Positions 1 to 41,408 of a DNA stretch of 41,408 nt are shown in pieces. The DNA lies in IMG/VR virus record IMGVR_UViG_3300023184_003180, positions 1 through 41,408 of that record; one strand, given 5' to 3'. The notes under the pieces were generated by a model. The model worked only from the letters and a program-made list of their open reading frames with translations. It did not search any database and was not told where the DNA came from. The DNA is from a virus. A program made the position numbers and the translations under genes. The stretch's first letter is position 1; each line of letters opens with the position of its first letter.

Positions 1-1
1 T

Positions 2-190
2 ATGCGAGCAGAACTGAACAATCCTTACAACGATGGGTTCAGCACCTGGCCCATCAAGCAAGATCTATACCAACTCAAATGGCTCATCGATGAATCACTG
101 GCAAAGGCCAGTACTTACGCCGGCGAAACTGAATGGCTCAACGAAGAAGAACAAAAGAAAGTATGGAGTATACTGAAAAATGAAGTGTGA
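2..190 (+). CDS. conserved hypothetical protein, possibly 5'-truncated
   Basis: This 62-residue acidic, helix-rich protein begins at the very edge of the window, so its true start may lie upstream and it may be partial. It resembles small proteins I associate with marine T4-like phages (an N-terminal NPYNDGF block and a TYAGE..WL segment). I cannot assign a function. It overlaps the next small ORF by 11 bases, which suggests translational coupling in the run leading to the clamp loader gene. Confidence 0.6.
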   Translation: MRAELNNPYNDGFSTWPIKQDLYQLKWLIDESLAKASTYAGETEWLNEEEQKKVWSILKNEV

Positions 191-332
191 CACTTGTCGT
201 AAAGAATATACACCCGAGTGTGCGTATAGGCAAGGACGTTGCCCACTTCATCCTGCTGTTCTTGACATCTCCCAATTTAGTTTGTATAATATAGTACAAC
301 GAGTTAAAGGATGGTTCCATGGGAAAAGGTAG
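180..332 (+). CDS. small Cys-rich (zinc-ribbon-like) protein
   Basis: A 50-codon ORF starts inside the end of the preceding gene and overlaps the next gene by 14 bases. Its N-terminal half has Cys3, Cys6, Cys14 and Cys21 with a nearby His, a CxxC-x7-C-x6-C spacing that would suit a small zinc site. A consensus sigma70 promoter is embedded in its second half, so either the ORF is real and carries a promoter inside it, or it is chance. Tight packing and the Cys pattern favour a real gene, but no homologue is recognised. Confidence 0.45.
   Translation: MKCDTCRKEYTPECAYRQGRCPLHPAVLDISQFSLYNIVQRVKGWFHGKR
262..290 (+). promoter_or_regulatory. sigma70-type early promoter
   Basis: TTGACA at 262-267 and TATAAT at 285-290 are separated by exactly 17 bases, a full consensus match. 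It lies 28 bases before the ATG at 319 and should drive the gp44 group with host RNA polymerase early in infection. Confidence 0.85.
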
Positions 333-519
333 CACACCAAGACCGTATAGTGTCACTCAACAACAATTTGCAAACAACTACGATGCAATTTTTCGTAAAG
401 ATCCAAAAATCTTAGAAGATGCACAAATAGAAGACGAAGCATTTGAATTAATCAACAAACAAAAGGTAATCAATGAAAGAACTGTGGACGGAAAAGTACA
501 GACCCAAGATAATCAGTGA
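319..519 (+). CDS. conserved marine T4-like phage protein
   Basis: This 66-residue protein has the N-terminal MGKGSTPRPYSV and FANNYDAIF blocks that I recognise from short conserved proteins of marine T4-like myoviruses, where it also sits near replication genes. Function is unknown. It is the first gene after the consensus promoter at 262-290. Its 3' end overlaps the clamp loader start at 473 by 47 bases, an unusually long overlap; the clamp loader start is supported by its family N-terminus. Confidence 0.7.
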   Translation: MGKGSTPRPYSVTQQQFANNYDAIFRKDPKILEDAQIEDEAFELINKQKVINERTVDGKVQTQDNQ

Positions 520-1396
520 CTATGTGTTTACTGACAACAATCAAAAGACCATTGTTGAAAGTTGGGTCAAAGAAGGAACTATCCCGCACATCTTACTAAG
601 TGGTAGTCCAGGTACGGGTAAGACTACACTGGCAAAAGTTCTCATCAATGAACTGGGCATAGAAGAATACGATATACTACAAATTAACGCCAGTCGCGAC
701 AACGGTGTAGAGTTTATTAAAACCCGAGTTGAGGGATTCGTACAAACTATGCCGTTTGGCAAGTTTAAGGTTGTGCTAATGGACGAGGCAGACTACTTGA
801 GTCATAATGCACAAGGTATCATGCGTGGACTATTAGAAACATACGCAAGCCAAGCACGGTTTATCTTTACTTGTAATATGCCACATAAGATCATGGAAGC
901 ACTACACAGTCGTTGTCAAAGTTTCCACATTGAAAAGCCAGACACAACTGAGTTTACTGCCAGAGCCGCAACAGTATTGGTCACAGAAGGTATGCAGTTT
1001 GATCTAGATACTCTTGACAGTTATGTCAAAGCCACATATCCCGACTTGCGTAAATGTCTAAACCTATTACAAAGCAATACTAGTACTGGCTCACTTGAAA
1101 AACCTAGTGAAAACGATCGTGGCGTCAAAGACTGGAAACTAGAAGCAGTTAACTTTATGAAACTGGGTGCCATTAGACAAGCACGACAAGTAATTTGCAC
1201 ACAGGCTGCAGTAGAAGACATGAATGAAATGTTTCGTTGGATGTATGACAACTTGGAGTTGTGGAGTGCGACTCCCGAAGGACAAGACGAGGCAATTTTG
1301 GCAATACGCAAAGGACTTGTTAATCACAGTTTGGTAGCAGATCCCGAAATCAACTTGAGTGCAACCTTAGTGGAGTTATGTCAAATTGGCAAATAA
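473..1396 (+). CDS. 44: clamp loader large subunit (T4 gp44-like AAA+ ATPase)
   Basis: This 307-residue AAA+ protein should load the gp45 sliding clamp onto primer-template junctions using ATP. The N-terminus has the EKYRP signature of RFC/gp44 proteins. Walker A is GSPGTGKT at about residues 44-51, Walker B ends in DEAD (104-107), and the SRC arginine-finger motif lies near 145-147. A helical collar region follows. Length is close to T4 gp44 (319 residues). The start at 473 places EKYRP at residues 7-11, as in the family. Partner clamp gp45 is at 30994-31731 and polymerase gp43 at 27320-29992. The usual small subunit gp62 is not recognisable nearby. Confidence 0.95.
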   Translation: MKELWTEKYRPKIISDYVFTDNNQKTIVESWVKEGTIPHILLSGSPGTGKTTLAKVLINELGIEEYDILQINASRDNGVEFIKTRVEGFVQTMPFGKFKVVLMDEADYLSHNAQGIMRGLLETYASQARFIFTCNMPHKIMEALHSRCQSFHIEKPDTTEFTARAATVLVTEGMQFDLDTLDSYVKATYPDLRKCLNLLQSNTSTGSLEKPSENDRGVKDWKLEAVNFMKLGAIRQARQVICTQAAVEDMNEMFRWMYDNLELWSATPEGQDEAILAIRKGLVNHSLVADPEINLSATLVELCQIGK

Positions 1397-1748
1397 AGAT
1401 ATATTCTTAGTAGGCTTCTATCACATGAAGCCACGTCCCGGAGTTCGAACCAACATCAAGGGCTGGATGGCAAACTTTGACAACATCACCTACGATGAAA
1501 GTGTAGAAATTACACGTGGCCTAAAGAAAAATGCTCACATGGCCCGAGTGGTCCTTAACCTTAGTAAAAAGACAGTAGATCGTAATACTTGGGGCACTGA
1601 TCGTGCATTTGATGAATACTTTAAACACTATTTTAAAGGCTTTCACAAGTACATTACTGAAGTCATGCTACAACTAGACGCCGAGTATCTTAATAGTATG
1701 TTAGACGAGATGCAGGCCGAACTAGACAGCGAAGTCAAAGCCGAATAA
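1386..1748 (+). CDS. conserved hypothetical protein next to gene 44
   Basis: This 120-residue protein probably starts at a TTG (1386) with GGAG about 10 bases upstream; an in-frame ATG at 1425 is the alternative and gives a 107-residue product. It overlaps the end of gene 44 by 11 bases, so the two are likely co-translated. It contains FYHMKPRPGVRTN and a long acidic C-terminal helix. I recognise this type as a conserved protein of unknown function beside gene 44 in marine T4-like phages. It occupies the position of gp62 but I see no similarity to it. Confidence 0.7.
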   Translation: MANKDIFLVGFYHMKPRPGVRTNIKGWMANFDNITYDESVEITRGLKKNAHMARVVLNLSKKTVDRNTWGTDRAFDEYFKHYFKGFHKYITEVMLQLDAEYLNSMLDEMQAELDSEVKAE

Positions 1749-1751
1749 ATA
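1744..1751 (+). promoter_or_regulatory. T4-type late promoter motif
   Basis: AATAAATA matches the T4 late -10 box TATAAATA at 7 of 8 bases. The predicted start of transcription (6 bases after the box) is 1757, on the ATG at 1756, so a transcript from here would be essentially leaderless. Confidence 0.45.
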
Positions 1752-1755
1752 CATT

Positions 1756-2001
1756 ATGGCAAATCCTTTTGATATGTATGCAACAAAGAAAAAACGGGCA
1801 GTGGATCCCAATGCTCCTCCCCGTCCGAATTTGTTGAGTCACGAAAAAGTTCTTAAGGATACTAAAAGTGTAATTGAGCGGCAGGGCCAACAGATCCATA
1901 TGTTGTTGAACAGAGTAAATGATTTAGAAAGTAAATTAAACAATCAAAACATTTACCTAACTGCCCTGCATCAAACTTTGAAAAGTCGTAATAAGCGTTA
2001 G
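1756..2001 (+). CDS. small coiled-coil protein, unknown function
   Basis: This 81-residue protein has a basic, proline-containing N-terminus (AVDPNAPPRPNLLSHEK) and a C-terminal region of about 45 residues with a heptad-like pattern of leucines and valines (IHMLLNRVNDLESKL), predicting a coiled coil. Similar short proteins occur beside the gene 44 group in marine T4-like phages; function is unknown. Its stop codon overlaps that of the convergent phoH gene by a few bases, leaving no room for a terminator between them. Confidence 0.65.
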   Translation: MANPFDMYATKKKRAVDPNAPPRPNLLSHEKVLKDTKSVIERQGQQIHMLLNRVNDLESKLNNQNIYLTALHQTLKSRNKR

Positions 2002-2798
2002 ACCTCCCCGTATATTTTTAGTATTTCTACAACGGCTGCGTGTCTATGGATGTCACGGCCGGCAAATTCAACACCTGCGACATAGCGACTATTCTCGTAT
2101 TGTGCCACAAGACGTTTAAAGTCAATTAGTCCGTTGTTGTTTTCTTTACGGTCCGTTTGTTGTGTATCTCCAGTGACTACCATTTTAGAGTTTTCGCCTA
2201 AACGTGTTAACAGCATTTTCATCTGAGATGGTGTGGCATTCTGCATTTCGTCAGCAATGATCCACGATTGTTTAAATGTCCGTCCACGCATAAATGCCAG
2301 GGGAGATACCTCTATTGTTTGTTCATCTAGCATTTTAGCAATTTCACTCTGTCTATAGTATTCTGCGAATACATCCATAATGGGTCTAGTCCACGGGGCC
2401 ATCTTTGCGTTTAGGTCTCCGGGCAAGAACCCATGCTCTTCATCGTCCACTCCCACTGCAGGGCGTGTGATAACGATTCGTTTACATTCGCCACGTTGGT
2501 AAGCCTGTATAGCGGCCATAACCGCCAACATGGTTTTACCTGTGCCTGCCGGGCCAGTGGCAAATATAATTAATTTTTGTGGGTTGGTTAGTAAATCAAC
2601 GTATGTTTCTTGATTCAAGCTCTTGGGTACGAGTTCTACCCTACGTGCTCGGGGTTGCACGTAATCTTCATTCACTATCTTTAAATTAGGTTGTTGGTGC
2701 CTTTTTTGTTTTGTCTGGGGAGAGAATTGTGGGATTTCGATAGCTCGGTTTCTGCGTTTGGACAAGTGTACCTCCTTGGGATTGTTGAAATATTCCAT
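1998..2798 (-). CDS. phoH: PhoH-like P-loop ATPase
   Basis: This 266-residue protein has a PhoH ATPase core: Walker A GPAGTGKT at residues 82-89, a TRPAVGVDDEEHGFLPGD block at about 111-128, and the Walker B-like ADEMQN at about 182-187, followed by TGDTQQTD. PhoH is frequent in marine phages and is used as a diversity marker; its role is uncertain (RNA metabolism or phosphate-related in bacteria). The first 60 residues are basic and specific to the phage protein. It is one of only two - strand genes here and converges on the gene at 1756-2001. Confidence 0.92.
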   Translation of the reverse strand: MEYFNNPKEVHLSKRRNRAIEIPQFSPQTKQKRHQQPNLKIVNEDYVQPRARRVELVPKSLNQETYVDLLTNPQKLIIFATGPAGTGKTMLAVMAAIQAYQRGECKRIVITRPAVGVDDEEHGFLPGDLNAKMAPWTRPIMDVFAEYYRQSEIAKMLDEQTIEVSPLAFMRGRTFKQSWIIADEMQNATPSQMKMLLTRLGENSKMVVTGDTQQTDRKENNNGLIDFKRLVAQYENSRYVAGVEFAGRDIHRHAAVVEILKIYGEV

Positions 2799-2831
2799 AC
2801 TTTACTGCGAACAACAGTATGTTCACGCAAG

Positions 2832-2839
2832 TATTTAAG
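2832..2839 (-). promoter_or_regulatory. possible late promoter for phoH
   Basis: On the - strand this reads CTTAAATA, the same variant found before the other - strand gene. Predicted transcription start is near 2826, giving a leader of about 28 bases before the phoH ATG at 2798. The remaining intergenic sequence (2799-2907) is AT-rich without an obvious terminator. Confidence 0.35.
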
Positions 2840-2907
2840 AGGTACTGGTCTAGGGATTTAAGTGCGTATAAAAGTCTTAAAAATTTGTATAAGTATTAGG
2901 CTAGCAG

Positions 2908-3432
2908 TTAACTTTGTCCAAGGCCAATGTTGTTGCTGTTCCATTCGGCAAAGATTGTATTGTTAGCATCATATACTGCCTCTAGTACATGATAGTCAAA
3001 CTGCTCTGCTAGTCTATTATGCATATCAAATGTCCAGGGATAAGCACCAACAGTAGTTGTACGCCAATATATTCTTATATCGCGTTTGTGCATCTTTTGC
3101 ATCAGCAATGCTATTTGACTTCGAATATATTCTTCTGTGCCCGTGAATGCATCTAAACAAAACGCTACATTGTATCTACTTGTTTTATGTGTGCTAACAT
3201 AATCCTCTAAAGTAGTTACTAGATCTGCATTTGTGTTGACTGGATCTATTCCTTGAAAATTTGGTATCATCCCGCGAAAGGGATTGTTACCGCAGTTGAT
3301 ATGTAACACACGCTCGCCGGCCCGTACAACTTCGCCGAGATTGTATCCACTGTACTCGTATTGATCTAAGTCGGTGTCTCTTGTGTTCCATTCAGGGCCG
3401 TAAAATTGATGTAGTTGTTCGGGTGTGCTCAT
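2908..3432 (-). CDS. class I SAM methyltransferase-like protein
   Basis: The protein is 174 residues from the ATG at 3432. A start at 3486 would add an 18-residue hydrophobic stretch that spans the promoter region, so I reject it. A Rossmann-like motif I (VLHINCGNNPFRGM) is followed by the acidic GIDPVNTNADL strand, where a SAM-binding acidic residue is expected, and FCLDAFTGTEEYI, which resembles the motif IV area. The classical GxGxG is degenerate (NCGNNP), so substrate and even activity are uncertain. It is divergent from the TctC-like pair. Confidence 0.6.
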   Translation of the reverse strand: MSTPEQLHQFYGPEWNTRDTDLDQYEYSGYNLGEVVRAGERVLHINCGNNPFRGMIPNFQGIDPVNTNADLVTTLEDYVSTHKTSRYNVAFCLDAFTGTEEYIRSQIALLMQKMHKRDIRIYWRTTTVGAYPWTFDMHNRLAEQFDYHVLEAVYDANNTIFAEWNSNNIGLGQS

Positions 3433-3437
3433 AATAA

Positions 3438-3445
3438 TATTTAAG
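3438..3445 (-). promoter_or_regulatory. late promoter motif, leaderless arrangement
   Basis: On the - strand this reads CTTAAATA. Transcription starting 6 bases downstream would begin at 3432, exactly the A of the chosen ATG. No Shine-Dalgarno sequence is visible, which fits a leaderless message. Confidence 0.4.
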
Positions 3446-3460
3446 CAAAAGCTCGACAGA

Positions 3461-3468
3461 ACTAAATA
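3461..3468 (+). promoter_or_regulatory. late promoter motif upstream of TctC-like pair
   Basis: ACTAAATA matches the motif found before most late genes of this window. It lies 58 bases before the ATG at 3527. A perfect 7-base inverted repeat (3485-3491 with 3498-3504, 6-base loop) sits in the leader between promoter and start; its role is unknown. A Shine-Dalgarno AAGGA is just before the ATG. Confidence 0.5.
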
Positions 3469-3526
3469 ATAATGTAGTTCAAACATCTTAATAGCATTTA
3501 AGATTTCACAACCCTAAGGAAAAATA

Positions 3527-4444
3527 ATGAAAAAACTTTTAATCGCATTGATTACCGCGGCTATTTCACTGACAGTATCGGCCAAGGAAAATATCACCAT
3601 CGTTTACAGTTGGTCACCTAGCGATGCAGCCGCAAACTTTTATCGCGCATTAGCTGAAGAATCAAACCGACAACAAGACAAATACAATTTTGTTGTAGAC
3701 ACCAAGCCCGGGGCAGGTGGCACTGTGGCAGCAAAGTACGTAGACTCAAATCCAGGAATGATCCTTGCTAATAGTTCGGCACTGTTTATTCGCCCTCAGT
3801 TCTTCCCTAACGAAAGTCATAATATTGCAGACTATCGTTCGATTATGCCCATGTGTTTGGCACCAATGTACATTGCAACTGGCAAATACAAAACATGGAA
3901 CGAAGTTCCAAAGGACCAGCCAACAACAATTGGTATGAGCGGCATGGGTACTACAACACACATGGTTGCCGAGCAGATTGTTAAACGTTATCCCAATCTA
4001 ACAGTAATACCATTTAAGAGTACCAGCGAAGCATTACTGTCTGCACTTAGCGGACAAACTGACTTTGCCGTAGTATTTTTTGGTGATGCTGATAGTTGGG
4101 CCAAAAACGATAATGGAGGCAGGAAACTTTACCTATTGGGTATGACCGGTAAACAAGCAGTAAATGGGGTCCAAACATTATCGTCACAAGGATTTTCTGT
4201 GTTGTTAACCGATATGAGTGCATCACAACAGTTATTTGTATCCGTAAAATTCCCCGAAGACAAGTTTAAAGAAATTAGAAGTATTTTTGTCAAGGCTGCT
4301 CAATCTAAGTTAGTTCGTGACGCCAATTCAGCCGACGGTTGCATTCCAAATAATCAATTAGCAGACAAGGATCTAGACGGTTGGTTTGTGTTTCAAAATA
4401 CACATTGGAAGAACGTTGCTTCCGGAATCACTATTAAAAAATAA
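3527..4444 (+). CDS. TctC/Bug-type periplasmic solute-binding protein, copy 1
   Basis: This 305-residue protein begins with a signal peptide (charged MKK, hydrophobic core, likely cleavage after VSA near residue 19). The mature part follows the tripartite tricarboxylate transporter receptor (TctC, Bug) pattern: an initial strand ITIVYSWSPSD, the DTKPGAGGTVAAKYV block typical of the family, and a G-x-T-H-type segment (GMGTTTHMVAEQIVKRYP). Bug proteins bind small carboxylates or other organic anions in the periplasm and pass them to a TctAB permease, which is not encoded here. It would act with host TctAB or scavenge a solute. It is followed after 15 bases by a paralogue. Such a binding protein is unusual in a phage; PstS is the well-known analogue. 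Confidence 0.85.
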   Translation: MKKLLIALITAAISLTVSAKENITIVYSWSPSDAAANFYRALAEESNRQQDKYNFVVDTKPGAGGTVAAKYVDSNPGMILANSSALFIRPQFFPNESHNIADYRSIMPMCLAPMYIATGKYKTWNEVPKDQPTTIGMSGMGTTTHMVAEQIVKRYPNLTVIPFKSTSEALLSALSGQTDFAVVFFGDADSWAKNDNGGRKLYLLGMTGKQAVNGVQTLSSQGFSVLLTDMSASQQLFVSVKFPEDKFKEIRSIFVKAAQSKLVRDANSADGCIPNNQLADKDLDGWFVFQNTHWKNVASGITIKK

Positions 4445-4459
4445 TAAAGTAAAAGATAT

Positions 4460-5365
4460 ATGAAGAAAATTTTAGCATTCATCATGAGTGTATGTGCGCT
4501 AACTGCATCGGCACGAGACATAGTAACAATCTACTACGCATTTACACCATCTGACAGTGTGGCCAATTATGGTCGGACTATAGCAGATGAGGCAAACAAG
4601 TTACAGGACCGATACACATTCTTGTTTGACACCAAGGCAGGCGCAGGCAATGCTGTTGCAGCCAATTATGTAAAAAATAATGCCAACACTATCTTGTTTA
4701 CAAGTAGTGCATTCTTTATTCGCCCTAATTTGTATCCTAATGAGAGTTATAATCTTGCAGACTTCCGTGAGATTATGCCTTTTTGTAATGGCCCCATGGC
4801 AGTTACCAGTTTTAAATACAAGTCCTGGGCAGAAGTTCCACGAGACCGACCACTTAGTATCGGCATTAGCGGACTAGGTGCAACCAGCCATTTGATCAGT
4901 TTACAAATTGTGTCTAAATATCCAGACATGCAACCAATCCCATTTAAGAGTCCTAGCGAGTCAATGATTGGTATGGTCAGTGGAGCAATTGACCTAAACG
5001 TAGATTTTATCAGTGGTGCTGATACCTGGGCCAAGGAAACTAACAAACAACGTGTAAATGTATTAGGTATCACTGGGGCTAAAGTGATCAATGGATACAA
5101 GCCACTAGCCGACGAGGGCTTTCCTGGGATTCTAAGATCAATGAATTTACCACATCACATGGTGGTCCCCGCTAGTACCCCTGATGTAAAGTTTCGAGAG
5201 TGGCGTGCCGTACTAGTAAAGGCGGCCCAAGCACAATCTGTACAAGATGCATATCGAGTTGATTCTTGTGTGGCCAATGTGCTACGAGATGAAGAATTGG
5301 CCCCTTGGTATGCAGCTCAAGTTGAACAATGGCGTAGATTGACTGCTGGCGTTAAACTACAGTAA
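4460..5365 (+). CDS. TctC/Bug-type periplasmic solute-binding protein, copy 2
   Basis: This 301-residue paralogue of the preceding gene shares the same layout throughout: signal peptide ending TASA near residue 18, YYAFTPSDSVANYGR, DTKAGAGNAVAANYV, FIRPNLYPNESYNLADFREIMP and a paired C-terminus. The match to copy 1 is end-to-end, so the pair arose by tandem duplication or successive acquisition. Residues at the ligand loops differ (GAGG versus GAGN; SGMGTTTHM versus SGLGATSHL), so the two may bind different ligands. No membrane permease follows. Confidence 0.85.
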   Translation: MKKILAFIMSVCALTASARDIVTIYYAFTPSDSVANYGRTIADEANKLQDRYTFLFDTKAGAGNAVAANYVKNNANTILFTSSAFFIRPNLYPNESYNLADFREIMPFCNGPMAVTSFKYKSWAEVPRDRPLSIGISGLGATSHLISLQIVSKYPDMQPIPFKSPSESMIGMVSGAIDLNVDFISGADTWAKETNKQRVNVLGITGAKVINGYKPLADEGFPGILRSMNLPHHMVVPASTPDVKFREWRAVLVKAAQAQSVQDAYRVDSCVANVLRDEELAPWYAAQVEQWRRLTAGVKLQ

Positions 5366-5366
5366 T

Positions 5367-5374
5367 GCTAAATA
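5367..5374 (+). promoter_or_regulatory. late promoter motif
   Basis: GCTAAATA lies just before the ATG at 5382. Predicted start of transcription is about 5380, two bases before the ATG, so the message would be nearly leaderless. Confidence 0.45.
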
Positions 5375-5381
5375 CTGTACT

Positions 5382-5963
5382 ATGGCCAATTCATTAAAAG
5401 ACGTAATAGAGAACACTAAAAAGATATACATGACCGACAGCGCACTAAACACGCTGTTGGACTTTGAGCGCATCATTGACGAGCTCGACATCTACACTTT
5501 TGATCACTGGAAACAGGGCGAGCTGGTTGCTGGCCCCGAATATGAAAAGTACTTTGTGACTTGTGTATTCATGTGGCCACACAAGCACAAGCCCGACACA
5601 CGTGGTGCCAAACGTCTAGTCGATTACGGCTGTGTGGTCAAGTATCGAAAAGACATATTAGAATACCCCATTAAACTCAAATCACCTAGTGACTTTGAAG
5701 CCGGTACCAAAATGCCCAAGATGGGTAAACTGCCCATATGGTTAGTCACAATCACCGTTCCCAAGAAACTGATGCAAGAGATCACACAGGGTTCATTGGA
5801 ACTCGAAGGCGAAACCATCGACGCCGAAGACATTGATCAGAGTTACGAGGAAGGCATGGACGATAAAATGTATAAGAGTGCCGAGGGTGGCGCACCAACT
5901 GCACCAGTTCCGGCCCCTCCGGCAGCACCAGCTGCCGCACCTGTTCCAGGAGCACCAGCATGA
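5382..5963 (+). CDS. conserved T4-like phage protein with Ala/Pro tail
   Basis: The 193-residue protein has a conserved N-terminal region (DSALNTLLDFERIIDELDIY, WKQGELVAGPEYEKYF, VTCVFMWPHKHKPDTRGAKRL) that I recognise in proteins of unknown function from marine T4-like phages. The last 25 residues are an almost pure Ala/Pro/Val/Gly tail, probably disordered. It overlaps the next gene by 4 bases (ATGA), and the two are usually found as a pair. A virion or assembly role is possible but not shown by the sequence. Confidence 0.7.
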   Translation: MANSLKDVIENTKKIYMTDSALNTLLDFERIIDELDIYTFDHWKQGELVAGPEYEKYFVTCVFMWPHKHKPDTRGAKRLVDYGCVVKYRKDILEYPIKLKSPSDFEAGTKMPKMGKLPIWLVTITVPKKLMQEITQGSLELEGETIDAEDIDQSYEEGMDDKMYKSAEGGAPTAPVPAPPAAPAAAPVPGAPA

Positions 5964-6502
5964 CGCTATTTGAAGGTTTAGAACAAGGCGACTTAAAGCG
6001 CCTGGTGCATACAGAAATGCACATTGATGAATTTAAAAGCAAACTGGGCCGTGACGAAGATGTCTGTGTGGTTAGTTTCAAAGTCAACGGCAAAGCACCT
6101 GCGACTGACCTAGTTAACTTCATTGAAAAAGGTTACCAGTGGGTCATTGATGCCGATGTTAGCTCGGGTGAAATGGACGATGGCGACTACATTGTGTTTG
6201 TTGAGTGCGAGCGTGATCGAGACACTCCCGTAAACATAGTTAAGATGATGCAGGATGTTATTAATGTTACTGCACAAAAACTCGGAGACTGGCGTGTTCG
6301 TTACTACAAAGACACAACAGATCACGACTTGACTGTGGAAAGTCTAACCAAACTGATTCCTACTACTCCCGAAGAGTATGAAAAGCGTTACGGCAAACGT
6401 GACATAGATAGACTTAAGACTGCCGCGGGCATGAAGGTTGACACTCGAGCACCCAAGAATGACGCTACAGAATCATTACGTATTGCAGCCGGTATACTTT
6501 AA
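5960..6502 (+). CDS. conserved T4-like phage protein, partner of preceding gene
   Basis: This 180-residue soluble acidic protein is translationally coupled to the gene before it through an ATGA overlap. Conserved-looking blocks include a VVSFKVNGKAPATDLVNFIEKGY region (residues ~34-56) and VIDADVSSGEMDDGDYIVFVE, plus a C-terminal part with IPTTPEEYEKRYG. I recognise the pattern from marine T4-like phages but no function is known to me. Confidence 0.7.
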   Translation: MTLFEGLEQGDLKRLVHTEMHIDEFKSKLGRDEDVCVVSFKVNGKAPATDLVNFIEKGYQWVIDADVSSGEMDDGDYIVFVECERDRDTPVNIVKMMQDVINVTAQKLGDWRVRYYKDTTDHDLTVESLTKLIPTTPEEYEKRYGKRDIDRLKTAAGMKVDTRAPKNDATESLRIAAGIL

Positions 6503-6516
6503 ACAGTAACATTTTT

Positions 6517-6556
6517 AATCTCCTATTTTACTAAATACTACAGTAATTAGGAGATT
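6517..6556 (+). promoter_or_regulatory. RBS-sequestering hairpin with embedded late promoter
   Basis: AATCTCCTA (6517-6525) is perfectly complementary to TAGGAGATT (6548-6556), which contains the endolysin Shine-Dalgarno TAGGAG. The 22-base loop holds the late promoter motif ACTAAATA (6530-6537), with predicted start of transcription near 6543. Read-through messages from upstream would contain both arms and hide the ribosome site; late messages would begin in the loop, lack the 5' arm and be translated. This is the arrangement known for T4 lysozyme gene e. The 3' arm is followed by TTTT, so a weak terminator role cannot be excluded. Confidence 0.75.
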
Positions 6557-6560
6557 TTCA

Positions 6561-7187
6561 ATGAGCTTTGATCTCACGTTAGACCAATTAAAACAGATAG
6601 TACCAGGCAATCCCTACATTGATCATTGGTACGAGGCATTGTCGGAAATTTGCCCCGACTACGATATCAATACCCCACAACGCATTGCAGCCTTTCTAGC
6701 ACAATGCGCCCATGAGTCAGGTGGATTTAAAGCAATTAAAGAAAACTTAAACTATAGACCAGCCACGCTAGTCACGCTGTTTAACAAGTACTTTGACTTG
6801 CCTACAGCCGAGCGTTACTGCGCCATGCCCGATAAGCAGGCTGCCATTGCCAATAGAATATATGCTAACAGAATGGGCAATGGTCCAGAAGAATCCGGAG
6901 ATGGATATCGTTACTGCGGGCGTGGCTTAATCCAGTTAACCGGCAAAGACAACTACACTCGTTATGCTCAAAGCACAGAGCAAACTGTAGAAGAAGCCAG
7001 TGAACATTTGACAACATTTGAAGGTTGTGTACAAAGTGCCGCTTGGTTCTGGGAAGCCAACAATTTGAACCAATATGCAGATTCAGGAGACATTCTAACA
7101 ATGACTAAACGCATCAACGGCGGTACCATTGGCTTAGAAGATCGTAAAAAACATTATGAACATGCCTTGCATGTGTTGGGTGCTTAA
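6561..7187 (+). CDS. endolysin, glycoside hydrolase family 19 type
   Basis: This 208-residue protein has the chitinase-class GH19 lysozyme-like fold used by many phage endolysins to cut peptidoglycan glycan strands. The catalytic glutamate is in AHESGGF (E52), and the YRYCGRGLIQLTGKDNY block that shapes the active cleft lies at residues ~113-130; INGG and a C-terminal helix close the domain. There is no signal peptide, so it should depend on the holin to reach the wall. It heads the lysis region and its ribosome site is controlled by the hairpin at 6517-6556. Confidence 0.9.
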   Translation: MSFDLTLDQLKQIVPGNPYIDHWYEALSEICPDYDINTPQRIAAFLAQCAHESGGFKAIKENLNYRPATLVTLFNKYFDLPTAERYCAMPDKQAAIANRIYANRMGNGPEESGDGYRYCGRGLIQLTGKDNYTRYAQSTEQTVEEASEHLTTFEGCVQSAAWFWEANNLNQYADSGDILTMTKRINGGTIGLEDRKKHYEHALHVLGA

Positions 7188-7190
7188 TAT

Positions 7191-7637
7191 ATGTGGATGT
7201 TGAGCTTTGTTCCCGATGCATGGTTAAATCTAGCTGTTCTAGGCGTACTAGGTTTGGGTGTTGCAATTTATGTACTCAGTTACTTTACTGTGCTTGTTCC
7301 GCCACTAATGCCTGCTCGGGAATTTATTAGAATATTAGGTACACTGGTTATTGTTGCTGGTGTATTTTTTTACGGCAGTTATGACACTGAAATGAGCTGG
7401 CGTGATCGAGTCGCAGAAGCAGAGGCCAAGGTAGCCAAGGCCGAAGCTGCAAGTCAAGAAGCAAATACTAAGTTAAGTAAAAAAAGTGCAGAGCGTGTGC
7501 AAGTTATCAAAGAGCGCGGCACTATTGTACGTCAATACATTGACCGTGAAGTTGTTCGGTATGATGAAACATGTAAAATTCCCGACGCGGTAGTTCGAGC
7601 GCACAATGCCGCGGCCCGTAACGAGGAAATCAAATGA
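7191..7637 (+). CDS. Rz-like inner-membrane spanin candidate
   Basis: The 148-residue protein has two N-terminal membrane segments (about residues 10-35 and 45-62) followed by a long charged coiled-coil (REAEAKVAKAEA-type repeats, residues ~70-110) and a periplasmic C-terminal tail. Canonical i-spanins have one TM and a coiled coil, so this is a two-TM variant. It lies directly after the endolysin and overlaps the following lipoprotein gene by 4 bases, the typical Rz/Rz1 neighbourhood. A role in outer membrane disruption is inferred from topology and context. Confidence 0.65.
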   Translation: MWMLSFVPDAWLNLAVLGVLGLGVAIYVLSYFTVLVPPLMPAREFIRILGTLVIVAGVFFYGSYDTEMSWRDRVAEAEAKVAKAEAASQEANTKLSKKSAERVQVIKERGTIVRQYIDREVVRYDETCKIPDAVVRAHNAAARNEEIK

Positions 7638-7903
7638 GATATCTGTTAATTATAATGGCACTGGTGTTGTCGGCCTGCGGCACCACTGTACCAGTTGTTG
7701 CTAAATTCCCCGACGAACCGGGCAAAGCCGCCGTGGAGAAGTGTCCACAGCTGACGACAGTAGAGAACGGGGTAAAACTCAGTGAACTTACTAAGACGAT
7801 TACAATCAATTACAACACGTATTACGAATGTGCTGTTAAAGTTGACACTTGGATTGAATGGTATCAAATACAAAAGAAAATACACGAGGACATTAAGAAA
7901 TGA
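7634..7903 (+). CDS. small lipoprotein, o-spanin (Rz1-like) candidate
   Basis: This 89-residue protein has a short hydrophobic signal and lipobox LSAC with Cys15 as the lipid-attachment residue, followed by a short mature part. It overlaps the i-spanin-like gene upstream (ATGA) and the next lipoprotein downstream. Position and type fit an outer-membrane spanin, although it is less proline-rich than classical Rz1. Either this or the next gene could be the true spanin partner. Confidence 0.6.
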   Translation: MRYLLIIMALVLSACGTTVPVVAKFPDEPGKAAVEKCPQLTTVENGVKLSELTKTITINYNTYYECAVKVDTWIEWYQIQKKIHEDIKK

Positions 7904-8259
7904 AACAACTCTTAGTTGTCACTGCTATATTGCTATCGGGATGTAGCACCATACAAGATATCAAACAGTATTGGCCACGTGACCACGACCCAGTGCTATT
8001 TAACCATCTTGTAACCACAGACATAGCCGTTAATCACATTGACTGTGACAAACCAGATTGGACCACAGCGCACCGTAATGCAGAAATCCTAGCACAGTAT
8101 GCAGAATGGCGCCGAGATCCACAAACCGCTAACATGAAGGGCCTTGCGGCACATACCGAGCGTATGGCACGAGGTGGCAGTCGAACATTTTGTGAACTAG
8201 GCAAGAAGACTGCCGCACAAAGAATAGAAGCGGCACGATCCGCATGGCAAGGAAGATAA
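7900..8259 (+). CDS. second small lipoprotein of the lysis region
   Basis: The 119-residue protein has signal and lipobox LSGC (Cys15) followed by STIQDIKQYWPRDHDPV. The mature part contains VTTDIAVNHIDCDKPDW and AEILAQYAEWRRDP, with two further Cys residues that could form a disulfide in the periplasm. I recognise similar lipoproteins downstream of endolysin genes in marine phages but know no function. It overlaps its upstream neighbour by 4 bases, so is probably co-translated with the spanin-like pair. Confidence 0.65.
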   Translation: MKQLLVVTAILLSGCSTIQDIKQYWPRDHDPVLFNHLVTTDIAVNHIDCDKPDWTTAHRNAEILAQYAEWRRDPQTANMKGLAAHTERMARGGSRTFCELGKKTAAQRIEAARSAWQGR

Positions 8260-8260
8260 T

Positions 8261-8449
8261 ATGCACCCACTAGAACAAGAAATACAAGCAATCGTAGAAC
8301 AATGTCAACTAGGCAACATCAGCACCGACGAGCGTGATTACTTACTGACCGAAATTAGAGATGTCAAGGCCGGCATAAGTTGTGCCGAGAATGAACAACT
8401 GTTCAGATATGTTGTACAGGCCTGCAACATAGGCATGCAATTGGTGTAA
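8261..8449 (+). CDS. small helical hypothetical protein
   Basis: This 62-residue protein starts 1 base after the lipoprotein stop codon. It is mostly helical and acidic with three cysteines (in QCQLGN, ISCAEN and VQACN), no signal peptide and no membrane segment. Function unknown; the position suggests it belongs to the lysis transcription unit. Confidence 0.6.
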   Translation: MHPLEQEIQAIVEQCQLGNISTDERDYLLTEIRDVKAGISCAENEQLFRYVVQACNIGMQLV

Positions 8450-8452
8450 TAC

Positions 8453-8460
8453 TATAAATA
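8453..8460 (+). promoter_or_regulatory. T4-type late promoter
   Basis: TATAAATA is identical to the T4 late consensus. Predicted transcription start near 8466 gives a 21-base leader containing AAGGAG before the holin-like ATG at 8487. Confidence 0.7.
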
Positions 8461-8486
8461 CTAAAAAGAATTTCAAGGAGCAGGCA

Positions 8487-9059
8487 ATGTCAGAAGAAGT
8501 TAAAAGCGCAAGCGAAACAAAAAAAGAAGATTGGATGAACTCTAAGTGGCGTCCAATGATGGGCTGGATGTACATGCTGGTCTGCACCATGGACTTTGTT
8601 GGTTTCCCTGTGCTATGGAGCCTGTTACAAGCCATGAGCAAGGGTGCAGTTAATGTACAATGGCAACCCTTAACACTACAAGGTGCAGGACTATTCCATA
8701 TTGCAATGGGTGCTGTTATTGGTATTAGTGCTTACGGTCGTACACAAGAAAAACTAGGTGGAGCCAACAACGGCGGACTTAATCTAGGAGCAGGCACAAC
8801 ATACACACCACCGGCCCCAATGGCTGGTTCAGGATTTGGAGGAACAACAAATGCAACAACCAACACACCAAGCGGGGCTCCAGCATTTGGCGCGGCCGCG
8901 GCAGGAAACCTTGGCATTCCCGGGGGCGGTTTTGGTTCACCAGCACCAGCATCAACAGGCTTTGGCGGAGGCGGGGTTGGAGGCGTACCTTCAGCAGAGA
9001 TATCAACAACAGCATCAGGAAAGAAAATAGTTCCTGGGTTTGATCAACCATTAATATAA
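8487..9059 (+). CDS. 3-TM-type phage holin-like protein with Gly-rich tail
   Basis: The 190-residue protein has a hydrophilic N-terminus, then WMNSKWRPMMGWMYMLVC and two or three hydrophobic segments (about residues 28-45, 48-58 and 68-85), resembling the 3-TM holin family of gene transfer agents and phages. Residues ~100-180 are a low-complexity Gly/Ala/Pro/Thr tail that is unusual for a holin. It follows the endolysin/spanin genes under its own late promoter, consistent with a holin. The tail could alternatively mean a structural role. Confidence 0.65.
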   Translation: MSEEVKSASETKKEDWMNSKWRPMMGWMYMLVCTMDFVGFPVLWSLLQAMSKGAVNVQWQPLTLQGAGLFHIAMGAVIGISAYGRTQEKLGGANNGGLNLGAGTTYTPPAPMAGSGFGGTTNATTNTPSGAPAFGAAAAGNLGIPGGGFGSPAPASTGFGGGGVGGVPSAEISTTASGKKIVPGFDQPLI

Positions 9060-9068
9060 GGATACACA

Positions 9069-9212
9069 ATGTTTGAAACATTATTTTGGATTTTCGTAGG
9101 TGCATTTGTTGGATGGAATTTTCCACAACCCGACTTTGCAAAAAATATTCAGTCAAAGTACTTGCAAAAGTACATTGACAAGTTAAAAATGATATTATTT
9201 TTCTGGAAGTAA
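9069..9212 (+). CDS. small single-TM membrane protein
   Basis: A 47-codon ORF preceded by AAGG. It encodes one N-terminal membrane segment (TLFWIFVGAFVGWNF) followed by a basic, amphipathic C-terminal part ending in ILFFWK. It sits 9 bases after the holin-like gene and 2 bases before the next membrane protein, a spacing that argues it is real. A helper in lysis (antiholin or pinholin-like) is possible but unproven. Confidence 0.6.
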   Translation: MFETLFWIFVGAFVGWNFPQPDFAKNIQSKYLQKYIDKLKMILFFWK

Positions 9213-9214
9213 TT

Positions 9215-9427
9215 ATGAACGCATTAAGAAGTATGTTAAGTGATGACACTGGTGCAGTAAGTAGCAAGCGTACTATCACATTTTTATCATTTTGTTTATG
9301 TGCCGCAGGGTTCATCACAAACACCTGGTTTGAAACTAAAATAGACGCAGGCTTGTTCAACAGTCTTATGTACATTGTTATTGGTGGACTGGGATTTACT
9401 GCAAGCGAAAAGTTTGCAGCCAAATAA
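9215..9427 (+). CDS. small two-TM membrane protein
   Basis: The 70-residue protein has a short polar N-terminus (SDDTGAVSSKRT) and two hydrophobic helices (about residues 20-38 and 45-62) with a basic end (SEKFAAK). This topology, length and location after the endolysin and holin-like gene fit a small class II holin. Whether this or the 8487-9059 protein is the main holin cannot be decided from sequence. Confidence 0.6.
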   Translation: MNALRSMLSDDTGAVSSKRTITFLSFCLCAAGFITNTWFETKIDAGLFNSLMYIVIGGLGFTASEKFAAK

Positions 9428-9436
9428 GGAACTATT

Positions 9437-9667
9437 ATGAAAAAGTTATTAGCAATATCAGCAATGATAGCAGAAGTAGTATTTGCAACGTGTGTAGCAC
9501 TTGGATCACAATATGTCTACGCCAGTGGCGAAGAAAAGAAAGTCTGTGAAGACAAAAAAGACAAAGCCGGTAAAGTTGTAAACGGCAAAGACGGCAAGCC
9601 TGTACAAGTTTGTAAGACCATTAAAGTTCACAAAAAGGTTGAAGGCGAAAAAGTTCCAACCAAATAA
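9437..9667 (+). CDS. small exported Lys-rich protein
   Basis: This 76-residue protein has an N-terminal signal or anchor (MKKLLAISAMIAEVVFATCV, with a possible cleavage at YASG near residue 30) followed by a very Lys-rich mature part with two cysteines (KKVCEDKK and VQVCKTIK) that could pair in the periplasm. No family is recognised. It is the last gene before the terminator at 9684-9710. Confidence 0.6.
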   Translation: MKKLLAISAMIAEVVFATCVALGSQYVYASGEEKKVCEDKKDKAGKVVNGKDGKPVQVCKTIKVHKKVEGEKVPTK

Positions 9668-9683
9668 TTGGTAACTTTCCAAT

Positions 9684-9710
9684 AACCGGACTGGTTGACT
9701 CCGTCCGGTT
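9684..9710 (+). terminator. rho-independent terminator-like hairpin
   Basis: AACCGGAC (9684-9691) pairs perfectly with GTCCGGTT (9703-9710), loop 11 bases, followed by TTCC. The U-tract is short, so efficiency may be modest. It closes the lysis transcription unit. Confidence 0.6.
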
Positions 9711-9723
9711 TTCCATTTATAAT
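9695..9723 (+). promoter_or_regulatory. sigma70-type early promoter for dnaJ-clpA
   Basis: TTGACT (9695-9700) and TATAAT (9718-9723) with a 17-base spacer, 6 bases before the dnaJ ATG at 9729. The -35 box lies in the loop of the terminator hairpin, and the extended -10 region resembles that at 285 (both read TATAATATAGTA). Confidence 0.75.
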
Positions 9724-9728
9724 ATAGT

Positions 9729-10580
9729 ATGACCCATTACGCCACATTAGGTATCAACGAAACTGCTGATGCAAATGAAATCAAACGGGCTTATAGAAAG
9801 TTAGCAAGCCAGCACCATCCAGACAAAGGCGGAGATACTGCTCGGTTTCAAGAGATCGAAGCCGCATATCGTATACTAAGTGATCCTGCACAACGTGAGC
9901 AGTATGACCATCAAAGACGTAACCCTGGGGGCGGATTTCGTTTTACTGTAAATGGACAAGATATGCAGGGCATGCCTGGTGGTATGGATGATATCCTACG
10001 TAACTTTGGCTTTGGCTTTCCCGGAGGCGACCCATTTGCTCATGCTCGCCAACCCCGTCGTAACAAAGACCTGCGATTAGATATTCCTGTTACATTGGCC
10101 AGCACACTAGAAGACCAAAAGAAAACAATCAGTGTACAAACTACAAACGGACAACGAGAAAATGTAGAAATTACTATTCCAAGGGGCGCACAAAGTGGTA
10201 CGCAAATTAAATACCCGGGACTTGGTGATAACTTTTTTGCCACATTGCCACGTGGTGATTTATATGTACTGATACATTTGCAACCACACGCTCCATTTGA
10301 AGTACGTGACTTAAATGTTGTAACCACTGTACACATCGATTGTTTACGGGCTGTAACTGGCGGCGAGGTCACAGTAGAAGGTATTGATGGCAGTAATTTT
10401 GTACTAAATTTAACTCCGGGTACTCAACCAAATACAACATTGCGTATACGTGATCACGGAGTTTGGCAAATACACGGCTCGACAAGAGGCGACTTACATG
10501 TTAAAATAGCCATAACAGTTCCGCGTAACTTAACTGAAACGCAGTTGCAAACGATTCGAGAAATACAATCAACTCTATAA
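9729..10580 (+). CDS. dnaJ: DnaJ-like co-chaperone (class B, CbpA type)
   Basis: This 283-residue J-domain protein should stimulate host DnaK ATPase and deliver substrates. The J domain covers residues 1-65 with HPD at 30-32; a Gly/Phe-rich linker (about 70-110) follows, then the two beta-sandwich client-binding domains (LDIPVTLASTLEDQKKTI and LRAVTGGEVTVEGIDG). The CxxCxGxG zinc domain is absent, so it is class B like CbpA. It has its own early promoter and is followed after 18 bases by a ClpA-type unfoldase, so the two may act together in protein remodelling. The predicted transcript start is close to the ATG, leaving a very short leader. Confidence 0.92.
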   Translation: MTHYATLGINETADANEIKRAYRKLASQHHPDKGGDTARFQEIEAAYRILSDPAQREQYDHQRRNPGGGFRFTVNGQDMQGMPGGMDDILRNFGFGFPGGDPFAHARQPRRNKDLRLDIPVTLASTLEDQKKTISVQTTNGQRENVEITIPRGAQSGTQIKYPGLGDNFFATLPRGDLYVLIHLQPHAPFEVRDLNVVTTVHIDCLRAVTGGEVTVEGIDGSNFVLNLTPGTQPNTTLRIRDHGVWQIHGSTRGDLHVKIAITVPRNLTETQLQTIREIQSTL

Positions 10581-10583
10581 ATA
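10576..10583 (+). promoter_or_regulatory. T4-type late promoter motif before clpA
   Basis: TATAAATA overlaps the dnaJ stop. The predicted start near 10589 falls at the GAGG ribosome site, which would give a leader of about 10 bases. Match is perfect but the short leader leaves doubt. Confidence 0.45.
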
Positions 10584-10598
10584 TTTGTGAGGCATTAA

Positions 10599-12890
10599 TT
10601 GGAAAACGGAATGATTCACCCAAACCCCGAAATTGAAGTTGTTATTAACAGTGCAACTGAAAAAGCACGATACCACAATCACGAATATGTTACCCTAGAA
10701 CACATACTATACGGACTTGTTACATACGAGCCATTTGGTAAGTTGTTAACCAACTATGGTGCTGATGTAGATGGATTGACCAAAGACACAGATGATTATC
10801 TAAGTAGCCAAACTTACTTGGTCAGTAACGAACCCGATTGCAGTCCAAAGAAAACACATACTCTGGAACGAACTCTTAATCGTGCATTAACGCAGGTGCT
10901 GTTTAGTGCTCGGCATCAATTGCAAATTGTTGATTTGTTTATCAGCATTACACAAGAACACAATAGTCATGCGGCATACTTTATATTAAAATATGGAATC
11001 GACAATCGCGATGACTTTATAAAGTTTTATAACGACAATTACCATACCCCAAGGAATCGCAAGCACGCCAATGCAATACGTGCCACAGAGATTCTTAAGG
11101 AACATTGTGAAGATTTAAACGCACAGGCAGTGGAAGGTAAAATTGATCCGGTCATTGGCCGTGATTACGAAATTGATGAGATTGCACAAGTGCTGGCTAA
11201 ACGCAATAAAAGCAACATCTTAATGGTTGGAGATCCAGGGGTGGGCAAAACTGCCATTGCCGAGGGCCTGGCATTAAAGATTATTAACCAACAAGTGCCG
11301 GCATACTTATCGGACTATACAGTTTACAATTTGGATATTGGGTCAATGCTAGCGGGCAGTAAGTATCGCGGGGAGTTTGAAGAAAAACTCAAAGACACAA
11401 TTAAAGCACTAATTGCCAAAGGCAAGTGTATCTTGTTTATCGACGAAGCACATCAAATGCAAGGTGCCGGATCCGGAAGCAGTGGCAATAGTGTAGACTT
11501 CGCTAACATGATCAAACCAGCACTGGGCAAAGGACAATTGAAAGTTATTGCAAGTACCACCTGGGAAGAATATAGTAAGAGTTTTGAAAAGGATCGCGCA
11601 CTGATGCGTCGCTTCTATAGACTCACAATTGACGAGCCCACTCCCGCAGTGGCCAAGGATATTCTTAAAGGCTTACGTGGACACTTTGAAACATTCCATG
11701 GTGGCATCATTGACGATACGGCAATCGAAGCCGCGGTAGATCTAAGTGTACGTTATCAAACAGACAAGCGTCTCCCAGACAAGGCAATTGACCTTATTGA
11801 TACTGCCTGTGCAAGATTAAAGATCAAAGAAACAGATTGGACTTGTTCTCGTGGACACATCATTGATGCTATTGCCAAATTTACAAAGATCCCTGCAGAA
11901 CAAATTGGTTCAGAAACTGTTAAGAATTTAGAACACTTGGAAGAAAATGTCAAGAGCCGTTTGTATGGACAAGATACAGTAGTTGACACACTACTAGAAA
12001 AGATCTATGTGAGTCGTGCAGGACTCAAAAGCATCAACAAGCCAGTGGGCAGTTTCTTGTTCCTTGGCCCAACAGGCACAGGCAAGACCGAACTTGCTAA
12101 ACTATTGGCCGAAAATCTCGGGATGAAACTTATAAGATACGATATGAGTGAATACCAAGAGAAACACACAGTTGCCAAACTCATTGGCGCACCCCCGGGA
12201 TATGTAGGCTATGATGATGGAAACATCGGAGGCGGATTGCTAATCAGTGACTTAGAGAAGAGTCCCAATAGTATTGTGTTATTTGATGAGATTGAAAAAG
12301 CACACCCTGATGTCAGTAACATATTATTGAGCCTAATGGACGAAGGTGTTGTTACAAGTAGCAATGGCAAGAAAGCAGATGCACGTAACTGTATTGTTAT
12401 CTTAACCAGTAACTTGGGTGCTGCTGACAATGAGCGTAAAAGCATTGGATTTGGTGATGTTGATCGTACAGACGAAGACGACAAGGCAGTTAAAGACTTC
12501 TTTAAGCCTGAATTTCGTAATCGTTTAGATGCAGTATGCAAATTTAACCGGTTAGATCAGTTGAGCATGAAGAAAATTGTTGCCAAGTTTGTTAACGAGA
12601 TCAACGAGTTACTCGGCGACAAAGCGGTACGTATTCGTTTAACCGAAGCGGCCGCAGAATACTTGGCAGAAATTGGATATGACCCTAAAATGGGCGCACG
12701 ACCCTTGGCACGTAAGATTAACGATTTGATCAAAGTACCGTTGAGTCGAAAGATCTTGTTTGAGAATATTCCTCGATCAAGTATCGTGATTGTTGACTGT
12801 GTAGACAAAGAGTTTACATTCACTGTACACACAAATAGTGTTCAACCTGTAGTGGATCAAGATGGATACATCGTTCTGGAAAAGTCTTAA
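10599..12890 (+). CDS. clpA: ClpA-type AAA+ unfoldase
   Basis: A 763-residue two-ring Clp ATPase close to the length of E. coli ClpA (758). An N-domain (residues ~5-150) aligns with ClpA from its first residues. NBD1 has Walker A GDPGVGKT (211-218) and FIDEAH (280-285); NBD2 has GPTGTGKT (490-497) and LFDEIEKAHPD (561-571). The ERKSIGF segment places IGF at 616-618, the loop by which ClpA docks on ClpP, so it could feed host ClpP. The TTG start at 10599 has GAGG six bases upstream; the ATG at 10611 is a weaker alternative. Whole ClpA genes are unusual in phages. Confidence 0.93.
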   Translation: MENGMIHPNPEIEVVINSATEKARYHNHEYVTLEHILYGLVTYEPFGKLLTNYGADVDGLTKDTDDYLSSQTYLVSNEPDCSPKKTHTLERTLNRALTQVLFSARHQLQIVDLFISITQEHNSHAAYFILKYGIDNRDDFIKFYNDNYHTPRNRKHANAIRATEILKEHCEDLNAQAVEGKIDPVIGRDYEIDEIAQVLAKRNKSNILMVGDPGVGKTAIAEGLALKIINQQVPAYLSDYTVYNLDIGSMLAGSKYRGEFEEKLKDTIKALIAKGKCILFIDEAHQMQGAGSGSSGNSVDFANMIKPALGKGQLKVIASTTWEEYSKSFEKDRALMRRFYRLTIDEPTPAVAKDILKGLRGHFETFHGGIIDDTAIEAAVDLSVRYQTDKRLPDKAIDLIDTACARLKIKETDWTCSRGHIIDAIAKFTKIPAEQIGSETVKNLEHLEENVKSRLYGQDTVVDTLLEKIYVSRAGLKSINKPVGSFLFLGPTGTGKTELAKLLAENLGMKLIRYDMSEYQEKHTVAKLIGAPPGYVGYDDGNIGGGLLISDLEKSPNSIVLFDEIEKAHPDVSNILLSLMDEGVVTSSNGKKADARNCIVILTSNLGAADNERKSIGFGDVDRTDEDDKAVKDFFKPEFRNRLDAVCKFNRLDQLSMKKIVAKFVNEINELLGDKAVRIRLTEAAAEYLAEIGYDPKMGARPLARKINDLIKVPLSRKILFENIPRSSIVIVDCVDKEFTFTVHTNSVQPVVDQDGYIVLEKS

Positions 12891-13587
12891 ACCCAACTTG
12901 AAACCCGATCTCGAGTTCAAGCAAACAAAGAAACAGTTCTTTGGGCGTTACCTTTGGCGTTTAGAAATACACGCCGAATGCAGTGACTTGGTTAATCCCA
13001 GTTTCAAAGACATGATGGCTGAGGTTGCCAAACGCAGAATACGTGCTCAAGCAAGGAACTATGGTGGTAGTTGGCGGTATAGCAATATTGAACGTTACGA
13101 TAAAGTTGACTATGTGTTATTGCAGACAATTCGTAATATACGAGACACTTATAAAGACACCATCAAAGTACGTTGTGAAGATCCGTGGGTACAGTTCTAT
13201 GCCGAAACCGAGGACGAACTCAAAGTTATTGCACAGAGTTTGAGCAAAGAAGAATGTATATTGGCCATAACTGGACCCACTCCAGGCACAGAAGCCCTGC
13301 TAACCGGTGATAAAATTATTGGTAGTCGGAAGATCGTTCATCGTTACAAAATCACATTACGAGACGGTAACTACAATCTAACATCTAAAACTCAAATATT
13401 AAATTTGCTAGAGGCACAAGGTGATGCGGTTAAAATACCCGAAAGTCTACGTCACGGATTGACCCGTGCATATACAGGCATGTGGAACACATTCTTCTAT
13501 GCCAACGAAGAAAGCGTAACCACAATGTTGAATATTATACATCCAGGCATTGTAGGAAAAATTCACGAGGTTGTGCACCTAGACTAA
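12862..13587 (+). CDS. conserved hypothetical protein
   Basis: The 241-residue soluble basic protein overlaps the end of clpA by 29 bases; there is no nearby alternative start, the next in-frame Met being about 50 residues in. It contains a RRIRAQARNYGGSWRYSNIE block and a later DKIIGSRKIVHRYKITLRDG strand region. It might belong with the chaperone genes by position, but no domain is recognised and no function is proposed. Confidence 0.65.
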   Translation: MDTSFWKSLKPNLKPDLEFKQTKKQFFGRYLWRLEIHAECSDLVNPSFKDMMAEVAKRRIRAQARNYGGSWRYSNIERYDKVDYVLLQTIRNIRDTYKDTIKVRCEDPWVQFYAETEDELKVIAQSLSKEECILAITGPTPGTEALLTGDKIIGSRKIVHRYKITLRDGNYNLTSKTQILNLLEAQGDAVKIPESLRHGLTRAYTGMWNTFFYANEESVTTMLNIIHPGIVGKIHEVVHLD

Positions 13588-13590
13588 ATA
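13583..13590 (+). promoter_or_regulatory. late promoter motif
   Basis: ACTAAATA overlapping the stop of the preceding gene; predicted start near 13596 gives a 19-base leader with AAGGAG (13603-13608) before the GTG at 13615. Confidence 0.55.
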
Positions 13591-13614
13591 TTAGTATATT
13601 TCAAGGAGCCGAAC

Positions 13615-13779
13615 GTGGCAAAGATTCAAGAAGAAGCAATCGTAATTACAGTTAGTCGACTGGTCAAAAACGATGAGCAAACGACAGATATTGTAGACAC
13701 AGATACACTTGTAGCACTAGCATCAGTAGCCGAAGAACTATTGGGCAAGGGCGTGGTTGTCGAAGTCAACAAAGCATAA
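13615..13779 (+). CDS. small hypothetical protein, GTG start
   Basis: A 54-codon ORF beginning with GTG, placed 7 bases after a strong AAGGAG and behind a late promoter motif. The product is acidic and alternates hydrophobic and charged residues (EEAIVITVSRLVKND, then LVALASVAEELLGKG). I recognise it as a typical small conserved phage protein type but know no function. Confidence 0.7.
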   Translation: MAKIQEEAIVITVSRLVKNDEQTTDIVDTDTLVALASVAEELLGKGVVVEVNKA

Positions 13780-13800
13780 ATTAACCTAAGAAAGTAATCA

Positions 13801-14706
13801 ATGAGTAAAAAACAAAGCGACGCCGTTGCACTAATCAAGGCCGCGGCCGCAAAACAGGCCGCTCAGGCAAAAAATCCACAAGCAGCTCCACAAGGGATGG
13901 GTGTGCCGTTTGACTTTAGTAAAGTACACTTGCACATTGGTATCCCTTGTTATGGAGGTATGGTCAGTGAACCTACTATGACCAGTTTGTTACGATTTAT
14001 CTTATTGGCACAACAAGCCGGCCTACAATGGAGCCTAGATACAATGGTCAACGAGAGTTTGGTTACTCGTGCTCGTAACAACTTGATGGCCAAGATGATG
14101 ACCAATGCTGCGGCCACACACTTTATGTTCATTGATGCAGACATTCGCTTCCAACCAGAATCAATACTGCAAATGATTGCTTGTGACAAAGAAGTCATTG
14201 GCGGCTTGTATCCCAAGAAGGCCCTACCGGTTAACTATGTGATTAACCTAAAGCCCGAGACCAAGATCCAAGGCGACATCTTTACAGTAGACACAACCGG
14301 AACAGGTTTCTTGTTGTTCAAGCGTAGTGTATACGAGAAGATGATTGCACAATTCCCGGAATGCAAGTACGTTGACGATGTGGGCCTGGGCAAACAATAC
14401 GAGCCAATGATGTATAGTATCTTTGATTGTAAAATTGATGCACGTGGTCACTATTTGAGCGAGGACTGGTTGTTCTGTAGACGTTGGCAGGACATGGGTG
14501 GCGAGATTTGGGTACACAGCAAGGTGTTGTTAAATCACATTGGACATTATGAATTCCAAGGTGACTTGAGTAAGATTGACGTTATTGACAAAGCCAAGAA
14601 TCAATTCCACGGTGAACAAGCAGGTTTGCCTTCTGGAGTCCCGGCTGCATTACGTGATGCAGTTGGCATGGCCAAAGCCGGACAACCAGTTGCTGCAGCA
14701 ACCTAA
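13801..14706 (+). CDS. glycosyltransferase-like protein (GT-A fold)
   Basis: The 301-residue protein has an Ala/Gln-rich N-terminal tail (residues 1-35) and a GT-A-like domain: HIGIPCYGGM, an FIDADIRF motif with the DxD-type D112-A-D114 that would bind a metal and nucleotide sugar, YPKK and SEDWLFCRRWQDMGGEIW near the C-terminus, typical of the acceptor region of GT2-like enzymes. Proteins of this kind are common in marine T4-like phages and may glycosylate virion proteins, DNA or host glycans; the acceptor is unknown. Confidence 0.75.
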   Translation: MSKKQSDAVALIKAAAAKQAAQAKNPQAAPQGMGVPFDFSKVHLHIGIPCYGGMVSEPTMTSLLRFILLAQQAGLQWSLDTMVNESLVTRARNNLMAKMMTNAAATHFMFIDADIRFQPESILQMIACDKEVIGGLYPKKALPVNYVINLKPETKIQGDIFTVDTTGTGFLLFKRSVYEKMIAQFPECKYVDDVGLGKQYEPMMYSIFDCKIDARGHYLSEDWLFCRRWQDMGGEIWVHSKVLLNHIGHYEFQGDLSKIDVIDKAKNQFHGEQAGLPSGVPAALRDAVGMAKAGQPVAAAT

Positions 14707-14712
14707 TCAAAA

Positions 14713-15159
14713 ATGAACGACTTAGAACGAGTACACGTTAAACTAGGCGTCAGTGGCACATACTGGGACAAACGGCCCCAGTATCGTGTTGAATATAACG
14801 ATACAGTTGTATGTTCGGGTGAGATCACTGCCGAATCGGATGTGGTTGAATATGTAGAATTTGATTGCGAATACTCAACCGATGAGATTGCACTACGGGT
14901 GTATCTAACAAATAAAACCGATAGTGACACGGTGGAGAACGCGGACAAAACTGCTATTGTCCAAGACATGTTATTGAATATTGTCAGTTGTGAAATTGAC
15001 GAAATTGATCTTGGTAACTTGATCTATGACCGGACCGAATTTGTTCCAGACAATGCCAATAACCCTACACTAAAGATCTGTGTAAACTTGGGGTGGAATG
15101 GGGCCTGGTGTCTACGCTGGACCAACCCTTTCTACATTTGGCTCCTAGAAAACATTTAA
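14713..15159 (+). CDS. beta-rich hypothetical protein (possible CBM-like module)
   Basis: This 148-residue acidic protein is predicted all-beta. The first ~85 residues resemble in pattern the protein at 15787-16056 (VHVKLGVSGTYW..RPQYRVEYNDTVVCSGEI against an equivalent GNPAYRLYVDGDLLTERTW). Such compact beta-sandwiches in phages often bind carbohydrate or calcium, but I cannot show this here. It may decorate the virion. Confidence 0.5.
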   Translation: MNDLERVHVKLGVSGTYWDKRPQYRVEYNDTVVCSGEITAESDVVEYVEFDCEYSTDEIALRVYLTNKTDSDTVENADKTAIVQDMLLNIVSCEIDEIDLGNLIYDRTEFVPDNANNPTLKICVNLGWNGAWCLRWTNPFYIWLLENI

Positions 15160-15167
15160 ACTAAATA
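15160..15167 (+). promoter_or_regulatory. late promoter motif
   Basis: ACTAAATA, predicted start near 15173, giving a leader of about 15 bases before the ATG at 15188. An ATG at 15172 in another frame stops after 12 codons and is not regarded as a gene. Confidence 0.55.
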
Positions 15168-15187
15168 CGCTATGGACGGAAATACTC

Positions 15188-15790
15188 ATGTACATAGCGG
15201 AACTGTTTGAAGCACGATCACAAAAGACTTTAGTCGTATTGCCCGGGGGATTCCATCCGTTCCACCCCGGGCATCTTTCTTTGTACACCGCAGCACAACG
15301 GGCTTTTCCCGGAGCCGACATATATTATGCTGCCACAAACGACAAGAGCGAGCGTCCGTTTGACATTGCCGACAAAGCCAAGTTAGCAGAGATCATTGGT
15401 GTACCCCGAGGACATTTTGTACAGGTCAAGAGTCCGTTTCAGGCCCGGGAAATAACCAGCAACTACGATGCCGATTCAACGGTATTGGTATTTGCACGTA
15501 GCGAAAAAGATCGAAACGAACCACCACAAGCCGGCGGTGTCAAAAAGAACGGCGAGCCTGCATACCTACAACCCTATACCAAAAATCCTGCGCCAATGAG
15601 CCAGCATGGTTACATGGCGTATCTGCCCACAGTGGAATTTGACGCAGGCCCTAGCGGCGTTACCAGTGCCACACAAATTCGCGACATGTGGCCTCGAGCC
15701 AATAAGCAACAAAAGCAAGAGATTGTTGCTGATCTCTATCCACGCGACCCCAAGACAGCAAGACAAATTTTAGACAAGAACTTGTCATGA
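15188..15790 (+). CDS. nucleotidylyltransferase-superfamily protein
   Basis: The 200-residue protein belongs to the cytidylyl/adenylyltransferase superfamily: LPGGFHPFHPGHLSLY carries the HxGH nucleotide-binding motif (H26-P-G-H29), and SGVTSATQIRD near residues 158-168 corresponds to the second phosphate-binding motif (ISSTxxR type). Family members include NMN adenylyltransferase and pantetheine-phosphate adenylyltransferase; the substrate here is not determinable. The N-terminus MYIAELFEARSQ precedes the catalytic fold and looks like a short added tag with an LFE|A site, shared in type with other proteins of this region. Confidence 0.8.
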   Translation: MYIAELFEARSQKTLVVLPGGFHPFHPGHLSLYTAAQRAFPGADIYYAATNDKSERPFDIADKAKLAEIIGVPRGHFVQVKSPFQAREITSNYDADSTVLVFARSEKDRNEPPQAGGVKKNGEPAYLQPYTKNPAPMSQHGYMAYLPTVEFDAGPSGVTSATQIRDMWPRANKQQKQEIVADLYPRDPKTARQILDKNLS

Positions 15791-16056
15791 GTACTATAAG
15801 CGTTAAAATTGATGTTTATTGTACACGAGCCGAGGGTAATCCGGCTTATCGCTTGTACGTTGACGGGGATTTATTAACTGAACGCACATGGACTTGGCCT
15901 GCATACGAGGTATTTGTGCGTGAAAATATTGAGGTTAACGTCGAGCCCGGCGATCATAAACTTGATCTAGTGGACTGTAGCAACAACAATGTTTTTTATA
16001 TTAAAAATATAACAGTCAATGGCACTGCAAATAATGGGCCGGTGTTCACAGTATAA
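15787..16056 (+). CDS. small beta-sandwich protein (possible CBM-like module)
   Basis: This 89-residue, probably all-beta protein (VYCTRAEGNPAYRLYVDG, then IEVNVEPGDHKLDLVDC) overlaps the nucleotidylyltransferase gene by 4 bases. Its strand pattern resembles the N-terminal part of the protein at 14713-15159, and also calcium-dependent carbohydrate-binding modules, but I cannot confirm that from sequence alone. Confidence 0.5.
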   Translation: MSTISVKIDVYCTRAEGNPAYRLYVDGDLLTERTWTWPAYEVFVRENIEVNVEPGDHKLDLVDCSNNNVFYIKNITVNGTANNGPVFTV

Positions 16057-16064
16057 TATAAATA
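16057..16064 (+). promoter_or_regulatory. T4-type late promoter motif
   Basis: TATAAATA immediately after the preceding stop; predicted start near 16070, leader about 16 bases to the ATG at 16086. A TATAAT overlaps at 16052-16057. Confidence 0.55.
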
Positions 16065-16085
16065 TAACATATACCGGATTTAGAC

Positions 16086-16802
16086 ATGAAACCAACAGAA
16101 TTTTTACGTGAATTTGATACCATGGAAGACGAGCAACTTGACGGCATGGCTCTAGGCGAACTAAAAGCCATTGCACAATCTGCTGAAAAGATTTACAATT
16201 CAGTAAAATCGGGCACGCCACTAGAAGCATGGATGTACAAAAAGATCACTAATGGCAACGAAGGCCTAACTGCTGTTGCACAACAGATCAACAACCCCGA
16301 AATTAGAGAACCACAACACAATACACTAGAATCTGCACCTGACTATTCCGACATGTTTGAAGGTACCATATACGATATGGACAAAGAGTATGGTGCGCCT
16401 GCTCCCAAACATAAGCCTCGCCCACACATGGCACCACAACGCCCACGTCATCCCGATGATCCCGACTTTATGGATCCCGACCAACGTAGACTACGTGCTG
16501 ACCAGGCACGTGTCAAGAAGGCACAAGATGAATACCATGCTAAGAAAGGTGTGGCGGAAAGAATTACTCCACCGGGCAAAGATGATATGGAACAATATCG
16601 AAAAGACACAGCCGATATGGCCAAGCGAGCGATAGCGAATAAAACGCCAATGTCAAAGAATCCGGTAAACGAATTTGCCGGCGGCATGGGTGCAAGTAGT
16701 GTAGCAATAGCACCCGGAGTAGGCAAGGGCCCTAAAGTCGGAAGTTTGTTTGGCGGCAGTTATGCACCCAAGACTCCATTTAATCGGAAGCGTAAACGGT
16801 AA
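16086..16802 (+). CDS. low-complexity protein with CTS-like N-terminus
   Basis: The 238-residue protein starts MKPTEFLREF, closely similar to the T4 internal protein capsid-targeting sequence (MKTYQEFIAEA). The middle (residues ~100-160) is rich in Pro, Asp, Lys and Arg, and the end is basic (FNRKRKR). A segment ELKAIAQSAEKIYNSVKSGTPLE (split by context) is helical. No catalytic domain is seen. It may be an internal head or other virion protein, inferred from the tag-like N-terminus and neighbours. Confidence 0.6.
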   Translation: MKPTEFLREFDTMEDEQLDGMALGELKAIAQSAEKIYNSVKSGTPLEAWMYKKITNGNEGLTAVAQQINNPEIREPQHNTLESAPDYSDMFEGTIYDMDKEYGAPAPKHKPRPHMAPQRPRHPDDPDFMDPDQRRLRADQARVKKAQDEYHAKKGVAERITPPGKDDMEQYRKDTADMAKRAIANKTPMSKNPVNEFAGGMGASSVAIAPGVGKGPKVGSLFGGSYAPKTPFNRKRKR

Positions 16803-17572
16803 TGGACATTAAAGATTTATTGGCACGTATAGACACCATAAACGAAGCAGCCAATCCAGCACAACAGGCTGCTATCGCCATTGCTATGAAAAAAGCAGGA
16901 GATAAACCCAAGAGTGAAGGCTCAATGAGCAGTGCTGAAAAACACAGCACTGGTCCCAAGTTTGTGGGCAAGTGGCGAGGCACAGACAGTGCCAGCAAAG
17001 CACGAGGCAAATACGTTGGTGGCGAAAGTATCTTACGTGACTTGGAACGGAAATTAGATGAAACTCCTGTACGTGACCTAATGCGCGAATATAGAGAGTT
17101 CAAAGAAGCCACAGCACCACAACAGGCACAACCTGCACAGACTGGTACGCCAACCCTGGGAGCAGATTTAACCAAGCCCGGTACACCACAACAACAGCAA
17201 CAACAAGATCCTGCACAAAAAGCTGCACAACAAAAACTCGACCAACAAGAAAAAGCCGAACAAAACAACTTGCAAAAAGGTGTTGCCAGCATGAAAATGG
17301 CCGGAGCGGCAATTAGTAACCCAGCAAATTTAACAAAAGCATTTGGCAAAGTAGATGACCAACAACCGTTAAATCCTGCAGACAAAGGTGCTATTGCATC
17401 AGCTGGCACAGTGCTGGCACCTATTATGTCAAACCCACAATTACAGAGCAAGTTCAAAGACTTGGTCACACAGGCCAGTGCTTCGGCAAAACAGCAACAA
17501 CAAAAACAACAGCAGGCTACAACACCCACAGGAGCCAACCAAGTAACACCAACAACGGGCGCACCAAAATGA
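16802..17572 (+). CDS. Gln/Ala-rich low-complexity protein with CTS-like N-terminus
   Basis: The 256-residue protein starts MDIKDLLARIDTINEAANP, in which INE|A fits the T4 gp21 prohead protease site (I/L-x-E|A/G). Gln-rich runs occupy about residues 105-160 and the last 35 residues, separating a helical segment of ~80 residues (FGKVDDQQPLNPADKGAIAS region). The first 60 residues include KSEGSMSSAEKHSTGPKFV and a KARGKYVGG stretch. It overlaps both neighbours by 1-4 bases. A scaffolding, internal or virion role is inferred; no enzyme motif is seen. Confidence 0.6.
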   Translation: MDIKDLLARIDTINEAANPAQQAAIAIAMKKAGDKPKSEGSMSSAEKHSTGPKFVGKWRGTDSASKARGKYVGGESILRDLERKLDETPVRDLMREYREFKEATAPQQAQPAQTGTPTLGADLTKPGTPQQQQQQDPAQKAAQQKLDQQEKAEQNNLQKGVASMKMAGAAISNPANLTKAFGKVDDQQPLNPADKGAIASAGTVLAPIMSNPQLQSKFKDLVTQASASAKQQQQKQQQATTPTGANQVTPTTGAPK

Positions 17573-19677
17573 ACATACACGAACTATTTGAAGACAAGGC
17601 CAAGAAGCAACGCTTAGACCCTAAATGTTGGACAGGATACCACAAAGCCGGGACCAAGGTCAAAGGTGGTGTGCGTGTCAACAACTGTGTGCCCAATGAA
17701 GGCATAGAAGTTGTCAGTGAGTTTGCTCCACCCGGTGGCGATGATAGCGACCACGATCCCGAAGAGTTATTATTTAGATTGGCCAAGCAATGGTGGCTTG
17801 GAACTGAATCGGACATGATCCGTGTGGAACGTACCTTGGCCAGTATGGGTTGGGAAATCGGCGAAGATGAAGGCTACGACGATGGCGGCGTGTTTGTGGT
17901 ACAGGCCGGTGATGAGAACGGCAAGAGCTATATCAGCTGGCCACATGAAGACTTGGCCGACGAAGGTGTGGCGGAAGAAGCCGGTACTAAAGGCTATCGT
18001 GTAACATGGTCAGAAGCAGGTAGCGATAAACACACCAGTGGCTTGTTGTTAAAACACCATGCTATTGAACATGCCAAGATGCTAAAAAACAAACCAGGCA
18101 CAAGCAATGTTAAGGTTATTCCTTATCGTAGTGTTGAAGAAGGTCATCGTGACGAAGATAATCCATTTTCTAAAGGTTCAATGGGCGATGCGTTATATAA
18201 AGCATTAGGTAGCAAGAAAGTAAGTCCACAACAAGTTCAACGCAACAGAGAGCGGTTTGCCAAGCGTGATGCAGAAAGATATACCATTGCCAACGATCCG
18301 GACAAGCCAGGATTGTATCATTATTCAGACATTGCTCATGCATTGCAAAATGGTCATAGCGATTCTGCAAAAGTCTACAAACACAATAAGTTCATTGGCA
18401 CAGTTGGTGATGTAAGACAGCAAGATTTGGCGGAAGGTGAACTAGATGAAAAGTCAACAAGCCAAGCACAGTTTCGCACAATGGCAGCTGCCGCACACAA
18501 TCCTGCGTTTGCAAAGAAAGTTGGCATTAAACCGTCAGTGGCAAAAGAATTCCACGGTGCAGATCGTAAACAGAGTTACCGGTCATTACCTAAGAAGGTA
18601 GATGAGGGCATAATGGACTTCATGCAACCACAGCAGCCTAAGACTACAAAAGATAAACTTACATTGGCTGCAATGCGTCAAATTGAAAAGGCACGTGCCG
18701 ATAAAGAACGCCAAGACCCCACGTATGTGCGTAGCAAAGACTTGCCCAAGAATCCTGACCATGTGCGTGTAGTGACAGATGCTAAAGGTGACTACAAACC
18801 GCCTAAAGAAGCCGACTACGGTGCGGACTACCAAGATATGGTTCGTCGTGTTGCGGCACAGGAAAAGCGTAAGCAACAACAGCCCAAGCCTGCAAAACGT
18901 GAAGACAGCAACATGCCTGTGGCAGTGGACAGTACTAGTCCTATACACGGCGCCAATGAAGATTCAGAAGGTGTCAGCACAAAAAACATCAGTCCCGCAA
19001 GTCAGAAACTGATACAAAAGGCACGTCAAGCTGCACCCGATGCACGTAGTGATCTTGATGCAGTATTTGCATACTTAGACGATGTTGCAAAGCGCACACA
19101 AGATAATTATGGCCGAGTCAATGACATTCTACAACAGTTAGATCCCATGAGTAATGACTTGGATAAGGCCGAACGAGAATTAGATCGTGTAAGACAAGTT
19201 AACCAAGGACAACAACAGTTATTGGGCAGACTCAAATCACGCCTAGATAAAACAGGTGCGGATACTGCTCCGGTACAGGCACAACAAGCACAACAAGATA
19301 AACGAGACGCCGACGAGCGTGACGCTATCGGCCAGCAATTGGCCCAAGAGCCACAGCAGGTTGTTGTTAAGCAAGAACCACAAGGCCCAGTTGATGCTGT
19401 AGACAAAGTAGCAAGACAAAAAGCCGATCAAGCTGAACGAGATATTCACAACTTGTATTCAAAAGATGCATCAAGTACAGCTAGTAAGACAATTAGTCAA
19501 ATTCAACAGAGGATGCTTACTCCGCCTTCGGATCCCAAAATAGATCCATCAACTACAGTGGTTAATCCAGATAAGATAAAAGCCCTTGCAAAGAATTTTT
19601 TACAAAAAGATGAAATTACCGAAGACATCTACGAGAGCAGATTGTACAAAATGAAGCTGGCTGGATACTTTGACTAA
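17569..19677 (+). CDS. large mosaic modular protein with CTS-like N-terminus
   Basis: The 702-residue protein begins MNIHELFEDKAK (compare T4 Alt MELITELFDED). Short modules follow: a DPKCWTGYHKAGTKVKGG block with two Cys (residues ~17-41), VSEFAPPGGDD, a region with WWLGTESDMIRVERTLASMG and GVFVVQAGDENGKSYISWP (~65-125), a helical part, then DLAEGELDE and a STSQAQFRTMAAAAHNP module with AFAKKVGI (~290-335). Residues ~480-650 are a long Gln-rich coiled-coil. I recognise several of these short blocks as recurring in marine phage mosaic proteins. LAE|G and similar sites between modules could be cut by the prohead protease. Function unknown. Confidence 0.65.
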   Translation: MNIHELFEDKAKKQRLDPKCWTGYHKAGTKVKGGVRVNNCVPNEGIEVVSEFAPPGGDDSDHDPEELLFRLAKQWWLGTESDMIRVERTLASMGWEIGEDEGYDDGGVFVVQAGDENGKSYISWPHEDLADEGVAEEAGTKGYRVTWSEAGSDKHTSGLLLKHHAIEHAKMLKNKPGTSNVKVIPYRSVEEGHRDEDNPFSKGSMGDALYKALGSKKVSPQQVQRNRERFAKRDAERYTIANDPDKPGLYHYSDIAHALQNGHSDSAKVYKHNKFIGTVGDVRQQDLAEGELDEKSTSQAQFRTMAAAAHNPAFAKKVGIKPSVAKEFHGADRKQSYRSLPKKVDEGIMDFMQPQQPKTTKDKLTLAAMRQIEKARADKERQDPTYVRSKDLPKNPDHVRVVTDAKGDYKPPKEADYGADYQDMVRRVAAQEKRKQQQPKPAKREDSNMPVAVDSTSPIHGANEDSEGVSTKNISPASQKLIQKARQAAPDARSDLDAVFAYLDDVAKRTQDNYGRVNDILQQLDPMSNDLDKAERELDRVRQVNQGQQQLLGRLKSRLDKTGADTAPVQAQQAQQDKRDADERDAIGQQLAQEPQQVVVKQEPQGPVDAVDKVARQKADQAERDIHNLYSKDASSTASKTISQIQQRMLTPPSDPKIDPSTTVVNPDKIKALAKNFLQKDEITEDIYESRLYKMKLAGYFD

Positions 19678-19680
19678 ATA
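19673..19680 (+). promoter_or_regulatory. late promoter motif, leaderless arrangement
   Basis: ACTAAATA whose predicted start of transcription is 19686, exactly the A of the dps ATG. No Shine-Dalgarno is visible between them. Confidence 0.45.
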
Positions 19681-19685
19681 CTACT

Positions 19686-20123
19686 ATGAACGAAGAACTA
19701 CAAAAAGCAGCCCGAGTTGCATTTGCTACAGAATTTAGCTTTTATCTAAAAGCACACTACTTCCACTGGAACGTAGAGGGCATTCACTTCCAAGAGTATC
19801 ATGCATTGTTTGGCACCATATACGAAGAAGTTTATGGCATAATTGATGAGTTTGCCGAAAAGATTCGTAGTCTAGGTGCTTATGCCCCTGGAAGTTTCAG
19901 CAAGTTGAGTTTACTAAGCCGTATCGAAGATGAGACCGAAGTACCCGATACAGGCGCCATGGTTGCCATGTTGTTGGAAGATAGTGACCGTACTTGTGCG
20001 CTATTAAAAGTGGTTTACGATGTTGCTGAGTCTGTAGGTGAACACGGCTTCAGCAACTTCTTAGCCGAGCGTATGGATGCACACCGTAAACATTCATGGA
20101 TGCTACGTAGCAGTTTAAAATGA
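19686..20123 (+). CDS. dps: Dps-like ferritin
   Basis: The 145-residue protein has the Dps signature HWNVEG..F..YHALF..IYEEVY..IDEFAEKIR. The four ferroxidase-site residues of Dps are present at the correct spacing: H27, H39, D54 and E58 (12, 15 and 4 apart, as in E. coli numbering H31/H43/D58/E62 type). Dps dodecamers oxidise and store iron, protect DNA from peroxide and may bind DNA. It lacks the long basic N-terminal tail of DNA-binding Dps, so iron/peroxide handling is the safer prediction. The gene overlaps the next by 4 bases (ATGA). Confidence 0.9.
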   Translation: MNEELQKAARVAFATEFSFYLKAHYFHWNVEGIHFQEYHALFGTIYEEVYGIIDEFAEKIRSLGAYAPGSFSKLSLLSRIEDETEVPDTGAMVAMLLEDSDRTCALLKVVYDVAESVGEHGFSNFLAERMDAHRKHSWMLRSSLK

Positions 20124-22681
20124 ACGTCTATGACTTATTTGGCGAAGATGCCTCTGGGGTAGTCGCTAATAAGCGTCAAGCACGGGATCCACGTTACAGC
20201 ATGAGCCTTAGCCCGGACGTTCGGCCTGGGGAAATTACGAGACAACTTAAAAAATATAATCTTGTAGAAGGTGAAGAGAATTTAGCACGTTTAGATGCCA
20301 TACTCGTAGACCTTTGTGCAGGAATCATTCGACATCAAAAACAAGATAACAACCGTTATGGACTAGTTGCTGCCGCAGTAGTTGATCCCGACCATAATGT
20401 TGTATACGGTATCAATAATCTACAAAGCACGGGTAAACGTGTACATGCTGAACGTGCCGCATTGGCCAACTACAAACAAAAACATGGTGACATTCCCGAA
20501 GGTAGCGTAATTGTTACTACACTAAGCCCTTGTACAGAACCCATGCAAGATCGTGAGGGCATGAGTTGTAGTGAACTAATAGATACTACCCCCATACGTA
20601 GGGTCTATGCTGGCTACAGAGATCCAAGTCAAGACCATTTGACACATGATGACTTTGATGTGGTTGTCACAAATAACAGCAAACTTGAACAGTTATGCAA
20701 GGGCTTTGCTGATTGTTTCTTAAAGGAAGATGGTGCACAGGGCGGTAAACTGGTTATATTTGACATTGATGACACTCTGGTTAATACCAACACCAAAGTC
20801 ATAGTTAGACGCGATGGCCGACCGGTCCGACAATTAACAAGTCAAGAGTTCACACACTACAAGTTACAACCTGGCGAAACTTTTGACTTTGGTGCATTCA
20901 GTGATGCTGAAGAATTTGCCCGCGAGAGCAGACCCATTGTGCCAATGATACAACAGTTAAATGCCGACATTGCCAGTGGCAATAAAGTTGTTATGATAAC
21001 TGCACGTAGTGACTTTGATGATCGTGACACATTCCTAAATGCTTTTAGACAGTGGAGTGTGGACATTGATCGTGTACACGTATATCGTGCCGGAAACGAT
21101 CGTCGGCCTGTGAGCGTCGATGCCAAAAAGGCCGACATTGTACGCAGACTATTGGGGAGTGGTAACTACTCCAAAGCCATCATGTATGATGATAGTAAAC
21201 CAAATCTACAGTCGTTTGTGCGATTACACCGTGAGTATCCCTCAACACGTTTTTATGCGTGGCATGTAGACCATGGCGGACATACCACTGAGTACGCACG
21301 TACAGGCATACGTCAACCCGATGCCATGTTTGAAGCCGATACAGCCGGAGAAATAACCGATGCTGTTATTGACTTTTATAAAAAGCAAGACATCAAACCT
21401 GAGAAGGTCAACGACTATGTAGAACATGCTGTTGACTTGTTACATCGAGCAGATCCTACAATACGTGGTCGTGTACGAGAGATATTAAGCCGAGCAAATA
21501 AAAACCCCTATATACAAGGTGGTGTTATTACTACAGTGGGCGCATTGTTAACTGGTGGCTTGTTAACCACTGCTAGCCAGATGCACTTGACTCCGGCACA
21601 GACCAACATCCTGTTACAAGCAGTATTGAACACAGTCATCCCCACTGTAGTAAGTCGTGTAAATGGCAAGAACTGGATAGACACAGTCAAGTACACCTTG
21701 GCCAGTGCTGGAATTGGCACAGGCATTGCGCTACTAAGCGAAGATACCGAGTCTGACATTGATAGCATTGCACAAGAGTTTGTTGAGTTTGTCAGCAAGC
21801 GATTACAGTTTGATCAAATGCCACACATTGACTTTGTTGAGCATGTAACAGGTACAGAACATCCCACATTTGGGTCGTACGACAGCAACACCGACGTGAT
21901 CAACATCGGTACTAGTGATCGACATGTCATGGACATCATGCGTACATTAGCACACGAGCTGGTACATCACAAACAACGTGAAACTAAATCAGAATTAGAT
22001 GGTGGCACTGCTAGTCGGGACGAGAATCAAGCCAATAGCGTAGCCGGAACACTCATGCGTGAGTTTGCTGATCAACACCCCGAATACTTTGGTGGCAAGC
22101 CGGGTGTAGCAGAAGGCAAAGAACAGTTTAATTATGAATTAGCACAAAAAGGATTTCACTTTGAACAAGAAATTGGCGGAGTAACATATAGGGTAACGAA
22201 TAAAAAAGGTGGCTCAGATAATATCAATATTGAAGCCATAGATGATAAAGGACAGGCAATAGGATTTGCTCGCTTTTGGATGCACCAGTACAAAAATGGA
22301 TTAGAAAGCCTGAGTACTCAGGTAAGAGATGACTGGCAGGGAAAAGGAATAGCCGCAAATATGTATGCCGTTATGCGTATGTTAGGTGTTAATATACATC
22401 CAGCGTCAATGCAAAGTGATGATGGTAAAAAGATGTGGGACAAGTGGAACAAGCAAGGTGATGCCCGGCACATCAAAAGTATGAATGCCAAAATGGCGGA
22501 AAACTTTGCTGACGGCAAGAATCCAGGACGCAAAGGACTTGCCAAGCGTTCGGGCGTCAACACCAAAGCCAGTGTTAGCACTTTGAGAAATGTTGCCAAA
22601 CATTCCTCAGGTGAGAAGCAACGTATGGCACATTGGTTGGCCAACATGAAGGCTGGTAGGGCAAAGGCACGTAAAAAATGA
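20120..22681 (+). CDS. multidomain polyprotein: deaminase, HAD phosphatase, Zn protease, acetyltransferase
   Basis: This 853-residue protein joins several enzymes. It starts MNVYDLFGEDAS, a tag-like N-terminus. Residues ~50-195: CDA-like deaminase with HAE (109-111), PC (137-138) and a distant Cys150 as zinc ligands. Residues ~208-395: HAD phosphatase with DIDDT (D215, D217), MITAR and DDSKPN. Residues ~463-540: hydrophobic helices. Residues ~545-660: zinc-protease-like HELVHH (612-617) with a DENQAN segment giving a likely third ligand (E635). Residues ~665-780: GNAT-like acetyltransferase with WQGKGIAANMYAVM. A basic tail with GRKGLAKRSG and GEKQRMAHWLANM ends it. Linkers such as FLKEDGAQGG, LLSEDTES and GVAEGKEQ could be proteolytically cut. 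Substrates are unknown. Confidence 0.8.
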   Translation: MNVYDLFGEDASGVVANKRQARDPRYSMSLSPDVRPGEITRQLKKYNLVEGEENLARLDAILVDLCAGIIRHQKQDNNRYGLVAAAVVDPDHNVVYGINNLQSTGKRVHAERAALANYKQKHGDIPEGSVIVTTLSPCTEPMQDREGMSCSELIDTTPIRRVYAGYRDPSQDHLTHDDFDVVVTNNSKLEQLCKGFADCFLKEDGAQGGKLVIFDIDDTLVNTNTKVIVRRDGRPVRQLTSQEFTHYKLQPGETFDFGAFSDAEEFARESRPIVPMIQQLNADIASGNKVVMITARSDFDDRDTFLNAFRQWSVDIDRVHVYRAGNDRRPVSVDAKKADIVRRLLGSGNYSKAIMYDDSKPNLQSFVRLHREYPSTRFYAWHVDHGGHTTEYARTGIRQPDAMFEADTAGEITDAVIDFYKKQDIKPEKVNDYVEHAVDLLHRADPTIRGRVREILSRANKNPYIQGGVITTVGALLTGGLLTTASQMHLTPAQTNILLQAVLNTVIPTVVSRVNGKNWIDTVKYTLASAGIGTGIALLSEDTESDIDSIAQEFVEFVSKRLQFDQMPHIDFVEHVTGTEHPTFGSYDSNTDVINIGTSDRHVMDIMRTLAHELVHHKQRETKSELDGGTASRDENQANSVAGTLMREFADQHPEYFGGKPGVAEGKEQFNYELAQKGFHFEQEIGGVTYRVTNKKGGSDNINIEAIDDKGQAIGFARFWMHQYKNGLESLSTQVRDDWQGKGIAANMYAVMRMLGVNIHPASMQSDDGKKMWDKWNKQGDARHIKSMNAKMAENFADGKNPGRKGLAKRSGVNTKASVSTLRNVAKHSSGEKQRMAHWLANMKAGRAKARKK

Positions 22682-23262
22682 ACATAGTTTACATTCACGG
22701 GGCCAGTGCCACCAGTGAGAGTTTTAACTATATACGCAGCAAAGTAGGTCGGGGCACGGACATCAACTACGACAGTCGCAACGGGTTTGAAAACAACCTA
22801 AATGACATGTTGGCGACATTGAAAGAACAAGATGACATGTTCTTTGTAGCACACAGTCTGGGTGGAATATACAGTTTGCACATTGCCAACAGTTTACCTG
22901 ACCGAGTTCTAGGAGCAGTTACAATCAGTACGCCATATGGTGGTGCACAAGTAGCCGAAGTGGCCAAATACTTTTTACCATTTAGTAGACTCATGCGTGA
23001 CATTGGACCCAGTTCGTGGGCTATGACTCAAGCAGACACAATCAAGATTCAACACCCTTGGTGCAATGTGGTCACTGTACGGGGGCAAAGTCCTTTTATA
23101 CCAGATGCCAATGACGGGGTTGTAACTGTAAAAAGCCAACAACATCATGTGGATATGGAATTGGTTGAAGTTGACTACAATCACTATGAAGTTTTACAGT
23201 CCGACACAGTGGTTCGACTGGTCCGAGATCGAATCAAAACATTTAATCGATTATCGTTATAA
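22678..23262 (+). CDS. alpha/beta hydrolase (lipase-like)
   Basis: The 194-residue protein has an IHGASATSESF oxyanion-region motif near the N-terminus, the nucleophile elbow AHSLGG (Ser at about residue 60), an acidic residue in PDANDGVV, and a histidine in YNHYEVLQ, matching a Ser-Asp-His triad. It resembles PGAP1-like/lipase hydrolases that act on esters; substrate unknown and no signal peptide is seen. It overlaps the polyprotein gene by 4 bases, so it is the last gene of that unit. Confidence 0.8.
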   Translation: MNIVYIHGASATSESFNYIRSKVGRGTDINYDSRNGFENNLNDMLATLKEQDDMFFVAHSLGGIYSLHIANSLPDRVLGAVTISTPYGGAQVAEVAKYFLPFSRLMRDIGPSSWAMTQADTIKIQHPWCNVVTVRGQSPFIPDANDGVVTVKSQQHHVDMELVEVDYNHYEVLQSDTVVRLVRDRIKTFNRLSL

Positions 23263-23373
23263 AGGTGTGCGGCAATGCACTACGAAGCTCCGCCTGCCAA
23301 TTCGTTGTTGCCCTATACTAAAATACAGAAAGTTAAATAGGTTCTTCAATGCATTACGCTGTATTGTTACCGC

Positions 23374-23381
23374 ACTAAATA
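23374..23381 (+). promoter_or_regulatory. late promoter motif, leaderless arrangement
   Basis: ACTAAATA in the 332-base gap after the hydrolase gene. Predicted start of transcription is 23387, the A of a small ORF's ATG. Confidence 0.45.
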
Positions 23382-23386
23382 TTTAT

Positions 23387-23458
23387 ATGAATCCCTACCC
23401 TGTATATCCTGAAGACGATGGTTCGGATCGATTCCGTAATCCCTATAGTCCCGTGTAA
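23387..23458 (+). CDS. possible 23-residue leaderless peptide
   Basis: A 23-codon ORF rich in Pro, Tyr and Asp (NPYPVYPEDDGSDRF). It is too short for a firm call, but its ATG sits exactly where a transcript from the late motif at 23374-23381 would begin, as for two better-supported genes. No homologue is recognised. Confidence 0.35.
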   Translation: MNPYPVYPEDDGSDRFRNPYSPV

Positions 23459-23460
23459 GA

Positions 23461-23516
23461 TCACCTACCTTAGGCCGTACTTAGTACGGATTGGTGAATA
23501 GGCGGCTGCTGCCTAA
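23461..23516 (+). other. possible structured RNA element
   Basis: Several nested pairings: CCGTAC (23475-23480) with GTACGG (23484-23489) around a 3-base loop; TCACC (23461-23465) with GGTGA (23493-23497); TAGGC (23499-23503) with GCCTA (23511-23515); and an alternative TTAGGC (23470-23475) with GCCTAA (23511-23516). The last pairing competes with the others, as in switch-like RNAs. No known riboswitch or tRNA is recognised. The rest of the gap, 23517-23559, shows nothing further. Confidence 0.4.
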
Positions 23517-23559
23517 ACTGAAGTCACGCCAAACTTCTGTTAAAGTGAGCACTTTCCAT

Positions 23560-23588
23560 TTGTATTTCTATATTAATTCTGTTATAAT
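23560..23588 (+). promoter_or_regulatory. probable promoter for AT-rich cassette
   Basis: TATAAT at 23583-23588 is a perfect -10; the best -35 at 17 bases is TTGTAT (23560-23565), a weak match. The ATG follows 6 bases after the -10, at 23595, so the leader would be almost absent. Confidence 0.4.
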
Positions 23589-23594
23589 ACGTCA

Positions 23595-23987
23595 ATGAGC
23601 AAACGAGATAACATACTGTTTATTAAATATGTACACACCTGTATCCAGGACTATGCAACTCAGGTTGCAGCAGTTCATATTGTTGACAGCACAACCGAAA
23701 GAATTTATATAACGGAATTATTCCGAAGATTCACAGAAAAATTTCCAGGTGATCCACTGATACAAAAATTGTTCGACTCTGAATTATATACTTACAATGA
23801 TTTAGTGCGTGCCAATGACCAAGACCAAGAATTAATAACTTCTTTTTTAAAAACACTAGATCTCAAAGACACTGTCGAGGTTAACAAAAGTAAAACTTTG
23901 GAATTCTTAGAAGACCTTAGTGATCAAAATCGCTTCTATTATCAACTTTCCGGAGTGCTGCGTAAATGCATACAAAATCCGATATAA
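23595..23987 (+). CDS. hypothetical protein of AT-rich cassette
   Basis: This 130-residue helical protein (IKYVHTCIQDYATQVAAVHI, then an EKFPGDPLIQKLFDS region) is more AT-rich than its neighbours, suggesting recent acquisition together with the following gene, which it overlaps by 22 bases. No domain is recognised. Coupling to a PP-loop enzyme suggests a joint function, perhaps as an accessory or substrate-carrying protein; this is inference from position only. Confidence 0.6.
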   Translation: MSKRDNILFIKYVHTCIQDYATQVAAVHIVDSTTERIYITELFRRFTEKFPGDPLIQKLFDSELYTYNDLVRANDQDQELITSFLKTLDLKDTVEVNKSKTLEFLEDLSDQNRFYYQLSGVLRKCIQNPI

Positions 23988-25090
23988 CATACGTCCGCCC
24001 GGCCGACATACCTACCGATAACTTATACGGTAATTTTTGGAATTCTATTAGAGGTACCATTTATGCCATTGATGGGTTGCGGGCACGCAATGGTACGTTT
24101 AATACACCGTGGGAATATTACATAAACCCAGCATTTACAACACCACAGTGGAGATTTGTTGATTATAATCTTGCTGATATATACGACCAAAGAGCATTAG
24201 AACTGGCCAACATTGCACGTACACAAAATAAAAAAATCTGTATCATGTGGAGTGGGGGAATAGATTCTACTAGTGTACTCGCTAGTTTTATTAAAAATCT
24301 TAATACCAGTGATTTAAAAAACATTTGTGTAATATTAAGTCTTGCCTCTATAGAAGAAAATACACAATTCTATCAAAAGTTCATTCAAGGTAAACTTGAA
24401 TGTATGCCCTTATTTGAGTTAAATGTATGTGATAAGTTTTTAAATGAAAATATACTAATAACTGGAGATCCCGGTAATGGCCTATTTGGGCCAAGTCAAG
24501 GTATGTACAAGCACCTACTTGAAGACAACCGATATAAACTGCCCTGGCAAGATAACACAGATTTAATTAAATTAGGCATCCATTCCAAGACCACAGGGTT
24601 TGCCAATTGGTATGTGGGAAAGATTACAAAAAATTTATTAGAAGTAAATCTTGATGGTGTTGAAACTATTGCCGACTGGTGGTGGTGGCATTATATTAAT
24701 TTCAAGTGGGAATTTAGTATTACAAGACCTTTGTTTTATTCTAGACATAATCCAAAAGAGTCAATAAGCCAGGAGAACTCAAATAACCTTATAACTTGTA
24801 CATTTTATAATACAGAAAAATTCCAACTTTGGAGTTATAGTAATTTAAAAAATCATGTTAGATCCGGTAATCTCAAGGAACACAAACTAATTGTTAAAAA
24901 ATACATTTTTGATTTAGATCATGATATAGACTATCTCGAAAACAAATTAGTAGTACAGTCACTTCCAAAAAATAAAGAACAATTAAAAATATTGCCGCTA
25001 TACTATACAAAAGATTGGGTCGCACACTACGAGTCCGATCCTGTTGCATATTCTAAAATAAAAACCGCACTCGACGACTATACAGGTTAA
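23966..25090 (+). CDS. PP-loop ATP pyrophosphatase (asparagine synthase-like)
   Basis: The 374-residue protein has a PP-loop motif WSGGIDSTS near residues 94-102, which binds ATP for adenylation, and ITGDPGNGLFGPS near 165-177, resembling the GDGxDELFGG signature of the asparagine synthetase synthase domain but with the acidic pair changed (GN for DE). No N-terminal glutaminase domain exists. It may make an amide or other bond on a peptide or small molecule. QueC-type deazaguanine synthase also uses SGGxDS, but the GDP..LFG block favours the asparagine synthase family. AT-rich composition suggests transfer. Confidence 0.65.
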   Translation: MHTKSDITYVRPADIPTDNLYGNFWNSIRGTIYAIDGLRARNGTFNTPWEYYINPAFTTPQWRFVDYNLADIYDQRALELANIARTQNKKICIMWSGGIDSTSVLASFIKNLNTSDLKNICVILSLASIEENTQFYQKFIQGKLECMPLFELNVCDKFLNENILITGDPGNGLFGPSQGMYKHLLEDNRYKLPWQDNTDLIKLGIHSKTTGFANWYVGKITKNLLEVNLDGVETIADWWWWHYINFKWEFSITRPLFYSRHNPKESISQENSNNLITCTFYNTEKFQLWSYSNLKNHVRSGNLKEHKLIVKKYIFDLDHDIDYLENKLVVQSLPKNKEQLKILPLYYTKDWVAHYESDPVAYSKIKTALDDYTG

Positions 25091-25099
25091 TCTAAACCA

Positions 25100-25128
25100 T
25101 TGCTTTTTTACAACAATTCATATACAAT
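25100..25128 (+). promoter_or_regulatory. possible promoter before DsbA-like gene
   Basis: TTGCTT (25100-25105) and TACAAT (25123-25128) with a 17-base spacer. The ATG at 25147 follows with AGGAG in the leader (the same AGGAGAAACTATG start context as gp45). A weak GGTT/AACC stem with a T-run at 25102-25109 might end the upstream message. Confidence 0.4.
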
Positions 25129-25146
25129 ACATTTTTAGGAGAAACT

Positions 25147-25413
25147 ATGAGTGACTATAACCGCAGCTTTAACGGCGAAGCAAAAATCAAACTTACCCAA
25201 TTGATCAATGAGGGTATGCAGGTCATGCAAGAAATCGAAGACTTGAGTGCCGGCCTTAGTGAAACTGTCAAGGCCATTGCCGAAGAACTTGAGATCAAAC
25301 CCGGTACCTTAAAGAAAGCAATCCGAATCGCACACAAGGCACGTCTAGGCGAAACCAATCGCGATCACGACGAGCTAAACACTATTTTGGAAACAGTTGG
25401 TAAAACTCTGTAA
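25147..25413 (+). CDS. dsbA: DsbA-like double-stranded DNA-binding protein
   Basis: The 88-residue helical protein resembles the T4 late-promoter DNA-binding protein DsbA (89 residues) in length and layout: an N-terminal linker, an LSETVKAIAEELEIKPGTL helix-turn-helix-like pair, then RIAHKARLGETNRDHDELNTI. In T4, DsbA binds dsDNA near late promoters. The assignment rests on pattern, not on a strong motif. It sits 1 base before the glycosyltransferase start codon. Confidence 0.55.
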   Translation: MSDYNRSFNGEAKIKLTQLINEGMQVMQEIEDLSAGLSETVKAIAEELEIKPGTLKKAIRIAHKARLGETNRDHDELNTILETVGKTL

Positions 25414-26418
25414 ATGAAGACCATTGTTCATACCTGTAGCAGCGTTCTAGTGCGGCCCAACGGCATTGTGCGATACATGAATACTGTTATGGACCTGCAA
25501 CGCAGTCAAGGACATCATGTCGTCTTTGTAACCGATGCTAACCCCACACAGAAGATTTCAGCAGACGAAACGATTTTTCTTAATTTAGAGTCGCGATATC
25601 GGCCCAACTTAAAGGACGGGCATGTATGGTTACAGGTAGACCGTAATGTTGTGTACGACGTAGAAGTGGCGTTTCGCAGACTGGATATAGAGCCACATCT
25701 GGTGATTGCACATGACCTACACAGTTTTTTAGGTTGCGAAAACAAGTTTAGAAACGGTATTTTTATACAACATGAAAGTGATGTGTACTATGCTGGAGCT
25801 CGTTATAGTTTTCTCAGTGACGAATACTTGCAAGAACAAATTGATACGGTCAATACCACCGGATGGCGTATAGGGTTAAATGTACCCACTACAAATGTTG
25901 CGCCATATCGTCCAGTATACACACCAACACCATTTACAGTAGCACCTCGACCCGACATAGAACGGACACGTGGTTTGCTATACATTGGTGATGCCACTGA
26001 ACGCAAAGGTGCTAGAGAGTTTATGCAGGTTGCACGTAAACTAGGAGTTACACCAACAGTAATTACACATGAACGTGATGCAGAAGTATTTGCAGGAGCA
26101 GATGTACACACATTTGGTCTTGATGAACGTGCAGCAATGTATGAGTTAATGGCTCAACATCGTGTGGCATACGTACCTAGTCGAAATGAATGTCCGGGAC
26201 TGGCGGCTCTAGAGTGTTTGCAGTTTATGCCTGTGGTGGTGGACAGTCAATATGCTTGGACCCGGTGTCTGGCAGACTTGGGTGTAATTCAAGCCACAGG
26301 TGCAGAAACAATTGCTGTGATTGATGGACTATTAAAAACATATACGCCACACGACCGACAGTTATTAGAAATTTGGGCACGTAATAATCAACAACTTTGG
26401 ATTAACTTAACAACATGA
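25414..26418 (+). CDS. glycosyltransferase family 4/1-like (GT-B)
   Basis: This 334-residue protein has an N-terminal domain beginning VHTCSSVLVRPNGIVRYMN, a donor-binding C-terminal half with LLYIGDATERKGAREFMQVA, and the nucleotide-sugar segment SRNECPGLAALECLQ with two glutamates in the E-x7-E arrangement of GT4. It should transfer a sugar from an activated donor; acceptor unknown (host surface glycan, virion or DNA). It overlaps the next membrane protein gene by 4 bases. Confidence 0.8.
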   Translation: MKTIVHTCSSVLVRPNGIVRYMNTVMDLQRSQGHHVVFVTDANPTQKISADETIFLNLESRYRPNLKDGHVWLQVDRNVVYDVEVAFRRLDIEPHLVIAHDLHSFLGCENKFRNGIFIQHESDVYYAGARYSFLSDEYLQEQIDTVNTTGWRIGLNVPTTNVAPYRPVYTPTPFTVAPRPDIERTRGLLYIGDATERKGAREFMQVARKLGVTPTVITHERDAEVFAGADVHTFGLDERAAMYELMAQHRVAYVPSRNECPGLAALECLQFMPVVVDSQYAWTRCLADLGVIQATGAETIAVIDGLLKTYTPHDRQLLEIWARNNQQLWINLTT

Positions 26419-26702
26419 CCGTATTACACGACACGTGGCAGTATATCAAAAACGACTGGAACAGTTATCCATTGAGATTCTGTGCGGAATTTTTTGCCTG
26501 GACCTGTAGTGTAGTCAGTGCCATAATATTTGCTGTTACAGTGCCCAACATTCCAGTGGTGCCATTATATGCTATTTTTATTTCGGGGTGTGTGGCCAGT
26601 GGATGGGCCTGTTACACACGCAAGAGTTTTGGCCTAATGGCCAATAGTGTGTTCCTGGTCACAATTGATGGCATTGGTTTAATACGCTTTGCCTTGCAAT
26701 AG
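26415..26702 (+). CDS. small membrane protein
   Basis: The 95-residue protein has an N-terminal amphipathic part (WQYIKNDWNSYPL) and two or three hydrophobic helices (about residues 25-47, 48-66 and 74-92). Translational coupling to the glycosyltransferase suggests it acts with it at the inner membrane. No family is recognised. Confidence 0.65.
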   Translation: MTVLHDTWQYIKNDWNSYPLRFCAEFFAWTCSVVSAIIFAVTVPNIPVVPLYAIFISGCVASGWACYTRKSFGLMANSVFLVTIDGIGLIRFALQ

Positions 26703-26777
26703 GATAAGTATTATAGAGTCGCCGACTTAAACGGCATGTAGAGTATTTGTGAGCTCAAAGTCACATGGGAGAGTAAA

Positions 26778-27320
26778 TTGATAGTATTTTCGCCTGCCCG
26801 CACAGGATCTTCCTTGATTGTAGGAAACTTGAATAGATACTTCCACACCTCCGTTACTCACACGCACAATCAATATGAACCATATCATAATGAGTCAACC
26901 TGCATTTTATCCAGCAGGGAAAATATCATTGACTCCGTACTGAGCCAAGTGTTAGTAGAAATAACTGACGAGGCATCTGTATACTCTAATAAAATAATAG
27001 TTCCATTCGTCCTCAATCCCGAAAAGTTTGTTAACTCGTATCAACTTCACCGAGACTTTTATGGTCAAATTGATGTTAGTCAATACCAACGAGTCATTGA
27101 GGTCTTGTACCAGCCACTGATGGATGACCCTTACTATTTGTTTCGTCAACTGGGTATATTAGAGCAAACAGTTTATGACAAAACTAACAAAAGCGTGTAT
27201 AATTATAATACCCTGATTATCAATATTGATCAATTGAGGCAGATTGCCAAAAGACTTAATCGTTACGACGATGTTGCAGTTGTTGCAGAACTTGAAGAAG
27301 AAAGAAAACGGAATTACTAA
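26778..27320 (+). CDS. sulfotransferase-like protein, TTG start
   Basis: The 180-residue protein starts at TTG with GGAGAG about 4 bases before it. FSPARTGSSLIVGNL at the N-terminus resembles the 5'-phosphosulfate-binding loop of PAPS-dependent sulfotransferases, and SSRENIIDSVLSQ resembles the 3'-phosphate-binding R-x6-S motif. Family members are usually longer (220-300), so this is compact. It ends by overlapping the gp43 ATG by 1 base. Acceptor unknown. An ATG start would need to be internal and would remove the PAPS loop, so TTG is preferred. Confidence 0.65.
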   Translation: MIVFSPARTGSSLIVGNLNRYFHTSVTHTHNQYEPYHNESTCILSSRENIIDSVLSQVLVEITDEASVYSNKIIVPFVLNPEKFVNSYQLHRDFYGQIDVSQYQRVIEVLYQPLMDDPYYLFRQLGILEQTVYDKTNKSVYNYNTLIINIDQLRQIAKRLNRYDDVAVVAELEEERKRNY

Positions 27321-29992
27321 TGAGTTATGTTGACGCACTATTTGATAGAAACAAAGACCGCATACACGTTGTTGAACGTGTCGATGGCGAACGACAGTAT
27401 AAAGAATATCCTGCGGATTATATTTTCTATTACGACGATCCTCGAGGCAAGTTTCGCACCATATTCAACACACCGGTGAGTCGTTTTAGCAGCCGAAACA
27501 GCAAAGAATATCATAGAGAAGTAAAAGCACTAAGTGGCAAACGACTATGGGAAAGTGACATTAATCCCATCTTCCGTTGTTTAGAAACCAACTACTTGGG
27601 TGTAGACTCGCCTAAACTGCAAACTGCATTTTTTGACATTGAGGTTGACTTTGACCCCGAGCGTGGTTATAGTCGACCCGAAGATCCATTTAATAAAATT
27701 ACTGCCTTCTCTGTATACTTGGACTGGATGGACAAGTTAGTCACGCTAGTTGTACCACCAAAGACTTATAGTTGGGAAACTGCCGAGGAAGTTTGTCGAA
27801 AGTTCGACAACTGTTATTTGTTTGAGCGTGAGGAAGACATGATCAATACTTTCCTTGACCTTATACAAGATGCAGACATACTCAGTGGTTGGAACTCAGA
27901 AGGATTTGACATTCCCTATACTGTGATGCGAGCCACACGGGTACTGAGTAAAGACGATACACGTCGTTTTTGTTTATGGAACCAATTGCCCAAGGAGCGT
28001 ACATTTGAACGCTTTGGTGCAGAGAACTTGACATTTGACTTGATTGGTCGTGTGCATATGGACTATATGCAACTGTACCGCAAGTACACCTATGAAGAAC
28101 GGCACAGTTACAGTTTAGATTCAATTGCTGAATACGAACTAGGTGAGAGTAAAACTCCCTATGAAGGAACATTAGACCAGTTATACAATAAAGACTTCCC
28201 CACCTTTATTGAGTATAACAGACAAGATACCATGCTGATTGCAAAGTTTGATAAGAAGTTACGCTTCTTAGATCTTGCAAACGAACTTGCTCATGATAAT
28301 ACGGTGTTGTTGGCTACTACAATGGGTGCAGTAGCAGTGACCGAGCAGGCCATCATTAATGATGCACACCGACGTGGTATGATAGTTCCTAACAGGAGAG
28401 GACGTGATGATAAAGAACAAACCCAAGCCGCAGGTGCCTATGTTGCTTACCCCAAAAGAGGTATGCACGAATACATTGGCGCCATCGACATCAACTCGCT
28501 CTACCCCAGTGCTATTCGCGCCCTTAACATGGGTCCAGAAACCATTGTTGGACAACTCCGCCCCATAATGACTGATCGCTATATCGGCGAGAAGATGACC
28601 GAGAACGGAGGAAACTTTGCCGATGCATGGGAAAACATGTTTGGCAGTTTAGAATATACCGCTGTCATGGCAGCGGAAGTTGGTACAGAGATCACTGTAG
28701 ACTGGGAAGGTAACGGATCGAGTACTGTACATAGTGCCGCAGAAGTTTGGCGTATGATTTTTGATAGCCGACAGGCTTGGACACTGAGTGCTAACGGCAC
28801 TATCTTTAAGTATGACATGAAGGGCATTATCCCTGCACTCTTAGAACGTTGGTATAGTGAACGTACAGAAATGCAGACCAAACTCAAAGCTGCAACAACA
28901 GACGAAGACAAAGCCTATTGGGATAAACGACAACTAGTTAAGAAAATTAATCTAAACAGTTTGTATGGCGCATTGCTTAATCCTGGATGTAGGTTCTTTG
29001 ACAAGCGTATTGGACAAAGCACCACGCTGACCGGACGTGCCATTGCACACCATATGGATAGTCATGTCAATGAAGCCATCACCGGTAAGTATGACCACGT
29101 GGGCGATGCAGTCATATACGGCGACACCGACTCGGTATACTTTAGTGCATGGCCCATGGTTCGAGATGAAGTAACAGCCGGAACCATGCAATGGAACCGA
29201 GATATTGCTATACAGTTATACGATCGCATTGCAGACAGCGTAAATGAATCATTCCCGGCATTTATGGAACGTGCATTTCATTGCCCAAGAGAAATGGGTG
29301 CTATCATTAAAGGCGGGCGTGAACTTGTTGCTCGCAAGGGCTTGTTTATTAAAAAGAAACGTTATGCCGTACTGATTTACGACAAAGAAGGCAAACGCAA
29401 AGATGTAGCAGGCAAAGCCGGTGAAGTAAAGGCCATGGGGTTGGATTTGAAGCGCAGCGACACACCCCGGGTAGTACAAGACTTTTTAAGTGAGATCTTA
29501 TTGGATGTACTAACACGAGAAGGCGATGTGCGTCAACTTGTGATTGACAAAGTCAAAGAGTTTAAAATTGCGTTCAAAGATCGCCCGGCTTGGGAAAAAG
29601 GTACACCCAAGCGTGTCAACAACTTGACCAAGTATAGTGCAGAAGAAGCCCGACTGGGCAAAGCCAACATGCCTGGACACGTTCGTGCGGCCATGAATTG
29701 GAACAACTTAAAGCGTATGCACGGTGACAACTATAGTACTGCTATTGTTGATGGTATGAAGACTATTGTTTGTAAACTAAAAGACAATCCCCTGGGCTAT
29801 ACCAGTGTTGGTTACCCCACAGACGTGTTACATATTCCACAGTGGTTCAAAGACTTGCCGTTTGACAATGGTGCAATGGAAAGTACTATTGTAGATCAAA
29901 AAGTAGAAAACTTATTAGGTGTGTTATCCTGGAAGATTGCCGAGAACACAGACGTTAGCAGTACATTTGATGATTTGTTCAGTTGGGAATAA
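27320..29992 (+). CDS. 43: DNA polymerase, family B (T4 gp43-like)
   Basis: The 890-residue replicative polymerase matches T4 gp43 (898) in length. Exonuclease motif FFDIEVDF places D106 and E108 near the N-terminus, with WNSEGFDIPY as Exo II. Polymerase motif A DINSLYPSAI has D390; motif B is KKINLNSLYGALL; motif C YGDTDSVYF has D602 and D604. The gene is intact and intron-free. It copies the phage genome with clamp gp45 (30994-31731) and loader gp44 (473-1396). The upstream sulfotransferase-like gene is coupled to it. Confidence 0.96.
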   Translation: MSYVDALFDRNKDRIHVVERVDGERQYKEYPADYIFYYDDPRGKFRTIFNTPVSRFSSRNSKEYHREVKALSGKRLWESDINPIFRCLETNYLGVDSPKLQTAFFDIEVDFDPERGYSRPEDPFNKITAFSVYLDWMDKLVTLVVPPKTYSWETAEEVCRKFDNCYLFEREEDMINTFLDLIQDADILSGWNSEGFDIPYTVMRATRVLSKDDTRRFCLWNQLPKERTFERFGAENLTFDLIGRVHMDYMQLYRKYTYEERHSYSLDSIAEYELGESKTPYEGTLDQLYNKDFPTFIEYNRQDTMLIAKFDKKLRFLDLANELAHDNTVLLATTMGAVAVTEQAIINDAHRRGMIVPNRRGRDDKEQTQAAGAYVAYPKRGMHEYIGAIDINSLYPSAIRALNMGPETIVGQLRPIMTDRYIGEKMTENGGNFADAWENMFGSLEYTAVMAAEVGTEITVDWEGNGSSTVHSAAEVWRMIFDSRQAWTLSANGTIFKYDMKGIIPALLERWYSERTEMQTKLKAATTDEDKAYWDKRQLVKKINLNSLYGALLNPGCRFFDKRIGQSTTLTGRAIAHHMDSHVNEAITGKYDHVGDAVIYGDTDSVYFSAWPMVRDEVTAGTMQWNRDIAIQLYDRIADSVNESFPAFMERAFHCPREMGAIIKGGRELVARKGLFIKKKRYAVLIYDKEGKRKDVAGKAGEVKAMGLDLKRSDTPRVVQDFLSEILLDVLTREGDVRQLVIDKVKEFKIAFKDRPAWEKGTPKRVNNLTKYSAEEARLGKANMPGHVRAAMNWNNLKRMHGDNYSTAIVDGMKTIVCKLKDNPLGYTSVGYPTDVLHIPQWFKDLPFDNGAMESTIVDQKVENLLGVLSWKIAENTDVSSTFDDLFSWE

Positions 29993-29994
29993 AC

Positions 29995-30948
29995 ATGAAG
30001 TTATATGACCTAATAACATTCAAGAAGAGCCTAGAGGCCAACTTGGACACTGCCGACGTATGTGCTGCCGTTGAACGGTTGACTAAGAGCCTCAGTGACA
30101 TCAAGCATCAATCTGTTCTTGCGCCTCATAATGCAGAATATGTTGATCAGTTAATTGCACACTATCAAAATCTCTTACCCGAAATTAATGTTACATTAGA
30201 GAGTAAACAGTCTAAGATTTCAGAAATCAATGACATTATAACTAACGAGAGCCATAAACTATTTGCCAACAGTTACGACTTAGAAACGCACAATGGCGGG
30301 TACGAGCATGTTCGCGATCGACGTAAACTTAAATTGCACGAGGATACCGAACAATTAATCAAGCAACGTATTATGTTGTATACCAATTGGAGATATCCAG
30401 CATTGGAAATAGGATGCAGAGAAGGGGAATGGACGCAGTACATGGTGGCCGCAGATCCCTTGTATATTGTAGATCAGTTTCCCGAGTTTTTAAAAACTGC
30501 CAATGAGCAATTTCCAGATCAATACCAAGGACGTTTACGCAAGTATCAGATTAAAAAAGAAACACACGATTTAAGTGCGTTACCAACGGGGCAGTTTGCT
30601 TTTGTATTTTCGTGGGGCTACTTCAACTATATTAGCCTAGACACATTTACACAAGTAATACGACAATTAAGCACATTGATGCGGCCCGGTGGTGTATTCC
30701 TTTTCAGTTACAATGATGGCGATACTCCAAACGGTATGGGCATGGCAGAAAACTTTGGACAAAGTTATTTGCCAAAGAGTTTGCTAATCCCTACTTGTCA
30801 AGGTGTTGGGTTAGAAGTTGTTGCTGAATACAGTCCCGAATCCAATATACATTGGTTAGAGGTAAAGAAACCTGGAGTACTGCACACAGTCAAAGCGCAT
30901 CAAGTATTAGGCAAAATACAGAGACGAGAAGATACAGAAATTAATTGA
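29995..30948 (+). CDS. SAM-dependent methyltransferase with coiled-coil N-terminus
   Basis: The protein is 317 residues from ATG 29995, three bases after the gp43 stop; a TTG at 29983 would overlap gp43 and is not needed. The first ~130 residues are helical and charged, likely coiled-coil. The class I methyltransferase domain follows: ALEIGCREGEWTQY is motif I, FVFSWGYFNYI the catalytic-strand area, and MRPGGVFLFSYND the post-motif region. Such domains in marine phages may modify glycans or small molecules; no DNA-methylase DPPY motif is present. The first residues MKLYDL also resemble the tag in other proteins. Confidence 0.75.
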   Translation: MKLYDLITFKKSLEANLDTADVCAAVERLTKSLSDIKHQSVLAPHNAEYVDQLIAHYQNLLPEINVTLESKQSKISEINDIITNESHKLFANSYDLETHNGGYEHVRDRRKLKLHEDTEQLIKQRIMLYTNWRYPALEIGCREGEWTQYMVAADPLYIVDQFPEFLKTANEQFPDQYQGRLRKYQIKKETHDLSALPTGQFAFVFSWGYFNYISLDTFTQVIRQLSTLMRPGGVFLFSYNDGDTPNGMGMAENFGQSYLPKSLLIPTCQGVGLEVVAEYSPESNIHWLEVKKPGVLHTVKAHQVLGKIQRREDTEIN

Positions 30949-30973
30949 CAGATCTAAATACATTTGTTATAAT
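30945..30973 (+). promoter_or_regulatory. consensus sigma70 promoter with late motif in its spacer
   Basis: TTGACA (30945-30950), 17-base spacer, TATAAT (30968-30973), a perfect consensus. The spacer contains TCTAAATA (30953-30960), the late motif. Predicted starts are near 30980 (early) and 30966 (late). It serves gp45, which is needed both for replication and late transcription in T4. Confidence 0.8.
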
Positions 30974-30993
30974 CAATCAACAGAGGAGAAACT

Positions 30994-31731
30994 ATGCAGG
31001 ATTATTTAAAAGACATTGTACAACACACAAACGGATTGGGCAATATTGACCTAATTAAAATTACAGGTACCGATACTGAGACCCTAATTAATAGTGTCAG
31101 CGAAGACCGTAGTGTTATTTTAGAAGCACGTTTTAAAAGCGCACACCCCGACTTTATTGGTACATTTGGTATGCCAAATCTAGGCAAACTAAAAACAATT
31201 TTGGGCATTGAAGAATATGCCAAGGATGCTCGGATCACCATCAACACGCAACAGAATTCAGCAGGCGAAACTGTTCCGTGTGGCATTCACTTTGAAAATG
31301 CCGCGGGTGACTTTAAGAACGATTATCGTTACATGGATGCTAATGTGATCAATGACAAACTTAAAACTGTCAAGTTCAAGGGTGTACAATGGGGTGTAGA
31401 CTTTGTGCCCACAGTAGCAGGCATTCAGCGTTTGCGTATGCAGGCCAGTGCCAACAGTGAAGAAACTACATTTACTGCCAAAACAGATGCGGGCAATTTA
31501 GTATTTTACTTTGGTGACCCAACAACACACGCCGGAAACTTTGTGTTCCAAGCAGGCGTAAGCGGAACATTTACAAAGACCGCATGGCACTGGCCAGTCA
31601 ATGTTGTTATGGGCATTCTAGCATTACCCGGAGACAAGACATTTAAAATGAGTGATGCAGGTGCTAGTAAGATCACTATTGACTCGGGCTTGATTGAATA
31701 CGACTACATTCTGCCAGCGCAAACCAAGTAA
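30994..31731 (+). CDS. 45: sliding clamp (T4 gp45-like)
   Basis: The 245-residue protein fits a gp45-type clamp: LEARFKSAHPDFIGTFGMPNLGKLKTIL is the family's N-terminal hallmark (here split by 20-residue limits: IGTFGMPNLGKLKTI), followed by PCGIHFENAAGDFKNDYRYM and a repeat of the clamp half with the GILALPGDKTFKMSDAGASK segment. Trimeric gp45 tethers polymerase gp43 and, in T4, activates late transcription with gp33/gp55. Both early and late promoter motifs lie before it. A strong AGAGGAG precedes the ATG. Confidence 0.9.
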   Translation: MQDYLKDIVQHTNGLGNIDLIKITGTDTETLINSVSEDRSVILEARFKSAHPDFIGTFGMPNLGKLKTILGIEEYAKDARITINTQQNSAGETVPCGIHFENAAGDFKNDYRYMDANVINDKLKTVKFKGVQWGVDFVPTVAGIQRLRMQASANSEETTFTAKTDAGNLVFYFGDPTTHAGNFVFQAGVSGTFTKTAWHWPVNVVMGILALPGDKTFKMSDAGASKITIDSGLIEYDYILPAQTK

Positions 31732-32351
31732 TGAGCTTTTTTGAGCATTGGCAACCTAGGGGGCATGTGTTTGGCACTTGCATGAGCAAGCCGGGCACAG
31801 ACCTTATGTATGTGAACATTCCCAAGAATGCCAGCTCATGGACCAAACCCAACCTCTTAGACTGGGGTTGGGAATTTTATAATTATCACTTTGATCACAT
31901 GTATCACAAACACACTGTAGTGGTGTTACGTGATCCTGTGGAACGTTGGCTCAGCGGTGTTTGTGAATACTTTGCTCTTTATCATGAGCACATAGATGTT
32001 GCACAGTTTAACTCGGCATTCTATGATTTGGTATTTGATCAAGTTACTCTTGACGACCATACAGAAAAACAAGTATACTTTATTGAGGGACTTGATCCCA
32101 GTCGTATGACATTTTTCCGTTGTGACTCAACTTATCGATTATACTTTGCACAGTTTTTGAGAAATCAAGGATTGGCAAATAATTACAGTAATTATGATTA
32201 TCAGCACACAACAGATGGTAACGAGATTAGAACCAAGTTTAAAAATATTTTTGCACCCTTGTTATCGAACTCTAAATACCTCGAGCACATAAAACAGCAC
32301 TTCAAAAAAGACTACGAATTAATAGATAAAGTAAATTTCTGGCATGGATAA
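31731..32351 (+). CDS. sulfotransferase family protein
   Basis: The 206-residue protein has the 5'-PSB-like YVNIPKNASSW near residues 27-37 and the 3'-phosphate motif VLRDPVERWLSG near 65-76, as in carbohydrate sulfotransferases (sulfotransferase family 2 type). It uses PAPS from the host to sulfate an unknown sugar or protein. It overlaps gp45 by 1 base and the next gene by 8 bases. A second sulfotransferase-like protein is at 26778-27320. Confidence 0.75.
   Translation: MSFFEHWQPRGHVFGTCMSKPGTDLMYVNIPKNASSWTKPNLLDWGWEFYNYHFDHMYHKHTVVVLRDPVERWLSGVCEYFALYHEHIDVAQFNSAFYDLVFDQVTLDDHTEKQVYFIEGLDPSRMTFFRCDSTYRLYFAQFLRNQGLANNYSNYDYQHTTDGNEIRTKFKNIFAPLLSNSKYLEHIKQHFKKDYELIDKVNFWHG
32271..32278 (+). 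promoter_or_regulatory. possible late promoter motif upstream of dpdA-like gene
   Basis: TCTAAATA, the same variant as before gp45, lies inside the sulfotransferase gene 65 bases before the ATG at 32344. Being within a coding region it may be coincidental. Confidence 0.3.
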
Positions 32352-33879
32352 CTTAACACAAAAACAACTAGACTATGCAGTATTCTTACCTGCAATATCA
32401 GGCTTCTATGCCACATTTGTTGGCAAGCAACGCACCGAACCCTATGTAGATCCTGCACGTTTCCCGCAGGCCCTGCAGACCAAACTCACAGACATGGAAC
32501 AAATGAACTGGCTTAACAGCACACAGGCCCTGTTTCCATACAAGTGGAGCCTGCATTCAGGTGGGCATGCCAATCACGATCTAACCAAGTTCATCAGTAG
32601 CGAGGAAATGATTCGCACACGCGAAGCAGGTAGTTTATTATTGGGCGACTCGGGTGGATTCCAGATTGCCAAAGGCTTATGGGAAGGCGACTGGAAGGCC
32701 AATTCGGGTTGTCCCAAAGCACAGGCCAAACGTGAAGCAGTACTAAAGTGGATGGATGGTGTTGCTGACTATGGCATGACATTGGATATTCCCACATGGA
32801 TTGTGAACAATCCCGAAGCCGGTGCCAAAGTGGGTATTTTACGACACGAAGAAGCAGTGGCTGCAACGCACTACAATAATGAATACTTTATCAAACATCG
32901 CAAAGGTGTTGAAGCGGGCGGAGTTAAAATCCTAAACGTGCTACAGGGCGCAAGTCATGAAGAAGCCGAAGAATGGTATCAGCTCATGAAAGCATATTGC
33001 GATCCTGTGCAGTACCCCGGGCGTCACTTCAATGGTTGGGCTATGGGCGGCCAGAACATGTGTGACGTGCATTTGATTCTAAAACGGTTAATTGCACTCA
33101 AGTATGACGGATTGTTACAAGAAGGTGTACACGATTGGATGCACTTCTTGGGCACAAGTAAACTAGAGTGGGCAGTATTACTCACTGTAATTCAACGCAA
33201 CGTTCGCAAGTATGCCAACCCGGCATTTACGATTAGTTTTGATTGTGCAAGTCCTTTCCTTGCTACGGCCAATGGACAGGTGTATTATGAAAATGCTTTC
33301 CCGCACAATGGCAAGTGGAGTTACAAAATGGCCGCAAGTGCCGACGACAAAAAGTACAGCACAGACACACGCAAGTTTAGTGCGGCAGTGGTACAGGATG
33401 GCATCTTCCCCAACTTCACAGACAGTCCCATTACCGACATGTGCCAAATGAAAGACATTTGCATATACAAGCCCGGTGACTTGAACAAGAACGGTAAAGA
33501 AGGTCAAACCAGTTGGGATAGTTTTAGTTATGCACTATTAATGGGACATAATGTTTGGATGCATTTGACCGCAGTACAAGAAGCCAATAGGCGCTTTGAT
33601 GCCGGCGAGTATCCTGCAATGATGCGTGGCCGAGTAACCGGTGAACGTTTTGAGGACATTGTGGAAGCAGTATTTGCTGCTCCAGACCGTACCACAAGCG
33701 AGGCCATCATTGACAGTTACAGTCGTTACTGGATGGAAATTATTGGCGGGCGTGGACGTTTAGGCAAAAAGGTGGTACACGTCACTGCACCACATTTTAA
33801 TAGTCTTTTTGAGACTATTGAAACTGAATACGAAGAACCCGAACTTAGCGAACAACTACTTGACAATTTGGAGGAATAA
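32344..33879 (+). CDS. dpdA: TGT-superfamily DNA-guanine transglycosylase, DpdA-like
   Basis: The 511-residue protein follows the tRNA-guanine transglycosylase order: LLGDSGGFQIAKG (D102, the TGT general acid/base region), QG (201-202), AMGG (233-236), FLGTSKLEWAV (268-278) and ISFDCASP with D300 at the position of the TGT nucleophile. A C367/C373 pair and a later GHNVWMHL recall the TGT zinc site in reduced form. Low similarity to tRNA enzymes and the phage setting favour DpdA, which exchanges guanine in DNA for a 7-deazaguanine. The known catalytic residues look preserved. It is followed by a DUF465-like gene with 1 base of overlap. preQ0 supply would come from the host. Confidence 0.8.
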   Translation: MDNLTQKQLDYAVFLPAISGFYATFVGKQRTEPYVDPARFPQALQTKLTDMEQMNWLNSTQALFPYKWSLHSGGHANHDLTKFISSEEMIRTREAGSLLLGDSGGFQIAKGLWEGDWKANSGCPKAQAKREAVLKWMDGVADYGMTLDIPTWIVNNPEAGAKVGILRHEEAVAATHYNNEYFIKHRKGVEAGGVKILNVLQGASHEEAEEWYQLMKAYCDPVQYPGRHFNGWAMGGQNMCDVHLILKRLIALKYDGLLQEGVHDWMHFLGTSKLEWAVLLTVIQRNVRKYANPAFTISFDCASPFLATANGQVYYENAFPHNGKWSYKMAASADDKKYSTDTRKFSAAVVQDGIFPNFTDSPITDMCQMKDICIYKPGDLNKNGKEGQTSWDSFSYALLMGHNVWMHLTAVQEANRRFDAGEYPAMMRGRVTGERFEDIVEAVFAAPDRTTSEAIIDSYSRYWMEIIGGRGRLGKKVVHVTAPHFNSLFETIETEYEEPELSEQLLDNLEE

Positions 33880-34070
33880 TGAGTAATTGGTTAAACAGGC
33901 TAGCACATTTAGAAGAAGAACATCGTAGATTGGACAAACTAATTGACCAAATGATACGTGAAGGTCGATACGAAGACATCAGTATGCATGATTTGAAGAA
34001 ACAAAGGTTGCATATTCGGGACGAAATTGTTACACTAAAAGCACACAACACCAAAGAGCAAAATGATTAG
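33879..34070 (+). CDS. DUF465 (YdcH)-like small protein
   Basis: The 63-residue, fully helical protein has the LEEEHRRLDKLIDQM and LKKQRLHIRDEI pattern typical of DUF465/YdcH, a small family of unknown function that forms helical hairpins. It overlaps dpdA by 1 base and the next gene by 8 bases, so is translated as part of that unit. Confidence 0.65.
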   Translation: MSNWLNRLAHLEEEHRRLDKLIDQMIREGRYEDISMHDLKKQRLHIRDEIVTLKAHNTKEQND

Positions 34071-34599
34071 AGCTGGACACGAGGAAGTCAACTTCTTCAC
34101 TGGTACTGAAGTAGAACACACACCTGCTATGGGATTACAAACTCTGTTTGTAGTAGGTGTTCAAGATGTACAAGAGATACAAGACTGGATCAATGACTTT
34201 GCCAGTTACGAAGACGCCACAAAGCACATCCGACACATCTACTTTGGTGCCAACATGAGCTTTCCAAAATGTGATGTCAATGATGTTGCAGTCTGGACTC
34301 CATGGGACCAAATGATTCGACATTTTTTAGACCTAGGCTATTTGTGTACATTAGACATTGATGTCACCTGTGTCGAAGGATTGTTAGAAAGTATGTTGGT
34401 CGAGTACGATAACTTCGTCCCCATGATATCAGTTAAAATGCCGTACATCCGACAGTTGGGCTATAACGCCATAATCAAAATAGACGATAAGGACTTCCAG
34501 GCCACTAACCCCGGTGTATGGTGCCATAGCGTACACACACTAATGGACCGCCGAGTATTCACCGACTGGTCACAATATACCAAAGACGAGGTATTATGA
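34063..34599 (+). CDS. conserved marine-phage hypothetical protein
   Basis: The 178-residue protein begins with IRAGHEEVNFFTGTEVEHTP and has a HIYFGANMSFPKCDVNDV region and a strand GYLCTLDIDVTCVEG (Cys-containing). I recognise the type from marine T4-like phages but no domain or function is known to me. It overlaps the MutH-like gene by 4 bases (ATGA). Its position between dpdA and the nuclease makes it a candidate accessory. Confidence 0.65.
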   Translation: MIRAGHEEVNFFTGTEVEHTPAMGLQTLFVVGVQDVQEIQDWINDFASYEDATKHIRHIYFGANMSFPKCDVNDVAVWTPWDQMIRHFLDLGYLCTLDIDVTCVEGLLESMLVEYDNFVPMISVKMPYIRQLGYNAIIKIDDKDFQATNPGVWCHSVHTLMDRRVFTDWSQYTKDEVL

Positions 34600-35186
34600 C
34601 ATCAGTTAGAGTTACAAGCATAAAAAACAATATCCAAGTTGGCACTGTAATCCCAACATCGGCAACAAAAACTGATAACGGCGTTGGCCACTGGGCAGAC
34701 GATGAAATTGAAAGCAACGGACACTCTGTTGATAGAAACGGTACTGTCGACCTTCCGGATATTGGTGTTGAAAATAAAACAAAGAAACGTGGTACCAACG
34801 CTGCGTGGACACAAGGATCTATAACTATCGAGAATATAAAATCAACTGCCAAGTTAACAGACACCCGAATATGGGAAAAGATGAAAAATCAGAATCAAGT
34901 AACTTGGGACGAGACTGTGCAAAAAGTAGTTGGGGTCGAAATAGTCAACATGGATATTGAGGAAATTCGTAAGTTGCTACAAGAAGGTTGGGACGATGTA
35001 AGGCAACAAGTCTTAAACGGAAACGGTAGCAAAAACATAACCAGTAAAAACAAAGTACTGGTCTTAGATGGATACAATAGCGATACATCTTATAACATCA
35101 GAATTCCTAATACTGCTATGAATAAGATTCGCAGTATTTCAAGAACTAAAAATTCAATGGATCGACTTTTTGAATATGGAGAATAA
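34596..35186 (+). CDS. MutH/Sau3AI-like endonuclease
   Basis: The 196-residue protein has DLPDIGVENKT with D52, E59 and K61, the D-x6-E-x-K triad of MutH, in which D70-x6-E77-x-K79 reads DFAALGVELKT. Downstream, LQEGWDDVRQQVL and SYNIRIPNTAMNKI parallel the MutH segments REDWEELMDMIVLG and YLQIRPKAANAK in order and spacing. MutH nicks, and Sau3AI cuts, at GATC. Target and requirement for partner proteins are unknown. No MutL or MutS is in the window. It stands in a coupled run after dpdA. Confidence 0.72.
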   Translation: MTSVRVTSIKNNIQVGTVIPTSATKTDNGVGHWADDEIESNGHSVDRNGTVDLPDIGVENKTKKRGTNAAWTQGSITIENIKSTAKLTDTRIWEKMKNQNQVTWDETVQKVVGVEIVNMDIEEIRKLLQEGWDDVRQQVLNGNGSKNITSKNKVLVLDGYNSDTSYNIRIPNTAMNKIRSISRTKNSMDRLFEYGE

Positions 35187-35187
35187 A

Positions 35188-35631
35188 ATGAATCAAGAAG
35201 CAAGAGAAACTATAGAACGAATCAAGGATGCGGCACAACGCACCATATTTGTAACATTCCAAAAGGAAGGTATTCACTGCTATCCGGCAGCGGCAACTGA
35301 CCCACAACTGGCAACAGGCGATGAGTATGATGTGAGCTTTTTGGGCTCGCCGCATCGTCATATATTCCACTTCCGTGTGGGCATTGCGGTATTCCACAAT
35401 GACCGCGATATTGAGTTTATTCAATTCAAACGCTGGTTGAAAAATCTTTACAAAGATAGTATACTAGCACTAGACTACAAGTCATGCGAGATGATTGCAG
35501 ATGACTTGTATGTACAAATTGCCGGACGTTACCCGGGCCGCAATGTCACAATTGAAGTATCCGAGGACGGTGAAAACGGATGCGTCATTCACTACAACCT
35601 TACCCGTCCAAACCTTTCCATCGTAATTTAA
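35188..35631 (+). CDS. T-fold protein resembling QueD/6-pyruvoyltetrahydropterin synthase
   Basis: This 148-residue protein starts at ATG 35188, with GGAG six bases before it. Pattern matches to QueD/PTPS: FVTFQKEGIH (H30 as a first zinc ligand), HRHIFHFRVGIAV (H56/H58/H61 as the HxH strand), IEFIQFKRWL for IDF..LK, SCEMIADDLY (99-108) for PTSENLA and VSEDGENGCVI for the terminal E..GC. The catalytic LDH motif appears as LDY, so it may be inactive or have changed activity. QueD makes a preQ0 precursor. I regard the fold assignment as likely and the function as open. Confidence 0.55.
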   Translation: MNQEARETIERIKDAAQRTIFVTFQKEGIHCYPAAATDPQLATGDEYDVSFLGSPHRHIFHFRVGIAVFHNDRDIEFIQFKRWLKNLYKDSILALDYKSCEMIADDLYVQIAGRYPGRNVTIEVSEDGENGCVIHYNLTRPNLSIVI

Positions 35632-35643
35632 GGAATAATAAAA

Positions 35644-35919
35644 ATGGCAGATGCAAATCTAAAAAAATATCTCGTAATGAAGCCTGAGGTACGCAATATT
35701 TTTGAAGACTTGGAAGTCTACAAGCAGTTTTGCGTAGACTACGGATACGTTTATGATGAACGTCATCTCTACAACGAGCGCACACCTTACGGTGAGTTTG
35801 TACGTTACCAAAATGGTAAGAACCCTTGGGACTACTGGCGTAGTCCACGTCGTGAGCGCACAGACTTCCGTCCACGTGATGCCAACAGCAATTGGAAAGT
35901 GCGTGAGAATCGTCAATGA
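35644..35919 (+). CDS. small basic conserved phage protein
   Basis: The 91-residue protein has KKYLVMKPEVRNIFEDLEVY and a basic, aromatic C-terminal half (FVRYQNGKNPWDYWRSPRRERTDF-type, rich in Arg, Trp and Tyr) suited to nucleic-acid binding. It is preceded by AAGGAA and overlaps the next glycosyltransferase gene by 4 bases. I recognise the N-terminal block from marine T4-like phages; function unknown. Confidence 0.65.
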   Translation: MADANLKKYLVMKPEVRNIFEDLEVYKQFCVDYGYVYDERHLYNERTPYGEFVRYQNGKNPWDYWRSPRRERTDFRPRDANSNWKVRENRQ

Positions 35920-37091
35920 GAAAACTGTACTACATGGGCTTAGAGCCCTACAAGGCACGTTACACACTACAGTTAACTGACTGGAACACTAGGGTGTTTG
36001 AACGTCGTGGTATCAACTACGAGATTGTGCCCGGCGAAACACTCAGCAATGACCAAGCCATTGTAACAGGACAGGTACTAGACGCACATGGGCGCACATA
36101 CTTTGGCATGAGCCAACTGATGAATCTGGTCAAAATGATGAAAGCAGGAGAAGTAACCAATGAAGATGTTATCTACTTTGAAGACATGTTCCAGCCAGGT
36201 ATGGAATCATTACCGTACATCATCGATCAAGTTCCAGCTAATCTACGCCCTCGCATTTTTGTTAGGTGTTTGGCTCAGTCGATCGATCCCGACGATTTTG
36301 TCCACGTATGGGGCATGAGTCGGTGGATGGGTCTCTATGAAAAGATGGTAGACAGTTTTGTAACTGGTGTGTTGGCCACTAACGAAGAAATGGCGATGCA
36401 CATGAAGATTGCCGGCTGGACTGCTCCCATCTACAACATCAGTGGACTAGCATTTGGCAAAGCCGAAGTACAATCGCGTGTTGACGCAATCCGGCCATTT
36501 GCGGATCGCCGACGCCGTGTGGTGTTCAGTGCTCGCTGGGATCAAGAAAAACAACCCGACTTTTACATGGATGTTATTGAAGCATGGTTCCGACGACATG
36601 TGGGTTCGAATGTAGAGTTTGCTGTTTGCAGTGGCGCAAAACTAAAAAGCAACAACGACAGTTATATGCAACGCACACGTGACATGCAAGCACGTGGCCT
36701 GTTGACTGTAAACGAGGACTTGAATAAAAATGACTACTACAACATCGTTAATGATAGTCGTGTTGTGTTTAATTGTGCTTTACAAGATTGGGTCAGCAAT
36801 ACCGTCAGTGAGGCTGACGCTTTGGGGTGCAACGTGCTTTACCCTGCTTATCGTAGTTTTCCTGAAACTTTTGCTAATGACCACACGAGGCTCTACGTTC
36901 CCTGGAGCATAGAAGATGCCTTGGACAAATTAGAACCTTTGTTGGACGCCGCAAGTCCCTTAATGGGCCGTATCAGTGATTACAACAATGGCACAGTTGA
37001 TCGTATTTGTGACATCTTAGAAGGCTCGGGCGAACATTGGTTGCGTATGGATACAGATTATCGCAAGCACACACGTGAGTCAAAGTATTAA
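35916..37091 (+). CDS. GT-B glycosyltransferase
   Basis: The 391-residue protein has a GT-B layout: an N-terminal acceptor domain and a C-terminal half beginning RRRVVFSARWDQEKQPDFYMD, the region of donor binding, and a NDSRVVFNCALQDWVSNTVSEADALGCNVLYP segment with a conserved acidic residue in the EADALG turn. It is of a type common in marine T4-like phages, and related in style to enzymes that add sugars to surface glycans. It begins the sugar cassette and overlaps galE by 1 base. Confidence 0.8.
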   Translation: MRKLYYMGLEPYKARYTLQLTDWNTRVFERRGINYEIVPGETLSNDQAIVTGQVLDAHGRTYFGMSQLMNLVKMMKAGEVTNEDVIYFEDMFQPGMESLPYIIDQVPANLRPRIFVRCLAQSIDPDDFVHVWGMSRWMGLYEKMVDSFVTGVLATNEEMAMHMKIAGWTAPIYNISGLAFGKAEVQSRVDAIRPFADRRRRVVFSARWDQEKQPDFYMDVIEAWFRRHVGSNVEFAVCSGAKLKSNNDSYMQRTRDMQARGLLTVNEDLNKNDYYNIVNDSRVVFNCALQDWVSNTVSEADALGCNVLYPAYRSFPETFANDHTRLYVPWSIEDALDKLEPLLDAASPLMGRISDYNNGTVDRICDILEGSGEHWLRMDTDYRKHTRESKY

Positions 37092-38077
37092 TGACAAGAA
37101 CCATAATTGTAACCGGAGGATCGGGCTACATTGGCAGTCATGTGGCACGAGCATTTAAACAAAACGGAGATCGTGTACACATCATTGACCGTGTGTTTAG
37201 AGCACATACTCTCAAAGACATCGATGGTTATATGATCACTGACTTTGCCAGCGACGAAGCATTGGCCATGATAGTTAATTTAGCACCCGATGTCATTGTA
37301 CATTGCGCCGGAACAAGTCTTGTTGGCCCTAGTATGACTGCACCCGCAGAATACTATGACAATAATATCAGTAAAACTATTCGTATGTTAAATGTCTTAG
37401 TAAATCACTTTGACGATAGTCAAAAATTGCCTGTAATTATGTTTAGTAGTAGTGCCGCAGTATACGGTGAACCCAAAACCTGGCCAGTTAACGAAGAAAA
37501 CGACATACAGCCCATCAGCCCATATGGTGCAACAAAGGCCATGACCGAACGTATTCTAAGTGACTACTTTAAGGCATATTCACTAAGCAGTATGTGCTTT
37601 AGATACTTTAATGCCGCAGGTGCAGAGCCAGTGACGTTTGATCTAGGCCAAGAGTCCGAAGCAACGCACCTAGTGGCACGAGCACTAGAAGCCAGTATTG
37701 CCGGCCGTGCAGTTACTATTAATGGCAGTGACTTTGATACCGAGGATGGTACTTGTGTCCGTGACTATGTACATGTATGGGACATTGCTAGAGCGCATGT
37801 ATCGGGTGCTAGTTACTTGTTAGATGACTACCCGCAAGCAGGCGCACATGTTTACAACTTGGGCACAGGCAAAGGCACCAGCAACCTACAAATTGTCAAC
37901 TACATCAACGACAAATACAAATTGCCTTTTGTTAACTTTGGTGAACCACGTGCAGGTGACCCAGCGACTCTAGTAGCAAGTGCAGTTAGAGCAAAGTACC
38001 AGTTACATTGGGAACCCTTGTTTAGTGACACTGCTACTATCATTGACAGTGCTTACAAATGGTATGTTAGAGAATAA
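37091..38077 (+). CDS. galE: UDP-glucose 4-epimerase-like (GalE)
   Basis: This 328-residue SDR protein has the NAD-binding GGSGYIGSH motif (residues 9-17), an SSSAAVYG segment with the catalytic serine, and YGATK with the YxxxK tyrosine-lysine pair. FNAAGAEP and DYVHVWDIARAH are typical of extended epimerases. It would interconvert UDP-sugars, giving galactose-type donors for the neighbouring glycosyltransferases. The length matches GalE (about 338). Confidence 0.88.
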   Translation: MTRTIIVTGGSGYIGSHVARAFKQNGDRVHIIDRVFRAHTLKDIDGYMITDFASDEALAMIVNLAPDVIVHCAGTSLVGPSMTAPAEYYDNNISKTIRMLNVLVNHFDDSQKLPVIMFSSSAAVYGEPKTWPVNEENDIQPISPYGATKAMTERILSDYFKAYSLSSMCFRYFNAAGAEPVTFDLGQESEATHLVARALEASIAGRAVTINGSDFDTEDGTCVRDYVHVWDIARAHVSGASYLLDDYPQAGAHVYNLGTGKGTSNLQIVNYINDKYKLPFVNFGEPRAGDPATLVASAVRAKYQLHWEPLFSDTATIIDSAYKWYVRE

Positions 38078-39029
38078 TCTACCCGCAGATGTATTCTACG
38101 TGCCTGCATACGAATTATATGATCAGGCCACATGGCAATTTGATCAAAACAAAGTCAATGAATTAAAAAACAAACGGTTGTGCATTATAGATTACAGTAC
38201 CGAGAATTATAACGATACTGTTCCCGAGGTACACAATTACTTTGTTGATCTAGGCCTAAATTTTATCTTATTGAGTCATGATCCCAGGCACCATCTATCA
38301 AAGCCCAACATACTGTTTTATCCTTATTGGCATGATTGGGCACGGTCTCAACTAAGATTTCCCAAAATAGATCAATCCACGCTTAGAGCATATAAAATTG
38401 CCAGCATGTCAAGATTGCCCCGCACACATCGCATACTCAATTACATACTACTTAGAGATAAGCCCTATTTTGACAGCGCAGTCATTACCGCACACCAAGA
38501 AATAGAAAATTTGCAGCACATCACTAGGCCCGATGACATTGTACTGCCGCCAGACATACAAAATAAATGGAACACAATTAGGAAATCACTACCTGTCGCT
38601 ACTAGGCAACAATTAGCAGCCACACGCCGTGTTACTCACCCGGGATATACCGATACTTATTTGCACCTGACTGTTGAAACCTGTGCCAATACCGGTTTTT
38701 TCATTACTGAAAAAACATGGCAACCCATTGGCTGTGGGCAGTTATTTTTGTTATGGGGCAGCGTTGGCTCTATTGCTCACTTGCGCGACATGGGGGTAGA
38801 TGTTTTTGACGACTATATTGATCATAAATATTATGACACCGAACAAGACGCATTCACCAGACTCAATCGAATACACACAGTCTTAGATGATTTGGCCGCA
38901 CAAGATTTACAAAACATACACTTACAGACTTTATCTAGACGTGAAAGCAATGTGAACAAGTTTAAGAACGGTGCATTTGGCACACACTATCGAGATCAAT
39001 TAACAACATGTATCAATATGCTGAACTAG
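38064..39029 (+). CDS. glycosyltransferase-like protein of sugar cassette
   Basis: The protein is 321 residues from ATG 38064, overlapping galE by 14 bases; a start at 37980 would lie deep inside galE and is rejected. The C-terminal half has VETCANTGFFITEKTWQPIGCGQLFLLWGS, resembling the TEK..P...G donor region of fucosyltransferase-like (GT10-type) enzymes, and FDDYIDHKYYDTEQDAFTRL. The N-terminal half is unassigned. A glycosyltransferase role is likely but the sugar unknown. Confidence 0.6.
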   Translation: MLENNLPADVFYVPAYELYDQATWQFDQNKVNELKNKRLCIIDYSTENYNDTVPEVHNYFVDLGLNFILLSHDPRHHLSKPNILFYPYWHDWARSQLRFPKIDQSTLRAYKIASMSRLPRTHRILNYILLRDKPYFDSAVITAHQEIENLQHITRPDDIVLPPDIQNKWNTIRKSLPVATRQQLAATRRVTHPGYTDTYLHLTVETCANTGFFITEKTWQPIGCGQLFLLWGSVGSIAHLRDMGVDVFDDYIDHKYYDTEQDAFTRLNRIHTVLDDLAAQDLQNIHLQTLSRRESNVNKFKNGAFGTHYRDQLTTCINMLN

Positions 39030-40033
39030 TACACTGGATGAATAACAAAGACTCGATGAAGTTGTTGCCAGCGCACATTGACATAGACCTAACCAACGTA
39101 TGCAATCAGGACTGTTATTATTGCAATAGCGCCGACTTCCGTCGTGATGTACCTGTGCAAAAGAAATATACAGAATACATTGGTTTATTAGATAAGATTG
39201 CTGGTTGGCGAGCACATACACCCAAAAGTTACGGTACCACACATACCATTACCTATCCTGGCGGTGGGGAACCCACTGTGTTAACTGGTTACGAACATGT
39301 AATTGAACACACCATTGACTTGGGTTTTTTGGCCAGTATTACAACTAACGGTACAAACCTAGACAAGTTGTTGTCTATTGCTCCGGCCAAACTACATAAG
39401 ATTGCTTGGATTGGCATAGACATAGATGCTGGCAGTGAAGCACTATACGAGCAAATACGACGTAGTCTAACTGCACATAGCCCATTTAATCGTGTGTTTG
39501 AAAACGCACGTAATTTGATTGCTATAGGGGCCAATGTAGATTTTAAATGTTTGATAAACCCTTATAACGATAACCCCGAGGCTCTTAATGATATATTTAA
39601 ATCTGTAAAAGCAGTCAACGGGAGGATGATACACTTTCGCCCAGTCATGACCAACGGGGTAACACATCCAATATCCGATGTCAACGTTGAGTTGTTAAAG
39701 ACTCTTTCAGAACAGTATCAATTACCTTACAGGCTCAATGTAAATCGCAACATACCACGCAATTACAAAAAGTGTCACCAAATGTTTCACTTTCCAGTAT
39801 TTTGTGCAGATGGTAAAATCTATGTTTGCTGCGAGGGCAAAGGTAATCCGCAGTTTGAACTAGGTGCATGGGACAGTGGAGACTTTAGAGATATATGGTT
39901 AACTGAACGACATCATGAGATATATGATCGAACTCGTGTAGAGTTTTGTGCGCCCTGTAGGCCTAACATAAGTAATGTAAAGATTCAAAACATTCTCAAT
40001 AACCCTCAAGATATAGAAACACTTTACTTATGA
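39008..40033 (+). CDS. radical SAM protein with SPASM-like C-terminus
   Basis: The 341-residue protein has the CxxxCxxC cluster CNQDCYYC (C32, C36, C39), which binds the SAM-cleaving 4Fe-4S cluster, and YPGGGEPT following it. The C-terminus has HQMFHFPVFCADGKIYVCCEGKG and FCAPCRPN, a Cys cluster typical of SPASM domains, which bind auxiliary clusters. SPASM enzymes modify peptides or sugars; here the setting favours a sugar or small molecule. It overlaps the previous gene by 22 bases; an in-frame Met at 39038 is a possible alternative start that keeps the motif. Confidence 0.85.
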   Translation: MYQYAELVHWMNNKDSMKLLPAHIDIDLTNVCNQDCYYCNSADFRRDVPVQKKYTEYIGLLDKIAGWRAHTPKSYGTTHTITYPGGGEPTVLTGYEHVIEHTIDLGFLASITTNGTNLDKLLSIAPAKLHKIAWIGIDIDAGSEALYEQIRRSLTAHSPFNRVFENARNLIAIGANVDFKCLINPYNDNPEALNDIFKSVKAVNGRMIHFRPVMTNGVTHPISDVNVELLKTLSEQYQLPYRLNVNRNIPRNYKKCHQMFHFPVFCADGKIYVCCEGKGNPQFELGAWDSGDFRDIWLTERHHEIYDRTRVEFCAPCRPNISNVKIQNILNNPQDIETLYL

Positions 40034-40386
40034 GCTTTTTCCCCGTAATAGAACTAGTCGATAGATATTGCATTGCCGAACTTAAATTTAATAAGACATT
40101 TGCAAATCACAGCGAGCGTGAGTTCTATCAAACGCAAATACAACAACACAACACAACACAAATTGAACAGGAACTAAAAGACCTGTACAGCATACACGAG
40201 AATATTTGGAACTTGGAAAGCGATTTAAAGAGCGGCCTTGAGGAAAGACTCAGCCTAGAAGAAATAGGGCGTAGAGCAATTAAGATTCGAGACTGGAACA
40301 ACAAACGTATCAAACTCAAAAACATCATGGCCGAAAAGTTAGGATGTCAAGTACGAGAAATCAAGCAGGATCATATCAGCGCATGA
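40030..40386 (+). CDS. DUF6165-like protein
   Basis: The 118-residue helical protein matches the DUF6165 pattern in order: ELVDRYCIAELKF near the N-terminus, LYSIHENIWNLESDL in the middle and NNKRIKLKNIMAEKLG near the end. Members of this family are found beside surface polysaccharide genes; molecular role unknown. It overlaps its neighbours by 4 bases on each side. Confidence 0.55.
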   Translation: MSFFPVIELVDRYCIAELKFNKTFANHSEREFYQTQIQQHNTTQIEQELKDLYSIHENIWNLESDLKSGLEERLSLEEIGRRAIKIRDWNNKRIKLKNIMAEKLGCQVREIKQDHISA

Positions 40387-40886
40387 GTTATGAGTTTGGT
40401 CATATAACGCCATGGTGGGACGATAGTTTTAAACAGTTAGACTATATCTATACTCCATTGACCAACAACGACGATCTTGTGCGTTGGATCAACGAGGGAT
40501 ATCGGGGATTAAATCTCAACGGCGGGCTTTATGACATGAAGCAACCCACTCCCGAATATGGTAAGCCGTTCTTGACACTATTCGACTGGGACAATGTAGG
40601 CATCAGTTTTTATAAAATGGCCACGTGTGATGCATTGCCCTTGCATCGAGACAGTTACAACAGTTATCGCAAAATGTTCAACATTGTTGATCCCGGTGTG
40701 ATTTGGCGTTGTATTGTATTTTTAGAAGACTGGAAAAGCGGACACTATTTTGAAATAGATGGACGACCACATTTAGAATGGAAGCGTGGCGACTATGTTG
40801 TATGGAACTACGACGTCGAACACTATGCCGGCAACTTCGGCACCGAGCCACGCTATACTATGCAAATCACAGGAATGAAACGATGA
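40383..40886 (+). CDS. 2OG-Fe(II) oxygenase-like (cupin fold) protein
   Basis: The protein is 167 residues from ATG 40383, coupled to the previous stop. LPLHRDSYNSY gives the H-x-D of a double-stranded beta-helix iron site and NYDVEHYAGNFG the distal His, with an intervening RCIVFLEDWKSGHYFEID and a C-terminal PRYTMQITGM strand. This is the pattern of 2-oxoglutarate/iron-dependent hydroxylases, common in marine phages. Substrate unknown; placed in the sugar cassette. Confidence 0.6.
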   Translation: MSYEFGHITPWWDDSFKQLDYIYTPLTNNDDLVRWINEGYRGLNLNGGLYDMKQPTPEYGKPFLTLFDWDNVGISFYKMATCDALPLHRDSYNSYRKMFNIVDPGVIWRCIVFLEDWKSGHYFEIDGRPHLEWKRGDYVVWNYDVEHYAGNFGTEPRYTMQITGMKR

Positions 40887-41389
40887 AGACAATTAAAGAC
40901 TATGGCAATTCCTTTGATGCTATATTAGAATTTGAAGGCGCAATTGCCGAATACACTGGCGCACCTTATTGCGTCACTGTTGATTGTTGCACACACGCAA
41001 TGGAACTGGCCTTTAGACTAGCACACGATGGATCTCCGGTGTCGTTCCCGGCACACACATATCTTAGTGTACTGATGTTGATGCATCAATTAGATATCAA
41101 ATACACACTAGAGGATGGCATGTGGCGTGATCAATACCAATTCAAAGGCAGTCGTATATGGGACTGTGCTAGATACTTTGAACAGGGCATGTACCAAGCT
41201 GGCCAGATCCAATGCATCAGTTTTGGGCGCACAAAGCCTTTGGAAGTAGGTCGTGGTGGATGCTTGTTAACCGATGATGTCGAGGTATACCGTGAGGCCA
41301 GTCGGATGCGTAGTGATGGCAGGGACCTGTTTGCCTACAGTCCTTGGGTAAACCAAAAAACATTCCGTATTGGATATCACTATCCATGA
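40883..41389 (+). CDS. DegT/DnrJ-type aminotransferase-like protein, truncated
   Basis: The protein is 168 residues from ATG 40883, coupled to the previous stop. TGAPYCVTVDCCTHAMELAF resembles the cofactor-binding start of sugar aminotransferases (DegT/DnrJ/EryC1), and SFGRTKPLEVGRGGCLLTDD contains the family's K in the SF..sKpl..G.GG motif that forms the PLP Schiff base. Full-length DegT enzymes have about 370-400 residues, so this is a short variant that ends IGYHYP and then stops. The reading continues in another frame from 41386 (MKPEECV), suggesting a frameshift or split gene. Confidence 0.65.
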   Translation: MKTIKDYGNSFDAILEFEGAIAEYTGAPYCVTVDCCTHAMELAFRLAHDGSPVSFPAHTYLSVLMLMHQLDIKYTLEDGMWRDQYQFKGSRIWDCARYFEQGMYQAGQIQCISFGRTKPLEVGRGGCLLTDDVEVYREASRMRSDGRDLFAYSPWVNQKTFRIGYHYP

Positions 41390-41408
41390 AACCCGAGGAA
41401 TGTGTTGA
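41386..41408 (+). CDS. partial ORF overlapping the DegT-like stop
   Basis: An ATG at 41386 overlaps the DegT-like TGA (ATGA) and opens a frame (MKPEECV) that runs off the window. It fits as the continuation of the aminotransferase-like protein after GYHYP, either as a coupled second ORF or as a frameshifted remainder. Confidence 0.35.

Follow-up and report, generated by a model that had tools for sequence, protein, structure and literature searches.

Tagged, cassette-built phage proteins with prohead-protease-type sites and a conserved DNA seam at their joints: probable head-targeted cargo of T4-like and jumbo phages

In a 41,408-nucleotide stretch of viral DNA (IMG/VR record IMGVR_UViG_3300023184_003180, positions 1 to 41,408; here called the window) and in related contigs, we found proteins with short N-terminal tags and a cassette structure, protease-type sites at the joints between the cassettes and a conserved DNA seam at the commonest joint; the prohead protease gp21 is encoded by relatives. 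These proteins are probably polyprotein cargo of T4-like and jumbo phages, targeted to the head and cut by gp21, with the joint doubling as a recombination seam. The short N-terminal leader (MYIAELFE/A, MKPTEFLRE/F, ...INE/A and MNIHELFE/D here, MRAxEF[IL]xE/ type in relatives; the slash marks the putative cut) would dock the newly made protein in the core of the prohead, and the S77 protease gp21 would cleave [ILV]xE sites behind the Glu, so that the leader is removed and the modules come apart. The freed modules, among them a deaminase, a Pnkp-like phosphatase, a membrane module, a metallopeptidase, an acetyltransferase and a basic domain, would be injected together with the DNA, and homologous recombination between joints would exchange cassettes in frame.

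The interval 15188–22681 holds seven genes, five of which begin with a tag (Table 1), while two (15787–16056 and 19686–20123, the latter coding for a Dps/ferritin-like protein) do not. A preliminary description of this DNA had reported a similar short N-terminus on five neighbouring proteins, and all five were found where it had placed them. The pattern ^M.{1,4}[DEN][FL][LFI], devised post hoc with the tags already known, matches exactly these five among the 48 CDS examined; when residues 2–25 of 47 window ORFs were shuffled, the mean was 0.8 matches, and at least five occurred in 2 of 2,000 shuffles. In the relatives L002 and L005 tags occupy equivalent gene positions (MFVTELFEAK, MKPTEFLREF, MDQHFSNIINTFKRLDE, MFLNDIVDAMSIAEAKR, MRASEFLIESKG). 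The cleavage rule of gp21, L/I-x-E, is followed by the leaders of four of the five genes (IAE or LFE, LRE, INE, and IHE or LFE) but not by MNVYDLFGED, which has FGE instead of strict [IL]xE. The raw number of [ILV]xE sites in the five proteins (27 versus 20.5, p 0.07) is not significant alone and was dropped as evidence, whereas sites followed by A, G, S, D, T or N number 18 versus 9.6 (p 0.0035). The informative feature is the location of these sites, not their number.

Table 1. Tagged genes, modules and DNA seams of the interval (window coordinates; slash, putative cut)
Feature	Position	Strand	Remarks
Nucleotidylyltransferase gene, tag MYIAELFEARS (MYIAE/LFE/)	15188..15211	+	compared with tagged homologs
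Nucleotidylyltransferase body (GGFHPFHPGHLSLY)	15212..15787	+	cytidylyltransferase/adenylyltransferase superfamily; weak matches to TIGR00125 and to phosphopantetheine adenylyltransferase structures; L002 homolog matches PF01467
238-aa tagged protein, MKPTEFLRE/F (tag MKPTEFLREFD)	16086..16799	+	
DNA seam GGTGTGGCGGAA encoding GVAE (KKGVAE/R)	16548..16559	+	
256-aa tagged protein, MDIKDLLARIDTINE/A (tag MDIKDLLARIDTINEA, start 16802)	16802..17569	+	Q/A-rich tail
702-aa polyprotein, tag MNIHELFEDKA (MNIHE/LFE/)	17569..17592	+	
702-aa modular polyprotein	17593..19674	+	
DNA seam GGTGTGGCGGAA encoding GVAE (DEGVAE/E)	17965..17976	+	
853-aa polyprotein, tag MNVYDLFGEDA (MNVYDLFGE/)	20120..20146	+	
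ASG-type short module, ends LVE/G	20147..20269	+	elsewhere after VSE (L159), LEE (L089), VHE (L061), VRE (L057)
Cytidine/dCMP deaminase module, ends LKE/D	20270..20728	+	PF00383 2e-10; fold matches RibG and dCMP deaminase
HAD phosphatase module, T4 Pnkp 3'-phosphatase-like, ends MFE/A	20729..21334	+	phrog_415; 5uj0
Helical, glycine-rich module, ends LSE/D	21335..21742	+	helical in structure model; probably membrane-associated; within 64% identical block of L002/L005
HExxH metallopeptidase module (LAHELVHH), ends GVAE/G	21743..22114	+	weak jannalysin fold match; stand-alone protein in Synechococcus phage B23
DNA seam variant GGTGTAGCAGAA encoding GVAE (KPGVAE/G)	22103..22114	+	
GNAT acetyltransferase-like module, ends MAE/N	22115..22501	+	homologous L002 part matches PF00583
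C-terminal basic module (NFADGKNPGRKGLAKRSGV...), after MAE/	22502..22678	+	recurs behind VAE/MAE/VTE/LNE in many proteins

As the window pattern was fitted to tags already known, the relatives provide a more stringent test. The motif search across the genome and its relatives that the preliminary description had suggested returned, besides the 5 of 48 CDS in the window, 101 proteins on 70 contigs: a T4-like start (^M[KR]x(1-3)[EDQ][FIL][ILVM]xE) occurs at 101 of 2,173 protein starts, compared to 0.46 expected from shuffling, and at only 0.07% of internal Met. The likeness to T4 capsid-targeting sequences that had been claimed is supported by this comparison. In the relatives the leader, with a consensus of the MRAxEF[IL]xE type, is joined to unrelated bodies, and conservation ends at the Glu (E9); P3 is I, L or V in 100 of the 101 tags, the search pattern itself having admitted only I, L, V or M. 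Within residues 2–20, [IL]xE is found in 62% of the seam-carrying proteins, but in 28% of the others. Homologs of the nucleotidylyltransferase carry the tags MFIFELFE/A, MFVTELFE/A and MNLKDILE/A, although one clade lacks a tag and has modules at the C-terminus instead, so that the tag is not universal. Among ten cultured phages the exact tag spacing gave single matches in two only, one each in Phosso and SCTP-2, neither of the MRA type, and the cultured jumbo relatives CBB, PA5oct, Vibrio 2.275.O and Atu_ph07 have no tag with such spacing. Sequence comparison thus supports a genuine and widespread leader of T4 internal-protein type, which ends in [ILV]xE and occurs irrespective of the body behind it.

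The leader codons are near background usage except for position 2 (AGA), which rules out the tag as a DNA repeat and argues that the peptide itself is under selection. This freedom of the codons also speaks against cytoplasmic polyproteins whose modules act in the infected cell without being packaged, their N-terminal likeness being due to common ancestry among a few leader peptides. Cytoplasmic action would be normal for nucleotide-metabolism enzymes such as the deaminase and Pnkp, yet the leader is close to that of T4 internal proteins and sits on unrelated bodies, and one module (residues 296–343 of the 702-aa protein) matches N-terminal positions of the PHROG virion structural proteins 22033 and 25121; we consider this reading very unlikely. 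As for head-targeted cargo, which the preliminary description had proposed for these proteins, the leader is supported by the comparison with relatives, and we infer packaging and injection.

The large proteins are, as read from their homologies, cassette-built polyproteins. Distinct enzymatic domains (deaminase, HAD/Pnkp, HExxH peptidase and GNAT) are combined in one polypeptide at 20120–22678, and L002 and L005 carry the domains of this 853-aa protein in permuted order. All seven of its proposed joints lie at an [LVMF]xE site, and its homology ends (q54-204, q210-400, q412-542, q543-670, q684-793 and q792-853) coincide with Glu 50, 203, 405, 541, 665 and 794. The 702-aa protein consists of a CWTGYHK module, an EFAPPGGD module (49–136), residues 137–294, the virion-protein-like module and a long tail; the EFAPPGGD module recurs in over 30 proteins, flanked by unrelated sequence. 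Residues 13–77 of the 238-aa protein form a module that is 83% identical to residues 200–264 of an 814-aa protein of L005 and thus lies inside a different polyprotein in relatives. In cultured phages, tblastn with two window modules gave no matches, and a relaxed search gave weak matches only, including a protein of 201phi2-1 (phiKZ-type) whose record carries no virion-protein label.

Across the relatives an [ILV]xE site lies within 5 aa of 247 of 551 breakpoints (102 expected) and of 85 of 270 non-redundant ones (48.5 expected, z 5.8), a peak that is inflated by alignment ends being pulled toward shared motifs. In an unsupervised ranking at the 270 non-redundant breakpoints LxE comes first (3.7x), VxE second (2.6x) and EG third. 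The motif is loose, and folded domains have it too (E127, E556 and E648 of the 853-aa protein). Leader and joints might serve solely for docking or as linkers, in which case the proteins would be packaged via the leader but left uncut, with the LxE/VxE joints as flexible spacers. Packaging without cutting is possible in T4, where an Asp in position 10 of the leader prevents processing yet leaves targeting intact (PMC9026906), and in the structure model the joints sit in low-confidence, probably flexible segments, the joint Glu of the 853-aa protein lying in or at the edge of segments with pLDDT <50. Spacers, however, could do without conserved residues, whereas LxE and VxE head the enrichment ranking at breakpoints whose flanks are unrelated; moreover, leader conservation ends exactly at the Glu, and an LxE site is present in gp23 from these phages, so that we regard linkers alone as unlikely.

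Cleavage by gp21 is consistent with the gene content of relatives. The protease (PF03420, Peptidase_S77), for which the preliminary description had suggested looking, is present in 7 of 7 related contigs with gp23 but, like gp23, was not found in the contigs of the closest relatives, which are fragments. The six gp21 sequences inspected have the His and GVSSRG Ser motifs, and in gp23 of gp21-bearing relatives residues 41–43 form an LxE/[NST] site.

Two features had escaped the preliminary description, namely the same site type at joints inside the polyproteins and the conservation of the commonest joint as DNA. This joint, QGVAE/G, corresponds to a single DNA word, RAGCAAGGTGTGGCGGAAGGC, of ~20 bp (18–21 bp), which is nearly fixed, shared by many phages, conserved even at synonymous positions and sharp at its edges. 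As the word stands in direct repeat around cassettes, in-frame cassette exchange would be possible. Among loci not fetched by the seam itself, GVAE is spelled GGTGTGGCGGAA in 67 of 113 cases, compared to 0.67 expected from codon usage, which rules out codon bias as the cause; other frequent tetrapeptides mostly have one spelling in 6–33%. A general bacterial sequence is ruled out as well (1 match in 84,980 genomes, in an ordinary cellular gene). DNA homology blocks end at the seam on both contigs in 195 cases (3.1 expected). Together with the synonymous conservation and the sharp edges, these block ends would fit a purely DNA-level seam, i.e. a recombination or mobile-cassette boundary whose encoded peptide is irrelevant. 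However, 305 of 305 exact copies lie in one frame inside ORFs, the Glu is kept in the variants GMAE and GVEE, and other joints have LxE with unrelated DNA; this alternative is distinctly unlikely. For a joint that would be both seam and cut site, P3 is V (VAE) rather than the L or I preferred by T4 gp21, a conservative substitution, and the site is a putative one.

The leader of T4 internal proteins reads MKTYQEFIAE/A, from which MRAxEF[IL]xE differs in spacing. T4 gp21 (MEROPS S77) cleaves behind L/I-x-E, and the 10 N-terminal residues of IPIII are enough to direct packaging (PMC9026906); the leader is the only part shared by Ip1–3 (PMC12373910), and Alt has N- and C-terminal cuts only (PMC5694885). 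As with IPI–III and Alt, a short leader ending in I/L-x-E is found here on otherwise unrelated proteins, and relatives have gp21 and gp23 LxE sites; unlike them, the putative cargo here extends to large polyproteins of several domains with sites at numerous internal joints, and the commonest joint is conserved as a DNA word. Polyvalent proteins of phages and conjugative elements, as far as described in the parts of PMC5512222 consulted, are mosaics of 2–15 domains per polypeptide with frequent metallopeptidase domains, are thought to be injected with the DNA, and are proposed to be processed by their own metallopeptidase domain, as for P1 DdrB. The proteins here likewise combine several domains and a metallopeptidase in mosaic fashion, but have prohead-protease-type sites at the joints and an N-terminal T4-like leader; a DNA seam is not among the features described in those parts. 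The 853-aa protein contains HExxH, and proteins with the same joints but without this domain are common. Inner-body and ejection proteins of phiKZ and SPN3US are cut by S80-type prohead proteases at S/A-x-E (PMC5694885, PMC9026906). They are head cargo with a short Glu-ending cut motif, sometimes with several sites per protein, as would be the case here; there, however, a diverged protease family removes propeptides, whereas here cassettes would be separated.

At the onset of infection, T4 Ip1–3 and Alt counter restriction and the host RNA polymerase. It is a tentative but real possibility that the proteins described here form a plug-and-play cargo, in which one ~20-bp word would serve both as an in-frame recombination seam and as the code for a prohead-protease site that releases cassettes in the head, so that the effectors injected by many uncultured T4-like and jumbo phages would come from a common pool undergoing rapid reshuffling. 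If so, the seam would explain how mosaic effectors are built, with the frame kept, a flexible linker provided and the pieces separable later, and leader and seam would be search keys to a vast, unexplored group of phage proteins that enter the cell as infection starts.

All five head-targeting-like N-terminal tags listed in the preliminary description are present in the window sequence, in five of seven neighbouring genes; the other two, untagged and lying among the five, are an 89-aa gene and a Dps/ferritin-like gene. A post hoc tag pattern fits only these five of the 48 genes examined. IMG/VR was scanned with three window proteins (853-aa, 702-aa, nucleotidylyltransferase) and with a codon-degenerate QGVAEG pattern, yielding about 190 related loci. 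Among them, a T4-like leader, ^M[KR]x(1-3)[EDQ][FIL][ILVM]xE, starts 101 of 2,173 proteins (70 contigs), compared with 0.46 after shuffling and 0.07% of internal methionines. The consensus, MRAxEF[IL]xE, is not conserved past Glu 9 and precedes bodies that, as read from their sequences, include nucleotidylyltransferases, unknown proteins and LysM-like, acetyltransferase-like and Zn-ribbon-like ones. Tag codons are close to background usage except for AGA at position 2, and it is therefore the peptide that is kept.

The window is a single IMG/VR contig (41,408 bases) that reads, by its clamp-loader-like and PhoH-like proteins, as a T4-like phage fragment. It also carries genes that match TctC receptors, which are unusual phage cargo, and a phage-encoded chaperone/unfoldase pair (DnaJ and a ClpA/ClpB-type AAA+ protein).

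Features of the window and of related IMG/VR loci (L numbers; ↓, putative cut position)
Sequence	Position	Feature	Remark
Window	near 473-2798	Clamp-loader-like and PhoH-like proteins	
Window	3527-5365	Two adjoining genes, signal-peptide-like N-termini	TctC tripartite tricarboxylate receptor matches (PF03401), the second slightly below cut-off
Window	9729-12890	Full DnaJ (J domain, DnaJ_C)	Adjoins 763-aa AAA+ protein
Window	15188-22681	Seven genes, five of them tagged	
Window	19686-20123	Dps/ferritin-like gene	Between tagged polyprotein genes; position kept in L002 and L005
Window	22678-23262	Alpha/beta-hydrolase-like protein	Directly 3' of 853-aa gene; not seen there in L002/L005
Window	16548, 17965, 22103	Seams	
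L002	8744-9967	Tagged gene, MRASEFLIE↓SKG...	GP88 family domain (PF17338, 1.6e-25); no counterpart in window block
L089	3-4211	Open polyprotein, 1,402 aa	Six G[VM][AE]E joints; includes partial nucleotidylyltransferase and DUF5661 domain
L097	1278-1493	Cassette shared with L133	Both ends are seams
L133	7731-7943	Cassette shared with L097	Both ends are seams

The large proteins are mosaics. One stretch of the 702-aa protein (residues 49-136, between VVSE↓ and GVAE↓) recurs in more than 30 proteins with unrelated flanks, at roughly 35-85% identity. Homology blocks of the 853-aa protein with other phages (residues 54-204, 210-400, 412-542, 543-670, 684-793 and 792-853) have edges matching Glu 50, 203, 405, 541, 665 and 794. 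These modules come in the order peptidase-GNAT, basic module, HAD-membrane in L002 and L005, and a module of the window's 238-aa protein lies within a different polyprotein of L005 (83%). In the AlphaFold model of the 853-aa protein all listed joint Glu fall within, or border, segments of pLDDT <50, with the helical module poorly predicted over its whole length.

For 551 internal alignment ends, from loci obtained through sequence similarity only, [ILV]xE lies within 5 residues in 247 cases (102 expected; 85/270 versus 48.5 after clustering), a peak partly sharpened by the method because alignment ends tend towards shared motifs; even so, that joints between unrelated modules have a motif in common is the very thing observed. 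When residue pairs around the 270 ends were counted without supervision, LxE came first (47 versus 12.8), VxE second (55 versus 21) and EG third, which recovers the gp21 rule without presupposing it.

At the commonest joint, QGVAE↓G, the DNA is conserved as well. In 83 loci fetched independently of the QGVAEG pattern, GVAE is the most frequent tetrapeptide. Of its 113 non-redundant occurrences, 67 are spelled GGTGTGGCGGAA, where codon usage predicts 0.67; for other frequent tetrapeptides without seam overlap, the single-spelling share is 6-33%. Over all loci, the 305 exact copies of this DNA word (the seam) share one frame, with conservation from about -6 to +14 and background level beyond. 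Ends of DNA similarity blocks in both contigs fall ≤6 bp from a seam 195 times (3.1 expected); 21 of 28 long records hold 1-7 exact seams, frequently clustered, and the window holds three (0.02 expected). The 21-bp word was essentially absent among bacterial genomes in a genome search. The seam suggests that homologous exchange also takes place at the joints; either recombination as such or selection for exchangeability may be what maintains the word. Repoila et al. (1994), cited in PMC12373910, reportedly dealt with polymorphic T-even loci. Among the open-access journal papers searched, GVAEG occurs in a single one, which does not deal with phages.

A gp21-type protease, which the preliminary description proposed to look for, is present in some relatives: among 21 long contigs with these proteins, Peptidase_S77 occurs on the same seven that carry gp23. 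The six S77 proteins inspected retain the His of DHPxD and the Ser of GVSSRG, and in 7/7 contigs residues 41-43 of gp23 form an L-x-E↓[NST] site. For one contig (L178), the best-matching gp23 sequences, 64-68% identical, come from jumbo T4-like phages (Vibrio 2.275.O, PA5oct, Rak2-like).

IPIII of T4 starts with MKTYQEFIAE↓A; its ten N-terminal residues are enough for packaging, and gp21 cuts after L/I-x-E (PMC9026906). The leader is the sole common part of Ip1-3, each of which counters different type IV restriction enzymes (PMC12373910), and Alt is cut at both ends (PMC5694885). Polyvalent proteins are mosaic and thought to be injected, with self-processing proposed (PMC5512222). The simplest account of tag and joints, in which packaging, cutting and injection are inferred, is head targeting in the T4 style: the leader would direct the protein to the head, gp21 would cut at the leader and at the joints, and the polyprotein would thereby come apart inside the head into single modules that would be injected.
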